In this document: piece after piece, positions 1-64,000 of the stretch
Layout: each line of letters opens with the position of its first letter
Position numbering within the stretch: position 1 is the stretch's first letter
NCBI RefSeq assembly: GCF_003075075.1
Contig: NZ_QCYM01000017.1
Span: 1-64,000 of the forward strand
Source of the DNA: Labrenzia sp. 011
GTDB taxonomy: Bacteria; Pseudomonadota; Alphaproteobacteria; Rhizobiales; Stappiaceae
Direction: 5' to 3'
Length of the DNA stretch: 64,000 bases
Notes under the pieces: model-generated
Database searches by the model: none
What the model saw: only the letters and a program-made list of their open reading frames with translations
Told to the model about the DNA's origin: nothing
Translations under genes and position numbers: made by a program

Positions 1-23
1 TTGGCGGGTTTTAAAACTGGACT

Positions 24-361
24 TCAGGCCGCTGTTTTCAGTTTCATTGCGGGTGTGATGCCGCCGATGGCCATGTTGGGCCGCTCGTTGTTGTATGTCC
101 ATAGCCAGCGCGTGGCGTGGTCCTGTGCCTCCTCGATCGTTTCGAATATGTATTGTCCGAGCCATTCATGGCGGACGGTCGGTTGTAGCGCTCGACATAG
201 GCGTTCCGTTGCGGTTTGCCGGGCAGGATGTATTCCAAGCCGATCCCACGTCTTGAAGCCCATATTTGCAGGGCGGCACTGACGTTTTCCGGACCATTTT
301 CGTCGGTGCAGACCTTTCGACAGTTTCCCAGGTGACGGGCCGGATTTTCCCGGCCCGGCAA
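24..361 (-). pseudogene. IS3-family transposase OrfB remnant, frameshifted
   Basis: Two overlapping minus-strand frames together read like the C-terminal third of an IS3-family (IS2/IS407-like) integrase-type transposase. The upstream frame carries ENGPENVSAALQIWA and PGKPQRNAYVERYNR, the usual surroundings of the second Asp and the catalytic Glu of the DDE triad. The downstream frame continues with TVRHEWLGQYIF and WTYNNERPNMAIGGITPAMK, the typical family ending. The switch of frame falls at about 180-190, straight after ERYNR, so this copy is frameshifted. The N-terminal part with the first Asp and OrfA is not seen upstream (362-451 has no matching frame). It is therefore a decayed fragment, not an active element. 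No terminal inverted repeat or target duplication could be recognised, partly because the window begins 23 bp beyond its stop codon. Confidence 0.85.
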
Positions 362-451
362 ATGCGCACCACTGTGATCAAGCGGCCTGGATCGGGAACC
401 GGTCAGCGACGTCTTGCGTCAGGTCCAGACCCTGGCCGAAATGCATTGCAT

Positions 452-1411
452 CTACAGGGTTTCGCTGACGATACCGGGCTGCCGGCTCCAGTCGGCGTAC
501 CACGACCGGAAGAGCGCATATTGTGCGTCGAGATAGTTGCGTTGCGCATCGCTCAGGGCGTCGGTTTCGTTGAAGTGCAGCTCGTAGGCGTCGTCCCCGG
601 TCAGTACCATCAGGCGCTTGTAGAAGAGCACAAGGTCCGCTCCTTCGTCGAAGGTGGACAGGACATGGAGTGCTTCGTCCAGTTCCTGCGCCTTGACGCG
701 CGCCTGCGCATCTCCTGCCGCCGCCAGTTGGCAAAGCCGGGTCAGGTGCAGCACTTCCTTCGGCAAGGCATTGCCGATACCGGTGATGGCGCCATTGGCT
801 CCGCAATTGACGAAGCCGTGGAAGACATTCGTGTCGACACCGATCATGAGCGAGATGTCCTCGCTGCGGGAGGTGATATTCTCGGCCGCGTAGCGCAGGT
901 CCTCGGCCCCGCCGAATTCCTTGAAGCCCACCAGGTTGGAATGCTCTTTCCGCAGTTCGAAGAAGAGATCGGCGCGCGTCGAGAACCCGTAGTAAGGGCT
1001 GTTGTAGATGACGGCGGGAAGATCCCGGGCCGCGGTCAGGATCGCCTTGAAATGCGCTTTCTGGGCGATGGCGGACGTGCCGCGCGACAGAACCCGGGGG
1101 ATGACCATCAGCCCCTGCGCACCGACATCCGCCGCATGGGCCGTGAGACCCACGGCACTGGCGGTGTTGATGGCCCCCGTGCCGACGATGGTCGGGACGC
1201 CGGCCGCGACGAGCCGGGCGACACCTTCCTTGCGCTGGTCGTCTGTCAGCAGCGGCCAGTCGCCCATGGATCCGCAATAGATCACCGCGGACATGCCCGC
1301 CTCGATCATCTCCGTGCCCTTCTTCACCAGGGCATCAAAGTCCGGGGTCCGGTCCGCCTTGCAGGGGGTCATCAGGGCGGGCATGCAGCCGGAAAAGGTT
1401 TGTACTGCCAT
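452..1411 (-). CDS. DHDPS/NAL-family aldolase-type enzyme, likely 1-pyrroline-4-hydroxy-2-carboxylate deaminase
   Basis: A 319-residue TIM-barrel protein of the dihydrodipicolinate synthase / N-acetylneuraminate lyase family. The Schiff-base lysine is K164 in VGFKEFGG and the catalytic Tyr is Y136 in VIYNSPYYG. The GxxGE-type loop reads GSMGDW at 47-52. The wording of the family motifs (IPRVLSRG, FKEFGGAEDLRYAAENIT, the C-terminal LHFNETDALSDAQRNY) resembles, from memory, the rhizobial enzyme that deaminates 1-pyrroline-4-hydroxy-2-carboxylate to 2-oxoglutarate semialdehyde in trans-4-hydroxyproline breakdown. A TRAP transporter and a GntR regulator just upstream fit that role. It is the last gene of the leftward unit, 92 bp after dctM. 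Family assignment is firm; substrate is inferred, and another keto-acid aldolase/dehydratase activity remains possible. Confidence 0.8.
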   Translation of the reverse strand: MAVQTFSGCMPALMTPCKADRTPDFDALVKKGTEMIEAGMSAVIYCGSMGDWPLLTDDQRKEGVARLVAAGVPTIVGTGAINTASAVGLTAHAADVGAQGLMVIPRVLSRGTSAIAQKAHFKAILTAARDLPAVIYNSPYYGFSTRADLFFELRKEHSNLVGFKEFGGAEDLRYAAENITSRSEDISLMIGVDTNVFHGFVNCGANGAITGIGNALPKEVLHLTRLCQLAAAGDAQARVKAQELDEALHVLSTFDEGADLVLFYKRLMVLTGDDAYELHFNETDALSDAQRNYLDAQYALFRSWYADWSRQPGIVSETL

Positions 1412-1503
1412 TTTAGGTCCTAGTTGTGTTTGCCGGAGAACCGCGGACGTTCGGCGCGGGTGTCTGACCGGCGATTGTTATGGTCTGTGCGGCCGCGTCA
1501 GTG

Positions 1504-2817
1504 TCAGAAGCCGACGATCTGGTCCGGCAGCCAGGTCGCCAGCGCCGGGAAGAGAACGACCAGCGCGAGTGTGGCGAGCTGCAGGAAAATGAAAGGCACC
1601 ACACCGCGGCACATCTGCCCGTAGGTCATGTCCGGCGGAGCGATGGACTTCAGATAAAAGATTGAAGAGGCCATTGGCGGCGTCAGGTAGCTGGTCTGGA
1701 TCACCACGATCACCATGGTCCCGAACCACACCGGATCGATGCCCGCCTGGCGGATGACGGGCGTGAAGAGAGGCACGCAGATCAGGACGTTCGCGGTCCA
1801 GTCGAGCACGAAGCCAAGCAGGAAGACGATGATCAGGAAGAAGACGATGATGCCTGCGTCCCCCAGGCCGATGTTCTCCACCGCCGAGCGGATGAGGCGG
1901 GAACCGCCATTTGCGGCGAATGTACCCATGAACATGGTGCCGGCCGCCACGATCAGCAGGATCATCGCCGAGATGCGCACGGTGATCTGCAGGGACTCCC
2001 GCAGCATTGCCAGAGAAAAGCGGCCATAGACCACACAAAGGACGAGCGCGCCGACGGCTCCGACCGAGGCGGCTTCGGTCGGCGAGGCGATGCCGGCCAG
2101 AAGCGAGCCCAGCACGGTGAAGATCAGCGCGCAAATGGGCACGAGCGACGTGACCGTCAGGCGCAGTTTTTCGCCCAGAGGCATCGTGTCGGCCTCGGAG
2201 CGGTCCTCGATCTTTTCCGGCGGCCAGAGGAGGCCGTGCAGCATCAGATAGGCGATGAACAACACCACCATCAACAGGCCGGGCAGCATCATGCCGGCAA
2301 GGAGTTCACCGACGGACATCTGGGCCAGCGAGGCATACATGACCGCGATCACCGATGGCGGGATCATGGTGCCGAGCGAGCCGCCGGCGCAGATCGTGCC
2401 GGAGATCAGGCTGTTGGAATACCGGAACTTCTGCATGGCCGGGATGGCCATCATGCCGATCATGACTTCCACGGCGCCGACGACGCCGGCAGCCGCCGCG
2501 AAAATGGCGCCCATGGCGATGGTCGCGATGGCGAGGCCTCCGGGGAGCCGGCCCATCCAGATCTGCATCACCTTGAAGAGCCGCTCGGCGATGCCGGAGC
2601 GCTCCAGGACCGCCCCCATCAGAACGAACATCGGGATGGCGGCGAGAATGAAATTCGTCGCTGCCGAATAAAAGGAGCCGTAAAGCTGGGCAAAGACATT
2701 CGGCCCGAAGACCATGTAGCCGGCCCCCGCGGAAACGATGGTCAGCGACAGGGCAATCGGAATCCCTGTCAGGACCAGCAGGAACAGCAGTGGGAACATC
2801 AGTAGCGCAACGGACAT
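1504..2817 (-). CDS. dctM: TRAP transporter large permease (DctM/SiaM-type)
   Basis: A 437-residue, strongly hydrophobic protein with about twelve membrane segments, the usual size for the large TRAP subunit. It starts MSVALLMFPLLFLLVLTGIP, typical of DctM. Recognisable family stretches include GLAIATIAMGAIFAAAAGVV and the ICAGGSLGTMIPPSVIAVMY motif of the first repeat, then FAANGG and VLICVPLFTPVIRQAGIDPV in the second half. It couples uptake of an organic acid to a Na+ or H+ gradient together with the small permease and binding protein encoded directly upstream. Only 4 bp separate it from dctQ, so translation is probably coupled. The substrate cannot be read from this subunit. Confidence 0.95.
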   Translation of the reverse strand: MSVALLMFPLLFLLVLTGIPIALSLTIVSAGAGYMVFGPNVFAQLYGSFYSAATNFILAAIPMFVLMGAVLERSGIAERLFKVMQIWMGRLPGGLAIATIAMGAIFAAAAGVVGAVEVMIGMMAIPAMQKFRYSNSLISGTICAGGSLGTMIPPSVIAVMYASLAQMSVGELLAGMMLPGLLMVVLFIAYLMLHGLLWPPEKIEDRSEADTMPLGEKLRLTVTSLVPICALIFTVLGSLLAGIASPTEAASVGAVGALVLCVVYGRFSLAMLRESLQITVRISAMILLIVAAGTMFMGTFAANGGSRLIRSAVENIGLGDAGIIVFFLIIVFLLGFVLDWTANVLICVPLFTPVIRQAGIDPVWFGTMVIVVIQTSYLTPPMASSIFYLKSIAPPDMTYGQMCRGVVPFIFLQLATLALVVLFPALATWLPDQIVGF

Positions 2818-2821
2818 CGGG

Positions 2822-3337
2822 TCAGGCCTTCAGCTTGAATTCTTTGCCCGCCGTGCCGCCGAAAGTACGCAGGCCATGGACGAGGATCTGCAGCGTGAAG
2901 GCCAGGAGACCGACAGCCAGCAAGGAATAGAAAGGCCACATCAGCGGCGCCCAGGGGCTGACCATCTCGACTTCCATCGTGGCATAGGCGCGCCAGGCCC
3001 GCTTGATGGCAAACCACGACAGGCCGCCGTAGATTGGCGTCAGCAGTATCACGAAGACGGTTCCCTCGATGATCTGCCGCAGGCGGTCAGGGAGCTTCTG
3101 CGCAAGGAAGTCGATCCTGACATGGGCATCTTCCCGAAGGGCGTAGGCCGCCCCCAGAACGAACAGGGTGCCCGTGCACATGTATGAAATGTCGAAGGCC
3201 CAGATCGTCGGCGCGCTAAAGACATAGCGCGCCGCGACTTCGTAGATCATGGAGACGACCAGGATGAGGGTCACAGCCTCTGCGACAAGGGAAAGCGCCT
3301 TCGAAAAGACATCGACTGTTTTGAACAACCCTGACAT
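2822..3337 (-). CDS. dctQ: TRAP transporter small permease (DctQ-type)
   Basis: A 171-residue protein with four predicted membrane helices: near residues 14-38, 50-65, 88-108 and 130-155. The DctQ signature FVLGAAYALREDAHVRIDFLA (residues about 56-75) is clear. It is the small membrane subunit that assembles with the adjacent large permease; together they form the secondary transporter fed by the periplasmic DctP protein. It lies between dctP (20 bp upstream) and dctM (4 bp downstream) in one transcription unit. Start ATG at 3337 gives the standard length. Confidence 0.93.
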   Translation of the reverse strand: MSGLFKTVDVFSKALSLVAEAVTLILVVSMIYEVAARYVFSAPTIWAFDISYMCTGTLFVLGAAYALREDAHVRIDFLAQKLPDRLRQIIEGTVFVILLTPIYGGLSWFAIKRAWRAYATMEVEMVSPWAPLMWPFYSLLAVGLLAFTLQILVHGLRTFGGTAGKEFKLKA

Positions 3338-3357
3338 ACCGGCCGCCTCCCGCCAGC

Positions 3358-4419
3358 TCAGTTCTGGTTCCGGATCAGGTAGCTGCTTTCGGCAGACCAG
3401 CGATCCAGGAACGTCATGTAGTCGGCAAGAAGTGCGGACATTTCAGGCTTGCCGGCTTCCTTTTCGCTCGCCGCCTTCTTGGTGATCCAGTCCTTGCCGG
3501 CTGCGGACAATTCAGTCACGAATTCCGGGTCGAGCGTGATGATCTCGTTCTTGCCGTTCTGGTAGGTCGCGAGCGCCTTGACGTCTTCGGAATAGAAGTT
3601 CAGCAGCGCCTGCATGGTTGTCAGGTCGGCCGCCTTCTCGATCAGGGGCTTCAGGTCGTCGTCGACGGCATCCCAGGTTTCCTGTTTCAGGACGACTTCC
3701 CACAGGAAGGTCGGCTGATGGACACCGGGAACGATGATGTATTTCGCGGCTTCATGGAAACCTTCCGGCAGGTTTCCGGACGGCGGGCCCCATTCGATCA
3801 GGTCAACGCCCTTGCGCTGCAGAAGCGTGTAGATTTCTCCCGGCGGAACCACGGTTGGCACTGCGCCGAAATATTCGCTCATGACTTCGGCCCATGGGCC
3901 GGACGTGCGGTACTTGAGACCTTTCAGATCCTCCGCGGTACGCACCGGCACGTTGGAGTGCGCCATGATTTCGGAGGAGCCGATGCCGACGATCAGGCTC
4001 TTGAAGCCTTCTTTCGCGCGCAGGTCGTAGAGGGCTTCCTTGCCGCCGTCCTCGTAGATCCAGGTGATATAGGCTTCCGGGCCCATGCCGCCCGGGAACC
4101 CGGCGAACACCGCATTGATCGGATCCTGGTTGACGAGATAGCTCGGCGTCGAATGCCCGGCCTGGATCACCCCGTTACTGACACCTTCATAGACCTGAAG
4201 CGCCGGGACCAGGATGCCGGCCCCGAACGGCTCGATCTTGACCCGACCCTGGGTCAGGACGTCGACATTGTCGGCGAACCGCTCGACGAAATTCACGAAG
4301 TAGGGGGAGCCTTCGGGAACCGAGGTGGGAATCTGCCAGGTAATGTCCTGGGCCGCCGCGGGCATTGCAGCTGTCAGCAGAGTGGCTGCGAGCCCCCATG
4401 CCTTCAATCGATCGAACAT
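3358..4419 (-). CDS. dctP: TRAP transporter periplasmic solute-binding protein (DctP-type)
   Basis: A 353-residue secreted binding protein. A Sec signal peptide covers residues 1-23 (LAATLLTAAMPAAAQ with cleavage after AAAQ or AMPAAA). The ATG at 4419 follows an AGGAG ribosome site about 8 nt away. The conserved carboxylate-binding Arg of TRAP receptors fits LKYRTSG at about residue 170, followed by the family block VPTVVPPGEIYTLLQRKGVD, where the typical Trp sits in IEWGPP. It captures the substrate in the periplasm for DctQM. It is the first gene of the leftward operon dctP-dctQ-dctM-DHDPS-like. In context the ligand may be hydroxyproline or a betaine-like amino acid, but this is inferred from neighbours only. 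Confidence 0.93.
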   Translation of the reverse strand: MFDRLKAWGLAATLLTAAMPAAAQDITWQIPTSVPEGSPYFVNFVERFADNVDVLTQGRVKIEPFGAGILVPALQVYEGVSNGVIQAGHSTPSYLVNQDPINAVFAGFPGGMGPEAYITWIYEDGGKEALYDLRAKEGFKSLIVGIGSSEIMAHSNVPVRTAEDLKGLKYRTSGPWAEVMSEYFGAVPTVVPPGEIYTLLQRKGVDLIEWGPPSGNLPEGFHEAAKYIIVPGVHQPTFLWEVVLKQETWDAVDDDLKPLIEKAADLTTMQALLNFYSEDVKALATYQNGKNEIITLDPEFVTELSAAGKDWITKKAASEKEAGKPEMSALLADYMTFLDRWSAESSYLIRNQN

Positions 4420-4535
4420 TGTTGTTCTCCTGTCTGACGCACGGAATTCTTACGTCCGCGCTCTGGAAGGGCCGTCCAGCCTGGGGTGGCTTCCGGACGG
4501 GAAATGCTTAGCAATTCGAACCTAGGTCAAAATAT

Positions 4536-4557
4536 ATTTTATGTCGACAAGAAAAAT
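4536..4557. promoter_or_regulatory. Candidate GntR operator upstream of dctP (TGTCGACA)
   Basis: The AT-rich gap between dctP and the GntR gene contains the perfect 8-bp palindrome TGTCGACA at 4542-4549, flanked by TTTTA on the left and AGAAAA on the right. A near copy, TGTCGACT, sits upstream of the regulator gene itself at 5443-5450. The shared GTCGACA core 120-130 bp upstream of dctP and in front of gntR is what one expects of a common operator for the neighbouring FCD-type regulator. The core is seen; binding is inferred. Confidence 0.5.
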
Positions 4558-4600
4558 TTAAAAAATATACAAAGAACGCGCAGGCGAGTAATGTACTGAA

Positions 4601-4630
4601 AAACAACAAAAAACCGGCCTGAGCCGGTTT
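4601..4630 (-). terminator. Rho-independent terminator of the GntR gene
   Basis: An 8-bp perfect stem, AAACCGGC / GCCGGTTT (4611-4618 and 4623-4630), with loop CTGA. Read on the minus strand it is followed by TTTGTTGTTT, giving a U-tract. It lies 36 bp past the stop codon of the leftward GntR gene (stop at 4666) and so isolates the regulator from dctP, which starts 180 bp further on. The other strand also has a T-rich tail, so it may act in both directions. Confidence 0.8.
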
Positions 4631-4665
4631 CTTTTACGGGTATCCGAGTGACGGGAGGAACGCCG

Positions 4666-5388
4666 CTACAGCGAGATTTCCGCGTTCAGCCGTCTGTCAT
4701 CGACGATGTAGCTCTGGATCTGGCGGACGATCTGGTCGGCATGCTGCCCGGCGATACGATCGGCGGCGCCGACATCTCCGGCCTCGATCGCGCGGACCAT
4801 TTCCTCGTGCTCGTCCAGATAGGCAGCCGGCAATTCGTCGTTGAAGGAGGAATAGTAGAAGCGCAGCAACCGCCGCCCCTCATCCAGGAGCCGTTCGAAA
4901 AGCTCCGTGTAGTAGCGGTTCTTGCCGGCCTTCGCGATGGCCGAATGAAAGTACCGGTTGACCTCGATCATCCGGTAGACGTCCTTGTCGGCGACCGCGT
5001 CGGAATACTGTGCCTGCAGGTCCCGGATGACGGCGACCTCGTCCTGCGTCCGGTTTTGGGCCGCAAGGCGCGTCGTCACGCGGTACATCAGCGTCAGGGC
5101 ATCGTAGAAGCTCGGCAGCTCCAGAAAGTCGAGCGGTGCGACGATGGTCGCCCGGTTCGGCAGGGTCACCACCAGCCCGTCGTTGGCAAGCTTGATCAAC
5201 GCCTCGCGGATCGGCGTGCGGGACATCTTGAAGCGCTGGGAAAGCTCGGTCTCGTCGATCGGGCTGCCGGGCGCAAGCTTCAGCTCGAGAATTTCCCGGC
5301 GCAGCGTTTCCAGCACCGTGGAAACGCCAAGCCCGCGTTTCGGCTTCGCGCCGCCCGTTTCGGTTTCGTCCTTTGCCTTTGCCGCCAT
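4666..5388 (-). CDS. GntR-family transcriptional regulator, FCD type
   Basis: A 240-residue regulator. The winged helix-turn-helix is at residues about 22-90 (LRREILELKLAPGSPIDE, then LSQRFKMSRTPIREALIKLA and the wing GLVVTLPNRATIVAP). The C-terminal FCD ligand domain has the expected metal/ligand His positions in NRYFHSAIA, LDEHEEMVRAIEAGD and AGQHADQIV. Such proteins repress or activate a neighbouring catabolic operon in response to an organic acid. It has its own terminator and therefore its own unit, and the dctP-Q-M-DHDPS set lies downstream in the same direction. A hydroxyproline-catabolism repressor would fit the context. The region 5389-5460 in front holds a matching operator candidate. 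Confidence 0.92.
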   Translation of the reverse strand: MAAKAKDETETGGAKPKRGLGVSTVLETLRREILELKLAPGSPIDETELSQRFKMSRTPIREALIKLANDGLVVTLPNRATIVAPLDFLELPSFYDALTLMYRVTTRLAAQNRTQDEVAVIRDLQAQYSDAVADKDVYRMIEVNRYFHSAIAKAGKNRYYTELFERLLDEGRRLLRFYYSSFNDELPAAYLDEHEEMVRAIEAGDVGAADRIAGQHADQIVRQIQSYIVDDRRLNAEISL

Positions 5389-5439
5389 CGCACGGTCTCC
5401 GTGTCGTTTTCCTTCCCGGAAAAGAGCAACAAAAAAACA

Positions 5440-5456
5440 CTCTGTCGACTAAAACC
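5440..5456. promoter_or_regulatory. Candidate GntR operator upstream of the regulator (TGTCGACT)
   Basis: TGTCGACT at 5443-5450 lies about 55 bp upstream of the regulator start. On the minus strand it reads TTTTAGTCGACAGAG and shares the TTTTA...GTCGACA layout with the site at 4542-4549. It is a plausible autoregulatory site; not proven. Confidence 0.4.
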
Positions 5457-5764
5457 CGCTCCCGCGACGAATTGACCACAATTCGTTGGCTTCAGGTTCC
5501 ATAGCGCTGCGCGCAGGACAAAGACCGGATTTTGCCGATCCTGCCGGTGGCTCCGCACACCGTGAACTGAGCCGCCTCAGGGGTATGGACATCCGGGAAG
5601 CCAGGTCCGTATCGACATCTCCCGCAAACAGGACCTGTTCCCCATGCGCGCGGAACACGGCGCGTCCGGCATTGCCGTGTCCCTCATGTCGTCAGAGGAG
5701 CTGGATCGGGCAGAAAGCCAGTGAGGATTCCGCGCTTCACCTACCGGTCATTCGGCAGCGCAGA
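5457..5764. other. Intergenic region with no recognised gene
   Basis: About 310 bp between the GntR promoter area and the end of the leftward ABC operon. Open frames here are short or are extensions of antisense frames of the ABC genes, and none has a family-like protein sequence. No convincing terminator for the ABC operon was seen directly after 5765. Confidence 0.5.
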
Positions 5765-6735
<971 letters not shown>

Positions 6736-6739
<4 letters not shown>

Positions 6740-7785
6740 TCCGCAGCCTCCTTCAATGCCTGGCTGTGCCCGGAAGCAGGATCCTGAATGTGGCAGGCGG
6801 CCAGATGTTCCGGGACATCGCCGATGACACTGAGTTTCGGCTTTTTCTGCGCGCAAATGTCTTCGGCAAAGCGGCAGCGGGTGTGGAACCGGCAGCCCGT
6901 GGGAGGATCGATCGGGTTTGGCGGATCGCCGGCAAGCGGCGGTTCCTCTGTGCGATGATCCGGATCCATGGACGGCATGGCGGCGAACAGGGACGCGGTG
7001 TAGGGATGGGCCTGTTTCGCGTAGATGGTTTCGGCCGGACCGATCTCAACCACTTCCCCCAGATACATCACCAGCACCCGGTCGGAGATGTAGCGGACCA
7101 CGTTGAGGTCGTGGGAGATAAACACATAGGTGAGACCAAGTTCTTCCTTGAGGTCGTTCAGGAGGTTCAGAACCTGGGCTTCCACGGACTTGTCGAGTGC
7201 CGATACGGCCTCATCGAGAATGACCAGCCGCGGGGAAAGCGCGAGCGCCCGGGCTATATTGACCCGCTGACGCTGGCCGCCGGACAGTTCGTGAGGATAG
7301 CGCTCCGCAAAGCGTTCAGGATCCAGGCCAACCTTTTCCATCAGATCCCTTGCGACGCCGGATGGATCCGCATGGCCATGGATCTTCGGGCCGAAGGCGA
7401 TGGAGTCCACGATGGTCAGGCGCGGATTGAGGGACGCGTAGCTGTCCTGGAACACCATCTGAACGCCACGGCGCAGCTCCTTCAGCTTGATGTCCGCCCC
7501 AAGGGCGTCACCATCGAAGATGATCGAGCCCTCGTCCAGCTCGATCAAGCCGATCAACAGGCGGGCTGTAGTGGACTTGCCGCAGCCGCTTTCCCCCACA
7601 ATACCGAGGGTTTCTCCCTTGTGAACCTCAAACGAGACGCCATCGACAGCATGAACTGTCGCTGTCTTGCGATTGAGCAGGCCGGAGCGGATCGGAAAGT
7701 GCTTCTTCAGATCCTTCGCGATGATCAGAGGCTGATGCGGGCCACCGCGATCAGCTGTGCTGAGGCTGGCTTCAGTCTTTGACAT
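6736..7785 (-). CDS. Dipeptide/oligopeptide-type ABC transporter ATPase (DppF/OppF)
   Basis: A 349-residue partner ATPase. It has Walker A GESGCGKST, the LIEL/GD insert region usual for OppF, the signature LSGGQRQRVNIA, Walker B LVILDEAVSALD and FISHDLNV. The C-terminal peptide-transporter tail contains HPYTASLFAAMP and CRFHTRCRFAEDIC. It forms the nucleotide-binding heterodimer with the DppD-like protein. The start overlaps the end of the DppC-like gene by 14 bp, and its stop overlaps the DppD-like start, so translation of the operon is tightly coupled. The gene order F before D is the reverse of the commoner dppDF order. Confidence 0.95.
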
Positions 7786-8659
7786 TCATTGCACTCCGAA
7801 GACCATCGCTGAGAAGATTTAGGCAAAGAGACGTGATGAAGATCATCATGCCCGGCAGGGCGGCGATCCACGGATTGATGTAGATCGCCGTGCGCAGGGT
7901 GTTGAGCATCAGCCCCCATTCAGGTTCGGGCGGACGCACGCCGATGCCCAGGAATGACAGACCGGCCGCTAGGATCATGCACACGCTTGTCAGGCTGGTG
8001 GCATAGACGAAGATCGGCCCGAGGACGTTCCCGATGACATGGACACGAATGATGGTCAGGGCACTGCCGCCCGTGGCCCTCGCGGCGTCTATATAGTCCA
8101 GCGACCTGACACTTGCGGTGGCACTTTCAGCCACACGGGCGATCGGCGGAATGAAGACGATCGTCAGGGACACAAGACTGTTCACGATCCCGGCCCCCAG
8201 GGCGCTCGAGATGGCAATGGCCAGAAGCACGGACGGGAAAGCGAAGAAAACATCGACCGTGCGCATGATCATTGTGTTGACCCAACCTCCGACATAGCCC
8301 GCCACCAGACCGAGGGTGGAGCCGATGAAGAAAGCCAGAACGACGGGCACCAGGCCGACAAAAAGCGTGAGGCGGCCGCCGTAGATCAGACGGGCCAGCA
8401 TGTCGCGCCCCTGTTCGTCGGTGCCAAGCGGAAAGCCCGGATAGCCGATGGGCTTCAACCGGTTGATCATGCTGGCCTTGTAGGGATCGTTGAGGCCCAG
8501 ATAGGGCGCAAAGATCGCAGCCAGGATCAGCAGGACAACGATAACCGTGCATGTGACGGCGACCGGATCCTTCGAGAAACGCTTGAGCACGCCAGCCCAG
8601 TAGCCAGGCGCCTTTCGAACAGGTTCCGAAACCTCGGCCGTATCTGCAATGGCGGTCAT
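7772..8659 (-). CDS. ABC transporter permease (DppC/OppC type)
   Basis: A 295-residue inner-membrane permease with about six helices and a cytoplasmic N-terminal tail before the first helix (VTCTVIVVLLILAAIFAPYL). The N-terminal segment GYPGFPLGTDEQGRDMLARL is the hallmark of the OppC_N domain. The EAA-like loop is SLDYIDAARATGGSALTIIR and the C-terminal part has LSFLGIGVRPPEPEWG. It pairs with the DppB-like permease two bases upstream to form the membrane channel of a Dpp/Opp/nickel-class importer. Confidence 0.95.
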   Translation of the reverse strand: MTAIADTAEVSEPVRKAPGYWAGVLKRFSKDPVAVTCTVIVVLLILAAIFAPYLGLNDPYKASMINRLKPIGYPGFPLGTDEQGRDMLARLIYGGRLTLFVGLVPVVLAFFIGSTLGLVAGYVGGWVNTMIMRTVDVFFAFPSVLLAIAISSALGAGIVNSLVSLTIVFIPPIARVAESATASVRSLDYIDAARATGGSALTIIRVHVIGNVLGPIFVYATSLTSVCMILAAGLSFLGIGVRPPEPEWGLMLNTLRTAIYINPWIAALPGMMIFITSLCLNLLSDGLRSAMNVKD

Positions 8660-8661
8660 GG

Positions 8662-9615
8662 TCAGGACCTCTTGATGCGTGGATCGATGGCGGCCTGTGC
8701 CACGTCGACGATCAGATTCATGGAAACAAAGAACAGGGCAAGCACGAGGATCGTTCCCTGCAGGAGAGGCAGGTCGCGCTGAAAGATCGCATTGGACAGG
8801 AGAAAGCCCGAACCGGGCCAGTTGAAAACGGTCTCGATCAGGATCGACCCGCCCAGGAGGTAGCCGAGCTGCAGCCCCATAACCGACAGGGCCGTCGGGG
8901 CCGCGTTGCGGATCACATGACGAAGAACGTCACCGTGGCGCATCCCCTTGGCATAGAGAGCCTGAACGAAATCCATGGAGAAAATATCCCCGACCAGCGC
9001 CCGTACGGTCCGGGCGACGATGCCGATCGGAACGACGGCCAGAGTGACCGAAGGCAGAATCAGATGACGAATATGGGCGTAATCCCAGGCCCATTGACCC
9101 GACCCGCCCGGGCCTGCGCCCATGGAAGGGAGCCAGCCAAGCTGGACGGAAAACACGATGACGAACACGATGCCGAGCCAGTAATTGGGCACCGAGACGC
9201 CCGTGATGGCGCAGGCCGTGACCAGCCGGTCAATGATCGTGTCTCTGTAGTACCCGGCGATGAAACCGAGCAGAAGGCCTATCGGAAAAGCAATCACGCT
9301 CGCCGTGAATGCGAGCAGAAGTGAATTCTTGACGGCGGAGAAGACCTCCTGAGCGACAGGACGCCCGGTGGCGATGGACTTGCCGAGATCTCCTGTTACC
9401 GCCTTGCCGATCCAGATCGCGTATTGGACAGGCAGGGGCTTGTCGAGCCCATAGGCAGAGCGCATAGCCGCCTGTTCTTCCTGCGTGGCATCGACCGGCA
9501 TGATTGCCGTCAGCGGATCGCCGGGAGCGATGTGTACCAGCAGGAAGCAGATGATGCTGACGCCGATGGCGACAGGAAGGACATAGACCAGCCGGCGTAT
9601 GAGATATGCAAACAT
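8662..9615 (-). CDS. ABC transporter permease (DppB/OppB type)
   Basis: A 317-residue permease with six helices. The N-terminus AYLIRRLVYVLPVAIGVSII and the VHIAPGDP motif are diagnostic of DppB/OppB. The EAA loop is DFVQALYAKGMRHGDVLRHV, followed by RNAAPTALSVMGLQLGYLLGG. It is separated from the binding-protein gene by 125 bp containing a cluster of inverted repeats, while the remaining genes follow at 2 bp or overlap. That arrangement fits high expression of the binding protein and lower expression of the membrane parts. Confidence 0.95.
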   Translation of the reverse strand: MFAYLIRRLVYVLPVAIGVSIICFLLVHIAPGDPLTAIMPVDATQEEQAAMRSAYGLDKPLPVQYAIWIGKAVTGDLGKSIATGRPVAQEVFSAVKNSLLLAFTASVIAFPIGLLLGFIAGYYRDTIIDRLVTACAITGVSVPNYWLGIVFVIVFSVQLGWLPSMGAGPGGSGQWAWDYAHIRHLILPSVTLAVVPIGIVARTVRALVGDIFSMDFVQALYAKGMRHGDVLRHVIRNAAPTALSVMGLQLGYLLGGSILIETVFNWPGSGFLLSNAIFQRDLPLLQGTILVLALFFVSMNLIVDVAQAAIDPRIKRS

Positions 9616-9682
9616 ATGGGGCGACCGTGTGTTTCTGGCTTCGGGCTACTGGTCAGCAAACGGCACTGACCTCGCGGGCGAC

Positions 9683-9733
9683 GTGTCGCGACACAATATT
9701 GTGAGGAGTCCGCAGGGCAGCCCTGCGAACTCC
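9683..9733. promoter_or_regulatory. Cluster of three inverted repeats between binding-protein and permease genes
   Basis: Three adjacent inverted repeats lie in 51 bp: GTGTCGCGACAC (9683-9694), CACAATATTGTG (9692-9703, sharing three bases with the first) and a 12-bp interrupted stem GGAGT-CGCAGGG / CCCTGCG-ACTCC (about 9705-9733). The last is the closest to the stop codon of the binding-protein gene (9741) and would form a stable hairpin in its mRNA without a following U-tract. This is the layout of an intercistronic stabilising or partial-termination element; the first two palindromes could instead be protein-binding sites. Confidence 0.6.
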
Positions 9734-9740
9734 GGGTTTT

Positions 9741-11354
9741 CTATTCTTCGATCGTGATGCCGGAGAAGTTCTGGTACCAGTTCTGGGCCTGGACAAAGCC
9801 CTTGACCTTCGGGCTCATCGCACGGGGCGCCACGTCATGGGTGACCATGAGGAACAATGCGTCATTGACATATTTCTCATGGGTTTTGCGCAGCACCGCA
9901 TTCTGGGCTTCCGGATCGAATGTCGTCTTGATCTGATCGAACAGGCTCTGCATTTCCGGATCGCAGTAATGGCCCCAATTGGTACCGTTCGGTGCGATCA
10001 GGTCGCAGGAAAGGTGCCGGATCAGGCCGGTGAAAGGATCCTGAATGAAGTAGGTGAAATTGATCGACTGGGAGCCATCAACGCTCGGATCAGCGGCGCC
10101 TGCACGCCACAGATTGATCATCTGGTTCCATTCCACGACCATGAATTCAACGTCGATGCCCACTTCGGCCAAACTCTGCTGAACGTATTCATTCATCGGC
10201 AGCGGCAGCATCTGGCCGGACCCTGACGGAGAGATCAGGGCTTTGACCTTGATCGGGTTTTCCGTGCTGATGCCCGCTTCCGCCAACAAAGCCTTGGCAG
10301 CCTCGGGATCATATTTCACTTCAAAGGTCGGTTCGCCGAACCACTGGCTCGCAGGCGGAAGGAACCCTTTCGCCGGGATCGCAAGGCCGCCGAGAAGCTC
10401 TTTCAAGCCCTCACGGTCGATCGCCAGATTCGCTGCCTTGCGGACGCGGATATCGTTCCAGGGCGAACCTTCCAGACGCGACAGATGCCATGTCCAGTTG
10501 TGCGGATAGGCATTGGAGACGATTTCCATCCCGTTGCCCGTCAGAGCCGGAATTGTGTCGGGAGCCGGAGCTTCGATCCAGTCGACCTGCCCTGACAGGA
10601 GTGCGGCGGTCCGTGCGTTGGGCTCGGGCAGAGGCATCAGGACCATCTTGTCGAGCTGCGGCACGCGGCTTGAATCCCAATAATCTTCGTTCGGGACGAG
10701 TTCTGCGCGCTCACGAGGCACGAAACCCGTCAGCTTCCATGGGCCCGTGCCTGACGGTGCCTTGGCAACTTCTTCCCAGTCCTTGCCGAGAGCTTCCCAA
10801 TTGGCCTTGGAAGACATCAGGATCCAGGCAAGCTGGTAAGGAAGGGTCGCATCCGGAGTCTTGGTTGTGATTTCAAGTGTGAAATCATCGATGGCCTTGT
10901 AGGAGGCAACGGCAGGAATGCGCGACTTGCCCTGGGCAGACTGCCGCGGATCATATTGCTCGCTGTCGGGCAGCAGAAGCTTGTCGAAGTTCCACACCAC
11001 ATCATGCGCCGTGAACGGGCTGCCATCATGGAAGGTCACGCCTTCGCGGATCTTGAACGTCCATTTGGTGTTGTCGTCAGGATCCACCGCCCACTCGGTC
11101 GCGAGGCCGGGGATCAGCATTGACGGCTTGTCGGCACTTGTCAGGTCCCATTCGATCAGGGAATCATAAACCGTGTAGCCCATGAAACGCATGCCTTCAC
11201 CGCCCTGGTCGGTTTGACCGGTGGTGAGAGGGATATCCGACGCCGTCATGCCGACACGGAGCGTGCCTGCGGCCCAGGCGTCGAAAGACGCTGTCGCGAG
11301 CGCGGCGATTGACAGGGCCGCCAATGCGGCGCCCCTCAGGTTTCGTAGTGCCAT
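9741..11354 (-). CDS. ABC transporter periplasmic substrate-binding protein (SBP_bac_5, peptide/nickel class)
   Basis: A 537-residue secreted protein of the DppA/OppA class. The frame extends 29 codons further upstream, but the ATG at 11354 is preceded by GAAGGA and starts a good Sec signal (ALRNLRGAALAALSIAALAT...AWA, cleaved near residue 28). Family blocks include WTFKIREGVTFHDGSPFTAHDVVWN, IRVRKAANLAIDREGLKELL and the C-terminal HEKYVNDALFLMVTHDV. Its ligand is unknown; this class binds peptides, nickel complexes, opines, glycosides and other amides. The divergent regulator/amidase/carbamoylase genes suggest an amide or N-carbamoyl compound. First gene of the leftward ABC operon. Confidence 0.93.
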   Translation of the reverse strand: MALRNLRGAALAALSIAALATASFDAWAAGTLRVGMTASDIPLTTGQTDQGGEGMRFMGYTVYDSLIEWDLTSADKPSMLIPGLATEWAVDPDDNTKWTFKIREGVTFHDGSPFTAHDVVWNFDKLLLPDSEQYDPRQSAQGKSRIPAVASYKAIDDFTLEITTKTPDATLPYQLAWILMSSKANWEALGKDWEEVAKAPSGTGPWKLTGFVPRERAELVPNEDYWDSSRVPQLDKMVLMPLPEPNARTAALLSGQVDWIEAPAPDTIPALTGNGMEIVSNAYPHNWTWHLSRLEGSPWNDIRVRKAANLAIDREGLKELLGGLAIPAKGFLPPASQWFGEPTFEVKYDPEAAKALLAEAGISTENPIKVKALISPSGSGQMLPLPMNEYVQQSLAEVGIDVEFMVVEWNQMINLWRAGAADPSVDGSQSINFTYFIQDPFTGLIRHLSCDLIAPNGTNWGHYCDPEMQSLFDQIKTTFDPEAQNAVLRKTHEKYVNDALFLMVTHDVAPRAMSPKVKGFVQAQNWYQNFSGITIEE

Positions 11355-11676
11355 TGCTGATGTCCTTCTTTCAAAGTCAGCTGACTGCAGTCGAGCGGCC
11401 GACAGCAGGTTGAACGGTGTTCTCGAAACGTTTCCCCGCAAAGCCAGTTCTGGCCCCTGGTCCGATCCTTCCGCGCTGGTTTTGCCGGAGGCCGGTTGTT
11501 GTTTGAGTTGGGCAGCGGACCTGGGTCCCGAACCTGCCAGTCAGTCAGTGTGTGGCATCTCCGCCACGACCTCGAAAGCAGGCCCGAATTCATCGGTCCA
11601 GCCAAAAAGATCAATTATATCAATAGCTTTTCCAGTTTCTCCTTGCCGGAAAGCGATTTATCAGCTACCAGATTTT

Positions 11677-11689
11677 CTGGTCTGACCAG
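11677..11689. promoter_or_regulatory. FadR-type GntR operator candidate CTGGTCTGACCAG
   Basis: A perfect 13-bp dyad, CTGGTCTGACCAG, matches the TGGTnnnACCA pattern known for FadR-subfamily GntR proteins. It lies 51 bp before the start of the regulator gene and 322 bp before the divergent binding-protein gene. It is the only clear dyad of this type in the 386-bp divergent intergenic region (11355-11740), which otherwise contains no gene. Autoregulation and joint control of importer and enzymes are inferred. Confidence 0.6.
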
Positions 11690-11740
11690 TTCAGCGTAAA
11701 ACAGACTAATAAACGCGCAAGGTCAAAATTTGAGCACAAA

Positions 11741-12472
11741 ATGTCCAATTTGACGTCATCGAGTGAGAATGCATCGAACCACGCCGAGGGCTCCGAACGG
11801 GAAGCCACCGTGCCGGCGCGCGTTGCCAAGGCAATTCAGCAGATGGTCACCGATCGCGAGCTGAAACCGGGCGACGCCTTGCCGTCACAGCGTGAGCTTG
11901 CGAGCCTGCTGAAGGCATCCCGTCCCTCCGTTCGTGAGGGTGTCTCCATGCTCGAGACGCTCGGGATCATTCGCGTGGAGGGCCGCAAAGGGCTGTTCGT
12001 GGCGGCGACCGGTGGCAAGCGGCCAGCCGATTTCTGGCAGTTCCACAAGGGCTATGGTCTCCGCGAAGTTTACCAGTTTCGAGTGGGCTTTGAACCCGAT
12101 GCCCTTGCGCTGGCCTTTTCAAGACTGACCAGCGACGCACTCCGGCGTCTGCGCGGTCATGCAGAGTCCCTGATGACCGCGGCGCGCCAGGGCAACGCGG
12201 TGGAAGCAGCAGAGCAGGACACTGCCTTTCACGACATTATCTTTGAATATTGCGGCAATCGCATCTTTCTGGACATCCGCAGCCATTTGTCGAAGGCGAT
12301 GCAGGACAGCCAGTGGGTGCCGATGGTCATCGTTGAACGCGTCCGGGATACCGCGCGAGAACATCTGGCCATCGTCGAGGCGCTGGAAGCGGGACGCTGT
12401 GCAGACGCCTGTGAGGCGCTGCGAACCCATATCCGCGCGGCGGCGCGTCGTTGCGATCTTGATCTGAGCTGA
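11741..12472 (+). CDS. GntR-family regulator, FadR/FCD type
   Basis: A 243-residue regulator with a disordered, Ser/Glu-rich N-terminus (1-25), a winged helix domain at about 27-90 (VAKAIQQMVTDRELKPGDAL, PSQRELASLLKASRPSVREG) and an FCD ligand domain. The FCD part carries AFHDIIFEYCGN and a C-terminal TAREHLAIVEALEAG, with histidines placed for metal binding. It is divergent from the peptide-type ABC operon and is followed after 28 bp by the amidase gene. It probably controls both. A dyad of FadR type sits just upstream. Confidence 0.92.
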   Translation: MSNLTSSSENASNHAEGSEREATVPARVAKAIQQMVTDRELKPGDALPSQRELASLLKASRPSVREGVSMLETLGIIRVEGRKGLFVAATGGKRPADFWQFHKGYGLREVYQFRVGFEPDALALAFSRLTSDALRRLRGHAESLMTAARQGNAVEAAEQDTAFHDIIFEYCGNRIFLDIRSHLSKAMQDSQWVPMVIVERVRDTAREHLAIVEALEAGRCADACEALRTHIRAAARRCDLDLS

Positions 12473-12500
12473 AACAACCGTGGCAGGGGAGCCGACCTGA

Positions 12501-13664
12501 ATGATAGAGGATAACGTGTACGCATTTTCCGAGCTCCTCCTGGAGCCGGTCAAAGCCGCGTCGGGACCGCTTGACGGTTTGACCTTCGCTGCCAAGGAAA
12601 ATTACGAGTTCGCAGGGCGGGTGGCGTCGAACGGCAATCCGACCTGGAAGGCAAGTCACGGACCGGCGGAAAAATCCGCCGTATGCCTCGACATGTGTCT
12701 CAAGGCAGGCGCGTCGCTTGCCGGCTTTACGCATATGGATGAGCTCGCGTACAGCATAATCGGCGCGAACACGCATTTCGGCACGCCGGTGAACAGCGCT
12801 GCCGCCGACCGGGTTCCCGGCGGCTCCTCTTCCGGGTCCGCTGCCTCGGTTGCGGCCGGTCTGGTGGACTTCAGCCTTGGCAGCGATACCGGCGGGTCCG
12901 TGCGAATTCCGGCCTCGTTCTGCGGTCTCTACGGGCTTCGCACCAGCCACGGCAGGATTTCGTCAGACGGATTATTGCCTCTGGCACCCAGCTTTGACGT
13001 TCCCGGCTGGTTCGCGCGCGATCTGGATGTGATGACACGTGTCAGTGCCGCCCTGGGAGCAGACGCCGCGCAAGGGGAACTCCCCTTGCGGCTATGGATG
13101 CCGTCTACGGTCTGGTCCGGGCTGAGTGCCGACGCCCTGGAAGCATTCAAGCCGATGATAAGCCGTCTGGAAGCACTGGTTGCTCCCGTAAAGACGACCC
13201 CCTTGCCGGGCCCCCCTCTGGAGCAGTGGTTCGAGACCTTTCGCATTCATCAGGCTTTTGAAGTCTGGCAAACGGTCGGTCCCTGGGTTTCATCGGCCGC
13301 CGCACATTTCGGACCCGGTGTGGCCGAGCGCCTCGATATGGCCAGCCGGATCAGCAAGGCGGAATTCGAAAGCGCGGCCGCCACCCGGGAGGCTATCCGG
13401 GAGGCAATGGACACAGGCATGCGTGAGCGCACAGTTCTCCTGCTGCCGACCGCGCCAGGCCCCGCGCCCAGGACGTCGGCAAGTGAAGAGGACCTGAATG
13501 CGGCGAGAAAGGCCATCATGTGCATTACCAGCATCTCCGGCTTGAACGGCTTTCCGGAATTGACGATCCCGGGCGCGCTGATCGAAGACGCGCCGGCAGG
13601 ACTGTCGCTTGTCGGTGCGCGAATGCGTGATCAGGATTTGCTGGCCCTGGCCGGATTGCTCTGA
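12501..13664 (+). CDS. Amidase, amidase-signature family (AMI1-like)
   Basis: A 387-residue amidase-signature enzyme, short for the family (often 450-500) but close to the AMI1/indole-acetamide-hydrolase-like branch. The Ser-cisSer-Lys triad is visible: Lys in FAAKENYEFAG (about residue 34), the cis-Ser in GGSSSGSAASVAAG and the nucleophile Ser in DTGGSVRIPASFCG. The MDELAYSIIGANTHFGTPVN stretch is also characteristic. It hydrolyses a carboxamide to acid plus ammonia. It sits 28 bp after the GntR gene and 94 bp before a carbamoylase, so the pair probably processes the compound taken up by the divergent ABC importer. Substrate unknown. Confidence 0.9.
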   Translation: MIEDNVYAFSELLLEPVKAASGPLDGLTFAAKENYEFAGRVASNGNPTWKASHGPAEKSAVCLDMCLKAGASLAGFTHMDELAYSIIGANTHFGTPVNSAAADRVPGGSSSGSAASVAAGLVDFSLGSDTGGSVRIPASFCGLYGLRTSHGRISSDGLLPLAPSFDVPGWFARDLDVMTRVSAALGADAAQGELPLRLWMPSTVWSGLSADALEAFKPMISRLEALVAPVKTTPLPGPPLEQWFETFRIHQAFEVWQTVGPWVSSAAAHFGPGVAERLDMASRISKAEFESAAATREAIREAMDTGMRERTVLLLPTAPGPAPRTSASEEDLNAARKAIMCITSISGLNGFPELTIPGALIEDAPAGLSLVGARMRDQDLLALAGLL

Positions 13665-13758
13665 AGCGCAACGGCACACGGATATTCAGATACGGCCGGG
13701 GATCAAAAGAGATCTGGCATTTTAGTGTCCCCGGCACGGAACCGAGAAAGGCTCCAAT

Positions 13759-14682
13759 ATGTCACGCAGTCTGATGATCGCAGCAGCCCAGATGGGGCCG
13801 ATCCTTCGCACCGAGAGCCGTACCGCTGTCGTGAGGCGCATGATTTTGCTGATGGAAAAAGCAGCCGCGCGCGGAGCAGAGCTTGTCGTGTTTCCGGAAC
13901 TGGCGCTGACCAGTTTCTTCCCGCGCTGGTATCTCGAAGACCAGGACGAGATCGACACGTTCTTCGAAAGCCGGATGCCGTCCGAGGAGACCCTTCCGCT
14001 CTTCGATGCGGCAGCCCGATTGGGGCTGTCCTTCTCATTCGGCTATGCGGAAAAGATACGGGCCAGGGATGGCAAAACGCGGCGTTTCAATACCTCGGTC
14101 GTCGTCAGCGCCGAGGGCGAGATCCTGCTGAAATACCGAAAGATCCATTTGCCGGGACATCGGGAAGCGGAAGACTGGCGACCATTTCAGCACCTGGAAA
14201 AACGTTACTTCGAAGTGGGAAACCTTGGCTTTCCAGTCACCGACGCTTTGGGCGGCCGGATCGGGATGTGCATCTGCAATGACCGTCGCTGGCCGGAAAC
14301 CTTCCGGATTCTGGGGTTGCAAAAGGCGGAGCTGGTGCTCACGGGGTACAACACGCCGGTTCACTATCCGCCCGCCCCAGCACATGATCATCTGCAGGAC
14401 TTTCACAACCACCTGTCCATGCAGGCCGGTGCCTATCAAAACGGCACCTGGGTCGTTGGCGTGGCGAAGGCAGGACGTGAAGAGGGATGTGACTTGATCG
14501 GCGGATCCTGCATCATTGCGCCGACCGGTGAAATTGCCGCGCAATGCGTGACCCTTGGAGATGAAGTAATCGTTGCGGAGTGCGACCTGGACCGGTGCCG
14601 GGAAATCCAGGACAACATCTTCAATTTCGCCGAACACAGACAACCGGACCAATACGGCCTTCTGGTGGAAACCACACCCTAG
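13759..14682 (+). CDS. N-carbamoyl-D-amino-acid hydrolase (D-carbamoylase), nitrilase superfamily
   Basis: A 307-residue carbon-nitrogen hydrolase that follows the known Agrobacterium D-carbamoylase closely along its length (remembered comparison: FPELALTSFFPRW, KYRKIHLPGH, PFQHLEKRYFE, CNDRRWPE, GGYNTP-like TGYNTPVHYPP). Catalytic residues are E47, K128 and C173. It would split N-carbamoyl-D-amino acids into the D-amino acid, CO2 and ammonia in the cytoplasm. No dihydropyrimidinase/hydantoinase is present nearby, so the carbamoyl compound must come from outside or from another locus. The stop codon overlaps the stop of the convergent gene by 4 bp. Ribosome site GAAAGG lies 10 nt before the ATG. 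Confidence 0.9.
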   Translation: MSRSLMIAAAQMGPILRTESRTAVVRRMILLMEKAAARGAELVVFPELALTSFFPRWYLEDQDEIDTFFESRMPSEETLPLFDAAARLGLSFSFGYAEKIRARDGKTRRFNTSVVVSAEGEILLKYRKIHLPGHREAEDWRPFQHLEKRYFEVGNLGFPVTDALGGRIGMCICNDRRWPETFRILGLQKAELVLTGYNTPVHYPPAPAHDHLQDFHNHLSMQAGAYQNGTWVVGVAKAGREEGCDLIGGSCIIAPTGEIAAQCVTLGDEVIVAECDLDRCREIQDNIFNFAEHRQPDQYGLLVETTP

Positions 14683-15416
14683 ATGCTATCGGAAATCTCA
14701 AGCGACACTTCGAGCTCATCGCGCCAACGGGCCGTCCAGCTTTCCGGACCGGAGACCTCCTGCATCCCGGTCAGGGACCCTGTGATCACCCACTGACCAG
14801 CCCGGAGCCCGCCGAGCCTGTCGCCACCGCAGTTGACGTAGGAGCGAATGGACTCCACGGGATCGATGTCGATGGGTTGAAAAGGCTCACTCCTGCCATT
14901 TCGCAGAAGGCTCACCCCCTCGACGGGAGAAGGGATGTCGCCCATGAAAGGACGCTCCTTGCCGAGGATGAGACCTGCGTTCGCGAAACAGTCCGCTATG
15001 CGCTCGGGCAACGCAAGACCGGACGCGGCAAAACGCCGGCCGACCAATTCAAATGCCAGTGTAAAACCTTGTATTGCTGCCAGGATGTCATGGCGTGAAT
15101 AGGGGTCCCTGGATCGTATGGGCAGGTCACGCCCTAGCCTGAAGGCAATTTCGGTTTCGAGAATGTCCACATTGACCAGCGATACAGGAGCGTGATGAAC
15201 TGTTCCTGCGAAGATCGGGGCCGCGACGCCCGTTCCGGGTTCATGGGCCGCCACTTTCCAGCCCGCGACTGCCAGCCCAAGGGCCTCGGCAACCGTTGCT
15301 TGCGCGACATAACCGTCGGACACGTTCCGCGGCCTGCAATCTTCCGGCAGACGATCGAGCTGTGTTCCGCTGCACCGCGCTTTTGCGATCAATTGTGCTG
15401 CCGTATCGATATACAT
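14679..15416 (-). CDS. 2-keto-4-pentenoate hydratase-like protein (FAH superfamily)
   Basis: A 245-residue protein of the MhpD/HpcG hydratase branch of the fumarylacetoacetase superfamily. It shows the N-terminal helical region LIAKARCSGTQLDRLPEDCR, the GWKVAAHEPGTG substrate loop, the acidic metal-binding block ILETEIAFRLGRDLP and FELVGRRFAASG. Such enzymes hydrate or decarboxylate 2-oxo acids with a divalent metal. The gene is convergent with the carbamoylase (4-bp overlap of stops) and divergent from the racemase-like gene, with 123 bp between starts. Its role beside nitrogen-compound hydrolases is not obvious; it may act on the carbon skeleton released by them. Confidence 0.82.
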   Translation of the reverse strand: MYIDTAAQLIAKARCSGTQLDRLPEDCRPRNVSDGYVAQATVAEALGLAVAGWKVAAHEPGTGVAAPIFAGTVHHAPVSLVNVDILETEIAFRLGRDLPIRSRDPYSRHDILAAIQGFTLAFELVGRRFAASGLALPERIADCFANAGLILGKERPFMGDIPSPVEGVSLLRNGRSEPFQPIDIDPVESIRSYVNCGGDRLGGLRAGQWVITGSLTGMQEVSGPESWTARWRDELEVSLEISDSI

Positions 15417-15539
15417 TCAGATGAAATTCCTGTCTTAGGGGTTCCTGACCAACGAAACCATGACCGCAGACGCCACAGCAGCTGGTGAACACCTTACAAA
15501 CCTGAGCGTTTTTGAGCCAACGGGAATTAAGAACCAATC

Positions 15540-16217
15540 ATGCCTAGCAACCTGCGGAAGACGCGTTTCGCGCTCATCAATCCCAACACATCACAGGAAA
15601 CGACCCGGGCGATGGTCGAGATCGCAACATGCGCCGCGCCTGCAATGGACATTGTTGGCTTCACCGCATCGTCCGGGCCCGGATTGATCAGCAATGCGGA
15701 TGAATTGGCAGCAGCAGGAGAAGCTGTTTCTCGTTTGGACCCTCAAATGTTCGAAGGGTTTTCAGGGGCGATCGTGTCTGCATTTGGAGATCCCGGTCTG
15801 GAGTCCTTGCGAGACGCGCTGGACATCCCGGTCCTCGGGATCGCGGAACAAGGCATGGCGCGCGCCACGCGCAATCACGGACGCTTTTCCGTGGTGACAA
15901 CCACTCCGGATCTGGTCCATTCGATCAGGTCACGCGCCGAGAGCTATGGCTTTGGCGCACAGCTCGCGTCGGTTCGGCTAACCGAGGGAGAGCTGCACGA
16001 AACGATGGCTGATCCGGAACTGCTGCTGACCAGGCTCCGGAAAGCAATTGCACGAGCAATCGAAGAGGACAAGGCAGAAGCGATTGTCATTGGCGGCGGG
16101 CCACTAGCCCGCGCGGCAAGCGTGCTCGCCAACGAAGTAACGGTTCCCCTGATAGAGCCGGTGCCGGCAGCCGTCCTGGGTCTCGCCGCGGTTCTTGGGT
16201 ATGAACCGACGATTTGA
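15540..16217 (+). CDS. Asp/Glu/hydantoin racemase superfamily protein lacking both catalytic cysteines
   Basis: A 225-residue protein of the hydantoin racemase fold: N-terminal FALINPNTSQETTRAM (the NPN(T/S)s motif), middle block GAIVSAFGDPGLESLRDA and C-terminal AEAIVIGGGPLARAASVLA. In hydantoin and allantoin racemases the two acid/base cysteines occur in ACF(G/S)DPGL and in xGCxGM-like positions. Here the aligned residues are Ala (SAFGDPG) and Gly (IGGGPLA). The fold is clear, but classical two-base racemization looks impossible, so it may be a decarboxylase/isomerase-like variant or a binding protein. It is the last enzyme gene of the carbamoylase region; the start ATG at 15540 gives the usual N-terminus. 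Confidence 0.82.
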   Translation: MPSNLRKTRFALINPNTSQETTRAMVEIATCAAPAMDIVGFTASSGPGLISNADELAAAGEAVSRLDPQMFEGFSGAIVSAFGDPGLESLRDALDIPVLGIAEQGMARATRNHGRFSVVTTTPDLVHSIRSRAESYGFGAQLASVRLTEGELHETMADPELLLTRLRKAIARAIEEDKAEAIVIGGGPLARAASVLANEVTVPLIEPVPAAVLGLAAVLGYEPTI

Positions 16218-16564
16218 CTCAGGCATAGGTTTCGGGAGTGCGGAGTGGCTTCCCTCTCTCCCATCCCCCCCCCGATTTGAAAGATCCCGGCTTGCCGCGT
16301 CCCGCGTGGAGACACCGCAAGCGCCGGTTTCCTGTCTCTGGTGACACGACCAACCCTGGCCTTTTCCCGGACGGCTCCGAATCATCTTTACGCCCTGTTA
16401 GGGCGCGCGCTGATACTGATCCGGAACCGACTGTCGGACGCCGGGTCCCGGGGGGCGACCATTTCGACGCTGCGTCACTTGTCGGCAGATAAAAGCAGGC
16501 ACACAATTTTCAGTCACCCGGCCTGGAACACACCGTTAAAATTTGTACACAGGAATACGGGCAC
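16218..16564. other. Intergenic region with no recognised gene
   Basis: A 347-bp gap between the racemase-like gene and the outer-membrane protein gene. It contains a run of nine C (around 16266-16274) and a GC-rich stretch, then becomes AT-rich shortly before 16565, where the promoter of the barrel gene is likely. No protein family, tRNA or clear terminator was recognised. Confidence 0.5.
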
Positions 16565-17296
16565 ATGCAGATTTCAGAAAAGATTCTCCTGGCGACATCG
16601 TGTCTGCTTCTCGCCAATCTCGCCAACGCATCCCAGGCAATCGCCGACGATAGTTTCCTGTCCGGTTTCTATGTCAAAGGTGAAGCAGGTGCTTCCATCG
16701 GCGGTTCTGCGGGCAAAATCACGTTCGAGGATCAGCTCGGCACGACGGCGCGGACAAAAGATACCACGCTCGGGCTGGGCGGTGCGTTCGGCGTCGGTCT
16801 GGGGACCCAGGTCACGGACAAGCTGCGCGCTGAGCTGATGTTCAATTACAGAACCGGCCACCAGTGGGACACCTCACTTGTGAATTACAGCAGCGAGCGG
16901 TTCGAGGCCGATGTGTCCTCATATTCCCTCATGGCAGCCGGAATTTTCGATATCTATACCTTCAGGATGGGCACCATCGAGGTAACGCCGAACATCACCG
17001 GAATGGCGGGTATCGCCATCAACCAGACGGGCGATTTCACCGCGACAGCGCCCGGGGACCCGAACGTCGTCTGGAATGGCGACACGTCGACCAATTTTGC
17101 ATGGGGTCTGGGAGCCGGTACAGGCATTAAACTGTCGGAAAAGACCACCCTCGACCTGGCGTACAGATATGTCGATCTCGGAACCTTCAAATCGGCAACA
17201 AAGCTGACGTCCGGGGTAAGCGGCAATCTGAAGAAACGCGTTGAGGGTGACTACACGACCAATGAATTGATGCTTGGCCTGCGCTACAAGTTCTAG
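16565..17296 (+). CDS. Outer-membrane beta-barrel protein (porin-like, OmpA/OMP_b-brl type)
   Basis: A 243-residue secreted protein with a signal peptide (KILLATSCLLLANLANASQAIA, cleavage near residue 28). It consists of alternating hydrophobic/polar strands, as in an eight-stranded barrel: FYVKGEAGASIGG, RAELMFNYRTG, TTLDLAYRYVDLG and the final ELMLGLRYKF. The terminal Phe is the usual outer-membrane assembly signal. A role in membrane integrity or adhesion is possible; no ligand can be inferred. It is followed by a membrane-anchored AraC regulator 111 bp downstream. Confidence 0.88.
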   Translation: MQISEKILLATSCLLLANLANASQAIADDSFLSGFYVKGEAGASIGGSAGKITFEDQLGTTARTKDTTLGLGGAFGVGLGTQVTDKLRAELMFNYRTGHQWDTSLVNYSSERFEADVSSYSLMAAGIFDIYTFRMGTIEVTPNITGMAGIAINQTGDFTATAPGDPNVVWNGDTSTNFAWGLGAGTGIKLSEKTTLDLAYRYVDLGTFKSATKLTSGVSGNLKKRVEGDYTTNELMLGLRYKF

Positions 17297-17407
17297 GTTA
17301 TGAAGCTGTAACGCAGGCCCCGTGCCGGTGGTGGTGAGCGGTGCGCAGGCGCCCTCTCCCTGGAGCGCGCCTGCGATACATGTGCCAGAGGACAGTGTCA
17401 GCTCAGG

Positions 17408-18583
17408 ATGGAAGACCTTCTTTTCGCCGGCGTCGTGCAGGCGCTGTTTACCGCTGTCTTTCTGGCCTTCAAGCCGAAACGCGCGCTGAGCGATGGAATC
17501 CTTGCCGTCTGGATGCTCTTTATCGCCCTGCCCATGATTGGCGGCGCCGCAATACGTCTGTGGCCTGATTTCACCATTCCCGTTCTGCAGTCTGACCTCA
17601 TCTATCCGCTCACCTACGGGCCATTCATGTGGCTGTACGTCCGGGCGATCACCGGGGATATCGACCGCCTCACGAAACACGAGCTGTTTCACTTTCTGCC
17701 CTTTGCTGCGGTCAGCGCGTGGCAGCTTGCGTCGGGCTGGGCGCCGCCGCCGCCCAATCCGGAACACGTGGTCTTCGATACCAGCACACGCCTTGTTGGT
17801 GCCCTCAACCTCGCCCTGATATTCTCCTATTCAATGGCCGTCGCGCGGCGCCTGTGGCGGCACGGCCAGGATGTGAACCAGCATTTTTCCAACCTGCCCA
17901 ATCAGGTCACCCTCAAGTGGCTGTTCTGGCTGATTGCCGGATTTTCCGCGGTATCGCTCGTGCTGTTTCTGGCATCGCTGTTTTCGCTTCCTGCCATGCT
18001 GCGAGTCCATCTGCCGGCACAGATCGCGATCATACTGGGGTTGAGTTTCTTCGGCCTGAGGCAAAATCAGGTGTTTGACCGGGACCATGCGCCCTCCGGC
18101 GGAGATGACGAACAGGATCGGCAGGAGATCTCCCCACCATCCATGCAGCCCCCCGGGACCGGACCTGCAGAAGCCGCCTGCCACAGTGCGCCGCCGGGCG
18201 AAGTCAAGAAGCGCTATAGCAGGTCCGGGCTGACCGAGGAGCGCGCCGAACGGATCCTGGTCAAACTCGAAGCCTTCATGGAAACGGAGCGGCCCTATCT
18301 GTCCGCCGACCTGACCATCGTGGACCTGGCAAGGCGGATGGCGGTTCCGCGCCACCATCTGACCGAAGTCATCAGCACCCGATACAACAAGAGCTTCTAC
18401 GTCTTCGTGAATGAATACCGGATCGAGGCCATCAAGCAGGCGATGGAAAAGCCCGAGAATTCGGACGCCACCCTTCTGGATCTCGCCTATGCCTACGGGT
18501 TCAACTCCAAGTCCCCTTTCAACTCGGCATTCAAGCAGCTGACGGGCATGACACCATCGCAATACCGCCGCCAGCTGAAGTGA
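17408..18583 (+). CDS. Membrane-anchored AraC-family regulator
   Basis: A 391-residue protein with an N-terminal half of about six to seven hydrophobic helices (starting LLFAGVVQALFTAVFLAF, WMLFIALPMIGGAAIRLW, and ending QIAIILGLSFFGLR near residue 217). A Pro/Gly-rich linker (about 225-270) and a C-terminal AraC HTH domain (about 275-391) follow. The DNA-binding part shows DLTIVDLARRMAVPRHHLTE and DLAYAYGFNSKSPFNSAFKQ...GMTPSQYRRQ. The layout suggests a one-component membrane sensor; candidate targets are the flanking outer-membrane and secreted protein genes. The same architecture occurs in uncharacterised proteobacterial regulators. Confidence 0.88.
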   Translation: MEDLLFAGVVQALFTAVFLAFKPKRALSDGILAVWMLFIALPMIGGAAIRLWPDFTIPVLQSDLIYPLTYGPFMWLYVRAITGDIDRLTKHELFHFLPFAAVSAWQLASGWAPPPPNPEHVVFDTSTRLVGALNLALIFSYSMAVARRLWRHGQDVNQHFSNLPNQVTLKWLFWLIAGFSAVSLVLFLASLFSLPAMLRVHLPAQIAIILGLSFFGLRQNQVFDRDHAPSGGDDEQDRQEISPPSMQPPGTGPAEAACHSAPPGEVKKRYSRSGLTEERAERILVKLEAFMETERPYLSADLTIVDLARRMAVPRHHLTEVISTRYNKSFYVFVNEYRIEAIKQAMEKPENSDATLLDLAYAYGFNSKSPFNSAFKQLTGMTPSQYRRQLK

Positions 18584-18752
18584 TCCGGCGCCCGGCAAAG
18601 GGTGTGCTATATATGGGTAACCGTCCCTTCCGGCTCCGACAGAGGGTGCCGGTGCTAGCCATGAACGTACGGGCTTGGCGGCGCGGACGATTTTTGCGGA
18701 CTGTCACCCCATTTCGGACGCGGACACAACAACGCCCGGAAGGACTGTTCCC

Positions 18753-19973
18753 TTGCGCCCCAATTCGAGCCGCCATGTCATCGCTTCTGTTTCTGCTGTT
18801 CTGCTCGTCCTGTCTTCGAACGGCCTTGCGGCACAAGGTCTGAGCTACCCGCTTGTCGATACCATGCAGGACGCCTGTTACGATCTGACCGGCGCAACGA
18901 TCACCTGCCCGGCAGAAGGGGCAGCCCTATACGGACAAGACAGCCAGCACCCCCGGCTGGCGGCCGCCTACATCGACAATGGCGACGGGTCCGTTCAGGA
19001 CGAAAACACCGGTTTGCTGTGGCAGAAAACGCCGCAGTACGACCGGATGCAATATGCAGAAGCGCTCGACTATTGCGAGGATCTGGACCTGGCGGGACAC
19101 AGCGACTGGCGCGTCCCGTCGATCAAGGAGCTCTATTCGCTGGCGGACTTTCGCGGCGAGTTGCTGAAACCCGAAGAGGGCACGCCGACACCCTATATCG
19201 ACACCAGCGTGTTTGACTTTCAATACCCCGATGGCCTGCCCTTTGCCGGGCAGTACTGGAGCAGCACGCTCTATGTCAAAGGACCGGTGATGAACGGTCG
19301 CAATCAGGGAGCCTTCGGCTTCAACTTCGCCGATGGACACATCAAGGCCTATGGCACGGGACTGGATTTCTACACCGGTGGCGACGCGGTCAACAGCGGT
19401 CTGCCCAACGGTCCCGCCGACGGCAAGGCGCCGGGCAACTATGTCCGCTGCGTGCATGGCCAGGAAGACGTTTACGGTGTGAACCAATTTGAAAACAACG
19501 GCGATGGCACGGTAATCGACGCGGCCACGGGGCGCATGTGGCAGCAGGCCGATGACGGTATCCGCCGTGAATGGGCGGATGCGCTTGCTTATTGCGAGGC
19601 GCTCGAGCTGGGCGGCCATGATGACTGGTATCTGCCCAATTCCAAGGAACTCCAGAGCATCGTCGACTATCGGCGCACGGGCTTCCCGGCGATCGACGAA
19701 ACGGTCTTTGCACTCACCCGGGACGCGGAGAGTCTGGATTTCTGGACCAGTACAACCTTCGGCGACTTCAAGAATTACGCCAATGTGATTGCCTTTGGAA
19801 AGGCTCTCAGCAAGGCAGGGGAGCAAACCGAATACATCGACTGGCATGGTGCCGGCGCACAGCGCTCGTCGATCAAGACAATCGTCGGTCAGGACATGAC
19901 CGAAGCCACCACCTGCTCTGTCAACGCCTGCGACTACAACCGCTCCGACAATCTTGTCCGCTGCGTGCGCTAA
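18753..19973 (+). CDS. Secreted protein with two DUF1566 (Lcl C-type-lectin-like) repeats
   Basis: About 406 residues. The longest frame begins upstream at 18675, but GGAAGGA at 18738-18744 is spaced 8 nt from a TTG at 18753. That start places a Sec signal (HVIASVSAVLLVLSSNGLAAQG) at the N-terminus, so TTG is preferred. Two copies of the DUF1566 pattern follow: DNGDGSVQDENTGLLWQKT...GHSDWRVPSIKELYSLADF at about 70-135, and NNGDGTVIDAATGRMWQQA...GHDDWYLPNSKELQSIVDY at about 245-305. Both end in a WSST/FWTST-type strand and a final VRCV. DUF1566 is related to formylglycine-enzyme/lectin-like folds; the function is unknown. Likely periplasmic or extracellular. Confidence 0.85.
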   Translation: MRPNSSRHVIASVSAVLLVLSSNGLAAQGLSYPLVDTMQDACYDLTGATITCPAEGAALYGQDSQHPRLAAAYIDNGDGSVQDENTGLLWQKTPQYDRMQYAEALDYCEDLDLAGHSDWRVPSIKELYSLADFRGELLKPEEGTPTPYIDTSVFDFQYPDGLPFAGQYWSSTLYVKGPVMNGRNQGAFGFNFADGHIKAYGTGLDFYTGGDAVNSGLPNGPADGKAPGNYVRCVHGQEDVYGVNQFENNGDGTVIDAATGRMWQQADDGIRREWADALAYCEALELGGHDDWYLPNSKELQSIVDYRRTGFPAIDETVFALTRDAESLDFWTSTTFGDFKNYANVIAFGKALSKAGEQTEYIDWHGAGAQRSSIKTIVGQDMTEATTCSVNACDYNRSDNLVRCVR

Positions 19974-20044
19974 CGGATGCGGTTTTCCGCAGCCTCTTTC
20001 TCCCGCAGCCGCAGCCAGTTCCAACCCTGACAAAGGATGACATC

Positions 20045-20575
20045 ATGATGAAACACATGTTCTGCACCGCCATTGCAGCAACGTTCCTGTCCGCCTTCGC
20101 CGCCCGGGCCGAGCCGGTGGAAATTTACCTGACCGACAAACTGGACAACATTCAAAACGGCTACTGCCTTGATATCGGCGGCGCCAAAGGCTGGGACGCC
20201 AAACCCGAAAGCGGGCTGCAGGGCCATACCTGCTACAGTCCGCTCGGTGCGCTTGGCGTCGACCAGATCTTTGAATCCGACATGTTCGCCGAAGGCACCC
20301 TCTACATGCCCGAATTCGACGTATGCGCGGAATTTGCATCCGTTGCCGCCGGCACAGGGATCGATCTTGCCGCCTGCGACGGCAGCCCGGCCCAGTCCTT
20401 CGTCTTCAGCGGTGAGGGAGTGATCACGCCTGCGTCGGCAACGGACATGTGCCTGACACTCGCCGAAGATACCCGCTTCGGCCGCAGCAAGGAAAACCAG
20501 ATCAAGAATCTGTCTCTGGAGCCCTGTGAAGACAGCCGGTCGGCCTACCAGACCTGGGCCGTTCGCAGCGAATAG
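20045..20575 (+). CDS. Secreted ricin-B-lectin-like (beta-trefoil) protein
   Basis: A 176-residue protein with signal peptide MMKHMFCTAIAATFLSAFAARA. The mature part contains paired cysteines and the trefoil-like layout NGYCLDIGGAKGWDAKPE, QSFVFSGEGVITPASATDMC and YQTWAVR, where the QxW motif is typical of ricin-B repeats. Only about one and a half trefoil repeats are recognisable, so assignment to a carbohydrate-binding fold is moderate. The gene follows the DUF1566 gene by 71 bp and precedes another secreted protein gene by 158 bp, suggesting a co-expressed secreted set. Start chosen at the ATG with AAAGGATGA upstream. Confidence 0.7.
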   Translation: MMKHMFCTAIAATFLSAFAARAEPVEIYLTDKLDNIQNGYCLDIGGAKGWDAKPESGLQGHTCYSPLGALGVDQIFESDMFAEGTLYMPEFDVCAEFASVAAGTGIDLAACDGSPAQSFVFSGEGVITPASATDMCLTLAEDTRFGRSKENQIKNLSLEPCEDSRSAYQTWAVRSE

Positions 20576-20733
20576 GCTGCCCGCTCCCGCGGCCCGGCCG
20601 GACATCCCACCCGGGCCGCCAGGATGCCGCGCGCTCTGGCCGGCCCCAACCTCTCGCAACGCACCGCAGATGGCGGCGCTTCTCCTCCCTCCGCCCGATC
20701 CAGGCGGACAAAATTCTCGGAAGGACCCGAACC

Positions 20734-21684
20734 ATGAAACCTGTGTGCCTGACCCTGGCGGTTGCGACAGCGCTGGGCGCCGCGCCTGTTGTGGCGCAAG
20801 AGGCCAGTTTCTCGACCGGCCCGGCAAAGACAATCGTCGAGAGCCTGATCGATTGCGGACCGGGCTCGCGCACCAGCGCAGTCGGCGAAATCGTCTCGGA
20901 TGACGGCACACGGCGGACCGTTCCTGCGGCGACACACTATCTGAGCGCTCCGCATGCGCCTGACCTTTACAATGCCTGCGCCGGAGTTGAACCCGACACG
21001 CTCAGCGATGTGGATCTTGACGCAATCGAGACCTTTGATGCGGGCGGCACAGAGGCTTTCACGGCCTATATCTTCGGCGACAACTATTTCGAGCTCTACG
21101 TGAACGGCCGATTGGTTGCTGTCGATTCCGTGCCCTTCACCCCTTTCAACGCAAGTGTCGTGAAATTCACGGCGGACCGCCCCCTCACCATTGCCGTCAT
21201 GGGCGTCGACTGGGAGGAAAACCTCGCGCTTGGCTCCGAGGCCGGACGCGGGTCCAAATACTATCCCGGCGACGCGGGGATCGTGATGCAGGTGCAGGAT
21301 GCCGCCGGAGACACCATCGCGATCACGGATACGCACTGGCGCGCCCAGACATTCTACGTCAGCCCCCTGCAGGACCCGGACTGCCTGGTGGCAGAGGGGC
21401 AAACCCGCGACAGTTCTGCCTGCAGCACGGCCTCAGCCCGTGACGGCAGCGGCTTTTCCGCGGCCTACTGGGATCTGCCCGCTGACTGGATGGCTCCCGA
21501 TTTCGATGACAGTGCCTGGCCGAATGCCGTGGCCTACACCAATGACACCGTCGGCGTGGACAACAAGCCCGCCTATACCAACTTCACGGAGCTGTTTGAC
21601 GCGACCGACGCTGATGCCTCCTTCATCTGGAGCTCAAACCTCGTGCTCGACAATCTCGTGCTGTTGCGCAGGACGATTGAATAG
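20734..21684 (+). CDS. Secreted protein of unknown function, galactose-binding-like (jelly-roll) features
   Basis: A 316-residue protein with signal MKPVCLTLAVATALGAAPVVAQ. The middle (about residues 100-190) reads like a carbohydrate-binding jelly roll: AYIFGDNYFELYVNGRLVAV, then PLTIAVMGVDWEEN. A later segment WMAPDFDDSAWPNAVAYT is common in glycosidase sugar-binding domains. I do not recognise a catalytic motif. It lies 158 bp after the ricin-like gene and may act with it on an extracellular glycan. A terminal WSSNLVLDNLVLLRRTIE closes the domain. No reliable family name. Confidence 0.65.
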   Translation: MKPVCLTLAVATALGAAPVVAQEASFSTGPAKTIVESLIDCGPGSRTSAVGEIVSDDGTRRTVPAATHYLSAPHAPDLYNACAGVEPDTLSDVDLDAIETFDAGGTEAFTAYIFGDNYFELYVNGRLVAVDSVPFTPFNASVVKFTADRPLTIAVMGVDWEENLALGSEAGRGSKYYPGDAGIVMQVQDAAGDTIAITDTHWRAQTFYVSPLQDPDCLVAEGQTRDSSACSTASARDGSGFSAAYWDLPADWMAPDFDDSAWPNAVAYTNDTVGVDNKPAYTNFTELFDATDADASFIWSSNLVLDNLVLLRRTIE

Positions 21685-21700
21685 GAGCTGAAGCGCACCG

Positions 21701-22042
21701 GGCTTGCCGGACAATCGCGCGCCAGATCGCCACCATCAGCGCCGCGAGAACGCCGAACCAATAGTGCATCAGCACCACGCCGGCGAGGTTCTTCTGGTAC
21801 AGATAGACATAGCCGAAGACGATGCTGGCGAAGAAGGTGATCGCCACCGTGTCGACCCCGAAGGTCAGATGCAACGAGGCGAAGATCATGCTGGTCAGCA
21901 AGATGGCGCGGTGCCCCCTCGTCTCGGTCTGGTGGTGTCTCAAAAAGTCCCGAAGCGGCTCGGCCTGACAGCCGCGCGTGCCCAAATGGATATCGGAAAG
22001 AAAAAGCGTCCGGAACGTCCGGATCTGAATATTCCTGCTCTT
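21701..22042 (-). pseudogene. Chimeric remnant: LpxH-like phosphoesterase N-terminus joined to CPBP protease C-terminus
   Basis: One minus-strand frame contains two unrelated gene pieces. At about 22042-21926 it reads IRTFRTLFLSDIHLGTRG followed by CQAEPLRDFLRHH, the N-terminus of UDP-2,3-diacylglucosamine-hydrolase-like (LpxH-type) metallophosphoesterases with the first metal motif DIHLG. At about 21922-21701 it abruptly continues with LLTSMIFASLHLTFG, FGYVYLYQKNLAGVVLMHYW and FGVLAALM, the last two motifs of a CPBP-family intramembrane protease. Neither protein is complete: the phosphoesterase lacks everything after about 40 residues and the protease lacks its EExxxR motif. No start codon with a good ribosome site fits. 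This looks like a deletion or recombination scar. The rest of 21685-22436 shows no gene. Confidence 0.7.
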
Positions 22043-22436
22043 GAATGACTGAGGTTCCTGAATACAATGATTGCAGCGAGTATTGTTCCAACATCTTGTG
22101 TACGCAAGATTTCTGATACGGCCGTTCGACCGGTGGCTTGACGTCCCGTTTTGGCCTCGGTATCGCTCCGGATAGCGGACCCTGCCGGCAACCTTTACAT
22201 GTCTGACGGTCCCGCGCTTTTCACGGCCGGCGGAGGCAAGCCATTCATGCAAATCCGTGCCGTGATTTTCAGTCCGGGATGTCAGCCCAATGCCATGATC
22301 GGCACGATCCGGACCCATTCAGCGGTTAACAGGGCTTTCATGAAGCCTCGGTCGATGCCAAAAACAGGACAATCGGTCCATTTGGCAGGATTTTAACACT
22401 GCGTGCCTGTTCCTCCAGATTTCCAGGAGTTTCGGA

Positions 22437-23900
22437 ATGAGAATTTGCGGTTGCAATTGTGTCCACCAGCCGTCTTTCACCAATCTGCCGACCAGTTGCC
22501 GGTGTTGCGCTCCCGAAACCCTGGCCGCCTATGAGCGGATCAATGCCGACATTTCAAGGCGGGAAATGCTGGGCGGGACGATGGCAACCCTTGGCATGTT
22601 CGCAGGTTTCGGCCTGTCGCCCTCCTATGCGCAAGGCGGGGCTTCGGGACGGCCGTTGCTTCTGGAGAACCTGCGCCTGTTCGACGGCGAAGCCCTGACG
22701 CTGCGCGACGATGCCAATATCCTGATCAAGGGCGACCGGATCTCCGCGCTGGTGCCGCGCGGCGAGGAGGTCGCGGATGTGGAGCGTGTCGATTGCGGCA
22801 ACCGGGCCGTCATCCCGGGCCTCATCGACGCCCACTGGCACAGCACCCTCGCGGCCGTCAGTCAGATGACCGCCCTGACGGCCGACATCGGCTACATTCA
22901 TCTTCTGGCGGCCCGGGAAGCCGGCGCCACCCTCAACCGTGGCTTCACCACGATCCGGGATGTCGGCGGACCCTCCTTCGCGCTCAAGCGGGCCATCGAC
23001 GAAGATGTGGTCGAAGGTCCGCGGATCTTTCCCTCCGGTGCGATGCTGACGCAGACCTCCGGACATGGAGACTTCCGGCAGCTGAATGAAATTCCCTCCG
23101 TGCCCGGAACGCTCAGCTACGCGGAGAAGATGGGGGTATCGTCAATCGCGGACGGCGCGGACATGGTGCTCATGCGCGCACGGGAACAGCTCATGAAAGG
23201 GGCCAGCCAGCTGAAGATCATGGCCGGCGGCGGCGTCGCCTCCCCTTACGATCCGCTGGACGCGGTGCAATATACCGAACGGGAGCTGAAAGCGGCCGTC
23301 GAGGCGGCCAGCGACTGGGGGACCTATGTGTGCGCCCATGTCTACACATCCGAAGGCATCCAGCGGTCCGTGCGCGCGGGCGTCCAGAGCATCGAGCACG
23401 GCCAGCTGGCGGACGAGGAAACCGTCAGGATCATGGCCGATGCCGGTGTCTGGTGGAGTCTTCAGCCCTTCCTGGCCGATGACGATGCCAACAAATATCC
23501 GGACGTCGCCCGGCAGGGCGCGCAGAAAAGGGTCGCCGAGGGAACCATCACGGCTTACGAATGGGGCGACAAGTACAACGTCAACATCGCCTTCGGCACC
23601 GACATCCTGATGAACCCGGCCGGAACCGTCACGCAGGGCAGGCAACTTGCCAAGATCACCCGGTTCATGTCGCCTCTGGAGGCCCTGCGCATGGCGACCG
23701 GAAGCAATGGCCGGCTGCTCGCCCTGTGCGGTGCCCGTGCGCCCTATCCGGCGCCTCTGGGTGTCATCGCTCCGGGCGCCATGGCCGATCTTCTGGTGGT
23801 GGACGGCGAGCCGGAAACCGATCTCGCCTTCCTCGGAGATCCCGAAAACTCGCTGCGCCTGATCATGAAGGGCGGGAAGGTCGTCAAGAAGATACTCTAG
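22437..23900 (+). CDS. Tat-exported metal-dependent amidohydrolase with Cys-rich leader
   Basis: A 487-residue amidohydrolase-superfamily protein (imidazolonepropionase/prolidase-like). Metal and catalytic residues are recognisable: HWH in IDAHWHSTLAA, a candidate bridging Lys in LKIMAGGG, His in VCAHVYTSEG and SIEHGQLADEE, and Asp in AFGTDIL. A twin-arginine signal SRREMLGGTMATLGMFAGFG at about residues 39-60 ends in SPSYAQ, indicating export after folding. Unusually, about 38 residues precede the Tat motif and hold CGCNC and CRCC cysteine clusters. The C-terminus returns to the beta-sandwich domain (LLVVDGEPETDLAFLG). Substrate unknown; a secreted dipeptidase or lactonase-like role is possible. 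The ATG at 22437 has GGAGTTTCGGA upstream. Confidence 0.82.
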   Translation: MRICGCNCVHQPSFTNLPTSCRCCAPETLAAYERINADISRREMLGGTMATLGMFAGFGLSPSYAQGGASGRPLLLENLRLFDGEALTLRDDANILIKGDRISALVPRGEEVADVERVDCGNRAVIPGLIDAHWHSTLAAVSQMTALTADIGYIHLLAAREAGATLNRGFTTIRDVGGPSFALKRAIDEDVVEGPRIFPSGAMLTQTSGHGDFRQLNEIPSVPGTLSYAEKMGVSSIADGADMVLMRAREQLMKGASQLKIMAGGGVASPYDPLDAVQYTERELKAAVEAASDWGTYVCAHVYTSEGIQRSVRAGVQSIEHGQLADEETVRIMADAGVWWSLQPFLADDDANKYPDVARQGAQKRVAEGTITAYEWGDKYNVNIAFGTDILMNPAGTVTQGRQLAKITRFMSPLEALRMATGSNGRLLALCGARAPYPAPLGVIAPGAMADLLVVDGEPETDLAFLGDPENSLRLIMKGGKVVKKIL

Positions 23901-23966
23901 GGTGTGAACTCACAAATGAGCCTCAAGCCTTGTCTGATTTCAACTGTAGCATTCAGGACCACAGAA

Positions 23967-24674
23967 ATGATCCGCACATCATCCTCCCTTGCACTCAGCA
24001 TCTTCGCGGCAGTTTTTGCAACGTCCGGCGCCCTTGCGTCGGATGACGCCCTCCCTGACGGGCCCTGGAAAGTCATGGAGATCGACGGCGCCGCGTCGGC
24101 GGAGGATGTGGCCTCCACGCTGACCATCTCTGCCGATGGCACCGCGTCCGGCCAGGCCGGCTGCAACCGGTTCACGACACAGGCCACCATCGAAGGTCAG
24201 TCGCTGACATTCGGCGCGATCGCCGTGACGCGGATGATGTGCTCCGAAGCCGAGATGCAGCAGGAAAAGCGCTTCCTGGACGCTCTTGCCGCGACCGCCC
24301 GATGGGAGAACGTGGATGGCGCCCTCGCCCTGTACGACGGCACGAACAAGGAACGGCTTCGTTTCGGCTCGGCCCTGTCCGAGATCAGCTTCAAGGTGGC
24401 GCTTCCGCAGGGAGAGACGGTCGACACCCTGAAGGTCACCTATGAATGCGAAAGCCGGTCGCTCGACGTCGAGTACATCAATGCCGGACCGATTTCGCTC
24501 GCGATCCTGAGGATGCCGGACGAGACGGTCGTCGCATCCCAGGTCATCTCCGGATCGGGGGTCCGCTACGCCGGCGGCGAATACGTGTGGTGGACGAAGG
24601 GCATGAAGGACGCCTCCCTGCAGAACGTCCGCGCGGGGGAAGACGCTCCGGTGGAAACCTGCACAGCCCCCTGA
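23967..24674 (+). CDS. Secreted META (HslJ-like) and MliC-domain fusion protein
   Basis: A 235-residue protein from the ATG at 23967 (the frame could extend to 23904 but the signal peptide IRTSSSLALSIFAAVFATSG starts here). Residues about 30-125 form a META/HslJ domain: GPWKVMEIDG, LTISADGTASGQAGCNRFTT and VTRMMCSEAEMQQEKRFLDA. Residues about 140-230 form an MliC-type lysozyme-inhibitor domain: VTYECESRSLDVEYIN, SGSGVRYAGGEYVWWTKG and the closing Cys for the C...C disulfide. HslJ-type domains protect against stress or novobiocin-like agents and MliC inhibits c-type lysozyme, so a periplasmic defence protein is likely. Located between the amidohydrolase and a convergent MgtE gene. Confidence 0.85.
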   Translation: MIRTSSSLALSIFAAVFATSGALASDDALPDGPWKVMEIDGAASAEDVASTLTISADGTASGQAGCNRFTTQATIEGQSLTFGAIAVTRMMCSEAEMQQEKRFLDALAATARWENVDGALALYDGTNKERLRFGSALSEISFKVALPQGETVDTLKVTYECESRSLDVEYINAGPISLAILRMPDETVVASQVISGSGVRYAGGEYVWWTKGMKDASLQNVRAGEDAPVETCTAP

Positions 24675-24696
24675 GCTTCCGCTCTCGGGCGTGCGA

Positions 24697-25740
24697 TCAG
24701 CCGGTTTCCACCAGTTTCAGACCCAGCATCTGGGTCGTGATGCTGAAATAGATGAGCAGGCCGGTCACATCGACGATGGTTGTCAGTGCCGGGCCGGAAA
24801 CCACGGCCGGGTCCTGCCTTGCGGCCAGTGAGGCCACCGGAAGGATCGCTCCTATGAGCGTGGCGCTGACGACCTGAACCGCAAGTGCGACGGCAATCGC
24901 GAGGCCGATACCGTGCAGGGTCAGGCCCTCGGGCACGTCGTGCACGTTGGAAATCAGCAGCACCTTGAGAAAGGCGAAGAGGAAGAGGGCGCCGGCGAGC
25001 AGCAGGGAGACCCTGGTCTCGCGCCAGAGCACCCTGGCCGCATCGCCGACGGCCAGGCTCCCTGAACTGATGGCGCGGGTGACCAGACTTGCGGACTGGG
25101 TTCCCACATTGCCGCCCGTATCGGCGACCATCGGCATGTAGAGCGCGAGAATGACCAGCGCGTCCAGCGCGCTTTCATAGAGATGGACCACGTAGCCGGC
25201 CGCCAGTCCGGCCACAGCAAGCCCCAGAATCCAGGGGACGCGACGGCGAAAATCCGCCCAGATCGACAGCTTCAGATAGTCGTCTTCCGGATCGCCGACG
25301 AGGCCCGAAAAGACGTTCGAGTCGGCTTTCAGCTTGTCCAGCAGAAAGCGGTGGGCCGCCAGAGCAGTGACCACCCCCTTCACGTTGCCGTTTCCGTCTA
25401 TGACCGGAAGCGCTTCCAGACCCTCGTTGACCACCTTGTGCGCGGCTTCCTCCGCCGTCCAGTCGGGGCGGGCTACCGGGTGGTCCCGTCTGGCAACCCG
25501 GTCGACGGTGACCCCCGCTCCTCCGCCAGCGCATTGGTGCAGCGTCACCATTCCCAGATATCTGCCATCCGGCGCAGTGACACAGATATGCTCACCGCGG
25601 CCAGTGTCCATCAGGGCCAGTGTCCGGACCGCTTCGTCGCAAGGCATGGTTCCCTCCAGCACGGCCGGATCGGCCGCCAGCAGGAGTTCAACAGGCTCAA
25701 ACGGCTTTGTGTCGATGGCATCGTTCGGAATCTCGGTCAT
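24697..25740 (-). CDS. MgtE-family divalent cation (Mg2+) transporter, short form
   Basis: A 347-residue protein (a GTG start at 25764 would add 8 residues). A CBS-domain pair occupies about residues 30-140 (VTVDRVARRDHPVARPDWT, EEAAHKVVNEGLEALPVID). Five membrane helices from about 170 onward contain the MgtE pore motif YMPMVADTGGNVGTQSASLV. The N-terminal superhelical MgtE_N domain that gates the classical transporter is missing, so regulation must differ. It would import Mg2+ or Co2+ through the inner membrane. Convergent with the META-MliC gene; the 216 bp upstream (25765-25980) separate it from the barrel gene. Confidence 0.9.
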   Translation of the reverse strand: MTEIPNDAIDTKPFEPVELLLAADPAVLEGTMPCDEAVRTLALMDTGRGEHICVTAPDGRYLGMVTLHQCAGGGAGVTVDRVARRDHPVARPDWTAEEAAHKVVNEGLEALPVIDGNGNVKGVVTALAAHRFLLDKLKADSNVFSGLVGDPEDDYLKLSIWADFRRRVPWILGLAVAGLAAGYVVHLYESALDALVILALYMPMVADTGGNVGTQSASLVTRAISSGSLAVGDAARVLWRETRVSLLLAGALFLFAFLKVLLISNVHDVPEGLTLHGIGLAIAVALAVQVVSATLIGAILPVASLAARQDPAVVSGPALTTIVDVTGLLIYFSITTQMLGLKLVETG

Positions 25741-25980
25741 GCGCCCTGTCTTGGATATGGTCACGGGGAAACCTGTGCGTCCCCCTTTTTTCGCCAGGCG
25801 GGATCGCGGTTGTCAATCGCTTGCCGGCCGGAAAGTCCGAGACGGCAACCGGTCCGGTCGCCTGGAAGCACCTGTTGACGCTTCACAAGCACGGCAAAAA
25901 AATGCTACCGCTCAGGGAGCGGGATCCTTGCGGGCCCCGATCTTCTCACCAACCTGTCTTGTCGATTTGCGTTCCTGCCA

Positions 25981-26793
25981 ATGAAACCTGCCCTGACAAC
26001 TCCTTCAAACCTTGCGGTGGCCACCGTGCTGCTGCTGACCTCGGGAACCGTTGCGTCAAATGCGGCGGATGTTTCGCCTCGACCCGCGGACGCCATGGTG
26101 CAGAGCCAGCCGGAGGTGGCCTTCCAGATCACCCCTTATGTCTGGGCGACGGGCCTGCAGGGCGACGTGTCTCCCTTCCGGCGCGTTCCGACCGTGCAGG
26201 TGGAGAAATCCTTTTCCGATATTTTCGACGATCTGAATTTCGCCGGCTTCGTCAATCTCTACGGCAGATACGGTCGCTGGGTCCTGTCCGGCGACGTGAT
26301 GTATGTGAACCTGTCGGAAAGCGAGACGGTCGGGCCGCTGCCATATGTCGGCGCGATCGGTGCCGAATTCGATACCGTCCAGTTCTCGGCAACGCTTCAG
26401 GCCGGCTATCGGCTCGTCGACACCGACCGTTTCACCTTCGACGTTCTGGGCGGCGCCCGCCGTTGGCATCTTTGGAACGACCTGAAAGTGAGCGCGGCCG
26501 GGCGCCAATTCACGGTCGAAAGCAACTACGGCTGGACGGACCCGCTGATCGGCGCGCGCGCGCATCTGCATCTGAACAGGAAATTCTCGCTGCTCGCACA
26601 AGGCGACATCGGCGGGTTTGGGGTCGGTGCGGACACCACCTGGCAGGCACTGGCAACCGCGAACTACAACATCAACGACAGGTTCTCCGTTTCACTGGGC
26701 TACAAGGCACTCTACGTCGATTATGACAATGACGGCCATGTGTTCCAGTCCACGCTTTCCGGTCCGGTTGCCGGGGTCACCTTCAGGTTCTGA
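25981..26793 (+). CDS. Outer-membrane beta-barrel protein
   Basis: A 270-residue protein with signal peptide (NLAVATVLLLTSGTVASNAA). The mature part carries amphipathic strands typical of a barrel: FQITPYVWATGLQGDV, FVNLYGRYGRWVLSGDVMYV, LQAGYRLVDTDRFTFDVLGGAR and the final VAGVTFRF with terminal Phe. The pattern TPYVWATGLQG is common to uncharacterised barrel proteins of alphaproteobacteria. Its function is unknown. The stop at 26793 lies 12 bp from the convergent membrane-protein gene. Confidence 0.85.
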   Translation: MKPALTTPSNLAVATVLLLTSGTVASNAADVSPRPADAMVQSQPEVAFQITPYVWATGLQGDVSPFRRVPTVQVEKSFSDIFDDLNFAGFVNLYGRYGRWVLSGDVMYVNLSESETVGPLPYVGAIGAEFDTVQFSATLQAGYRLVDTDRFTFDVLGGARRWHLWNDLKVSAAGRQFTVESNYGWTDPLIGARAHLHLNRKFSLLAQGDIGGFGVGADTTWQALATANYNINDRFSVSLGYKALYVDYDNDGHVFQSTLSGPVAGVTFRF

Positions 26794-26805
26794 GGCCGTC
26801 CGGAG

Positions 26806-27693
26806 TCAATCGTCGCTCATTGCGGCCGGCCCGACCTCGTAGGCTTCCTTTTCCCAGTCCTTCCGGGCTTCGAACATCAGCAGGATCGCGCCAGCGAAAA
26901 AGCATGCCGCTCCGATCAGCAGGTTGATGTTGGAGGCCGGAAGTATCCAGCCCGGCTCTTCGCCTGCGGGGACGTAAGCCAGCAGCGAGGAGGCCATGAA
27001 GGTGATGCATCCGATCAGGTTTATGAAAGTGATCCACCAGTCGAGCTGCCGTGGCCGGAACGACCAGTAGGCGTGACCGGTTTCGATATAGGCCAGATAC
27101 CCCGACACGAGAAACAATATCGAGCCGATCATTCCGGGGACCCAGATGATCAGGTCCTGGATGACCTGGCCGGAAGGCGCGTCAATCGCGTCGAAAGTGT
27201 TGAAATTGAAGGCCACCGTTCCGACGAATTGCGTGAGCGTGCACCACCAGCCGGAATTTGTGGGTTGCCACCCGATCAGGCGCAGCTTTTCCGGAGCCGG
27301 AGCCACGTCGGCAAGTTCGGAGAATTCCGGCGTGTTCGCCGCCTGAAAGTGCTGGAGAAAGCCGGCGAGGGTGAACGGGATGGAACCGCTGAAGAAGACG
27401 GTGCCGATTTGCGTCCCGGGCAGGGACGTGGTGACCAGTGCCAGCACGGCGCCGATCATGAAAAGCGCCGCTCCGATCGCGAAACTCAGGCCCATGAACC
27501 AGTTGTAGGCGGGCCGATGCCAGAACGTGGTGTCCTTCTGACCGGGCAGATGTACAAGCCCCTTGCGGTGCTGTCTCGCCCGCCAGATGAATTTCCTGTC
27601 ACGCAGACGGTAGGCTCTGTATGTGACGAAAGGCCAGGGTCCCTCCCGGTGAACCTCAATGGCGCCAGCCAGATTTCGCACGAAGCCGTTCAT
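26806..27693 (-). CDS. Six-helix integral membrane protein of unknown function
   Basis: A 295-residue protein with a basic, soluble N-terminal 65 residues and six predicted helices, around FMGLSFAIGAALFMIGAVLA, TVFFSGSIPFTLAGFL, WWCTLTQFVGTVAFNF, LIIWVPGMIGSILFLVSGYL, WWITFINLIGCITFMASSLL and LLIGAACFFAGAILLMFEAR. Repeats of W-W-x-T followed by F-x-G indicate an internal duplication. I recognise no named family with certainty. It is 154 bp downstream of the glutamate decarboxylase gene on the same strand and could be co-transcribed, but no antiporter motif is seen. Confidence 0.7.
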   Translation of the reverse strand: MNGFVRNLAGAIEVHREGPWPFVTYRAYRLRDRKFIWRARQHRKGLVHLPGQKDTTFWHRPAYNWFMGLSFAIGAALFMIGAVLALVTTSLPGTQIGTVFFSGSIPFTLAGFLQHFQAANTPEFSELADVAPAPEKLRLIGWQPTNSGWWCTLTQFVGTVAFNFNTFDAIDAPSGQVIQDLIIWVPGMIGSILFLVSGYLAYIETGHAYWSFRPRQLDWWITFINLIGCITFMASSLLAYVPAGEEPGWILPASNINLLIGAACFFAGAILLMFEARKDWEKEAYEVGPAAMSDD

Positions 27694-27847
27694 TCATTTC
27701 TCGCATGTCTCAAGGAAAGCGCACCGATGACGAAACAGGTCAGGCCGGGCGGCAGCCATCCGCCCGCTGACGGGTGAACGACTGCCATTCGCCCGGGATC
27801 GCTCCCATGGGATCATCCCCCGGGCGCCAATCCTGCCGGCAAGGGCC

Positions 27848-29227
27848 TCAGTGATGAAAGCCCGAAAAGTTGTCGCCATCCAGAGGCGTGGCCGGCTTGT
27901 AGGAAGACAGGTGGTCGAGCGCGGCCTTCACGTCCTGCATGAGTTGCGAACACAGGTCGAAACTGACTCCGTTGCGCACCAGGATTCGCTGGATCGCCTG
28001 ATCCTGGCAATTGGCCGGCAACGTGTAGGCGGGCACCTGCCAGCCGCGAACGCGCAGCCTGTCGGCGAGGTCGAACAGCGTGAAGCCGGGATCGATTCCC
28101 TCCTTGAGCTTCCAGGACACCGCCGGAATGCCGCGGGCCGGATCGCCGTCGAAAACGATGTCGAACAGCCCGAGCTTGCCGATCTCGTCGGCAAGGAACC
28201 GGGCGCTGCGATAACAGGCGCCATGCACCTTCGCGTATCCTTCGTGTCCCAGTCTCAGGAAATTGTAGTACTGGCAGACGATCTGGCCGCCGGGCCGGGA
28301 GAAATTCAGGGCAATGTCGCGCATGTTTCCGCCCAGGTAGTTCACCCAGAACACCATTTCCTCCGGCAGGTCCTTTTCCTCGCGCCACAGCACCCAGCCC
28401 ACACCCAGCGGAGCCAGGCCGAACTTGTGGCCGGAGGCATTGATCGAACGGACGCGCGGCAGGGAGAAGTCCCAGGCCAGATCGGGAGCGCAGAAGGGTG
28501 CCAGGAACGCGCCGCTGGCGCCATCAACATGGATGGGAATATCGAGACCGGTCTCTTTCTCGTACTGGTCGAGCGCATCGCTGACGGCCTTGACCGGTTC
28601 GAATTCGCCGGTGAAGGTGACGCCCAGTGTCGGCACCACGCCGATGGTGTTTTCGTCGCAGTATTTCAGGACCTCTTCCGGGGTCATGAGCAGGCGGCCT
28701 TTTTCCATCGGAATTTCGCGATGTTCGACATCCCAGTATCTGGTGAACTTGTGCCAGCAGACCTGGACCGGCCCGGTCACCAGGTTGGGCTTGTCGGTCG
28801 GCTTGCCGGCGGCGCGCCTGCTTGCTTCCCATCGCCGCTTCATGGCCAGTCCGCCGAGCATGGCCGCTTCACTCGAACCGGTGGTGGAGCAGCCGGTCGC
28901 CGGCCCCTTCGGCGCATGCCACAGGTCGGCGAGCATCTGGATGCAGCGTTTTTCGATTTCCGCCGTCTGGGGATACTCGTCCTTGTCGATCATGTTCTTG
29001 TCAATGCAATCATCCATCAACTGGTGAATCTCGGGCTCTTCCCAGGTCTGACAGAATGTCGCCAGGTTCTGCCGGGCGTTTCCGTCGAGCATCAGTTCGT
29101 CGCGGACGACGGCATAGACGTGGCGCGGATCGCGTTCGTTTTTCGGGAACGCGGTTTTCGGCAGCGCCGCTCCGGCGTCGCTGGCGCCGTAGACTTCATC
29201 AAACTCCGCATTGCGTCTCTTGCTCAT
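27848..29227 (-). CDS. gadB: Glutamate decarboxylase (PLP-dependent)
   Basis: A 459-residue enzyme converting L-glutamate to 4-aminobutyrate and CO2 in the cytoplasm. The PLP lysine is K268 in [13 protein letters not shown], with the cofactor-binding Asp at D235 in HVDGASGAF and the [14 protein letters not shown] loop at about 115-127, all as in bacterial GadA/B. The preferred start is the ATG at 29227 (MSKRRNAEF), not the longer frame from 29266. The N-terminal segment that serves for membrane targeting in E. coli is different here, and the C-terminal His-rich plug ends FSGFHH. No GadC-type antiporter lies beside it. The nearby glutamate-receptor-like channel suggests that amino-acid signalling or acid resistance is a local theme. 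Confidence 0.96.
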
Positions 29228-29312
29228 TACACTCTCCAGGCGTGTGAAACTGAATTTTGCCGGCACGACACCGGATTGTGATCGTCACTGCACGGGCGCG
29301 CAGCACCGGCCG

Positions 29313-30428
29313 TCACTTTTGGGCAGTACCCTGCAGGTGCGTGGTCGCATCCGTCTGGCCGCCTTTCAATGCGGAAATGGGCATGATGCCCACGTCCGAT
29401 CCCCGGGACAGGACACCAAGGTCAAAGCTCGAATAGTTCAGGCTACCATAGGTCCGCACATGGAACAGCTTGCGATCGAGGTCCGAGAGGTTCGTCCAGC
29501 TCGTGAATTCCGTGGCATAGGCTTCCGCGCTCCCCGACGAGAGACCGGCAACCTCCAGGTGACCGCCCCCCTCTTCCGGATAGTCGATGGTCACGCCCCG
29601 GGCGCGGTCGAAATTGTTCATGACGTGGGCCAGGGTCACGACCGCCTCGTCGGGCGAGGCGGCCTTTTCCGTGAACTGGGCGTAATAGGCCGCGCGCACG
29701 AAGCGGCCCACGGAGGTGTTCGACGCCGGCAGACCGGCGGTTGCGATGCCCGAGTCCGGCTGAACGGCATGATAATCGCCGAATTGCGCGCTCGTCTTGT
29801 CCACGTTGGACAGGAACGTGTAGTTGTCCAGATTGGTCAGGTGCCAGGGAAACTCCGGCCCGTTGGTCATCACCCCGACGGGATTGTCATAGAGCGACAT
29901 CTTTCCGAGATTGAACTCGACCACGAGCGACGCGCCGCTGGCGTCGTGAACAACGTAATGGAAAGGCGATTCGACACCTCCCAGCAGCGCTAGAGGCTCA
30001 AGCAGAACCGGCTGGTCTTCCAGTGCCTTCCTGACCTGCGCGACCGTCGCGAACTGGCTGAGGGCCCAGGAGCCGAGATCCGACGCGGAAAGCACTGCGG
30101 CCGTCGTCTCGACGGACTGCTGCTTTCCGCCGGCAGACGGGTAGGAAAGCAGACTGAAGGTCAGGCCCTGCTCGTTCATGCCTTCAAGGGGCTTGAGGTC
30201 CTGATAGGTCAGGGGATTGTCGGGGGTAGGCCTGCGGCCGGGCATGGTGATGCCGATGAAGGCGTAATTGCCGGTGAACTCAAGATCGGGATGTCCCTCG
30301 ATTCGGGACTTGTAGGCCAGTGCCTTCGGGAAGAAGACAATCTGGTAGGGAAGCTCCATCGTGAGTTCCAGTGTTCTTCCAAGGTAAACCTTGCCCGCGG
30401 CATCGCGGTAAATAAGTGATGTGCACAT
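29313..30428 (-). CDS. Choloylglycine hydrolase / penicillin V acylase family enzyme
   Basis: A 371-residue N-terminal-nucleophile hydrolase. The catalytic Cys is residue 2, exposed by removal of Met (MCTSLIYRD). R18 (YLGRTLE) and E21 take the usual Arg and Asp/Glu positions. The oxyanion Asn is in MTNGPEFPWHL and the second Arg in GRFVRAAYYA. It hydrolyses a linear amide such as penicillin V, conjugated bile acid or acyl-homoserine lactone. No signal peptide precedes Cys2, so the enzyme is cytoplasmic, unlike most Gram-negative relatives. It is 143 bp downstream of the efflux operon and may follow it transcriptionally. Confidence 0.9.
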   Translation of the reverse strand: MCTSLIYRDAAGKVYLGRTLELTMELPYQIVFFPKALAYKSRIEGHPDLEFTGNYAFIGITMPGRRPTPDNPLTYQDLKPLEGMNEQGLTFSLLSYPSAGGKQQSVETTAAVLSASDLGSWALSQFATVAQVRKALEDQPVLLEPLALLGGVESPFHYVVHDASGASLVVEFNLGKMSLYDNPVGVMTNGPEFPWHLTNLDNYTFLSNVDKTSAQFGDYHAVQPDSGIATAGLPASNTSVGRFVRAAYYAQFTEKAASPDEAVVTLAHVMNNFDRARGVTIDYPEEGGGHLEVAGLSSGSAEAYATEFTSWTNLSDLDRKLFHVRTYGSLNYSSFDLGVLSRGSDVGIMPISALKGGQTDATTHLQGTAQK

Positions 30429-30571
30429 TTCCCGGACTTCCAGTTGTTGAATTTTCAGCGGTCCAAATTGATTTTCGACTTGTCTTTCGTCAGTACGATG
30501 AACAGCTCCTGTCTGCTTCGGGCCCTGTCATTCTGCGCAATGCGCCCGGAACAGGCCCTGTTAACGTTGGA

Positions 30572-32080
30572 TCACCTGACCGTCGTGAGCGGTGAGGTGG
30601 AAGATGTCATCGCGCCCAGAGAGAACGCCAGAGACGCGGCGGCAACCAGAGACGCCGCATGGGCCTCCGCCTGCGCCTGGCGGGCATCCAGAAGGCCGCT
30701 GTCGGCAAGCGTGACATCCGTGATCGTGCCCAGACCGTTTCGGAACGCGTCGAATGCCGCATCAAAGGTCAGGCTTGCGGCAGCTCTCAATTCGGTCGCC
30801 GCGGCATAGGCCTCCAGAGATGAACGCAGGTTGTCGGACGCAATCACGATCTCGCGCATTGCCGTATTGCGCGTCTGCTCGAAGCTCGCCTGGGCCGAAG
30901 CCGTGACGGATTGCGCCCTCTTTCGGCTCGCGCTTCGAAGACCTCCGTCGTAGAGTGGAATGCTAACGCCGACGAAAACGCCGGTCGACCCTGTCTGGAC
31001 CCCGACTTCCGGCAGGTTGCCGACCTGAAAACCGGTCTGGTTGGAGGCGGCGATGCCGCTCAGATAGACTTTCGGCAGAAACTCGGCGGTCGCGGCCCGT
31101 TCGTTCGCCTCGCTGGCCTTGACGGCGGCGTAGCTGGCCAGGACATCCGGTCTGCGCGCCAGGGCCGTTTCGATGAGCTTGTCCGTCGGAAGGGCACTGG
31201 CGCGAGGCAGGCGACGGTCGGCGACGGAGACGATCCTGATTTCGGACCTTGGCGAAATGCCGACCGCGCCGATCAGCTCATGATAGGCGTCACGGCGCGC
31301 ATCCACCGCCTGTACGCGCCTGAGCCTGGCTTGCGCTGCAAGCTGGTTCGCCTGGGCCACTTCGATTTTCGTTCCGGTCCCATTCTTGAATCTGGACTCC
31401 GCCGCGGCCATGACTTCCCGACTGTTTCGCACTGCCTGGTCGGCGATCTTCACGTTGGTCTGCGCAAGGTCGTAGCGGTAATAGGCCTGGGTCACACCGT
31501 AAATCAGTGCCTGATGGGTTCCGTTGAAGCCCACATTCGCTGCGAAGGCATTCTGCTTGGCCGCATCCCGCCACGCCTGGCGCTGGCCAAAGTCGAAGAC
31601 GAGCCATTGCAGCGCCAGATTTGGGGTCGCCCCCTTGACCGTGGTCGTCAGGTCGAACGTTCCGCCCTCGATGTCGGGAACCGGGGTGACGACTTCGCTC
31701 CAGCCGCCGATCACGTTTCCGGTCAGGACCGGAAGGAACGTCGCCTCCACCATGCCGACAGACAGGGCGGCCTGACGCGCCCTTTCCCATGCGACACGGG
31801 TCGAGGGATGGTTCTTCTGCGCCAGATCGATCAGTTCCGCCAGTCCATAGGTCGCATTCACCTTCACTTCCCTGGAGCTGCCTGCAACTTCCGGATTTGC
31901 CGGAACGGAGAAGTCGGATGAGGCGCCGGTGCTGTCCTTCGGGTGCCAGGCCTGGTCGGGAGCGGAAGGCGCATCGCGGTAGGAATCGGCGACGCAGCCG
32001 GAGAGAATTGCGGCAACGCACAGGATCGGCCCGAATTTCGGCGCTCTTTCTCGGACTGACTGGCAATGCCGACGCATCAT
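30572..32080 (-). CDS. Outer-membrane efflux lipoprotein, TolC/NodT family (MdtP-like)
   Basis: A 502-residue outer-membrane channel protein. The signal ends in the lipobox AAILSGC, so the mature N-terminal Cys24 is lipidated. Two OEP domains follow: first half with YGLAELIDLAQKNHPSTRVA and WERARQAALSVG, second half with TDKLIETALARRPDVLASYA and VGVSIPLYDGGLRSAS, the standard TolC repeats. Long coiled-coil helices alternate with short strands. It completes the tripartite efflux pump formed by the two proteins encoded upstream. Gap of 44 bp to the FUSC gene. In E. coli mdtNOP the order is the same. Confidence 0.93.
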   Translation of the reverse strand: MMRRHCQSVRERAPKFGPILCVAAILSGCVADSYRDAPSAPDQAWHPKDSTGASSDFSVPANPEVAGSSREVKVNATYGLAELIDLAQKNHPSTRVAWERARQAALSVGMVEATFLPVLTGNVIGGWSEVVTPVPDIEGGTFDLTTTVKGATPNLALQWLVFDFGQRQAWRDAAKQNAFAANVGFNGTHQALIYGVTQAYYRYDLAQTNVKIADQAVRNSREVMAAAESRFKNGTGTKIEVAQANQLAAQARLRRVQAVDARRDAYHELIGAVGISPRSEIRIVSVADRRLPRASALPTDKLIETALARRPDVLASYAAVKASEANERAATAEFLPKVYLSGIAASNQTGFQVGNLPEVGVQTGSTGVFVGVSIPLYDGGLRSASRKRAQSVTASAQASFEQTRNTAMREIVIASDNLRSSLEAYAAATELRAAASLTFDAAFDAFRNGLGTITDVTLADSGLLDARQAQAEAHAASLVAAASLAFSLGAMTSSTSPLTTVR

Positions 32081-32124
32081 GCTCTCCGCAATAAATAATC
32101 AAACGCCGCAGGCGCCTGGACGGG

Positions 32125-33945
32125 TTAGCTCCGCAATTCCGCTGCCGACCTGGAAAGTCGCGGAACAGAAGACGGGGCTGACGGGAAATTTCCGAGGCTG
32201 CTCAGAACGGAATGGGCTTCCTCACCGGACATGCTACCGGTCCCGAGATCGATTGATAAGTCCCTGAGCTGATGAATCTCCCGATTCAATCGCGAGACGA
32301 CATCGTCTGACGGCTTCAGGCTGGCGGGTTCGAAGAAAATCGTGTCCATCAGCCTCCCCGCTTCGGCCAGTTCCACGTTCGCCTGAGTGACCTCGTCGAA
32401 CCGCAGCGCGGGCGATGCCTGCGACGCCGCGCGGTCGAGGGAGGCAATCGCGGCCGATATTCTGGCGACGACTGTCTTGAAGGCACTCCTGGGCCAGACC
32501 TGTGTAAACATGAGATAGATCGCCAGATTGCCGACCAGGATTCCGATGATCCGGTCGCTTGCCTGGGAGAATTCGAAACTCGGTCCGAAATCGTTGAGGA
32601 CCGTGAGCAGGAAAGCGAGGGCGATCTGCACGCCTGCGTAGTTGATCCGTTCGTCTCCGGACGAGACCCAGGCACCGATGAAGACACCGCAGAAGACCAG
32701 TGCCATAAGGCTGCCGATCGAGGTGATGTGCGGCATGACGAGGACCAGCGCGGCAACGCCGAGCGCCGCACCGATCAGGCAGCCGCCAATTCTGAGCAGC
32801 AGCTTGTGAACCGTCTCGCCGACACTCCCCAGGGAGGCGACGTAGCAGGTGATCATGGCGGTGTGAATGCCGTTCCACTGAATGCCGGTATAGATGAGAT
32901 AGCAGAGAATTGCGGCCGAGGCGGTCTTCAGCGCAAAGCGCAGATGATCGGGATTGCTGAGGGCGTCTTCAGCGAACAGGGGCGGCATGACAAATTCGGG
33001 AGTGGCGCCGCCATCGGCGTTGCCCAGCCTGTCGAGGAGCTGCCACAACGTCGAGCCATGACCATGCGTGCCGGACTCCGGATCGGCCACGGGCGGCATT
33101 TCGCCTGCCTCGATGCGATCGGCCGCGGCGGTCAGGGCATGCTTCAACTCCGCAACCTCATCGGCGGGAGCATCCGGTTTCAGGCCCGCGACGGCCAGAA
33201 GGATCCGACAGCTGGTTTCAATGGCTCCCGTCAGCCAGAGCGTCTGAGCCCCGGGGGCCAGATGCAGCAGCCGGGCCAGCTTCATCCGCTGCAGCGCTTC
33301 CTGGTTCCCCTCGCCGAGAAGGTCGGCGAGATCCTCCGGGGCCGTGCCTGTTGCGATCCGGTCAGCCGACAACCGCAGCCGTTCCACGATCTTCTCGCGC
33401 ACCAGTCTTTGCGGCGACGGGCCGGCAAGCAGGCTGAACACGAACATCACCGCCATCGGTACCGCCACCATTTTCCAGGCCATCAGCAGGCCCTGGTCGG
33501 CGACTTCTCCAACCGGCACATCGGTGACCAGGGTCAATATGAAGGCAATGATCAGGCCGATGATGGCGGCCTGTTCTCCCAGGGTGGTGGCGGAACTGAG
33601 GTAGAGGAACACGAACGAGGCCGTGAACATGGCGGCAAGCCGCATCGCGGGACTGTCTATGGTGGCGTTGATCAGGGGGATCATGCCCGCCACCACCAGG
33701 GTCGCCAGCAGAATGAGGCCGATCCCCATGACGCAATTGTTGAAGGCGTCCCGCTTCATCAGGAAAATCACGAGGTAGAGACTGATCGACGCTTCCGGAA
33801 CCCGGTAGGTCATCGAGACCGCCGCGGCCAGCGCGCACACGAGCGCCACCTGCCAGGTCAGCTGGAAACGGCCGGGAAAGGGTGCCAGATCCCGAAGAAT
33901 CCGCTGCAGAAAAGCCGGTTCATGCACCTCAGCAGGCCTGGTCAT
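32125..33945 (-). CDS. Fusaric-acid-resistance-type inner-membrane exporter (FUSC family, MdtO-like)
   Basis: About 606 residues. Two membrane halves of six helices each (for example VALVCALAAAVSMTYRVPEA near 35-55 and LVLVMPHITSIGSLMALVFC near 390) are separated by a soluble region, the typical FUSC/AaeB layout. The second half shows RFALKTASAAILCYLIYTGI and the ITCYVASLGSVGETVHKLLL motif. The chosen start (ATG at 33945) overlaps the HlyD-like gene by 17 bp; a GTG nine codons earlier is also possible. It exports aromatic acids or related compounds using the proton gradient together with the periplasmic adaptor and outer-membrane factor. Confidence 0.92.
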   Translation of the reverse strand: MTRPAEVHEPAFLQRILRDLAPFPGRFQLTWQVALVCALAAAVSMTYRVPEASISLYLVIFLMKRDAFNNCVMGIGLILLATLVVAGMIPLINATIDSPAMRLAAMFTASFVFLYLSSATTLGEQAAIIGLIIAFILTLVTDVPVGEVADQGLLMAWKMVAVPMAVMFVFSLLAGPSPQRLVREKIVERLRLSADRIATGTAPEDLADLLGEGNQEALQRMKLARLLHLAPGAQTLWLTGAIETSCRILLAVAGLKPDAPADEVAELKHALTAAADRIEAGEMPPVADPESGTHGHGSTLWQLLDRLGNADGGATPEFVMPPLFAEDALSNPDHLRFALKTASAAILCYLIYTGIQWNGIHTAMITCYVASLGSVGETVHKLLLRIGGCLIGAALGVAALVLVMPHITSIGSLMALVFCGVFIGAWVSSGDERINYAGVQIALAFLLTVLNDFGPSFEFSQASDRIIGILVGNLAIYLMFTQVWPRSAFKTVVARISAAIASLDRAASQASPALRFDEVTQANVELAEAGRLMDTIFFEPASLKPSDDVVSRLNREIHQLRDLSIDLGTGSMSGEEAHSVLSSLGNFPSAPSSVPRLSRSAAELRS

Positions 33946-34966
33946 GATGGATGATCGTATTGGCGGAAGCACCGACCCGCATCAGGTCGGCCGGGGGATC
34001 GATGAGGCGAATGCGCACCGGAAAGCGCTGCTGTATGCGCACCCAGTCAAGGGACTTGGGAACGATCGGCAGGCTGATCGGCAAGTCGAGAAGCTCTTTT
34101 GAACTGACCCCCCAGCCGATCCCCTCGACAACACCCCTGATTTTGGTCTTGCGGCTGGAGAGCGCATAGACGGTCGCGCAATCGCCCACCGAAATCTCCG
34201 GCAGGCTGGTTTCCAGATAGGCGGCGGAGGCATACCAGGTATCGGTCTTGATCAAGGTGAAGATCCGCTGGCCCGGCAGCACATATTCGCCCGAGGAAAT
34301 GTTGAGGCCGACGATCCGGCCATCGTGGGGGGCGCGTATCGTCGTGTTGGAAAGCTCATGCTCGGCCAGGGCCAGTGCCGCCCGCCTCGCGGTTACCAGG
34401 GATTCGGCGGCCGCTTCCGTGCGGACCAGCGCCTCGGCCGCCTCGAGCTGTTTCAGCGCCTCATTCAGGCTGACCTGTGCATCCTTGCTTGCCGAGCGCG
34501 CGGTATCCACCTGCTGGGCGGAAACATACCCCTTCTCCTCCATGGGCAGGAGGCGGTTCAGCGTCTGGGTGGCCAGTTCCAGATTGGTTTCGGCACGCTG
34601 CACCTGTTCCTCGGCAATGGCGACATTGGCGAGCTGCGCCTGGATGTTCTGTGCCTGATCCGTCTGTTCCGCCAGTGCGATCTGGAGATCCGCCCGCGTT
34701 TGCTCCACGGCGAGCCTATAGGGCGTCGGATCCAGCTCGAACAGGACGTCCCCCTTCTTGACGAAGGCGTTGTCCCTGACAGGCAGATTGACGATCCGGC
34801 CGGCGACCGAAGGCGCAATGTGAACGACGTCCGCGTTGAGAATGGCATCGTCCGAAGCCGAGACTTCGGAAGAGGCCCGGACCCCGAGGACGACAGCCGC
34901 GACGGCGGCCGAAATCAGGATCAGGCTGACAAGTGTTCCGGCGATTTTCGCGTTTCTGCTGGTCAC
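33929..34966 (-). CDS. HlyD-family periplasmic adaptor (EmrA/MdtN-like)
   Basis: A 345-residue adaptor when started at the GTG at 34966, which has AGGAGG 11 nt upstream. The longer frame from 35056 runs through the preceding gene. One N-terminal helix (IAGTLVSLILISAAVAAVVL) anchors it. Barrel-sandwich lipoyl halves are at GRIVNLPVRDNAFVKKGDVL and IRAPHDGRIVGLNISSGEYV, separated by a coiled-coil hairpin (about 75-190). It bridges the FUSC exporter and the outer-membrane channel. It sits 20 bp after the small YtcA-like gene and overlaps the FUSC gene. Confidence 0.93.
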   Translation of the reverse strand: MTSRNAKIAGTLVSLILISAAVAAVVLGVRASSEVSASDDAILNADVVHIAPSVAGRIVNLPVRDNAFVKKGDVLFELDPTPYRLAVEQTRADLQIALAEQTDQAQNIQAQLANVAIAEEQVQRAETNLELATQTLNRLLPMEEKGYVSAQQVDTARSASKDAQVSLNEALKQLEAAEALVRTEAAAESLVTARRAALALAEHELSNTTIRAPHDGRIVGLNISSGEYVLPGQRIFTLIKTDTWYASAAYLETSLPEISVGDCATVYALSSRKTKIRGVVEGIGWGVSSKELLDLPISLPIVPKSLDWVRIQQRFPVRIRLIDPPADLMRVGASANTIIHHDQAC

Positions 34967-34986
34967 GGAATTCGGTGCCTCCTGGC

Positions 34987-35265
34987 TCAAAAGACGGTCA
35001 GCTCGATGAGCGCGGCAATCCCGGCGACCAGAGAGAGGTACATGGCGCCCCGCCATCGGAGGATGTTTTCAAGACCGGTCGCCACGAAGAGGATGCGCAG
35101 GACGACGGTCAGCAGGACCGCGGCCGCGACAGACAACAGCCAGGAGGGAAAGTAGCTTCCGAACATGGGAACACTCGGCGCCGCAGCCTGAGCACCGCCG
35201 CCGGAAAACACCCATAGGAGGAGAACAGCGGGCACGATGCGGGTCCGGGCTCTCCGTTCCTTCAT
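34987..35265 (-). CDS. ytcA: YtcA-family small membrane protein
   Basis: A small protein of about 92 residues from the ATG at 35265; GTG at 35271 or ATG at 35277 are alternatives, and GGAAGG lies immediately before. It has a hydrophobic leader (RIVPAVLLLWVFSGGG), the block SVPMFGSYFPSWLLSVAAAV, and a second and third helix ending YLSLVAGIAALIELTVF. This matches the pattern of E. coli YtcA (P.IGAYYPSWFF...), which precedes mdtNOP. The lipobox Cys of the E. coli protein is replaced by Gly here. Its function in the pump is unknown. First gene of the four-gene leftward operon. Confidence 0.78.
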   Translation of the reverse strand: MKERRARTRIVPAVLLLWVFSGGGAQAAAPSVPMFGSYFPSWLLSVAAAVLLTVVLRILFVATGLENILRWRGAMYLSLVAGIAALIELTVF

Positions 35266-35339
35266 GAACACGTCCATCCTTCCATTGCACTGCGCTTCCC
35301 GGTCACGGAAACCGGGGGGATAACCAGCCGTTTCGACAA

Positions 35340-36413
35340 TCAGTTGTCACCGAAATACTCCTTGCGAAGATCGTTGATTACACCCTCTTCATGGGCGCCC
35401 ACGACCTCTATCGTCATCGCCCGCCTGAGGGAACTGCCGTGAGGAAGACCGAAGCCGTATTTCTCCGGCTGAAAAATCGGCCCGACCACCTTGAGACCCG
35501 CCTGCGGATTTCTGTACAGGTAATACTCCAGAACCGGGGCATCACCAATGATCGCTTCCACCCAGCCGTTTTCCAGAGCCTCGACGGAGGCCCTGAGGTT
35601 CCTGGTGGAGATCGAGGTGATGATGGAATCATGCGCGAATTCCTCCGCGCTGCTGCCTTCGGAAACCGCAACCGTTCTGCCGGCCAGATCGGAGACGTCG
35701 TTGATGGTTCCGGTCAGCGTCAGGCTTGTCATGACACTGGTGACCGAAGAGGTGACATAGGCCATGACGGCGATCCCGCACACGAGCCACAGCGCCTGCC
35801 AGATCCGGCCCACCCAGCCGAACAGGTTCTTGCGTTTCGGTGCCTTGCCCGAAGTGACGACGGACATGACCGAATAGAAGCTCTCGGCGATGCCCTCGGT
35901 CCATTCGCGCGGAAAGCCAGTGTCGAACTTCCGGTCGAAAAGGGTCATGCCGATGGTCGAGACAACAATGATGAACGCAAGCCAGGCATAGGCCTTGAGA
36001 TAGCCTGCATCCCTCAGCCCCGCGACCACGCCCCAGAAGCCGACGCGCGGTGTTTCGCTGGCCATGATACGCAAACCTGCGTCGAACCACGGCTGTGTAA
36101 AGTCGAAACGGGCGGCGCGCTTCTCGGTGATGGTCAGATTGGTGACGGCAAGATCGACATTCTCGGCCGCAACCGCATCAACCAGCTGACCAACGGTTTC
36201 GAAAGGCAGGTAATCGTATTCGACGCCGATCTCGCCGGCGATATATTCCCACAGGTCGACCGCCATGCCTGAAACTTCGTCCCCTTCGATCATGACAAAG
36301 GGAGGACTTTCGTGAATACCAACCAGAATTTTCCGGGCCGGGTCCTCCTCCTGCGCGAAGGACAATGTTGAAAAGCAGATTAGCGCGGCAAACGCGGCGA
36401 GAACTCGCAGCAT
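35340..36413 (-). CDS. Prokaryotic ionotropic glutamate receptor-like ligand-gated channel
   Basis: A 357-residue protein from the ATG at 36413 (frame extends to 36470, but the signal peptide MLRVLAAFAALICFSTLSFAQ starts here). Order: binding lobe S1 (about 25-125), helix M1 (YAWLAFIIVVSTIGMTLF, about 142-159), pore loop (about 174-190), helix M2 (about 204-226, WQALWLVCGIAVMAYVTSSV), lobe S2 (about 235-355). This is the GluR0 arrangement. The ligand carboxylate Arg is expected in ITEKRAARFDFTQPW and the amino-group Asp is D291 in IIGDAPVLEYY, so an amino acid ligand is likely. The potassium filter GYG is replaced by TSG (SVVTSGK), so ion selectivity may differ. Stands alone between the efflux operon and a sugar operon. 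Confidence 0.88.
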   Translation of the reverse strand: MLRVLAAFAALICFSTLSFAQEEDPARKILVGIHESPPFVMIEGDEVSGMAVDLWEYIAGEIGVEYDYLPFETVGQLVDAVAAENVDLAVTNLTITEKRAARFDFTQPWFDAGLRIMASETPRVGFWGVVAGLRDAGYLKAYAWLAFIIVVSTIGMTLFDRKFDTGFPREWTEGIAESFYSVMSVVTSGKAPKRKNLFGWVGRIWQALWLVCGIAVMAYVTSSVTSVMTSLTLTGTINDVSDLAGRTVAVSEGSSAEEFAHDSIITSISTRNLRASVEALENGWVEAIIGDAPVLEYYLYRNPQAGLKVVGPIFQPEKYGFGLPHGSSLRRAMTIEVVGAHEEGVINDLRKEYFGDN

Positions 36414-36767
36414 GGCAATGACCTTGGTCGAACTCTTTCGGAGGGATATCGAAGCTGGAATGAAATCCAATTAACAAGCTCAATCGGTTAGATGCAACTC
36501 ATGCAACGTTTTCAATTAAGGAAACGAAGGGTCCAGCCACTGGAAACATGTTGTCTCCTTAGATTTTAACGTCAAGTTAAAGATCGCAACGCTGCGGAAG
36601 CGGCGCCGGATTTATTGTGGTTAGCCACTGAAAAATGCGCAACCCGCCCGGAAATTGGCCGTGTCGTGGAGCGGAGACTGGCCGACTCCGATGCGCGCCA
36701 TGCCGGGGCGGGCCTGAAGGCGGTGTCCTGAAGCGGTGCCCGGCACCCGGACGCTGTTGCAGGCACC
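36414..36767. other. Intergenic region with no recognised gene
   Basis: 354 bp between the channel gene start and the end of the aldose-epimerase gene. It has AT-rich parts likely to hold the channel promoter and a small stem TTTAAC-GTCAA-GTTAAA (36565-36581) that could end the leftward sugar operon weakly. No protein, tRNA or strong terminator recognised. Confidence 0.45.
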
Positions 36768-37727
36768 TCAAAAGCGGTATTCGTTGACCTGCCGGTAGGT
36801 GGCATTCGCCCTCAGGACGGCAGAAGGAAAATGTGACCGGTTCGGACTGTCCGGCCAGGCCTGGGGCTCCAGACAGATTCCCGAGCGTTCCGGATAGGGG
36901 ATGCCCAGATGACCGGCGTGGCTGCCGCTCAGCTTGTAACCGTCATACAGATGAAGGCCCGGCTGGGTTGTCCAGAGCTCCATTTCGACATCGCCGCAGG
37001 AAAGCGTCGCGGCATGCGCAAGAGGGCCCGCCTGAAGCCTGTGCAAGGGATAGGTGTTGTTGAACTTGTGCTTCGGTAAACCACGGGGAGATGTGAAATC
37101 GAAGGGCGTTCCCGTGACCGGAGCGATTTCTCCCGTCGGAACAAGCGTGTCCTTGGACGGCAGATAGTGGTCTGAAAATATTGTCAGCTTGTGCGCGTCG
37201 GTCGATGGGCTGCCGGCAAAATTGAAGTAGGGATGATGGCAGATGTTGACGATCGTGTCCCGGTCACAGGCCGCTTCGAAGGACAGCCTGAGCGTGGCCT
37301 GATCGATGATTTCGTAACAGGCCACAACATGCAGGCTGCCGGGATAGCCGGCTTCGCCGGCAGGGCCGGTGAGTTCAAACGAGACCTTCGCGGCACTCCG
37401 TTCCTTAACGCTCCAGATCCGGCTCCAGTATCCGGCATTTCCCCCGTGGAGATGGCGCTCCCCCCGTTCGTTGCGCTCCAGATCGACCGTATGTCCGTCA
37501 AGCCGGAAGCGGCCGTTGGCGATGCGGTTCGCATACCGGCCGATGACCGCCCCCATGAACTGGCGATCCTCACGGTATATGTCCGGATTTACATAGCCCA
37601 GGACAAGCGGAGCCGCGCAATCAGACAGGCGCAGGTCGCTCAGGCTCGCCCCATGGGGAATGACGGTGGCGCTCAACCGGCCATTGCTTATCGAAATCGC
37701 TTCATTGCCATTGGTCGTCGTCATCAT
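36768..37727 (-). CDS. Aldose 1-epimerase (mutarotase, GalM family)
   Basis: A 319-residue enzyme from the ATG pair at 37727/37724; the longer frame to 37862 is not family-like. The GalM landmarks are GRYANRIANGRFRLDG, ERHLHGGNAGYWSRIW (catalytic-loop His), NICHHPYFNFAGS (the His-His pair), and the glutamate general base in RSGICLEPQAWPDSPN. It equilibrates alpha and beta anomers of an aldose in the cytoplasm. It is the last gene of the seven-gene operon that starts at the GntR gene at 43.3 kb; with two TIM-barrel isomerase/epimerase genes it indicates catabolism of a free sugar. Confidence 0.92.
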   Translation of the reverse strand: MMTTTNGNEAISISNGRLSATVIPHGASLSDLRLSDCAAPLVLGYVNPDIYREDRQFMGAVIGRYANRIANGRFRLDGHTVDLERNERGERHLHGGNAGYWSRIWSVKERSAAKVSFELTGPAGEAGYPGSLHVVACYEIIDQATLRLSFEAACDRDTIVNICHHPYFNFAGSPSTDAHKLTIFSDHYLPSKDTLVPTGEIAPVTGTPFDFTSPRGLPKHKFNNTYPLHRLQAGPLAHAATLSCGDVEMELWTTQPGLHLYDGYKLSGSHAGHLGIPYPERSGICLEPQAWPDSPNRSHFPSAVLRANATYRQVNEYRF

Positions 37728-37921
37728 CAGCCTGATTTCCAGATCCGCGAACCGCAAGCCGGTCCCGGCCTGACCGCCTGCGCGAGATCTTGCAGAGGAA
37801 GGAAAGGGCCGGCCGACCGCCGGCGAGGACGCCCCGAGACGGAACGGGAGAGAACCGGTCATTCCGAATCTCGGGGCGCCGCACGGGCCGGGTCCTTCAA
37901 GTCAAGGTCCCGGCCACATCT

Positions 37922-38734
37922 TCAGCAACTCAGAAATTTTCTGGCGGTTTCGGAGCTTTGCACAACCCACTCGTCCTCCCGGGCAGCAAGCCGTTCCGGA
38001 TCCGCCTCCCACGGCAGCCATTGTTCGAGAATGGTGTTGATGTGTCTTTCATCCGGTTTCACCAGATCCAGTACGGCCGGGATGTCCATCATGCCCTGAC
38101 CGAGCGGCGTTCCCACCACGGCAAAGCCCACCCCGTAGGGATCGACCGCAAAGCGGCAATCCTTCAGGTGAAGATTGATGGCATAGGGCGCCAGAAGGCG
38201 CACGGTTTCCATCGGCCATTCACCTGCGCAGATCGAGTTTGCAACATCAAGACAGACGCCGAAACTGTCGGACTCCAGATGCTGTACCAGCGACACGAGA
38301 CTGGAGGATTCCAGGGCGAAGTGGTTTTCGAAGGCTATCCGGACATTCCGGTCGGACAGGGATTGCTGGAAGGCTTTCAGCTCCGCAACGATCCGGTCCT
38401 GGCCCTTTGCCAGATCATCCGCGTCGAGGGAAACGCGGATCAAGGTGCAATCCAGCTGCGCGGCATAGTCGAGATAGGTTTCGAGACTGGCAGTGTCCGT
38501 CGCGCCCGCAAGCCCGAGTTCAATCGCCATGCCCCTTGATCTGGCTTCCCGCGCAAGCTCGTCGATCTCTCCCTTGTCACGTTCGTGCAGGGGAATGTTG
38601 TCCGCAAACTGAACGAGCCGAAGCCCCGCCCGTTCGGCGCGCTCGAGCAAGTCGAGCAGGCCGAGGGGATTTTCGGGAATCCGGTCCTTGAAGCCGCATG
38701 ACCAGCGGTAACTGAAACTGCCGAGTCCAATCAC
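37922..38734 (-). CDS. Sugar phosphate isomerase/epimerase-like TIM-barrel protein
   Basis: A 270-residue AP-endonuclease-2-type TIM barrel. The open frame is longer, but a GTG at 38734 with TGAGG upstream begins VIGLGSFSYRWSCGFKD, as expected for the first barrel strand, and it starts 7 bp after the stop of the neighbouring gene. Metal-ligand candidates are Glu in IAFENHFALES, Asp and His in VCLDVANSI and NLHLKDCRF. The usual final Glu has become part of TILEQWLP. It probably isomerises or epimerises a keto sugar or sugar acid. Which reaction is unknown; it is distinct from the paralogous barrel encoded just upstream. Confidence 0.82.
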   Translation of the reverse strand: MIGLGSFSYRWSCGFKDRIPENPLGLLDLLERAERAGLRLVQFADNIPLHERDKGEIDELAREARSRGMAIELGLAGATDTASLETYLDYAAQLDCTLIRVSLDADDLAKGQDRIVAELKAFQQSLSDRNVRIAFENHFALESSSLVSLVQHLESDSFGVCLDVANSICAGEWPMETVRLLAPYAINLHLKDCRFAVDPYGVGFAVVGTPLGQGMMDIPAVLDLVKPDERHINTILEQWLPWEADPERLAAREDEWVVQSSETARKFLSC

Positions 38735-38741
38735 GACGACC

Positions 38742-39701
38742 TCACAAAAGCGACGCGATGAGCTTGTTGATGTTGCGGGCCGGAACCCCGTCGGCCACCA
38801 TCGCGTCAAGCTCCTGCATGGAGATCTTGCTGCGCAGCTTCTCCAGATTGTCCATGATTTCGAAGGTGGCCGCGATCGCCTCGACGTTGTCGCCATTCCG
38901 GGTGAAGACGTCATAGGCGAACCAGCCGTCCCACCCCATGCGATCGATGTAGTAGAGAAGCTCCAGCGTCTCCCACAAATTCACCGATGCCGGCAGCATG
39001 TCCCAATCGGCACCACGGTCGTTGTCATTGAAATGAACGTAGAAGAGACGGTCGAGATCGTTGCCGAGGGCGGCTTCGGCGGCCGGGGTTTCATTCGCCA
39101 TCAGCGCATGGCCGACGTCCATCGTCACGCCGAGGTTCGCGGCCCCGATTTTCTCGCAAAGAACGAGCGAGCGCGCCATGGTGGGCAGAATGATCCGGTT
39201 GCGCGATTCAAAGGGCTTGTATTCGATCGAGATGCGCACGTCGTCCCGATGGGCGGCCGCGGCTTCGAAAGCTTCTACAAGCCATCTCCACTGGTCCTGG
39301 TAGTCGACTTCGAACGGATAATCCCAGCCGTCGATCAGGGGACAGACGGAGATCATGTTCGCACCGAATTCGGCGGACATGTCCATGGCGGTCTTCATGT
39401 ATTCGATGGCCGTGTCGCGAACCTTCTTGTCGCGCGATGTGACGGATCCCTTCCGGTACATGTCCTCCGACTTGACATTGACGTTGACCGCCGAGACCGC
39501 CAGCCCGCTTTTCTTCACCAGATCCACGGCTTCGCCGCCATGTCCCAGGTCCTGCGGATACACGGGTTCCACTCCGTCGGTGCGCGGTATCTTCAGCGCG
39601 AGTTCCAGCCGCTCCTCAAGCTCGCGATGCTCCTGATAGACGTGAAAGCGGTCGTTGTAACGCCCGATCGTGCCGAGCAGTATCGAGTTCTTGAAAGCCA
39701 T
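38742..39701 (-). CDS. Sugar isomerase/epimerase-like TIM-barrel protein
   Basis: A 319-residue TIM-barrel protein of the xylose-isomerase-like / sugar-epimerase family. Residues that fit the metal site are Glu in RISIEYKPFES, Asp and His in GVTMDVGHALM and the His/Asp pair in FYVHFNDNDRGADWD. The N-terminus LLGTIGRYNDRFHVYQEHRE and the C-terminal DGWFAYDVFTRNGDN are characteristic of a subgroup often placed with sugar transporters; I cannot name a proven substrate. It follows the TRAP large permease by 36 bp and precedes a second, shorter barrel protein, so the two may catalyse successive steps or form a specialised pair. Confidence 0.82.
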   Translation of the reverse strand: MAFKNSILLGTIGRYNDRFHVYQEHRELEERLELALKIPRTDGVEPVYPQDLGHGGEAVDLVKKSGLAVSAVNVNVKSEDMYRKGSVTSRDKKVRDTAIEYMKTAMDMSAEFGANMISVCPLIDGWDYPFEVDYQDQWRWLVEAFEAAAAHRDDVRISIEYKPFESRNRIILPTMARSLVLCEKIGAANLGVTMDVGHALMANETPAAEAALGNDLDRLFYVHFNDNDRGADWDMLPASVNLWETLELLYYIDRMGWDGWFAYDVFTRNGDNVEAIAATFEIMDNLEKLRSKISMQELDAMVADGVPARNINKLIASLL

Positions 39702-39737
39702 TGTTCTTACTTTCTTCGCGGTTGTCGGGCTCGCGCC

Positions 39738-41027
39738 CTATCGGTTGTAAATGAGGTCGGGAATGGTGGTCACCAGCTGGGGGAACAGCATCAGAAGACA
39801 CAGCAACGCCAGGTGGACGCACAGGAACGGGAGGATCGCCGTCATCATCCTGCCGATCTTCACACCGGCAATGCCACCGGCGACATAGAGCGACAGACCG
39901 ACGGGCGGGGTGATGGTTCCGATCATCAGGTTGATGGACATCAGCACGCCGAAAAACAGCGGATCGATGCCGAAGGCCTTGATGACCGGCAGCAGAACCG
40001 GAGTGAACACGATGATCGCCGATCCGCCATCGAGAAAGCATCCGGCGACAAGAAGCAGCAGGTTGATCAACAGCAGCAGCACCAGGACGCTGGACACGTT
40101 TTCCGAAAACCACCCGGCGATCGCCGAAGGGATCTGTTCGATTGTCAGGACATAGCCAACGAGGCTGGCCGCGCCGACAATCGCCATCACGAGGGTGGTA
40201 TCGCGGGCGGTCCGGAACAGGATGTCCGGCAGGTTCGCAATCCTGAGTTCACGGTAGGCGATGCCGATCACGAAGGCATAGGCAACGGCGACGGCCGCAG
40301 CTTCCGTCGCGCTGAACGCGCCGGTCCGGATCCCCCCCACAATGATCCCCGGAAGCAGCAGGGCCGGCAGGGACTGAAGGAAGACCCGTGCGAACCCCTG
40401 TCTTTCGGAGGTTTCGGACTCCACTTCCCTTTTCGCCACCGGTTTCGAACTGAAGTAGATGTACCCCATCAGGCCAAGGCACATGAGAATGCCAGGGACG
40501 ATACCTCCGAGAAAGAGGCCCCCTATGGATACGCCGGACATGACGCCATAGAGAACCAGGGGAATTGACGGCGGTATCGTGGAGCCGATGACACCCGAGG
40601 CAGCGACGACGGACGCCGCATAGGCGGGATCGTAGTTCCGGTCCTTCATGCGCGGAATGATCGTGGAGCCGATCGCGGCGGTGTCGGCTACGGACGATCC
40701 GCTGACACCTGCGAACATGGTCGCGGCAAGAACGGCAACATGGGCAAGCCCGCCACGAATCCAGCCCACCAGGTAGAAGGCGAAATCGATGAGCCGGCGG
40801 GTGATGCCGCCCGCCTCCATGAGCTTGCCCGCAAGCAGGAAGAACGGAATTGCAAGCAGGGGGAAACTGTCGATGCCCGCGTAGACCCTCTGCAGCACCA
40901 ACTGCGCCGACATCAGGCCGTCACTTGTCAACAGCACGATACAGGCCGCGATCAGGGCGAAAAAGATGGGCACGCCGAGAAGCAGCAGCACGAAGAACGT
41001 GCCTGCGAGAATAGCCAGTGCCGTCAT
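39738..41027 (-). CDS. dctM: TRAP transporter large permease (DctM-type)
   Basis: A 429-residue membrane protein with about twelve helices. It starts TALAILAGTFFVLLLLGVPI, then shows the first-repeat motif AATMFAGVSGSSVADTAAIG and the conserved ASGVIGSTIPPSIPLVLYG, and in the second half INLMIGTITPPVGLSLYVAG. These fit the sugar-acid/C4-dicarboxylate DctM subgroup. Its ATG overlaps the stop of dctQ (ATGA). It moves the substrate captured by the DctP protein encoded upstream. Since the operon ends with isomerases and a mutarotase, a sugar or sugar acid is the likely cargo. Confidence 0.95.
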   Translation of the reverse strand: MTALAILAGTFFVLLLLGVPIFFALIAACIVLLTSDGLMSAQLVLQRVYAGIDSFPLLAIPFFLLAGKLMEAGGITRRLIDFAFYLVGWIRGGLAHVAVLAATMFAGVSGSSVADTAAIGSTIIPRMKDRNYDPAYAASVVAASGVIGSTIPPSIPLVLYGVMSGVSIGGLFLGGIVPGILMCLGLMGYIYFSSKPVAKREVESETSERQGFARVFLQSLPALLLPGIIVGGIRTGAFSATEAAAVAVAYAFVIGIAYRELRIANLPDILFRTARDTTLVMAIVGAASLVGYVLTIEQIPSAIAGWFSENVSSVLVLLLLINLLLLVAGCFLDGGSAIIVFTPVLLPVIKAFGIDPLFFGVLMSINLMIGTITPPVGLSLYVAGGIAGVKIGRMMTAILPFLCVHLALLCLLMLFPQLVTTIPDLIYNR

Positions 41028-41554
41028 GGGGCTTCATCCGAGGTATGGTTGCATATGGCGATCAGCAGTTCCCGGATGAGATTGATTCCCAGCCAGAAGA
41101 TCATCAGCAACACGGACAGAAAGATAACGGAGTAGATCAGTCCGAAGGGCACCTGGAGCGCGGGTGTCAGCTGCGCCCATTCCCGGCCGAGCGCCAGCCA
41201 GGCCCCCTTGGCAAGATACCAGGCGCAGTACATTCCGACTGCCTGGGCTCCGGCGATGCAAAGATGGCGGAAGCGCGCCGGAAACAGTTCGATGACCGTT
41301 GTCACCGACAGATGCTCATTGTTGCGACTGAGAACCGCGGCGCCCAGAAAGACGAGACATATCATGCAGATACGCGCAGCTTCCTCACTCCACGTCAGTG
41401 AAAAATCCAGCAGGTACCGGGAGAAGACCTGCGCCAGAACCGCGAGGATCATCGTCGCGACTATGGCAATAAGCAGGAAGCGCAGCATGGCATAGACGAT
41501 GAATTCGACCGTCGACATCCAGGCCAATAGCTTTTTTGAATTACCGTCTGTCAT
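41024..41554 (-). CDS. dctQ: TRAP transporter small permease (DctQ-type)
   Basis: A 176-residue protein with four membrane helices: about 16-42, 56-77, 96-118 and 142-165. The DctQ core is WSEEAARICMICLVFLGAAV (residues about 54-74) followed by LSRNNEHLSVTTVIELFP. It joins the binding-protein-docked large subunit. Its gene is 16 bp downstream of dctP and overlaps dctM by 4 bp. Start ATG at 41554 follows AGAGGCGC. Confidence 0.92.
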   Translation of the reverse strand: MTDGNSKKLLAWMSTVEFIVYAMLRFLLIAIVATMILAVLAQVFSRYLLDFSLTWSEEAARICMICLVFLGAAVLSRNNEHLSVTTVIELFPARFRHLCIAGAQAVGMYCAWYLAKGAWLALGREWAQLTPALQVPFGLIYSVIFLSVLLMIFWLGINLIRELLIAICNHTSDEAP

Positions 41555-41570
41555 GCTGCGCCTCTTGAGA

Positions 41571-42551
41571 TCAGCGGGCCTGATCGATCAGTTCGATCCA
41601 GCGGCCGGACTGGTCACCGAATTCCTCGATCGCCTGTTCGCGCAAAGGCGCGACCTTTTCCGCGAGCGCGGCCCGGTCCGGACGGGTGATCTGCATGCCT
41701 TTTTCTTCAAGAACCGCAAGCAGGCTGGCATCGTCGGCAGCGACCTTGTCCCTCTGGACCTGCTGGCTGTCGATCACGGCCTGGGAGATGATCTCCTGAT
41801 GTTCCTTGGAGAGCTTGTTCCAGAGTTCCTCGGAGTACATGACCATGTGAGTCAGATGCAGATGGCCCGTCAGCGCCAGATGATCGTTGACCTCATAGAA
41901 GGCGGCCGCATGAATGTTCGACAGCGGGTTTTCCTGACCGTCGACAATCTTCTGCTCCATCGCCGCATAGAGCTCGCTGAACGCCATGGGCGTAGGACTT
42001 GCGCCCATCATTTCCACGGAGGTGAGGTGATACTTCGCATTCGGCGTGCGGAGCTTCAGGCCCTTCAGGTCATCCGGCGTGTTGATCGGCCGCACGGAGT
42101 TGGTGACGTGGCGCATGCCGGCTTCATAGAAACCGAGATGCTTGACACCGTGTTTCTCGATCAGGGTCGCGACTTCCTCGCCAAGCTCTCCATCGAAGGC
42201 GCGGAAGGCATGTTCGCGATCGTCGAAGAGGTAGCCGATCTCCAGCGTATTCATGACAGGCTCCCAGGAGCCGAAGAAGCCGGTTGTCACCCAGGTGATC
42301 TCGAGCGTGCCATTCCTGAGCTGCTCAACCAGTTCGCGCTGGTTCCCGAGCTGCCCGTCCGTGAAGATGCGCACCTCGATTTCGCCGTTCGAACGCTCTT
42401 CCACCAGACGCTTGATTTCGCGCGCACCGACGTTCTCGGGATGATCCCCGGAGACGACGGTCGCGATCTTGACCGTGACGTCGGCGGCGAAAGCCGGCAA
42501 CGCGACGGCTGACGACATGACGAGCGCCGCAATAAACGGAATATGTTTCAT
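41571..42551 (-). CDS. dctP: TRAP transporter solute-binding protein (DctP-type)
   Basis: A 326-residue secreted binding protein from the ATG at 42551, preceded by GGGAGGA at 6-7 nt; the longer frame lacks this. The signal is MKHIPFIAALVMSSAVALPAFA. Family blocks: GQLGNQRELVEQLRNGTLEI, the substrate-carboxylate Arg in LKLRTPNAKYHLTSVE, and MEQKIVDGQENPLSNI with the conserved Asn. These are features of TRAP receptors for sugar acids and C4 acids. In the operon it delivers substrate to DctQM; the following enzymes suggest a sugar-derived ligand. Confidence 0.94.
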   Translation of the reverse strand: MKHIPFIAALVMSSAVALPAFAADVTVKIATVVSGDHPENVGAREIKRLVEERSNGEIEVRIFTDGQLGNQRELVEQLRNGTLEITWVTTGFFGSWEPVMNTLEIGYLFDDREHAFRAFDGELGEEVATLIEKHGVKHLGFYEAGMRHVTNSVRPINTPDDLKGLKLRTPNAKYHLTSVEMMGASPTPMAFSELYAAMEQKIVDGQENPLSNIHAAAFYEVNDHLALTGHLHLTHMVMYSEELWNKLSKEHQEIISQAVIDSQQVQRDKVAADDASLLAVLEEKGMQITRPDRAALAEKVAPLREQAIEEFGDQSGRWIELIDQAR

Positions 42552-42574
42552 TTCTTTCCTCCCTTTGATGTGCC

Positions 42575-43309
42575 TCAAGGCACGAAGATATCCGCCGCCG
42601 GCATGCCGCCGGAACGATGGCGGTTGAATCCTTCTATGATTTCAATCATTTCGTTCGTAGTCCGCTCCCAGTGCGTGCGGTAAAGCGCGGCGACCCGGTC
42701 CAGTTCCCCCGCCTCGATCGCATCCAGCATGCCCAGGTGCTCCTGCGTGGACTGCACCGGCAGCGGCCGGAGATGCAGCACGAACAACCGGGCCCGGTCC
42801 GTCAGCACACGCAGGCTGTTGTATTGCTGGATCAGGCGGTCATTGCCCGAGCTGGCAACAATTCCGAGGTGGAATCTGGTGTCCGCCTGCACCCATGCGT
42901 CGCGGTCCCCGCTCTCGATCGCTGCCTGCATATCCGCGGCATGCCGGCGCAACTGCGCAAGCGCGTCACTCTTTTTGCCCTCGCAGAGCAAAAGGGCCGC
43001 CTCCAGTTCCAGCGCCCGGGCAATCTGATGAATCTCGCGTACATCCTTGACGCTGAGAGGCAGGACACGAATGCCCCGCCGGGGCAGGACTTCCACCAGC
43101 CCCTCGTCGCGCAGGCGAAGCAGTGCCTGATGCACCGGGGTGCGGCTTAGCTCGAAACGTTCGCAAACCTCTCGTTCAGATGCGAAGGACCCTGGCGCCA
43201 GAAGATTGTTCAGGATTGCCCCGCGCAGAACTGCATATGCCTGATCTGCCAATGATGTGTTCGCGCCGTCAGTCACTTGCGTTCGTGCTCCCCGTTTCTT
43301 CACCGGCAA
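42575..43309 (-). CDS. GntR-family regulator, FCD type
   Basis: A 244-residue regulator starting at TTG 43309 or, two codons later, GTG 43303; no ATG lies before the HTH. Residues about 20-88 form the winged HTH (AYAVLRGAILNNLLAPGSFA, REVCERFELSRTPVHQALLR, EGLVEVLPRRGIRVLPLS). The FCD domain has RFHLGIVASSGND and STQEHLGMLDAIEAGE. It is the first gene of the leftward operon and lies 23 bp before dctP, so autoregulation would also control the transporter and enzymes. Two palindromes lie just upstream of its start. Confidence 0.9.
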   Translation of the reverse strand: MPVKKRGARTQVTDGANTSLADQAYAVLRGAILNNLLAPGSFASEREVCERFELSRTPVHQALLRLRDEGLVEVLPRRGIRVLPLSVKDVREIHQIARALELEAALLLCEGKKSDALAQLRRHAADMQAAIESGDRDAWVQADTRFHLGIVASSGNDRLIQQYNSLRVLTDRARLFVLHLRPLPVQSTQEHLGMLDAIEAGELDRVAALYRTHWERTTNEMIEIIEGFNRHRSGGMPAADIFVP

Positions 43310-43334
43310 GATTTATCAGATAAAGCTTCATGTC

Positions 43335-43364
43335 AAGTTTCAACTGATATTTCAGTTGAAACTT
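43335..43364. promoter_or_regulatory. Perfect 13-bp inverted repeat in front of the GntR gene
   Basis: Arms AAGTTTCAACTGA (43335-43347) and TCAGTTGAAACTT (43352-43364) are exact reverse complements with a 4-base centre TATT. It lies 26 bp before the regulator start, in an AT-rich stretch, so it is a strong operator candidate; an RNA hairpin in the leader is the alternative. Confidence 0.65.
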
Positions 43365-43365
43365 T

Positions 43366-43379
43366 CTTGTTGCAACAAG
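43366..43379. promoter_or_regulatory. Second palindrome CTTGTTGCAACAAG upstream of the GntR gene
   Basis: A perfect 14-bp palindrome directly next to the 13-bp inverted repeat, with one base between them. The TTGTnnnnACAA-like spacing resembles operators of FCD-type GntR proteins. It may be a second operator or the upstream part of a compound site. Confidence 0.5.
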
Positions 43380-43811
43380 CTGAACCGCCGCGCAACCGCG
43401 CGACATCAGCTGCAGAAACGGAAGATCCACACAGCGGAAAAATGGAATTATCCATTTGAATTAAATGGTATTTTTCGAAATATTCCGCACAGCGAGAACA
43501 GCCCGTCAGGGCATGTCGGCCTGTCCCAAGAAAAGATGAAATGAATCGCGCCCGAGTCCTGCGGGACGCCATGACTGGTGCCCCTGCCGGTCAAAGCCAA
43601 ATCGTCACGCGGCGGCACGCCGCCACAAGCCTGTGAGCAGCCGGAGCCTTCGCATGACCGACACCACCGGCGACGGGCATGCACCGCAAGTTCCTTGAGT
43701 TGCCGGATCAAGCCCCGTCATTGTCGCCGCGCAGGGCTGCGTCAAGGCCACCGAAGAGCCCTCCAAACGCAGTCAGATGCGTCGGAAAGACAACTCTTCG
43801 CTCCCAACCCC
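43380..43811. other. Intergenic region with no recognised gene
   Basis: About 430 bp between the GntR promoter area and the end of the deaminase gene. The left part (to about 43500) is AT-rich and could hold the GntR promoter. Open frames on the other strand are antisense extensions without family sequence. Confidence 0.45.
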
Positions 43812-44294
43812 CTAGGACCAGAAATCGGCCTGAAGCTGCGCGGCTTCGTCCTCCAGGAGCGGGCCGATGACCTCGACCTGTCTTTGGCCGGCAGCGAAGA
43901 CCGTGCGGCAGGGAAGGTCCAGAGTCGGGTTCTCGTCATGATCGCCGGTCTGTTCCTTGAGCGATTTTTCCGTCTGGCCGAAGACGACACGGCCGATGCC
44001 GGACCAGTAGACGGCACCCGAACACATGGCGCAGGGTTCCGCCGAAGTATACATGGTGCAGCCGGCGAGAAACTCCGGCCGCCACCGCTTGCTGGCGCGC
44101 GTGGCGAGCAGGCGTTCGGCATGGGCCGTCATGTCCTGGCCCTCGGCGCTGTAGCCGTTTCCCTGCTCCATCAGGATCTCTCCCTCCGGCCCGACCAGAA
44201 GGCAACCGAACGGATGGTCGCCGGTTTCCCGGGCCGCAGCGGCGATCTCGAACGCCCTGCGCAGCAGCGCAATGTCCCTGTCTTCCCCTGTCAT
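43812..44294 (-). CDS. Nucleobase/nucleoside deaminase (CDA superfamily)
   Basis: A 160-residue zinc deaminase from the ATG at 44294. The zinc site is visible as the HAE motif (MTAHAERLLATRAS) and the PCxxC motif (SAEPCAMCSGAVYWSGIGRV), with catalytic Glu in HAE. The neighbourhood of the site (DHPFGCLLVGPEG and the C-terminal CRTVFAAGQRQVEVIG) resembles guanine- and cytosine-deaminase-like small enzymes. It would remove an amino group from a purine or pyrimidine base. It is divergent from an ABC importer and an 8-oxoguanine-deaminase-like amidohydrolase, which suggests a nucleobase catabolic unit. Confidence 0.9.
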   Translation of the reverse strand: MTGEDRDIALLRRAFEIAAAARETGDHPFGCLLVGPEGEILMEQGNGYSAEGQDMTAHAERLLATRASKRWRPEFLAGCTMYTSAEPCAMCSGAVYWSGIGRVVFGQTEKSLKEQTGDHDENPTLDLPCRTVFAAGQRQVEVIGPLLEDEAAQLQADFWS

Positions 44295-44694
44295 GCTCAC
44301 GCCTGTCTCCCGTATGCAGTTGCGTAAAAAACGATCATGCCCGGTTTCACCTTGCAAGTGCCTCGAAACAATCAGTCGATCTGGATAGAATTTAACCAAT
44401 CTGCTGACAAAAATTTAGGCATTCGCGGAAATGTTAAGCGAAGCCCCTGCAATCAAATGCAATCACCTTCCCGTCTTCTTGACAAGAACACGGCCTTGAT
44501 CTTCCGTTGGAGTGAGTAGAAGCGGTAGAGCCTTCGGCTTTGACATTGCTCATCTTCGTGGGTCGGCCAATGCTGCCTTGGGAAATGTCCCGAGCCTGCC
44601 TTGCGAACAATGGGATGAGAATGGCGAACGGTTCGAAATCATGCTCCCGCAGCTTGCCCCATTTTCCAGTGAACAACAGTGAAAGGATGTGCTG
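44295..44694. other. Divergent intergenic region with no recognised gene
   Basis: 400 bp separating the deaminase and the importer operon. It must contain promoters for both. No riboswitch aptamer, tRNA or small ORF with family sequence was recognised; a purine-type riboswitch core was looked for by eye and not found. Confidence 0.45.
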
Positions 44695-45705
44695 ATGCGC
44701 ATGTTTGACAAGAAAAGTTTGTGCGTTGCGCTGACATCGGTCGCGGCTGCGGTTGCCGGTGCGGCATCCGCCTCGGCAGCGGATCTTGTGACCTATCAGC
44801 TCGACTGGCTGCCGGGCGGGGACAAGGCTCCCATCTACGTCTGCGTTCAGGAAGGATTCTGCGAGGAAGCCGGTCTGGAAATCAAGATCGAGCCGGGCCG
44901 CGGCTCCTCGGAAGCCATCACCAAGCTGGCGACCGGTACGTCGGATATCGGCTCTGCCGGACTGGGCGCGCTGATGGCTGCCAGAGCGACCGAAGGCGTG
45001 CCGGCGACTGCCGTCATGTCCATCTTCAACATGGGACCGCACGCCTTCTACACGACGGCCGACACGGGCATCACATCCATCAAGGATGTCAAGGGCAAGA
45101 AGATCGCAACCTCGCCCTTCACCTCGTCCAATGTCTTCCTGCCGCTGGTACTCGGCGACAACGGGATTTCCGAAGACGAAATCACCCTGACCAAATCCGA
45201 TCCCGGCGCGCTCGGCCCGTTGCTGATGACCGGCCAGGCCGACGCCATCATCGCCTGGCTCACGGATGTGTCCCGCTACACCAATCAGGCCAAGGAAGCC
45301 GGCAAGGAGATCGTCATTCTGCCGTGGGCCGATGCCGGTCTGGAACTTTATTCCGCCGCCCTCGTGGCCAGCGACTCCTTCCTGAGCGAGCGCCCGGAGG
45401 TGGCAAAACGCTTCGTGGCCGCGTTCAAGAAATCCCTGGAGTTCGCCTATGCGAACCCGGACAAGGCGGCGGCTGCCGTTGCGGCGATGGTACCGGAACT
45501 GTCGGCGGAAGACGTCAAGGGCTCCTGGCTCGACGCCTCCAAGCTGGCCTTCAACGAGGTAACGGAAACCTACGGCCTCGGCGCACTGGATGCGGACCGT
45601 CTGCAAGCCACTTGGGAGCGGGTCGCCGCATCCCAGGGACTGGACCCGGCGTCGCTGCAGCCGGAAGATGCTGTCGACCGGTCCTTCCTGCCGGCCTCGG
45701 AGTAA
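44695..45705 (+). CDS. ABC transporter substrate-binding protein, NMT1/THI5-like
   Basis: A 336-residue secreted protein. AAAGGA at 44682-44687 fits the ATG at 44695 better than the GTG two codons earlier. The signal is SLCVALTSVAAAVAGAASASA. NMT1-type features are VTYQLDWLPGGDKAPIYVCV, EEAGLEIKIEPGRGSSEAI, KLATGTSDIGSAG and the long helical C-terminus. Proteins of this class bind thiamine pyrimidine precursors, riboflavin, nitrate, taurine or pyrimidines. The genes around it (two deaminases and a dioxygenase) favour a nucleobase-like ligand. It starts a rightward operon with ATPase, permease and amidohydrolase. Confidence 0.92.
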   Translation: MRMFDKKSLCVALTSVAAAVAGAASASAADLVTYQLDWLPGGDKAPIYVCVQEGFCEEAGLEIKIEPGRGSSEAITKLATGTSDIGSAGLGALMAARATEGVPATAVMSIFNMGPHAFYTTADTGITSIKDVKGKKIATSPFTSSNVFLPLVLGDNGISEDEITLTKSDPGALGPLLMTGQADAIIAWLTDVSRYTNQAKEAGKEIVILPWADAGLELYSAALVASDSFLSERPEVAKRFVAAFKKSLEFAYANPDKAAAAVAAMVPELSAEDVKGSWLDASKLAFNEVTETYGLGALDADRLQATWERVAASQGLDPASLQPEDAVDRSFLPASE

Positions 45706-45711
45706 TACCCC

Positions 45712-46491
45712 GTGGCGCTTGCACCCAACGCGATCGCCTTCTCCGGTGTCGGCCAGACCTTTCTGACCGGCACCGGCGCCGTGACGGCGCTGGACGGCGT
45801 CTCCGTCACCATAGCGCAGCATGAGTTCATCGCGGTGCTGGGGCCGTCGGGCTGCGGCAAGTCCACCTTGCTGCGGCTGACAGCAGGCCTGATGAAGCCG
45901 TCCACGGGCAGCGTGAGCGTCTTCGGCCTGCCCGTCACGCAACCGCGCGACGACGTGGGCATCGTCTTCCAGAAGCCGACCCTGCTTCCCTGGGCGAATG
46001 TGGAAGACAACGTGGTGTTTCCCGCAAAGCACAAGCAGGGCCGGGTCACCCGCGAGGATCGCGACCAGACGCAGGCGATCATCGAAACGGTCGGGCTGGC
46101 CGGGTTCGAAAGCCGCCTGCCCTCGGAATTGTCCGGCGGCATGCAGCAGCGGGTGGGCATTGCCCGGGCGCTGTTCCTCAATCCGGACATCCTGCTGATG
46201 GATGAACCCTTCTCCGCCCTGGACGCCCTGACACGCGAGACAATGGGCTTCGAGCTTCTGCGCCTCTGGCAGGCCAGTCCGAAGACGGTGCTGTTCATTA
46301 CCCATTCCATTTCCGAAGCGGCGCTTCTGGCCGACCGGGTCCTGGTGCTCAGCGAGCGGCCCGGACGTGTGATCGCCGACCTGCCGGTGCCCACGGCGCG
46401 GCCGCGCGACGAAAGTTCCCTCGGCACCGCCGAAATGCAGGACTACGCCGCGCATCTGCGCTCGCTGCTGATCAGGAAGGATGCCGCCTGA
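45712..46491 (+). CDS. ABC transporter ATPase (TauB/SsuB/ThiZ-like)
   Basis: A 259-residue ATPase from a GTG at 45712, six bp after the binding-protein stop. Walker [11 protein letters not shown]-loop [12 protein letters not shown], signature [12 protein letters not shown], Walker [13 protein letters not shown] and switch [14 protein letters not shown] are in place. It energises the importer. Its stop overlaps the next start (46491) by one base (TGATG). The sequence is typical of the nitrate/sulfonate/pyrimidine-precursor class. Confidence 0.95.
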
Positions 46492-47351
46492 TGACCGCCA
46501 CCGACCTGCAACGCCCCACCGGCGCGACACCGCCGGAAGCCTCACGCCCCACCCCTTCCGTCCAGCCGCGCCTGCCCCTGGGAGAGCGGCTGCTGCGCAC
46601 GCCCGTCGTGCTGCCCCTTGTGACCTTCCTGCTGCTGCTGGTTCTGTGGGAATCCTGCACCCGGCTGTTTTCCGTACCGTCCTACATCCTGCCGTCTCCC
46701 TCGCGCATCGTGCTCGGGTTTGAATCGGTGTCGGCAGGGCGATGGGCCGAGCATATATGGGCCACGCTGCGGGTGGCGCTTCTGGGCTATCTGGTTTCCT
46801 TCGCCGTCTCCCTGCCCATTGCCGTGGGACTGGCGAAATCCCGGCTGCTGTCGGGGGCGCTCTATCCGCTGCTGGTGGTGATCCAGTCCGTGCCGGTGGT
46901 TGCCGTCGCACCGATCATCATCGTGGTGCTCGGCACGGGAGATGCGCCGCGGGTGGTCATCACCTTCATGATCTCCTTCTTTCCGCTGGTCGTTTCCATG
47001 ACCACCGGACTTGCGGCGACACCGCCGGAACTCATCGAGCTGTCGCGGTCCCTGCGGGCGCCCTCCTTTCGGGAGATCACCCAGATCCGCCTGCCCTATG
47101 CGACCCCCTACATCTTTTCCGGCATGAAGATCTCCATCACCCTGTCGGTCATCGGAGCGGTTGTTTCGGAGTTCGTGGCGGCGGACAAGGGCATCGGCTA
47201 TTTCATCCAGTTCTCGACCTCCATGTTCAAGCTGCCACAGGCCTGGGCCGGTCTGGTGATCCTGGTGGCCATGTCGCTGCTGCTGTTTCAGATCGTCAGC
47301 CAGACCCAGCGGATCCTTTTCCCCTGGTCCCTGCCGAAAGGGCAGAAATGA
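46491..47351 (+). CDS. ABC transporter permease (SsuC/TauC-like)
   Basis: A 286-residue permease with six helices after a Pro/Thr-rich cytoplasmic tail (1-38). The EAA loop is LRAPSFREITQIRLPYATPY followed by GMKISITLSVIGAVVSEFVA, the common pattern of this class. It forms the channel as a homodimer with the ATPase encoded upstream. It ends ATGA, overlapping the amidohydrolase start. Confidence 0.94.
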   Translation: MTATDLQRPTGATPPEASRPTPSVQPRLPLGERLLRTPVVLPLVTFLLLLVLWESCTRLFSVPSYILPSPSRIVLGFESVSAGRWAEHIWATLRVALLGYLVSFAVSLPIAVGLAKSRLLSGALYPLLVVIQSVPVVAVAPIIIVVLGTGDAPRVVITFMISFFPLVVSMTTGLAATPPELIELSRSLRAPSFREITQIRLPYATPYIFSGMKISITLSVIGAVVSEFVAADKGIGYFIQFSTSMFKLPQAWAGLVILVAMSLLLFQIVSQTQRILFPWSLPKGQK

Positions 47352-48766
47352 CCTCGCTGCTGATCGTCAACATCGATCACGGTCTTGCGGGCAACCGGCA
47401 GGGAGACCGTTTCAGCGGCGCGCTGCGCGTGCGCGATGGCGTGATCAGCCAGATGGGCGCGCTTGTCCCCCTGCCCGGCGAAGAGGTCGTCGATGCCGCC
47501 GGCTGCGTGGTGACGCCGGGGCTGGTAAACAGCCATCATCATCTCTTCCAGTCCATCCTCAAGGCGGTTCCCGAAGGGCTGAATGCCCCGCTCGACGACT
47601 GGCTGATGCAAGTGCCCTACAGCTACTGGCCGCTGATCGACGAAGAGGCCCTGAGAGTGGCGGCGCGGATCGGGCTGGCGGAGCTTGTGCTCACCGGGGC
47701 GACGACGGTGTGCGATCATCACTACGTCTTCTCCGACCGCTACGAGTACGACCCGGCCGACATCCTTTTCGAGGAAGCCGGCGCCCTCGGCATCCGCTTC
47801 GTGCTGGCGCGCGGCGGCGGCACCCGCGGCAGGTCCTTCGCGGACCCGGCCCTGCCCCCGCCGCCGACCGAACCTCTTGACGTCTTCCTGACGTCCATCG
47901 AGCGCACGGCCGGCCGCTGGCACGACCCCTCGCCCGGCTCCTTGCGCCGGGTTGCGGTTGCGCCGACGACGCCGACTTTCAATGTCGACGCCGGCGAGCT
48001 GAAGGACATTGCCGGGTTCGCGCGCACCAAAGGTCTGCGGCTGCATTCGCATCTTTCCGAAAACCGCGCCTATGCGGATTTCACCCTTGCCAGATATGGC
48101 AAGCGGCCGGTGTCCTGGCTGGCGGAACAGGACTGGCTGGGGCCGGATGTCTGGTTCGCCCATCTGGTCGACTGCGACGCGGAGGAAGTCCGGCGTCTTG
48201 CGGAAACCGGCACCGCCATGGCCCACTGCCCGCAGGCCAATGCCCGGCTCGGCTCCGGTATCGCGCCCGCCGATATGCTGCATGAAGCGGGCGGGACCGT
48301 TTCCCTGGCCGTCGACGGCGCCGGGGCGAACGAGGCGGCGGACATGGGCGCGGCGCTCTACAGCGCCTTCACGCTTCACCGGGCCGCCAAGGGTGTCGAT
48401 GCCCTGCACGCGGAAACGGCACTGAACTGGGCGACGGAAGGCGGCGCGCAAGCTCTCGGCTTCGACAGACTGGGACTGCTGGCTCCGGGAATGGCCGCCG
48501 ATATCACCCTCTTCGATATCAGCGCGCCCCGTAACCTGGGCCTGCACGATCCGGCCCTGGCACCGGTTCTGACCGGGGCCACCGCCGTGAAACACAGTTT
48601 CGCCGCCGGCCGGCAGGTCGTGAAAGACGGGCGGATTCCCGGGCTCGACCTTGCGGCCCTTGCCGACGACGCCCAACGGATCACCCGCCGTATCATGGAC
48701 AGGAAAAAGGAGATGTCGGCGTCCGCCGGGGCCCGCGCCGCCCTTGAGCTTCCCGCGTTCGGATGA
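47348..48766 (+). CDS. 8-oxoguanine deaminase-like amidohydrolase (AtzB/TrzN-related)
   Basis: A 472-residue amidohydrolase. The ATG at 47348 overlaps the permease stop; the longer open frame upstream is an antisense-free accident and lacks family sequence. Metal ligands: HxH-type SHHHLFQ in GLVNSHHHL (about residue 60), His in RLHSHLSENRAYAD, His in VWFAHLVD and Asp in LAVDGAGANEAADM. Together with TGATTVCDHHYVFSDRYEY it matches 8-oxoguanine deaminase and hydroxydechloroatrazine hydrolase-type enzymes. It would hydrolytically deaminate an oxopurine or triazine-like ring in the cytoplasm. Translationally coupled to the importer. Confidence 0.88.
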   Translation: MTSLLIVNIDHGLAGNRQGDRFSGALRVRDGVISQMGALVPLPGEEVVDAAGCVVTPGLVNSHHHLFQSILKAVPEGLNAPLDDWLMQVPYSYWPLIDEEALRVAARIGLAELVLTGATTVCDHHYVFSDRYEYDPADILFEEAGALGIRFVLARGGGTRGRSFADPALPPPPTEPLDVFLTSIERTAGRWHDPSPGSLRRVAVAPTTPTFNVDAGELKDIAGFARTKGLRLHSHLSENRAYADFTLARYGKRPVSWLAEQDWLGPDVWFAHLVDCDAEEVRRLAETGTAMAHCPQANARLGSGIAPADMLHEAGGTVSLAVDGAGANEAADMGAALYSAFTLHRAAKGVDALHAETALNWATEGGAQALGFDRLGLLAPGMAADITLFDISAPRNLGLHDPALAPVLTGATAVKHSFAAGRQVVKDGRIPGLDLAALADDAQRITRRIMDRKKEMSASAGARAALELPAFG

Positions 48767-48851
48767 ACGCGGATGTGTGGAGTATAAGCTGGCAGTGCCA
48801 CCGCGGCACGGGTCATTGCTCCGTGAACCCTTTTTTGAGGAGAACGGAAAC

Positions 48852-49850
48852 ATGAGCACCTCTACATCCTACGGCCTTGCGGAACTCGAGAAGGAAAAGA
48901 GTTTCGGCGGCGAGGGCGAAACCGTCGATCGCGACATCCCGCGGATCGACATGTCGGACTATTTCTCACGCAAGGCGGAGATCGCCGAAGACCTGTGGGA
49001 GGCTGCCACCGGAATCGGCTTCTTCCAGCTCACCAATCACGGCATTCCCCAGGAACTGATCGACGAGGCCTTTCGCCTCTCCGCGGATTTTTTCAGCCTG
49101 CCGGCGCAGACGAAGGAAAAATTCCCGCTCAGGCCCGGCACGAACGCGGGCTGGGAATTCAAGGCCCAGGTGCGTCCGTCCACCGGCACGGCGGATCAGA
49201 AGGAAAGCTACCAGATCACCCTGCCACGCATGACGGGCCTCTGGCCGTCCGGGGAAGAGGTCACGGGGTTCAAGGCCACCATGCTGGCCTTCGAGCGCCA
49301 CAACTGGGCGCTCGCCATGAAGGTGCTCTCCTGTTTCGCCGACAAGCTGAATTTTCCGCCCGACTTCTTCACCGACGGTCATGATCCCCTGACGCCGGAC
49401 TATCAGTCCACCCTGCGGCTGATCCACTATCTGGGCATGGAGGACGCCAAGCCGGAGGACTTCAAGTTCTGGCGCGCGGGCGCGCATACGGATTTCGACT
49501 GCCTGACGTTATTGCACCAGAAGGCCGGACAGGGCGGATTGCAGCTGTGCCCGGGCAAGGACAGCCAGGGCCGCGCCATCGCCTGGACCGATGTGCCGCC
49601 GCTGGAAGGGGTGATCACCTGCAATATCGGCGACATGCTGATGCGCTGGTCCGACGACAAGCTGCTGTCCAACCTGCATAGGGTGCGCATGCCCAAGCCG
49701 GACGAATATCTCGGTCCGCGCTATTCCATGGCGTTTTTCGCCCAGGCCAACATGGATACGATCCTGGCCGGTCCGGAAGGCAAATATGAGCCGATGAGCG
49801 CGCATGACTACATCCAGATGCGTCTCGGGGCCAATTTCGGCCGGAAATAG
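48852..49850 (+). CDS. 2-Oxoglutarate/Fe(II) dioxygenase, isopenicillin-N-synthase-like family
   Basis: A 332-residue dioxygenase from the ATG at 48852; the upstream frame extension overlaps the amidohydrolase. The facial triad is HxD in AGAHTDFDCLTLLHQ and His in LSNLHRVRMP; the 2-oxoglutarate Arg is in RYSMAFF (RxS). The N-terminal DIOX_N part holds VDRDIPRIDMSDYF and GFFQLTNHGIPQELIDEAF. Thymine-7-hydroxylase belongs to this family, so oxidation of a pyrimidine or purine would fit the deaminase and importer next to it. This is inferred. Gap of 85 bp to the amidohydrolase. Confidence 0.88.
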   Translation: MSTSTSYGLAELEKEKSFGGEGETVDRDIPRIDMSDYFSRKAEIAEDLWEAATGIGFFQLTNHGIPQELIDEAFRLSADFFSLPAQTKEKFPLRPGTNAGWEFKAQVRPSTGTADQKESYQITLPRMTGLWPSGEEVTGFKATMLAFERHNWALAMKVLSCFADKLNFPPDFFTDGHDPLTPDYQSTLRLIHYLGMEDAKPEDFKFWRAGAHTDFDCLTLLHQKAGQGGLQLCPGKDSQGRAIAWTDVPPLEGVITCNIGDMLMRWSDDKLLSNLHRVRMPKPDEYLGPRYSMAFFAQANMDTILAGPEGKYEPMSAHDYIQMRLGANFGRK

Positions 49851-49912
49851 GCAGGTTCAGGCAAACGGGTCCGGCAAGTGCTGCAATGCCGCCGGGCCCC
49901 TTCCTCCCCTGT

Positions 49913-50752
49913 TCAGAGGCCGTAGACCCTGACCGCATTGTCGTGCAGGACGCATCTTGCCTGCGCTTCGCTCAAGCCGGCCAGCAGCCGGTCCGTTGCC
50001 GCGACCCAGTCCGCGTAGGTCGCAGCGAGGGTACACACGGGCCAGTCACTGCCCCAGATCAGGCGATCCGCTCCGAAGCTGGCAAGCAGATGGTCCACAT
50101 AGGGTCTGAGATCGTCCACCGTCCAGCCGTCGGCGGCTTCGGTGACGAGGCCCGAAAGCTTGCAGCAAGCCGAGGTCTGCCGCGCAAGCACGCTCATGTC
50201 ATGCGCCCATGCATCGAAGGCCCTGGTGCGGATCGCGGGCTTCGAGCCGTGATCGATGACGGTCGTCAGATCCGGATGGCGGTCCAGAAGCACGCGCAGG
50301 TTCTTCAGATGCCCGGGCAGGGTCAGCGCATCGAAGGTCAGGGCGTGCCTTGCCATGGCCTCGAAAGCCGGCGTCAGTTGCGGCCGGAGCATCCAGTCCA
50401 CATCGGGGATATCCTGAATCATCGGCCGCAGGCCGACCAGGGCGGAACGTTCCGCCAGCGCGGCAATCTGCTGCGGAGCGTCCGCGGCCTCGAAATCCAC
50501 CCAGCCGACAACGCCCCTGACGAACGGATTGTCCTCGGCCAGCGACAGCAGGAAGTCCGTTTCGGCGTCGGTCGGGGCCGCCTGAACGAGCACGGTTCCG
50601 CTCACGCGGTGCGCGTCCAGAAAAGGCTCGAAGTCCGCGGGCAGAAAGTCCCGGTAGATCGCACCTGCCTCGGGTGTCAGCCAGCCATAATCGCCGCGGT
50701 CGAGTTTCCAGAAGTGCTGATGGGCATCAATACGGGTCAAGAACGCATTCAT
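49913..50752 (-). CDS. L-fuconolactonase-type amidohydrolase
   Basis: A 279-residue amidohydrolase-2 enzyme. Metal-site residues are HQHFWKL (IDAHQHFWK), the His in TTVIDHGSKPAI and Asp in LIWGSDWPVCTLAA. In the non-phosphorylative L-fucose route such enzymes open L-fucono-lactone to L-fuconate. The start overlaps the FucU-type gene stop by 3-4 bp. It is the last gene of the leftward unit regulator-dehydrogenase-mutarotase-lactonase. No signal peptide, so it is cytoplasmic. Confidence 0.9.
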   Translation of the reverse strand: MNAFLTRIDAHQHFWKLDRGDYGWLTPEAGAIYRDFLPADFEPFLDAHRVSGTVLVQAAPTDAETDFLLSLAEDNPFVRGVVGWVDFEAADAPQQIAALAERSALVGLRPMIQDIPDVDWMLRPQLTPAFEAMARHALTFDALTLPGHLKNLRVLLDRHPDLTTVIDHGSKPAIRTRAFDAWAHDMSVLARQTSACCKLSGLVTEAADGWTVDDLRPYVDHLLASFGADRLIWGSDWPVCTLAATYADWVAATDRLLAGLSEAQARCVLHDNAVRVYGL

Positions 50753-51180
50753 GACCCAATGACACCCTTTTTCAGAAGGATATTGCCATAGAGCCGGGTC
50801 TCCCCGGTCTGGAGAATGACAAAGGCTTCCCGGGCGCGCTGATAGAAGGCATGCCGCTCCAGACTGCCGATACTCACCGGGTTGTCGGCCTGTTCGTTGA
50901 CGATCTTCTGGAATTCCGCAACCACCGGCGGGATCTCTGACGGGTTGCCGACCACCTGCATGGTCAGCGCCGGGTCGGGCACATAGATGTCGAGCGGAAG
51001 AACCTGCAGCACGGCCTCCAGCGCCGCCGTCGCCGAGACGCCGTCGAGGCGGACCACGCGCTGGCCGTTGCTGTGCGCGGGAAAGTTCGCGTCGGCGATC
51101 ACGATGTCATTGCCGTGTCCCATGGCCGCCAGAGCATGCAGAAGATCGGGAGACAGAAGAGGGTTCAGGCCGCGTAGCAT
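50749..51180 (-). CDS. fucU: L-fucose mutarotase (RbsD/FucU family)
   Basis: A 143-residue protein from the ATG at 51180; the frame is open further upstream inside the dehydrogenase gene. FucU landmarks are LNPLLSPDLLHALAAMGHGN, DIVIADANFPAHSNGQ with the catalytic His in MGHG, and the terminal ETRLYGNILLKKGV. It interconverts anomers of L-fucose, supplying the form used by the dehydrogenase. It overlaps the dehydrogenase gene by 16 bp and the lactonase gene by 4 bp, showing a compact operon. Confidence 0.93.
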   Translation of the reverse strand: MLRGLNPLLSPDLLHALAAMGHGNDIVIADANFPAHSNGQRVVRLDGVSATAALEAVLQVLPLDIYVPDPALTMQVVGNPSEIPPVVAEFQKIVNEQADNPVSIGSLERHAFYQRAREAFVILQTGETRLYGNILLKKGVIGS

Positions 51181-52220
51181 GTACGGTTCTCCGGCATGGG
51201 GGCGTCCTGGCGGACGAGACCGCCGGACTTCAGATCCGACCAGAAAGCAGCCGGGATGGATGTCTTCAGGACCGCCAGATTGGCTTCGACCTGTGCCGCG
51301 TTCACGGCGCCCGGAATGACCGTCTTGACGCAGGGGTGGCCCAGCACGAACTGCAGGGCAGCGGCGACAAGAGGAACGGAATGGGCGCTGCAAACTTCCT
51401 CGATTTTGCGGACGCGTTCAAGTATGTCCGGCGGCGCGTCCTGGTAATTGTATTTCGCGTCGGGGACGGCGCCGGTCGCCAGAATGCCGGAGTTATACGG
51501 TCCGCCCAGAATGATGCCGACGTCGCGGGCCTCGCACAGGGGCAGGAAGCTTTCCAGGGCCTCCTGCTCGAGCAGCGTGTAACGGCCTGCGAGCAGGAAA
51601 CAGTCGAAATCGGCAAGGCCGAGCAGTTTCTCGCAGACCTGCCATTCGTTGACCCCCGCGCCGATCGCGCCGATTTCGCCCGCCTCCCTCAGCTCGCTGA
51701 GGGCACGGTAACCGCCAAGATCGAAGAGTTCGCGGACGCGGGCATCGCTTGCTTCCTGCGAGCCCTGGGAAAAGGCACAGACATCGTGGACGAAGAGAAT
51801 GTCCGCGTTCGTCACCTGCAACCGCGCCTTGCTGGCCTCGTAGCTGCGCATCACGCCGTCATAGCTGTAGTCGAAGACGATCCGCTTCTGCGGCACATCG
51901 ACGAAGGCTTCCGGGGTCACCTCGTCCGGCTCGCAGTCGAGCAACAGGCGGCCGATCTTTGTCGACAGGTGGATGGTGTCCCTGCCGAAGCGCTTTATGG
52001 CGCGCGCGAAACGTTCCTCCGAACGGCCGAGACCGTATTGCGGTGCCGTGTCGAAATAGCGGATGCCGTTGTCATAAGCCGCCTGCAGCGCGGCCTGGGC
52101 ATCGGGTTCGGCAACCTTGCGGTAGAGATTACCCAGCGGCGCGCCGCCGAAGCCCATTTCCGTCAGCTCAATCCGCTGCGGCGTCCGGCTGTTCAGCAGA
52201 TTCGTTCGAAGACCGTTCAT
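51165..52220 (-). CDS. Aldo/keto reductase, likely L-fucose (D-threo-aldose) dehydrogenase
   Basis: A 351-residue aldo/keto reductase from the ATG at 52220, preceded by AGAGGAAA. The catalytic tetrad is Asp in YFDTAPQYGLGRSEE, Tyr in APQYG, Lys in HLSTKIGRLL and His in ILFVHDVCAF. The group with the PQYGLGRSE motif contains L-fucose/D-threo-aldose 1-dehydrogenases and pyridoxal 4-dehydrogenase. Context (mutarotase, lactonase, dehydratase) makes L-fucose oxidation to the lactone the best guess. It is 23 bp downstream of the GntR regulator. Confidence 0.9.
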   Translation of the reverse strand: MNGLRTNLLNSRTPQRIELTEMGFGGAPLGNLYRKVAEPDAQAALQAAYDNGIRYFDTAPQYGLGRSEERFARAIKRFGRDTIHLSTKIGRLLLDCEPDEVTPEAFVDVPQKRIVFDYSYDGVMRSYEASKARLQVTNADILFVHDVCAFSQGSQEASDARVRELFDLGGYRALSELREAGEIGAIGAGVNEWQVCEKLLGLADFDCFLLAGRYTLLEQEALESFLPLCEARDVGIILGGPYNSGILATGAVPDAKYNYQDAPPDILERVRKIEEVCSAHSVPLVAAALQFVLGHPCVKTVIPGAVNAAQVEANLAVLKTSIPAAFWSDLKSGGLVRQDAPMPENRTCYAA

Positions 52221-52242
52221 TGCATTTCCTCTGGTTGACACC

Positions 52243-52956
52243 CTAATCGAACAGGTCCGGGCGGGTTTCGACGAGCGGCTCCAGGCGGGTGACCAGCCGA
52301 CTCAGATGTTTTCGCATGGCCCGGCGCGCCTTTTCCGGGTCCCGGGCGCGGACGGCCTCGAGGATGACCTTGTGCTCTTCATACGCTTCCTCCGCGCGGC
52401 CGCGCATGGGCAGCAGCAGTTGCCGGGCGCGGTTCACCTGGAGCCAGCCGCTGGCGGCAAGCGCATTCAGTTTCGGAAAACCGGTGAAGGAAAAGATGAG
52501 CTCATGCATGCGCTCGTCCTCCCGGTAGAAGCCGGCCTCGTCGTAGTCCTCGAGACAAAGCGCCTGGAGCCTGAGATTGCGGGTCAGTTCGGAGAGCTGG
52601 TCCTCGGTCCGCTCCGCCGCGACCCTGGCCACGGCGGCCAGCTCGATCGCTTCGCGCAGAAAGGCACCCTCGTGGATTTCCGACATGGAGAACTTCGCGA
52701 CCCGCGACCCGGACTGGGGAATGACTTCCACCAGCCCTTCCCCCGCCAGGCGGGTGATGGCCTCGGTGACCGGAGAACGGGAGACCCCGAGCTTCTCGCA
52801 GATGAGCTGCTTTCGCAGCACGGTCCCCGGCGGCAGGTCCATGGCGAGGATGGCCGAGCGCAGCGCTTCGTAGACACGCTGCGCAAGGGACCCGGTCAGC
52901 CTGCCGATGTCCGGCAAGGGAAATTCGTCAGAGTGTTGTTCGTTTGTCAGCGACAT
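52243..52956 (-). CDS. GntR-family regulator of the fucose cluster, FCD type
   Basis: A 237-residue regulator from the ATG at 52956 (a second ATG lies two codons upstream at 52962). The winged HTH is at about 18-85 (VYEALRSAILAMDLPPGTVL, CEKLGVSRSPVTEAITRLAG, EGLVEVIPQSGSRVAKFS). The FCD domain shows EDERMHELIFSFTG and AYEEHKVILEAVRARD, with metal-binding His candidates. It is the first gene of the leftward fucose unit and faces the dehydratase operon, with 102 bp between. It probably represses both units until a fuconate-type inducer binds. Confidence 0.9.
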   Translation of the reverse strand: MSLTNEQHSDEFPLPDIGRLTGSLAQRVYEALRSAILAMDLPPGTVLRKQLICEKLGVSRSPVTEAITRLAGEGLVEVIPQSGSRVAKFSMSEIHEGAFLREAIELAAVARVAAERTEDQLSELTRNLRLQALCLEDYDEAGFYREDERMHELIFSFTGFPKLNALAASGWLQVNRARQLLLPMRGRAEEAYEEHKVILEAVRARDPEKARRAMRKHLSRLVTRLEPLVETRPDLFD

Positions 52957-52975
52957 GACCATCTCGATTAGAATG

Positions 52976-52987
52976 CTAACATGTTAG
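52976..52987. promoter_or_regulatory. Perfect 12-bp palindrome CTAACATGTTAG in the divergent fucose promoter region
   Basis: CTAACATGTTAG lies 20 bp before the regulator start and 72 bp before the dehydratase start. It is followed by TTGACA on the plus strand at 52988-52993 (a possible -35 element of the dehydratase promoter). A GntR dimer here could control both divergent units. Only the symmetry is seen directly. Confidence 0.6.
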
Positions 52988-53058
52988 TTGACACAGTTGC
53001 CGTGTCAAGCTAGTCCTGAGGCAAGATTGGTCCGAAGAGCCGAACCCGGGAGAGTTCC

Positions 53059-54585
53059 TTGCTGCAGACCCATGCCAATTCAATCCTTCTCAACCCCGGC
53101 GACAACGTGGTCGTCGCGCTCGAGGATATCGAGGCAGGCGCGAATGCGGCTTTCGTGGACATGCCGCTTCCCGGACAGGTTCTGCGCGGCCACAAGATCG
53201 CCCGCCGGCTGATTTCCGCGGGCGACAACGTGATCCGCTATGGCCAGATCATCGGTCAGGCGAAAGTGGACATCCAGCCGGGCGAGCATGTGCATGTTCA
53301 CAACCTCGGCATGGGGGACCACAGCCAGGATTACCAGCATGCGCAGGCCTGCGTCCCGCTGGAGCCGGTCACCGAGGAGCGGACGTTTCTGGGCTACCGG
53401 CGCCCGACCGGCAAGGCCGGAACCCGCAATTACATAGGCATCCTGACATCGGTGAACTGTTCCGGCTCGGTCGCCAGATTCATCGCGGAAGCGGCGGAAA
53501 AATCCGGGTTCCTGAAGGACTATCCCAATGTCGACGGCATCGTTCCGATCGTGCACGGCACCGGTTGCGGCATGTCCGGCAAGGATGAAGGCTACGCGAC
53601 CCTGTTCCGCACGCTGTCGGGCTATGCCCAGCATCCCAATTTCGCCGCCATCCTGCTGATCGGCCTCGGCTGCGAAGTGATGCAGGTGGCCGATCTGGTC
53701 GGCGAGCGGAAGATGCGTCCGGGCGGCGACTTCAGATACATGACCATCCAGCAGACCGGTGGCACCCGCAAGACGATCGAGGCGGGCCTCAGGGAACTGG
53801 CGGAACTGGCAAAGCTCGCCAATGAGGCCGAGCGCACGCCGGTTCCCGTTTCCGAGATCACGGTCGGCATGCAGTGCGGCGGCTCGGACGGCTATTCGGG
53901 CATCACCGCCAATCCGGCCCTGGGCATCGCCTCCGATCTCCTGGTCCGTCACGGCGGCACGACCATTCTTTCCGAGACCTCGGAAATCTACGGCGCGGAA
54001 CATCTGCTCACCCGCAGGGCGGTTTCCGTCGAGGTCGGCAGGAAGCTCATCGAACGCGTGCGCTGGTGGGAGGATTACACCGCCCGCAATGGTGGCGAGA
54101 TGGACAACAATCCCTCGCCCGGCAACAAGCGAGGCGGGCTGACGACAATCCTGGAAAAATCCCTCGGCGCGGCGGCCAAGGGCGGATCCGCGCCGCTGGT
54201 GGATGTCTACAAGTTCGGCGAAGCCATCGACAAGAAGGGCTTTGTCTTCATGGACAGTCCCGGCTTCGACCCCTGCTCCGTCACCGGGCAGATCGCCTCC
54301 GGCGCCAATATCATCGTGTTTACCACCGGACGCGGATCGGTCTCCGGCTACATGCCGACCCCCTGCATCAAGCTGGCCACCAACAGCGAGATGTACGGCC
54401 GCATGTCCGAAGACATGGACATCAACTGCGGCGACATCGTTTCCGAGAATGTCAGCCTCGAGACAAAGGGACGGGAGATCTTCGAGAAGATCGTCAGCGT
54501 CGCCTCCGGTGAGCATTCCAGGAGCGAGGAACTCGGTTTCGGCGGTGTCGAATTCGTTCCCTGGCAAATCGGCGCCGTGATGTAA
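53059..54585 (+). CDS. UxaA/GarD-family sugar-acid dehydratase, probably acting on L-fuconate
   Basis: A 508-residue dehydratase of the altronate/galactarate dehydratase family. It starts at TTG 53059 with GGGAGAG upstream; the N-terminal SAF domain (about 5-90) includes ALEDIEAGANAAFVDM and HVHNLGMGDHSQDY. The catalytic domain shows TRNYIGILTSVNCSGSVA, PIVHGTGCGMSGKDEG, LLIGLGCEVMQ and MQCGGSDGYSGITANPALG with the family cysteines. Altronate dehydratase acts on D-altronate; the surrounding L-fucose enzymes and the absence of an enolase- or IlvD-type dehydratase suggest that this protein performs the L-fuconate to 2-keto-3-deoxy-L-fuconate step. Confidence 0.88.
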   Translation: MLQTHANSILLNPGDNVVVALEDIEAGANAAFVDMPLPGQVLRGHKIARRLISAGDNVIRYGQIIGQAKVDIQPGEHVHVHNLGMGDHSQDYQHAQACVPLEPVTEERTFLGYRRPTGKAGTRNYIGILTSVNCSGSVARFIAEAAEKSGFLKDYPNVDGIVPIVHGTGCGMSGKDEGYATLFRTLSGYAQHPNFAAILLIGLGCEVMQVADLVGERKMRPGGDFRYMTIQQTGGTRKTIEAGLRELAELAKLANEAERTPVPVSEITVGMQCGGSDGYSGITANPALGIASDLLVRHGGTTILSETSEIYGAEHLLTRRAVSVEVGRKLIERVRWWEDYTARNGGEMDNNPSPGNKRGGLTTILEKSLGAAAKGGSAPLVDVYKFGEAIDKKGFVFMDSPGFDPCSVTGQIASGANIIVFTTGRGSVSGYMPTPCIKLATNSEMYGRMSEDMDINCGDIVSENVSLETKGREIFEKIVSVASGEHSRSEELGFGGVEFVPWQIGAVM

Positions 54586-54635
54586 GGCCACCACAAGAAC
54601 AGATCATATCCGCAGAAGGTTTCGGGAGGATTTCA

Positions 54636-55385
54636 GTGCGTTTGAAAGACAAAACCATATTGGTCTCGGCGGCCGGCCAGGGGATCGGCCGCGCTAGCGC
54701 GATCGCCTGTGCAAGCCAGGGCGCGAAGGTAATCGCCGTCGATATCAACGAAGCAACCCTGGCCAGCCTTGCGCAGGAATGCCCGGGCATCGAGACCCAC
54801 AGGCTGGATGTGCGCGAGCGCGACCAGATCACGGCACTGGCGGAGCGGTTGCCGGATCTCGACGGTCTTTTCAATTGTGCCGGCTACGTCCACCACGGCA
54901 CGGTTCTGGACATTACCGAGGAAGACTGGGCGTTCAGCGTCGATCTCAATGTCACCTCCATGTACCGCATGATTCAGGCCTTCCTGCCGGGCATGCGTGC
55001 GCGGGCGAAGGACACCGGAACGGCCTCCATTCTCAACATGTCGTCGATGGCCTCATCGATAAAGGGCTTTCCCGTGCGCACCCTCTACGGCACCACCAAG
55101 GCCGCGGTCATCGGCCTGACCAAGGGAGTGGCCGCCGACTTCGTCCAGGAATGCATCCGCTGCAACGCCCTGTGTCCGGGGACCGTCGACACGCCGTCCC
55201 TGCGTGGCCGGATCGCCTCCGCTCCCGATCCCGTCGAGGCGGAAAAGAACTTCATCGCCCGTCAGCCGATGGGCCGCCTGGCGACCGTCGACGACATGAC
55301 TCCGATGGTTGTCTACCTGCTGTCCGACGAAAGCCGGTTCGTTTCCGGACAGGCGCTTCTTGTTGACGGAGGTGTCACCATCTAG
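54636..55385 (+). CDS. SDR-family dehydrogenase, likely 2-keto-3-deoxy-L-fuconate dehydrogenase
   Basis: A 249-residue short-chain dehydrogenase from a GTG at 54636 with GGGAGG upstream. The cofactor motif is AAGQGIGRASA and NAD preference is suggested by Asp in VIAVDINEA. The catalytic Ser is in NMSSMASSIKG and Tyr-Lys in YGTTKAAVIG. The C-terminal FVSGQALLVDGGVTI is typical. In context it oxidises the 4-hydroxyl of 2-keto-3-deoxy-L-fuconate to the 2,4-diketo acid. Encoded 50 bp after the dehydratase and 36 bp before the sugar ABC ATPase. Confidence 0.9.
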   Translation: MRLKDKTILVSAAGQGIGRASAIACASQGAKVIAVDINEATLASLAQECPGIETHRLDVRERDQITALAERLPDLDGLFNCAGYVHHGTVLDITEEDWAFSVDLNVTSMYRMIQAFLPGMRARAKDTGTASILNMSSMASSIKGFPVRTLYGTTKAAVIGLTKGVAADFVQECIRCNALCPGTVDTPSLRGRIASAPDPVEAEKNFIARQPMGRLATVDDMTPMVVYLLSDESRFVSGQALLVDGGVTI

Positions 55386-55421
55386 GTGACACGCCCGTTG
55401 CGGTTTTGGGAGGACTGCGCA

Positions 55422-56948
55422 ATGACAGACCTGGTCAGAATGACCGGAATCGAAAAACGGTTCCCCGGCGTTCATGCCCTCAAGAATGTCAGTTTCGACC
55501 TGGCCAGCGGCGAGGTTCACGCCCTCATGGGCGAGAACGGCGCCGGCAAGTCCACGCTGATGAAGATCCTCTCCGGCATCTATCCCAAGGATGGCGGCGA
55601 GATCCTCATCAACGGAGAGCAGGCGGAGCTGAACGGCCCCAAGGCGGCGCAGGATCTGGGCATCGGCATCATTCATCAGGAACTCAGCCTGATGAACGAC
55701 CTGACGGTGGCACAGAACATCTTCATCGGCCGCGAGCCGCGCCTCAGGTTCGGCCGGCTGGACGAGGCCGCTCTCAACGCCCGGGCGGTCGAGATCTTCA
55801 GGTCGATGAATCTGGCCCTGGATCCGAAGACGGTCGTCGGTGACCTGACCATCGCCAAGCAGCAGGCGGTGGAAATCGCCAAGGCCCTTTCCTACCGCTC
55901 GCGCGTCCTGATCATGGACGAACCGACCGCGGCGCTGAATGATGCGGAAATCGCCGAACTCTTCACCATCATCCGCCGCCTGAAGGCGGACGGCGTCGGC
56001 ATCATCTACATCAGCCACAAGATGGACGAACTGAAGCAGATCGCCGACCGGGTGACCGTGATGCGCGACGGCGCCTATGTGGGAACGCTCGATGCAGCCG
56101 GAACACCGGTTTCCAGGATCATCTCCATGATGGTTGGACGGGAAGTCGCCAACGAGACGGCCGATATTCCCGACCTGTCCGGAGCCGACACCCTTCTGGA
56201 CGTGCGCGGCCTCAACCGGGGCCGGGAAATCCGCGACGTCAGCTTTTCCGTCCGCAAGGGCGAGATCCTCGGCTTTGCCGGGCTCATGGGCGCCGGACGC
56301 ACCGAGGTCGCACGGGCGATCTTCGGGGCGGACCCGCGCGACGGCGGCGAGATCCGCGTCCACGGAAAGCCCTGCGCCATTTCGCAGCCTTCCGACGCGG
56401 TGAAGGCGGGGATCGGCTATCTTTCGGAAGACCGCAAGCACTTCGGCCTGGCCACCGGCATGGATGTGCGCACCAATATCGCCCTCGCCAGCCTCGACCG
56501 CTTCTCGAGCCCCCTCGGGGTCCTCAGGGAAGAGGAGATGCGGCGCACGGCGCAGGACTATATCGGCAAGCTGGATATCCGCACCCCGTCGGACAGACAG
56601 GAGGTGCGGCTGCTTTCCGGCGGCAACCAGCAGAAGGTGGTCATCGCCAAGTGGCTCTACCGGGACTGCGACATCCTGATCTTCGACGAGCCGACGCGCG
56701 GCATCGATGTCGGGGCGAAATCCGAAATCCACAAACTCCTGACCAACCTTGCGAAGGAAGGCCGGGCCATCATCGTGATCTCCTCCGAACTGCCGGAAAT
56801 CATGCGCCTCAGCCACCGCATCGCCGTCATGTGCGAAGGCCGGCTGACCGGCATCCTGCCGGGCGGCGAGCAAACCTCACAGGAAGACATCATGCACCTG
56901 GCGACACTCCGGACGCCGACCATGCAGCCAGAGGGATATCAGCAGTGA
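55422..56948 (+). CDS. Sugar ABC transporter ATPase (RbsA/XylG/AraG type, double domain)
   Basis: A 508-residue ATPase from the ATG at 55422 (GGGAGGACT upstream), formed by two ABC domains. Domain one: Walker [10 protein letters not shown], signature [15 protein letters not shown], Walker [13 protein letters not shown]. Domain two: degenerate P-loop [16 protein letters not shown], signature [15 protein letters not shown], Walker [16 protein letters not shown]. The degenerate site in domain two is usual for the class. It drives uptake of a monosaccharide, presumably L-fucose, with the permease and binding protein encoded next. The stop overlaps the permease start. Confidence 0.95.
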
Positions 56949-57949
56949 CAGCCGTCAATCCAACATCCACGCCCACCCTGTTCGCCCGGATGATCGACAC
57001 GGGGGCACATCAGAAGCTGCTGGCCTTCGCCAGCCTGGTCCTGTTGCTGATCGGCTTTTCGATCGCCTCGCCCAACTTCATGCAGACCTCCAACATGATC
57101 GCCATCCTGCAGGCGACCTCCGTCAACGGGGTGCTGGCCGTGGCGGCGACGCTGGTGATCATCACCGGCGGCATCGACCTGTCGGTCGGAACGCTGATGA
57201 CCTTCTGCGCGGTGATCGCCGGCGTGGTGCTGACCAATCTCGGCATGCCGCTGCCGGTCGGCGTGATCGCGGCAATCGGCGCCGGCGCGCTCTGCGGCCT
57301 GTGCTCGGGCACCTTCATCGCCAAGATGAAGATCCCGCCCTTCATCGCCACCCTCGGCATGATGCTGATCCTGAAAGGCCTGTCGCTGGTGATTTCCGGC
57401 ACGCGGCCGATCTATTTCAACGACACGCCGGGCTTCGACCAGATCTCGCGCGGCTCGCTCATCGGCGAGATCATTCCCGCCCTGCCCATTCCCAACGGCG
57501 TGCTGATCCTGTTCATCGTCGCCCTGTCGGCAGCCTATGTCCTCGGGCGCACGGTGCTGGGACGCTACACCTTCGCGCTCGGTTCGAACGAGGAAGCGGT
57601 GCGCCTGTCCGGGGTCAACACCGATTTCTGGAAAATGGCGGTCTACAGTCTGGCCGGCGCCATCTGCGGCATTGCCGGCATCCTGATCGCCTCACGCCTG
57701 AACTCGGCCCAGCCTGCCCTCGGCCTCGGCTACGAGCTCGAGGCCATCGCCGCCGTGGTGATCGGCGGAACGTCGCTTTCCGGCGGGCGCGGCACGGTTC
57801 TGGGCACCTTGATCGGCGCGCTGATCATGGCCGTGCTCACCAACGGGCTGCGGGTGCTTTCCGTCGCCCAGGAATGGCAGACGGTGGTTACCGGCGCCAT
57901 CATCATTCTGGCCGTCTATGCGGACATGGTGCGCAGACGCAAGGCCTGA
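56945..57949 (+). CDS. Sugar ABC transporter permease (RbsC type)
   Basis: A 334-residue permease starting at a GTG at 56945 that overlaps the ATPase stop (GTGA). About ten helices; family hallmarks [60 protein letters not shown] and [20 protein letters not shown]...[13 protein letters not shown] are present. It forms the homodimeric channel of a CUT2-class importer. It is followed after 74 bp by the binding-protein gene. Confidence 0.95.
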
Positions 57950-58023
57950 CTTTCATCAAGAAGAAGAGGGTGTCCACACCCCGGCAAACGGACAGAAATC
58001 CGCATACAACAATGGAGAGGAAT

Positions 58024-58968
58024 ATGCTCAACAGACGTCATCTCATCGGAGCTGCAGGTGCGGTCGCACTCATGCTTTCCGGTAATTTCGCCTTCGCTCA
58101 GGAAACCTACATTCCGCTCATCTCGAAAGGCTTCCAGCATCAGTTCTGGCAGGCGGTGAAGGCCGGTGCCGATCAGGCCGCCGACGAGTTCGGGGTCACC
58201 ATCACCTTCGAGGGCCCGGACAACGAAACCATGGTCGACCGCCAGATCGACATGCTCGCCGCAGCGCTCGCCAAGAACCCGACGGCCATCGGATTTGCCG
58301 CTCTCGACAGTCAGGCCGCCATCCCGCTTCTGCGCCAGGCGCAGGAAAAGGGCATTCCGGTCATCGCCTTCGACAGTGGCGTCGACAGCGACATTCCGCT
58401 GGCCACCGCTTCCACCGACAATGTTGCCGCGGCAGCCCTTGCCGCCGACAAGATGGCAGAGCTGATCGGCGGTGCCGGCAAGGTGGCCATCGTCGCCCAT
58501 GACCAGACCAGCCGCACGGGCATCGACCGCGTCGAAGGGTTTTCGAACCGCATCAAGTCCAACTATCCGGACATCGAAGTGGTGACCGTGCAATACGGCG
58601 GCGGCGACCATCTGAAGTCGACGGAACTGACCAAGGCCATCCTGACCGCCAACCCGGATCTGAAGGGTGTCTTCGGCGCCAACGAAGGCTCCGCCCTCGG
58701 CGTCGTGAACGGTGTTGCCGAGATGGGCAAATCGGACATCGTCATCATCGGCTACGACAGCGGCAAGGCCCAGAAGGACGCCATCCGCAGCGGCGCGATG
58801 GCGGGTGCCATCACCCAGAACCCGGTCGGCATCGGCTATGAAACCGTGAAGGCCGCCCTCGAAGCCTCCCAGGGCAAGGAAGTGCCGGCGCATATCGACA
58901 CCGGTTTCTACTACTACGACAGCTCGAACATCGACGATCCGAAGATCGCCGCTGTGTTGTACGACTGA
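58024..58968 (+). CDS. Periplasmic sugar-binding protein (RbsB-like, CUT2 class)
   Basis: A 314-residue binding protein. ATG at 58024 follows GGAGAGG and starts MLNRRHLIGAAGAVALMLSG, a signal that carries RR and could use either Sec or Tat, ending SGNFAFAQ. Two lobes of the Peripla_BP_4 fold: IPLISKGFQHQFWQAVKAGA, IDMLAAALAKNPTAIGFAAL, VIAFDSGVDSDIPLATASTD, and FGANEGSALGVVNGVAE, GYDSGKAQKDAIRSG. Sugar-binding aromatic and acidic residues lie at FQHQFW and DSG. It delivers presumably L-fucose to RbsAC-type partners. Confidence 0.93.
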   Translation: MLNRRHLIGAAGAVALMLSGNFAFAQETYIPLISKGFQHQFWQAVKAGADQAADEFGVTITFEGPDNETMVDRQIDMLAAALAKNPTAIGFAALDSQAAIPLLRQAQEKGIPVIAFDSGVDSDIPLATASTDNVAAAALAADKMAELIGGAGKVAIVAHDQTSRTGIDRVEGFSNRIKSNYPDIEVVTVQYGGGDHLKSTELTKAILTANPDLKGVFGANEGSALGVVNGVAEMGKSDIVIIGYDSGKAQKDAIRSGAMAGAITQNPVGIGYETVKAALEASQGKEVPAHIDTGFYYYDSSNIDDPKIAAVLYD

Positions 58969-58983
58969 TCCGAAGCCGCGCCT

Positions 58984-59003
58984 CCCGCGCCGGAATGCGC
59001 GGG
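58984..59003 (+). repeat. GC-rich stem-loop after the sugar-binding-protein gene
   Basis: CCCGCGC (58984-58990) and GCGCGGG (58997-59003) form a 7-bp perfect stem with loop CGGAAT. It lies 15 bp after the binding-protein stop and 122 bp before the hydrolase start. No T-tract follows, so it may stabilise the transporter mRNA or reduce read-through to the last enzyme gene. Confidence 0.55.
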
Positions 59004-59125
59004 GGGCCCTGCCTTCCCGATCGCCTTCTTTTCTGCTTTCCTGTCAGTCCACAAGAAGGCAATGTGAACCGAAGTGCCCGGCCGCCGGTGCGGCCGGGCT
59101 CAACAGCACCTAAGGATACTCGTTC

Positions 59126-59980
59126 ATGAAATTGCTGCGATTTGGCGCTCCCGGGCAGGAAAAGCCGGGCGTCCTCGATGCGGACAACCGCGTCCGCGAC
59201 CTGTCGGCGGTTGTTGCCGATATCGCCGGAGACGCGCTTCTGCCGGAGACCATCGAACGCCTGAAGGGTCTCGATATCTCCAGCCTGCCCCTCGTTGACG
59301 GCGATCCGCAGAAGGACCTGCGTCTGGGCCCCTGTGTCGGCGCCATCGGCAAGTTCATCTGCATCGGCCTGAATTACGCCGACCATGCCGCCGAGGCCGG
59401 GATGGAGGTTCCGCCGGAACCGGTGGTGTTCAACAAATGGACATCCGCCATCATCGGACCCGACGACGACGTGAAGATCCCGCGCGGTTCCGTGAAGACC
59501 GACTGGGAGGTCGAGCTCGGTGTGGTCATCGGCAAGGGCGGGGCCTATATCGACGAAGCCGATGCCATGAGCCATGTGGCCGGCTTCTGCGTGGTCAACG
59601 ACGTTTCCGAACGCGAATACCAGATCGAACGCTCCGGCACCTGGGACAAGGGCAAGGGTTGCGACACCTTCGGCCCGACCGGCCCCTGGCTGGTCACCCC
59701 GGACGAAGTCGGCGACCATGACGACCTCGGCATGTGGCTCGAAGTCGACGGCAAGCGCTATCAGGACGGCTCCACCCGAACCATGGTCTACCGGGTGCCG
59801 TTCCTCGTCTCCTACCTGAGCCGTTTCATGAGCCTGCAGCCGGGCGACGTGATCTCCACCGGCACGCCTCCGGGCGTCGGCATGGGCCAGAAGCCGCCGG
59901 TCTATCTCAAGGGCGGCGAAGTCATGCGCCTCGGTATCGACAAGCTGGGCAGCCAGACCCAGAAGGTCGTGAAGGCCTAG
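59126..59980 (+). CDS. FAH-family 2,4-diketo-3-deoxy-L-fuconate hydrolase
   Basis: A 284-residue fumarylacetoacetase-family hydrolase. The fold hallmarks are FICIGLNYADHAAEAGMEVP, VFNKWTSAIIGPDDDVKIPR, the metal-binding acids in DWEVELGVVIGKGG and NDVSEREYQIERSG, and the C-terminal LQPGDVISTGTPPGVGMG. In the pathway it cleaves the 2,4-diketo acid into pyruvate and L-lactate. It has the standard length and ends just before a strong terminator. An alternative substrate would be the L-rhamnose-derived diketo acid, but FucU and the other enzymes favour fucose. Confidence 0.93.
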   Translation: MKLLRFGAPGQEKPGVLDADNRVRDLSAVVADIAGDALLPETIERLKGLDISSLPLVDGDPQKDLRLGPCVGAIGKFICIGLNYADHAAEAGMEVPPEPVVFNKWTSAIIGPDDDVKIPRGSVKTDWEVELGVVIGKGGAYIDEADAMSHVAGFCVVNDVSEREYQIERSGTWDKGKGCDTFGPTGPWLVTPDEVGDHDDLGMWLEVDGKRYQDGSTRTMVYRVPFLVSYLSRFMSLQPGDVISTGTPPGVGMGQKPPVYLKGGEVMRLGIDKLGSQTQKVVKA

Positions 59981-60003
59981 GCTTCACGACTGCAGATAAG
60001 GCG

Positions 60004-60033
60004 AAAAGGGCCGGTCTCCGGCCCTTTTCCTGT
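60004..60033 (+). terminator. Rho-independent terminator of the fucose operon
   Basis: An 11-bp perfect stem AAAAGGGCCGG / CCGGCCCTTTT (60004-60014, 60018-60028) with loop TCT, followed by CCTGTTT. It lies 23 bp after the hydrolase stop and ends the rightward operon. The opposite strand also gives AAAA-flanked symmetry and could serve the leftward Ada-type gene, which ends at 60172. Confidence 0.85.
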
Positions 60034-60171
60034 TTACCGCCAGGCGTTTCAGTACCCGCTCGGGCCGAACAGCCCGCTCCGCGCCCCGGAGGTTTCCCAG
60101 GATGCAGCGAAGCGGAGATCCGGGGACCAATCGCCGTGCAGCTTGCGGAGGCAATTGCGTCTTGCGCGGCT

Positions 60172-61224
60172 TCACGCCCCGGCGCGATACCCCTGCTCGA
60201 TCTCGATCAGGCGCTGCTTGCGCCAAAGGCCGCCGCCATAGCCGGTCAGGGAGCCGTCGGCGCCCATCACCCGGTGACAGGGGATGACCAGGGCGATCTG
60301 GTTGGCACCATTGGCGCGGGCGACGGCACGCACCGCGTCCGGCCGGCCGAGCGCCCTGGCCACATCGCTGTAGCTGCGGATCTCGCCGGCGGGAATGGCG
60401 AGCAGCTCACGCCAGACATCGCGGGTAAAGGCGGTCCCGTGCAGGGCGAGCTTCGTCTCGAAGGTGCCGCCCATGCCGGCGAAGAACCGGTCCAGTTCGG
60501 CTTGGATCTGCTCCGTGACCTTGGTACGCCCGAAACCGATCTGCCCTTTTGCGAAGGCCTGCAGCTTTCTGAATTCGGCGGGAAACGCCTTGCGGTCGAG
60601 AAACTCCAGCAGGTGAAGCCGGGAACTGTCGGTGACGGCGATCATCGGCCCGAGCGGTGTGGCCACCCAGTCGGCAACCAGCAGCGGCTGAGAGCAAAAG
60701 GCGCCCGGCGGCTGGCCGAGGATCTTCGCGAAGGCGTCCCGGAAGGCGCTCGGGGATTCGAAGCCCGCCGTGATCTGCGCCTCGATGACCTTGCCGCCAT
60801 CAGCCAGCGCGGAAAAGCCTTCCTGCAGGCGCCGCTGGCGGGCCATTTCCAGAAAGGTCATGCCGAAATGGCGCTTGAAGGCGCGGCGCACGGTGGAAGG
60901 CTCAAGACCCATGCGCAGCAGGTCCGGTTCGCCCCAGCGATAGCCGGGCCGCTTTTCCAGGGCCTCGATCAGCCGTTTCACCGCCGGATCGGCGCTGGCC
61001 TCGGGGGTTGTCGGCCGGCAGCGCTTGCACGGACGGAAGCCGCCCGCGATACATTCGGCCACGGTTTCATGAAAGCTGCAGTTCTCCGCCTTCGGCTTGC
61101 GCGCCGGACAGGTGAGCCGGCAGAAGATGCCGGTGGAGGCCACGCAGACGAACATGCGCCCGTCATAGGCCGCATCGCGCGCCAGCAGCGCCTCATAGAG
61201 CGTGTCGAAAGAGGGTCGGGTCAT
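60172..61224 (-). CDS. ada: Ada-type DNA alkylation response protein / methylated-DNA-cysteine methyltransferase
   Basis: A 350-residue protein. N-terminal zinc domain with four cysteines: FCRLTC (C36 and C40 by start at 61224) and CKRC (C68 and C71), where the first Cys accepts methyl from DNA phosphotriesters in E. coli Ada. An AraC-type HTH follows (about 80-180: LRMGLEPSTVRRAFKRHFGM). The C-terminal O6-alkylguanine methyltransferase domain carries the active PCHRV in ALVIPCHRVMGADG with the LTGYGGGLWRKQ tail. It repairs alkylated DNA and activates its own regulon. Start ATG at 61224 or 61230. Sits alone between the fucose operon and the LecA-like gene. Confidence 0.95.
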   Translation of the reverse strand: MTRPSFDTLYEALLARDAAYDGRMFVCVASTGIFCRLTCPARKPKAENCSFHETVAECIAGGFRPCKRCRPTTPEASADPAVKRLIEALEKRPGYRWGEPDLLRMGLEPSTVRRAFKRHFGMTFLEMARQRRLQEGFSALADGGKVIEAQITAGFESPSAFRDAFAKILGQPPGAFCSQPLLVADWVATPLGPMIAVTDSSRLHLLEFLDRKAFPAEFRKLQAFAKGQIGFGRTKVTEQIQAELDRFFAGMGGTFETKLALHGTAFTRDVWRELLAIPAGEIRSYSDVARALGRPDAVRAVARANGANQIALVIPCHRVMGADGSLTGYGGGLWRKQRLIEIEQGYRAGA

Positions 61225-61372
61225 CAGCATGACCTGAGACTAGGCTGACCGGACCAACAATGCAGCCGGAAATCGGGCGTTTATTCTTTTCTTTGAGCCC
61301 ATCAGCCCCGGCAATTTACGTTTCCCGAGCGACCTTTTCAAAGCCGGATCTGGAACGCGCTTTGATGGGACT

Positions 61373-61816
61373 TCACCGGATGGAAAGACAGACCGTTATC
61401 ACGCCGGCATTGTCCCGGAGCGCATCGGCACGATCGTTGATGCGGAATGCATAAGTACCGGCCGGATTGGGAGAGTTCACTGCAAGAGCGGCAAATTCCG
61501 CGAAGGGCACGATCCGCCCCGCCCGGTCACGCACCAGCATTTCGCCAAAGGCATAGGATTGATCGAACTTATAGCCGTAAAGAGGCCCAAGCTTCTGAGC
61601 CTCCCGGCCTGAATATCCCCGTGGACCGACCGGTTTGTATGCTCCGGCGATAACGGTCCAGCTGCCTGAATAATTCACGCCGCGGATCTTTCCGTCCGGA
61701 AGTCTCAGGGACTGCCATCCCTTGTTCGCGCTGACGTCGACACAATGGTCGTTGGCGAAGGCAACATTCGGGATCAGCAGGAACGTGGAGCAAAGCGCAA
61801 GAATAAGCCCGTACAT
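61373..61816 (-). CDS. Small secreted LecA-like (PA-IL-type) beta-sandwich protein
   Basis: A 147-residue protein from the ATG at 61816 (GGAGCACCTC upstream); signal MYGLILALCSTFLLIPNVAFA, cleavage near residue 21. The mature part reads like the galactophilic lectin LecA of Pseudomonas aeruginosa: SGSWTVIAGAYKPVGPRGYS, YAFGEMLVRDRAGRIVPF, PAGTYAFRINDRADALRDNA and the final VITVCLSI. In LecA the calcium and sugar are held by the loop from D100 to N108; here D128, D135 and N136 occupy the matching metal positions, while the sugar-contacting Thr and Val are replaced. C25 and C143 could form a disulfide. Comparison is from memory, so similarity search is needed to confirm. Confidence 0.6.
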   Translation of the reverse strand: MYGLILALCSTFLLIPNVAFANDHCVDVSANKGWQSLRLPDGKIRGVNYSGSWTVIAGAYKPVGPRGYSGREAQKLGPLYGYKFDQSYAFGEMLVRDRAGRIVPFAEFAALAVNSPNPAGTYAFRINDRADALRDNAGVITVCLSIR

Positions 61817-61986
61817 GAGGTGCTCCAAATACCATATTCCTGGCAAGGAAATATCACAGGTTCCGCTTCGTCAAGAGTGTAGACGCGTGTCAGGATTCTC
61901 GGCCCTCCGCGCATTTCTCTGACCCGGCCCCATTGTCTTTGTCAGCTCCGAACGAACTGTGGCACAGTTCGGCGCCCTCCCTGGCA

Positions 61987-64000
61987 GTCCTCCCCGGCAA
62001 GCGCAGCGCGACCGGGGATCCATTGACTTCCAGAGACGGAAATGTGGAGACCGGCGCTGCGGCACGAGCGTGCCCCCTCCGGCCCTGCGGCCCTGCGGCC
62101 CTGCGGCCCTGCGGCAAGTGGTGACGTGGATTGGATCCCCGGTCAAGCCGGGGATGACCGCCTCGGGGGAGAGGGGTGCGAAACCGAAGAACCCTGTTTT
62201 CAGCAACAGCCCCTCCGGCTGGCATCCCTCTCCCCCGCAAGGGGGGAGAGTGGGAGCGAATCGAGAGGCTGCATGGTATCGCCCAGACTGGACGCACGGC
62301 GACAGCCCCCGCCCCCGGCAGTCATCCCCGGCAAGCGCAGCGCGACCGGGGATCCATTGGCTTCCAGAGACGGAAATGTGGAGACCGGCGTTGCGGCACG
62401 GCCAAGCACCATCAGCCATGCGGCAAGCGGTGACGTGGATTGGATCCCCGGTCAAGCCGGGGATGACCGCCTCGGGGGGAGAGGGGAGCGAAACCGAAGA
62501 ACCCTGTTTTCAGCAACAGCCCCTCCGGCTGGCATCCCTCTCCCCCCCAAGGGGGGAGAGTGGGAGCGAACCGAGAGGCTGCATGGTATCGCCCAGACTG
62601 GACGCACGGCGACAGCCCCCGCCCCCGGCACTCATCCCCGGCAAGCGCAGCGCGACCGGGGATCCATTGGCTTCCAGAGACGGAAATGTGGAGACCGGCG
62701 CTGCGGCACGAGCGTGCCCCCTCCGGCCCTGCGGCAAGTGGTGACGTGGATTGGATCCCCGGTCAAGCCGGGGATGACCACCTCGGGGGGAGAGTGGGAG
62801 CGAACCGAGAGGCTGCATGGTATCGCCCAGGCTGGAGGCACAGCGACAGCTCCCGCCCCCGGCGGTCATCCCCGGCAAGCGCAGCGCGACCGGGGATCCA
62901 CTGGCTTCCAGAGACGGGGATGTGGAGACCGGCGCTGCGGTACGTTCGGGCACCCTCCGGCCCTGCGGCAAGTGGTGAGGTGGATTGGATCCCCGGTCAA
63001 CCCGGGGATGACCGCCTCGGGGGAGAGGGGTGCGAAACCGAAGAACCCTGTTTTCAGCAACAGCCCCTCCGGCTGGCATCCCTCTCCCCCGCAAGGGGGG
63101 AGAGTGGGAGCGAGCGGAGAGGCTGCATGATATCGCCCAGGCTGGAGGCATGGAGACGCCTCCTCCCCCGGCAGTCATCCCCGGCAAGCGCAGCGCGACC
63201 GGGGATCCATTGGTTTCCAGAGCCGGAAATGTGGAGACCGGCGCTGCGGTACGTTCGGGCACCCTCCGGCCCTGCGGCAAGTGGTGAGGTGGATTGGATC
63301 CCCGGTCAAGCCGGGGATGACCGCCTCGGGGGAGAGGTGTGCGAAACCGAAGAACCCTGTTTTCAGCAACAGCCCCTCCGGCTGGCATCCCTCTCCCCCG
63401 CAAGGGGGGAGAGTGGGAGCGAACCGAGAGGCTGCATGGTATCGCCCAGGCTGGAGGCACGGAGACGGCTCCCGCCCCCGGCGGTCATCCCCGGCAAGCG
63501 CAGCGCGACCGGGGATCCACGGGCTTCCAGAGACGGGGATGTGGAGACCGGCGCTGCGGTACGTTCGGGCACCCTCCGGCCCTGCGGCAAGTGGTGACGT
63601 GGATTGGATCCCCGGTCAAGCCGGGGATGACCGCCTCGGGGGAGAGGTGTGCGAAACCGAAGAACCCTGTTTTCAGCAACAGCCCCTCCGGCTGGCATCC
63701 CTCTCCCCCGCAAGGGGGGAGAGTGGGAGCAAACCGAGAGGCTGCATGATATCGCCCAGGCTGGAGGCATGGAGACGCCTCCTCCCCCGGCAGTCACCCC
63801 CGGCAAGCGCAGCGCGACCGGGGATCTATTGGCTTCCAGAGACGGAAATGTGGAGACCGGCGTTGCGACACGTTCGGGCACCCTCCAGCCCTGCGGCAAG
63901 CGGTGACGTGGATTGGATCCCCGGTCAAGCCGGGGATGACCACCTCGGGGGAGAGGGGAGCGAGCGGAGAGGCTGCATGGTATCGCCCAGGCTGGAGGCA
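61987..64000. repeat. Tandem array of about 310-bp palindrome-rich repeats
   Basis: Seven units start at about 61987, 62321, 62631, 62865, 63174, 63484 and 63793; the last runs off the window edge. Lengths are 334, 310, 234, 309, 310 and 309 bp. Each unit has two related hairpins: GTCATCCCCGG...CCGGGGATCCA and, about 110 bp on, TGGATCCCCGG...CCGGGGATGAC, so the whole segment between them is bounded by inverted repeats. A third hairpin, CTCTCCCCC/GGGGGAGAG, occurs in the full-length units. Open frames on both strands are by-products: unit lengths of 310 are not multiples of three and no start site or family sequence is seen. Similar CCCCGG-hairpin elements are common intergenic repeats in alphaproteobacteria. 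Confidence 0.9.
62081..62114. repeat. Octamer expansion (GGCCCTGC) within the first array unit
   Basis: The octamer GGCCCTGC is repeated four times in the first unit but occurs once in the later units. Three extra copies (24 bp) exactly explain why this unit is 334 bp and not 310 bp. A clear slippage-type expansion. Confidence 0.85.

Follow-up and report, generated by a model that had tools for sequence, protein, structure and literature searches.

Prokaryotic glutamate receptors without a K+ filter are known as Group 2 (Ger et al., 2010; PMC2950845), a group defined by the receptor topology in combination with a P region that is not recognized as a K+ filter. The functional work found on bacterial receptors concerns the GYG-type GluR0 of Group 1, which, according to PMC13099474, has an outside-N/C topology and is a K+ channel active in Synechocystis. 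For a receptor of Adineta, PMC3483616 indicates that the filter sequence alone does not fix the selectivity. The receptor gene described here carries the filter TSG followed by Lys or Arg (TSG[KR]); no description of this class or of its gene context was found in the open-access literature, including the available parts of PMC3483616 and PMC6385376.

The gene is located in the window, i.e., the whole analyzed stretch of 64,000 nucleotides of Labrenzia sp. 011 (NZ_QCYM01000017.1, positions 1 to 64,000). The following features were assigned to it:

35340 to 36413, minus strand: glutamate-receptor-like channel gene, ATG start, stop codon included, 357 aa (ORF, Pfam, PDB matches, subfamily alignment)
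36354 to 36413, minus strand: probable signal peptide, residues 1-20 (hydrophobic N-terminus, from hydropathy only)
36054 to 36332, minus strand: S1 half of the ligand-binding domain, residues 28-120 (Pfam, PDB matches, best 2pyy with 4.1e-31)
36117 to 36119, minus strand: R99, expected contact for the ligand alpha-carboxylate (63 of 63 subfamily members; role as in PMC2950845)
35934 to 36008, minus strand: M1 transmembrane helix, about residues 136-160 (hydropathy)
35844 to 35891, minus strand: P-loop, about residues 175-190 (pore profile-profile match to GYG-type bacterial receptors)
35844 to 35855, minus strand: filter T187 S188 G189 K190 (T in 59, S in 49, G in 63, and K/R in 60 of 63 members)
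35727 to 35807, minus strand: M2, corresponding to eukaryotic M3, about residues 203-229, ending with TSSVTSVMT (hydropathy, alignments)
35346 to 35708, minus strand: S2 half of the ligand-binding domain, residues 236-356 (Pfam, PDB matches)
35541 to 35543, minus strand: D291, expected contact for the ligand alpha-amino group (62 of 63 members; role as in PMC2950845)

The preliminary description of this gene had proposed the order S1-M1-P-M2-S2, the retention of the ligand-binding Arg and Asp, and the filter SVVTSGK with TSG replacing GYG. The layout was borne out by the translation, Pfam, hydropathy, alignments, and a pore profile match; both binding residues are in place, and the filter covers residues 184-190 (S184-V-V-T187-S-G-K190). 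SBP_bac_3 (9.7e-19, split round an insert) and Lig_chan-Glu_bd (1.4e-9) were matched, and Lig_chan scored 25.5 bits over residues 145-248, which is under its cut-off of 30.8 bits. In the hydropathy profile, the N-terminus is hydrophobic and two membrane spans are apparent, with peaks close to residues 150 and 219. No hydropathy peak over 1.2 was obtained for the P segment, whose position is taken from the alignment. A scan for promoters and terminators between 34900 and 36800 was uninformative (1 and 2 sites vs. 0.5 and 2.5 in shuffles), and no Rfam match was obtained at the gathering threshold between 28000 and 42000.

The closest solved structure by sequence is 2pyy ("ionotropic glutamate receptor bacterial homologue"), which we take to be NpGluR0 of Nostoc punctiforme. 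This likeness extends over both lobes of the binding domain, which is all that the 2pyy chain (228 aa) comprises. Glutamine-binding proteins were also among the closest solved structures, and Slr1257 (1ii5), presumably GluR0, was matched at 1.5e-19. A soluble binding protein of an amino acid ABC transporter was ruled out, since the lobes are separated by approximately 115 residues that include two membrane spans.

Both S1 and S2 are homologous to the binding domains of glutamate receptors and SBP3 proteins, with the conserved Arg in S1 and Asp in S2, and two membrane helices and a P-loop lie between them. GluR0 shares the two-helix pore between S1 and S2 and the expected topology, but it has GYG and conducts K+ (PMC13099474), whereas the TSG[KR] members lack GYG; at the place of the Group 1 motif TVGYG, the window protein has TSGK. 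With eukaryotic ionotropic glutamate receptors and plant GLRs, it has the Lig_chan pore family in common, and in a weak match TSSVTSVMT corresponds to TASLTSILT of plants. It differs from them in lacking an amino-terminal domain and M4, since S1 begins at about residue 28 and S2 forms the C-terminal end; in a weak alignment, its filter region is three residues longer than that of GLR3.4. On this domain make-up, the window protein is a prokaryotic ionotropic glutamate receptor of the Group 2 type, with which it shares the order S1-M1-P-M2-S2, the invariant binding Arg and Asp, and a P region unlike that of K+ channels. Because the receptor falls in a group described in 2010, the absence of GYG alone is no novelty. 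The main text of PMC2950845 gives no filter motif; what is added here is TSG[KR] as a coherent subfamily with its signature and tree grouping, its domain profile, and its gene context. The preliminary description, although right about architecture, binding residues, and non-GYG filter, had overlooked the known Group 2, the subfamily signature, the Lys/Arg residue, and the gene cluster.

After removal of matches spanning <280 residues or <250 profile positions and of identical cores, 113 distinct full-length homologues were classed by their filter using regular expressions. Three proteins first labeled "other" (L076, L082, and L122) were moved into TSG[KR] on overall pore similarity before the tree counts, and L127 stayed in "other" despite a loop similar to that of the xGQ class. 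The TSG[KR] group comprises 63 of the 113 proteins. Position 190 is occupied by Lys in 41 and by Arg in 19 of them, the exceptions being Glu, Thr, and Ser. Further conserved pore residues are R194 (57/63), K195 (56/63), and G199 and G202 (63/63 each). By this comparison, TSG is the signature of a conserved subfamily and not a peculiarity of a single gene, and the nearly invariant Lys/Arg that follows it may be as important as the lost GYG. The other 50 proteins carry GYG (14), xGQ/ATQ (7), TQA (6), NGGF (5), GHPH (3), xGPF (3), or NASF (2), and 10 are unclassed. The six further classed non-GYG filters, together with the ten unclassed ones, are found in Pseudomonadota and one cyanobacterial receptor, and in the tree four of the six types each cluster as one group. 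In the receptor ORF of L036 (G040:C1:624000-638000), the P-loop region is a proline/basic-rich stretch unlike the other rows. The residue at position 34 (Tyr in 38, His in 14, Arg in 6, Phe in 3, and others in 2 members) could not be linked to a known ligand contact, and the prediction of ligand specificity from single residues was dropped.

A maximum likelihood tree was calculated from the binding-domain columns only, with the pore columns removed (quick search, LG+G4, no bootstrap). All 63 TSG[KR] members are located on one side of a branch with an SH-aLRT support of 95, and the filter type therefore follows the binding-domain lineage. The tree requires at least five changes between GYG and non-GYG, or three when only strongly supported branches are counted, which suggests that the filter has probably changed repeatedly. 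Within TSG[KR], the pore is better conserved than the binding domain; the mean pairwise identity amounts to 68.5% for the P-loop and 69.4% for M2 in comparison to 53.1% for S1 and 47.6% for S2. Compared with four close relatives (L004, L005, L006, and L051; 76-84% identical), pN/pS was 0.18-0.24 for the whole gene and 0.15-0.19 for the pore, which is thus under purifying selection.

For a domain survey of the subfamily, 43 spread members were chosen from the 63 and scanned with Pfam (E<=0.01). SBP_bac_3, Lig_chan-Glu_bd, and Lig_chan were matched in all 43 and Ion_trans_2 in none, whereas the two GYG homologues that were scanned had matches to both Lig_chan and Ion_trans_2. The P-loop of TSG[KR] is on average only 12.4% identical to that of the 14 GYG homologues. 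In view of these two results, it was reasonable to suggest, as had been done earlier, that the channel may lack potassium selectivity. A profile of the 14 GYG pores finds KcsA at 1.5e-15. In PDB searches, the pore of the window protein as a single sequence had no match at E<=10, and a profile of 45 TSG[KR] pores gave nothing significant; band 3 was best (0.079), followed by the K+-channel-like Lmo2059 (0.10) and GLR3.4 (0.11), which are about level, so that this search decides no pore type. The TSG[KR] and GYG bacterial pore profiles align with each other (hhalign, probability 97.9, E 3.7e-13, 111 columns), and the two pores are therefore homologous. Judged by these profiles, the TSG[KR] pore has diverged from that of K+ channels. 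Concerning the filter register, K190 sits where 28 of the 50 non-TSG[KR] proteins have Gly in the MAFFT alignment and on the Tyr of GYG in the hhalign alignment.

At E<=1e-25, the order yielded homologues in 66 of 397 genomes; the corresponding figures were 11 of 385 for genomes of the class and 28 of 398 for the phylum. The TSG[KR] type, assigned by score (>420 bits), is present in 36 of the 397 order genomes, and among the 11 class genomes only the window's own has it. Within the genus, a strong match over the full length was obtained for 11 of 37 genomes, counting that of the window. Because of its recurrence in the order, the receptor gene is not a product of chance; the low pN/pS marks it as a constrained gene. 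Alphaproteobacteria are reportedly among the Group 2 accessions of the 2010 study by Ger et al. Of the 94 plasmid records with any match, 22 cover at least 80% of the protein, including plasmids of Roseibium, Paracoccus, Agrobacterium, and Salmonella. The Salmonella plasmid homologues cover 81-99% of the window protein and are annotated as transporter substrate-binding proteins; one of them (L059) has TTGK. No near match to the Salmonella receptor gene was found in RefSeq E. coli genomes using megablast, and 50,697 cultured-phage records contained no match to the window protein. The only receptor-bearing viral contig in two viral scans was L189 (IMG/VR UViG_3300020599_000097), which has a TSG[R] receptor gene at 3223-4338. 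It is flanked by a DUF2213 gene and a phage portal gene, with a terminase gene beyond, and lies on the opposite strand; it looks like a phage-carried ligand-gated channel. The C-terminus of the L189 portal protein matches Acb1 (anti-CBASS).

In the window, the receptor gene is followed on the same strand by five genes, the run extending from 36413 to 29313:

34987 to 35277, minus strand: YtcA family protein (Pfam Ytca 9.3e-10; 62 bp downstream of the receptor)
33929 to 35056, minus strand: MdtN-type efflux adaptor (NCBIfam MdtN, 428.3 bits vs. a cut-off of 376, residues 34-375)
32125 to 33972, minus strand: FUSC/MdtO-like efflux permease (Pfam FUSC 3.1e-12; MdtO model 250.6 bits, under its cut-off)
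30572 to 32080, minus strand: TolC-type outer-membrane efflux protein (Pfam OEP 7.2e-59)
29313 to 30428, minus strand: choloylglycine-hydrolase-family linear amide C-N hydrolase, beginning with Met-Cys (Pfam CBAH 2.8e-49)

The listed start of the MdtN-type ORF lies within YtcA; the true one is probably located further inside the ORF. Gene types and order match those of the YtcA-MdtN-MdtO-MdtP efflux system, from which the window cluster differs by the receptor channel before it and the CBAH amidase after it. Upstream of the receptor, the region 36768-41027 on the minus strand encodes an aldose epimerase, two xylose-isomerase-like proteins (Pfam), and a membrane protein (39738-41027) that, by reading alone, was judged to be TRAP-transporter-like; it is perhaps a sugar-use cluster.

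Altogether, 62 receptor loci (0.83 Mb) were examined, which correspond to 61 distinct loci because L012 and L138 are one contig. The immediate neighbors were scanned with Pfam for a selected 50 of 124 proteins plus three further sets of ten; most neighbor families were seen once or twice, and no single neighbor is therefore general. The efflux block is also present after the receptor in L006 (Stappia stellulata) and on a plasmid of R. aggregatum (L051). In L009 and L010, YtcA-MdtN-FUSC comes after the receptor with an MgtE gene in between, directly downstream of the receptor, and no TolC-type match was found there; in L146, FUSC- and TolC-type matches are located upstream of the receptor. CBAH genes were detected in seven of the 62 loci (the window, L006, L009, L010, L011, L051, and L146) with eight copies, in comparison to approximately 0.05 copies expected by chance in 0.83 Mb (from 19 matches in 61 genomes). 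Six of these seven loci are related and belong to one 11-member clade. L146 (tree row L076) is placed elsewhere, so that at least two CBAH associations look independent. The CBAH gene in L011 and one of the two copies in L146 are of a distant type (25-26% identical to the window's). The stretches examined at the other 55 loci contain no CBAH gene, and the 6-kb flanks of the close relatives L004 (84%) and L005 (83%), both among these 55, contain neither efflux nor amidase genes; L171 has the CBAH-efflux set without an adjoining receptor. The link between receptor and amidase/efflux genes is thus neither universal nor obligate.

An Na_Ca_ex exchanger gene is located directly upstream of the receptor on the same strand in five of the 62 loci (L007, L009, L010, L165, and L166; gaps of 4-55 bp), and the respective receptors fall in two separate tree clades. 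The background of this family amounted to 0 to 7 matches per genome in 61 genomes, with two matches per protein in many. The exchanger is ChaA-like; at the corresponding place upstream of the receptor, L008 has only a 62-aa stretch resembling it. A peptidase family M19 dipeptidase, a second type of amide-cutting enzyme adjoining the receptor, is encoded directly upstream on the same strand in L153, L158, and L161 (gaps of 85, 4, and 4 bp).

The reading we favor, with a probability of roughly 0.68, is that of an amino-acid-gated, weakly selective cation channel of the Group 2 type. By analogy with the family, the channel would be formed by four receptor subunits of the inner membrane, their S1-S2 clamshells lying in the periplasm and their P-loops dipping into the membrane from the cytoplasmic side. 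An amino acid held by R99 and D291 would close the clamshell, which would pull on M1 and M2 and open the pore. T-S-G-K/R in place of TVGYGD may provide a short, glutamate-receptor-like filter, through which, judging from filter and gene context only, Na+ and K+ and perhaps Ca2+ would pass with little K+ selectivity. In this way, extracellular amino acids could cause cation entry or depolarization of the cell. Neighboring genes for the handling of Ca2+ and Mg2+ favor cation permeation; a ring in which Lys/Arg is almost invariant speaks against a strong permeation of Ca2+, and the cation selectivity may be reduced. Beside the amidase/efflux cassette, which would cleave and export an amide-linked compound, the receptor might, as far as the gene context suggests, sense amino acids accompanying or freed from that compound.

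Whether the channel is still effectively K+-selective, with TSG as a partial K+ filter and a GluR0-like function in volume and K+ control, has to be considered because T-S-G aligns on T-V-G of TVGYG in the profile alignment and GluR0 itself is a K+ channel. This is improbable, however, as the Tyr and the second Gly are gone, a basic residue comes next in 60 of the 63 members, and neither the Ion_trans_2 scan of 43 members nor the P-loop identity connects the subfamily with the GYG type. The basic residues could point in a different direction, since a Lys/Arg ring at K190 together with a basic P-M2 loop (residues 190-204 carry an average net charge of +3.9 vs. +1.6 in the 14 GYG homologues) might result in an anion-permeable or barely charge-selective pore. 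With an arginine at the Q/R site, animal receptors become less permeable to Ca2+ and more permeable to Cl-. However, the positive-inside rule would also account for a basic loop facing the cytoplasm, the Tyr of GYG points away from the pore and the side chain of K190 may do likewise, and the adjoining exchangers suggest cations; we consider a pore of this kind unlikely.

We know of no channel activity for any TSG[KR] protein, and homologue records are named transporter substrate-binding proteins, both of which would fit a periplasmic amino-acid-binding protein whose membrane part only anchors it or relays a signal. Such a non-channel function is very unlikely, as P-loop and M2 show the highest conservation among the regions compared, G189 is invariant, and the P-loop architecture is retained. 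A broader proposal would treat TSG[KR] as a separate amino-acid-gated class in which a ring of four Lys/Arg residues renders the pore non-selective or anion-permeable, acting as the sensor at the front of amide-hydrolysis/efflux operons and carried on plasmids and at least one phage; taken as a whole, it has a small chance of being correct.

The well-bounded TSG[KR] subfamily with its fixed non-GYG filter, present in Roseibium, Paracoccus, and other isolates, offers direct test objects for the relation between the K+-selective pore of the GluR0 type and the non-selective pores that animal and plant receptors have, and the recurring amidase and exchanger neighbors are concrete leads to the role of such channels in bacteria.
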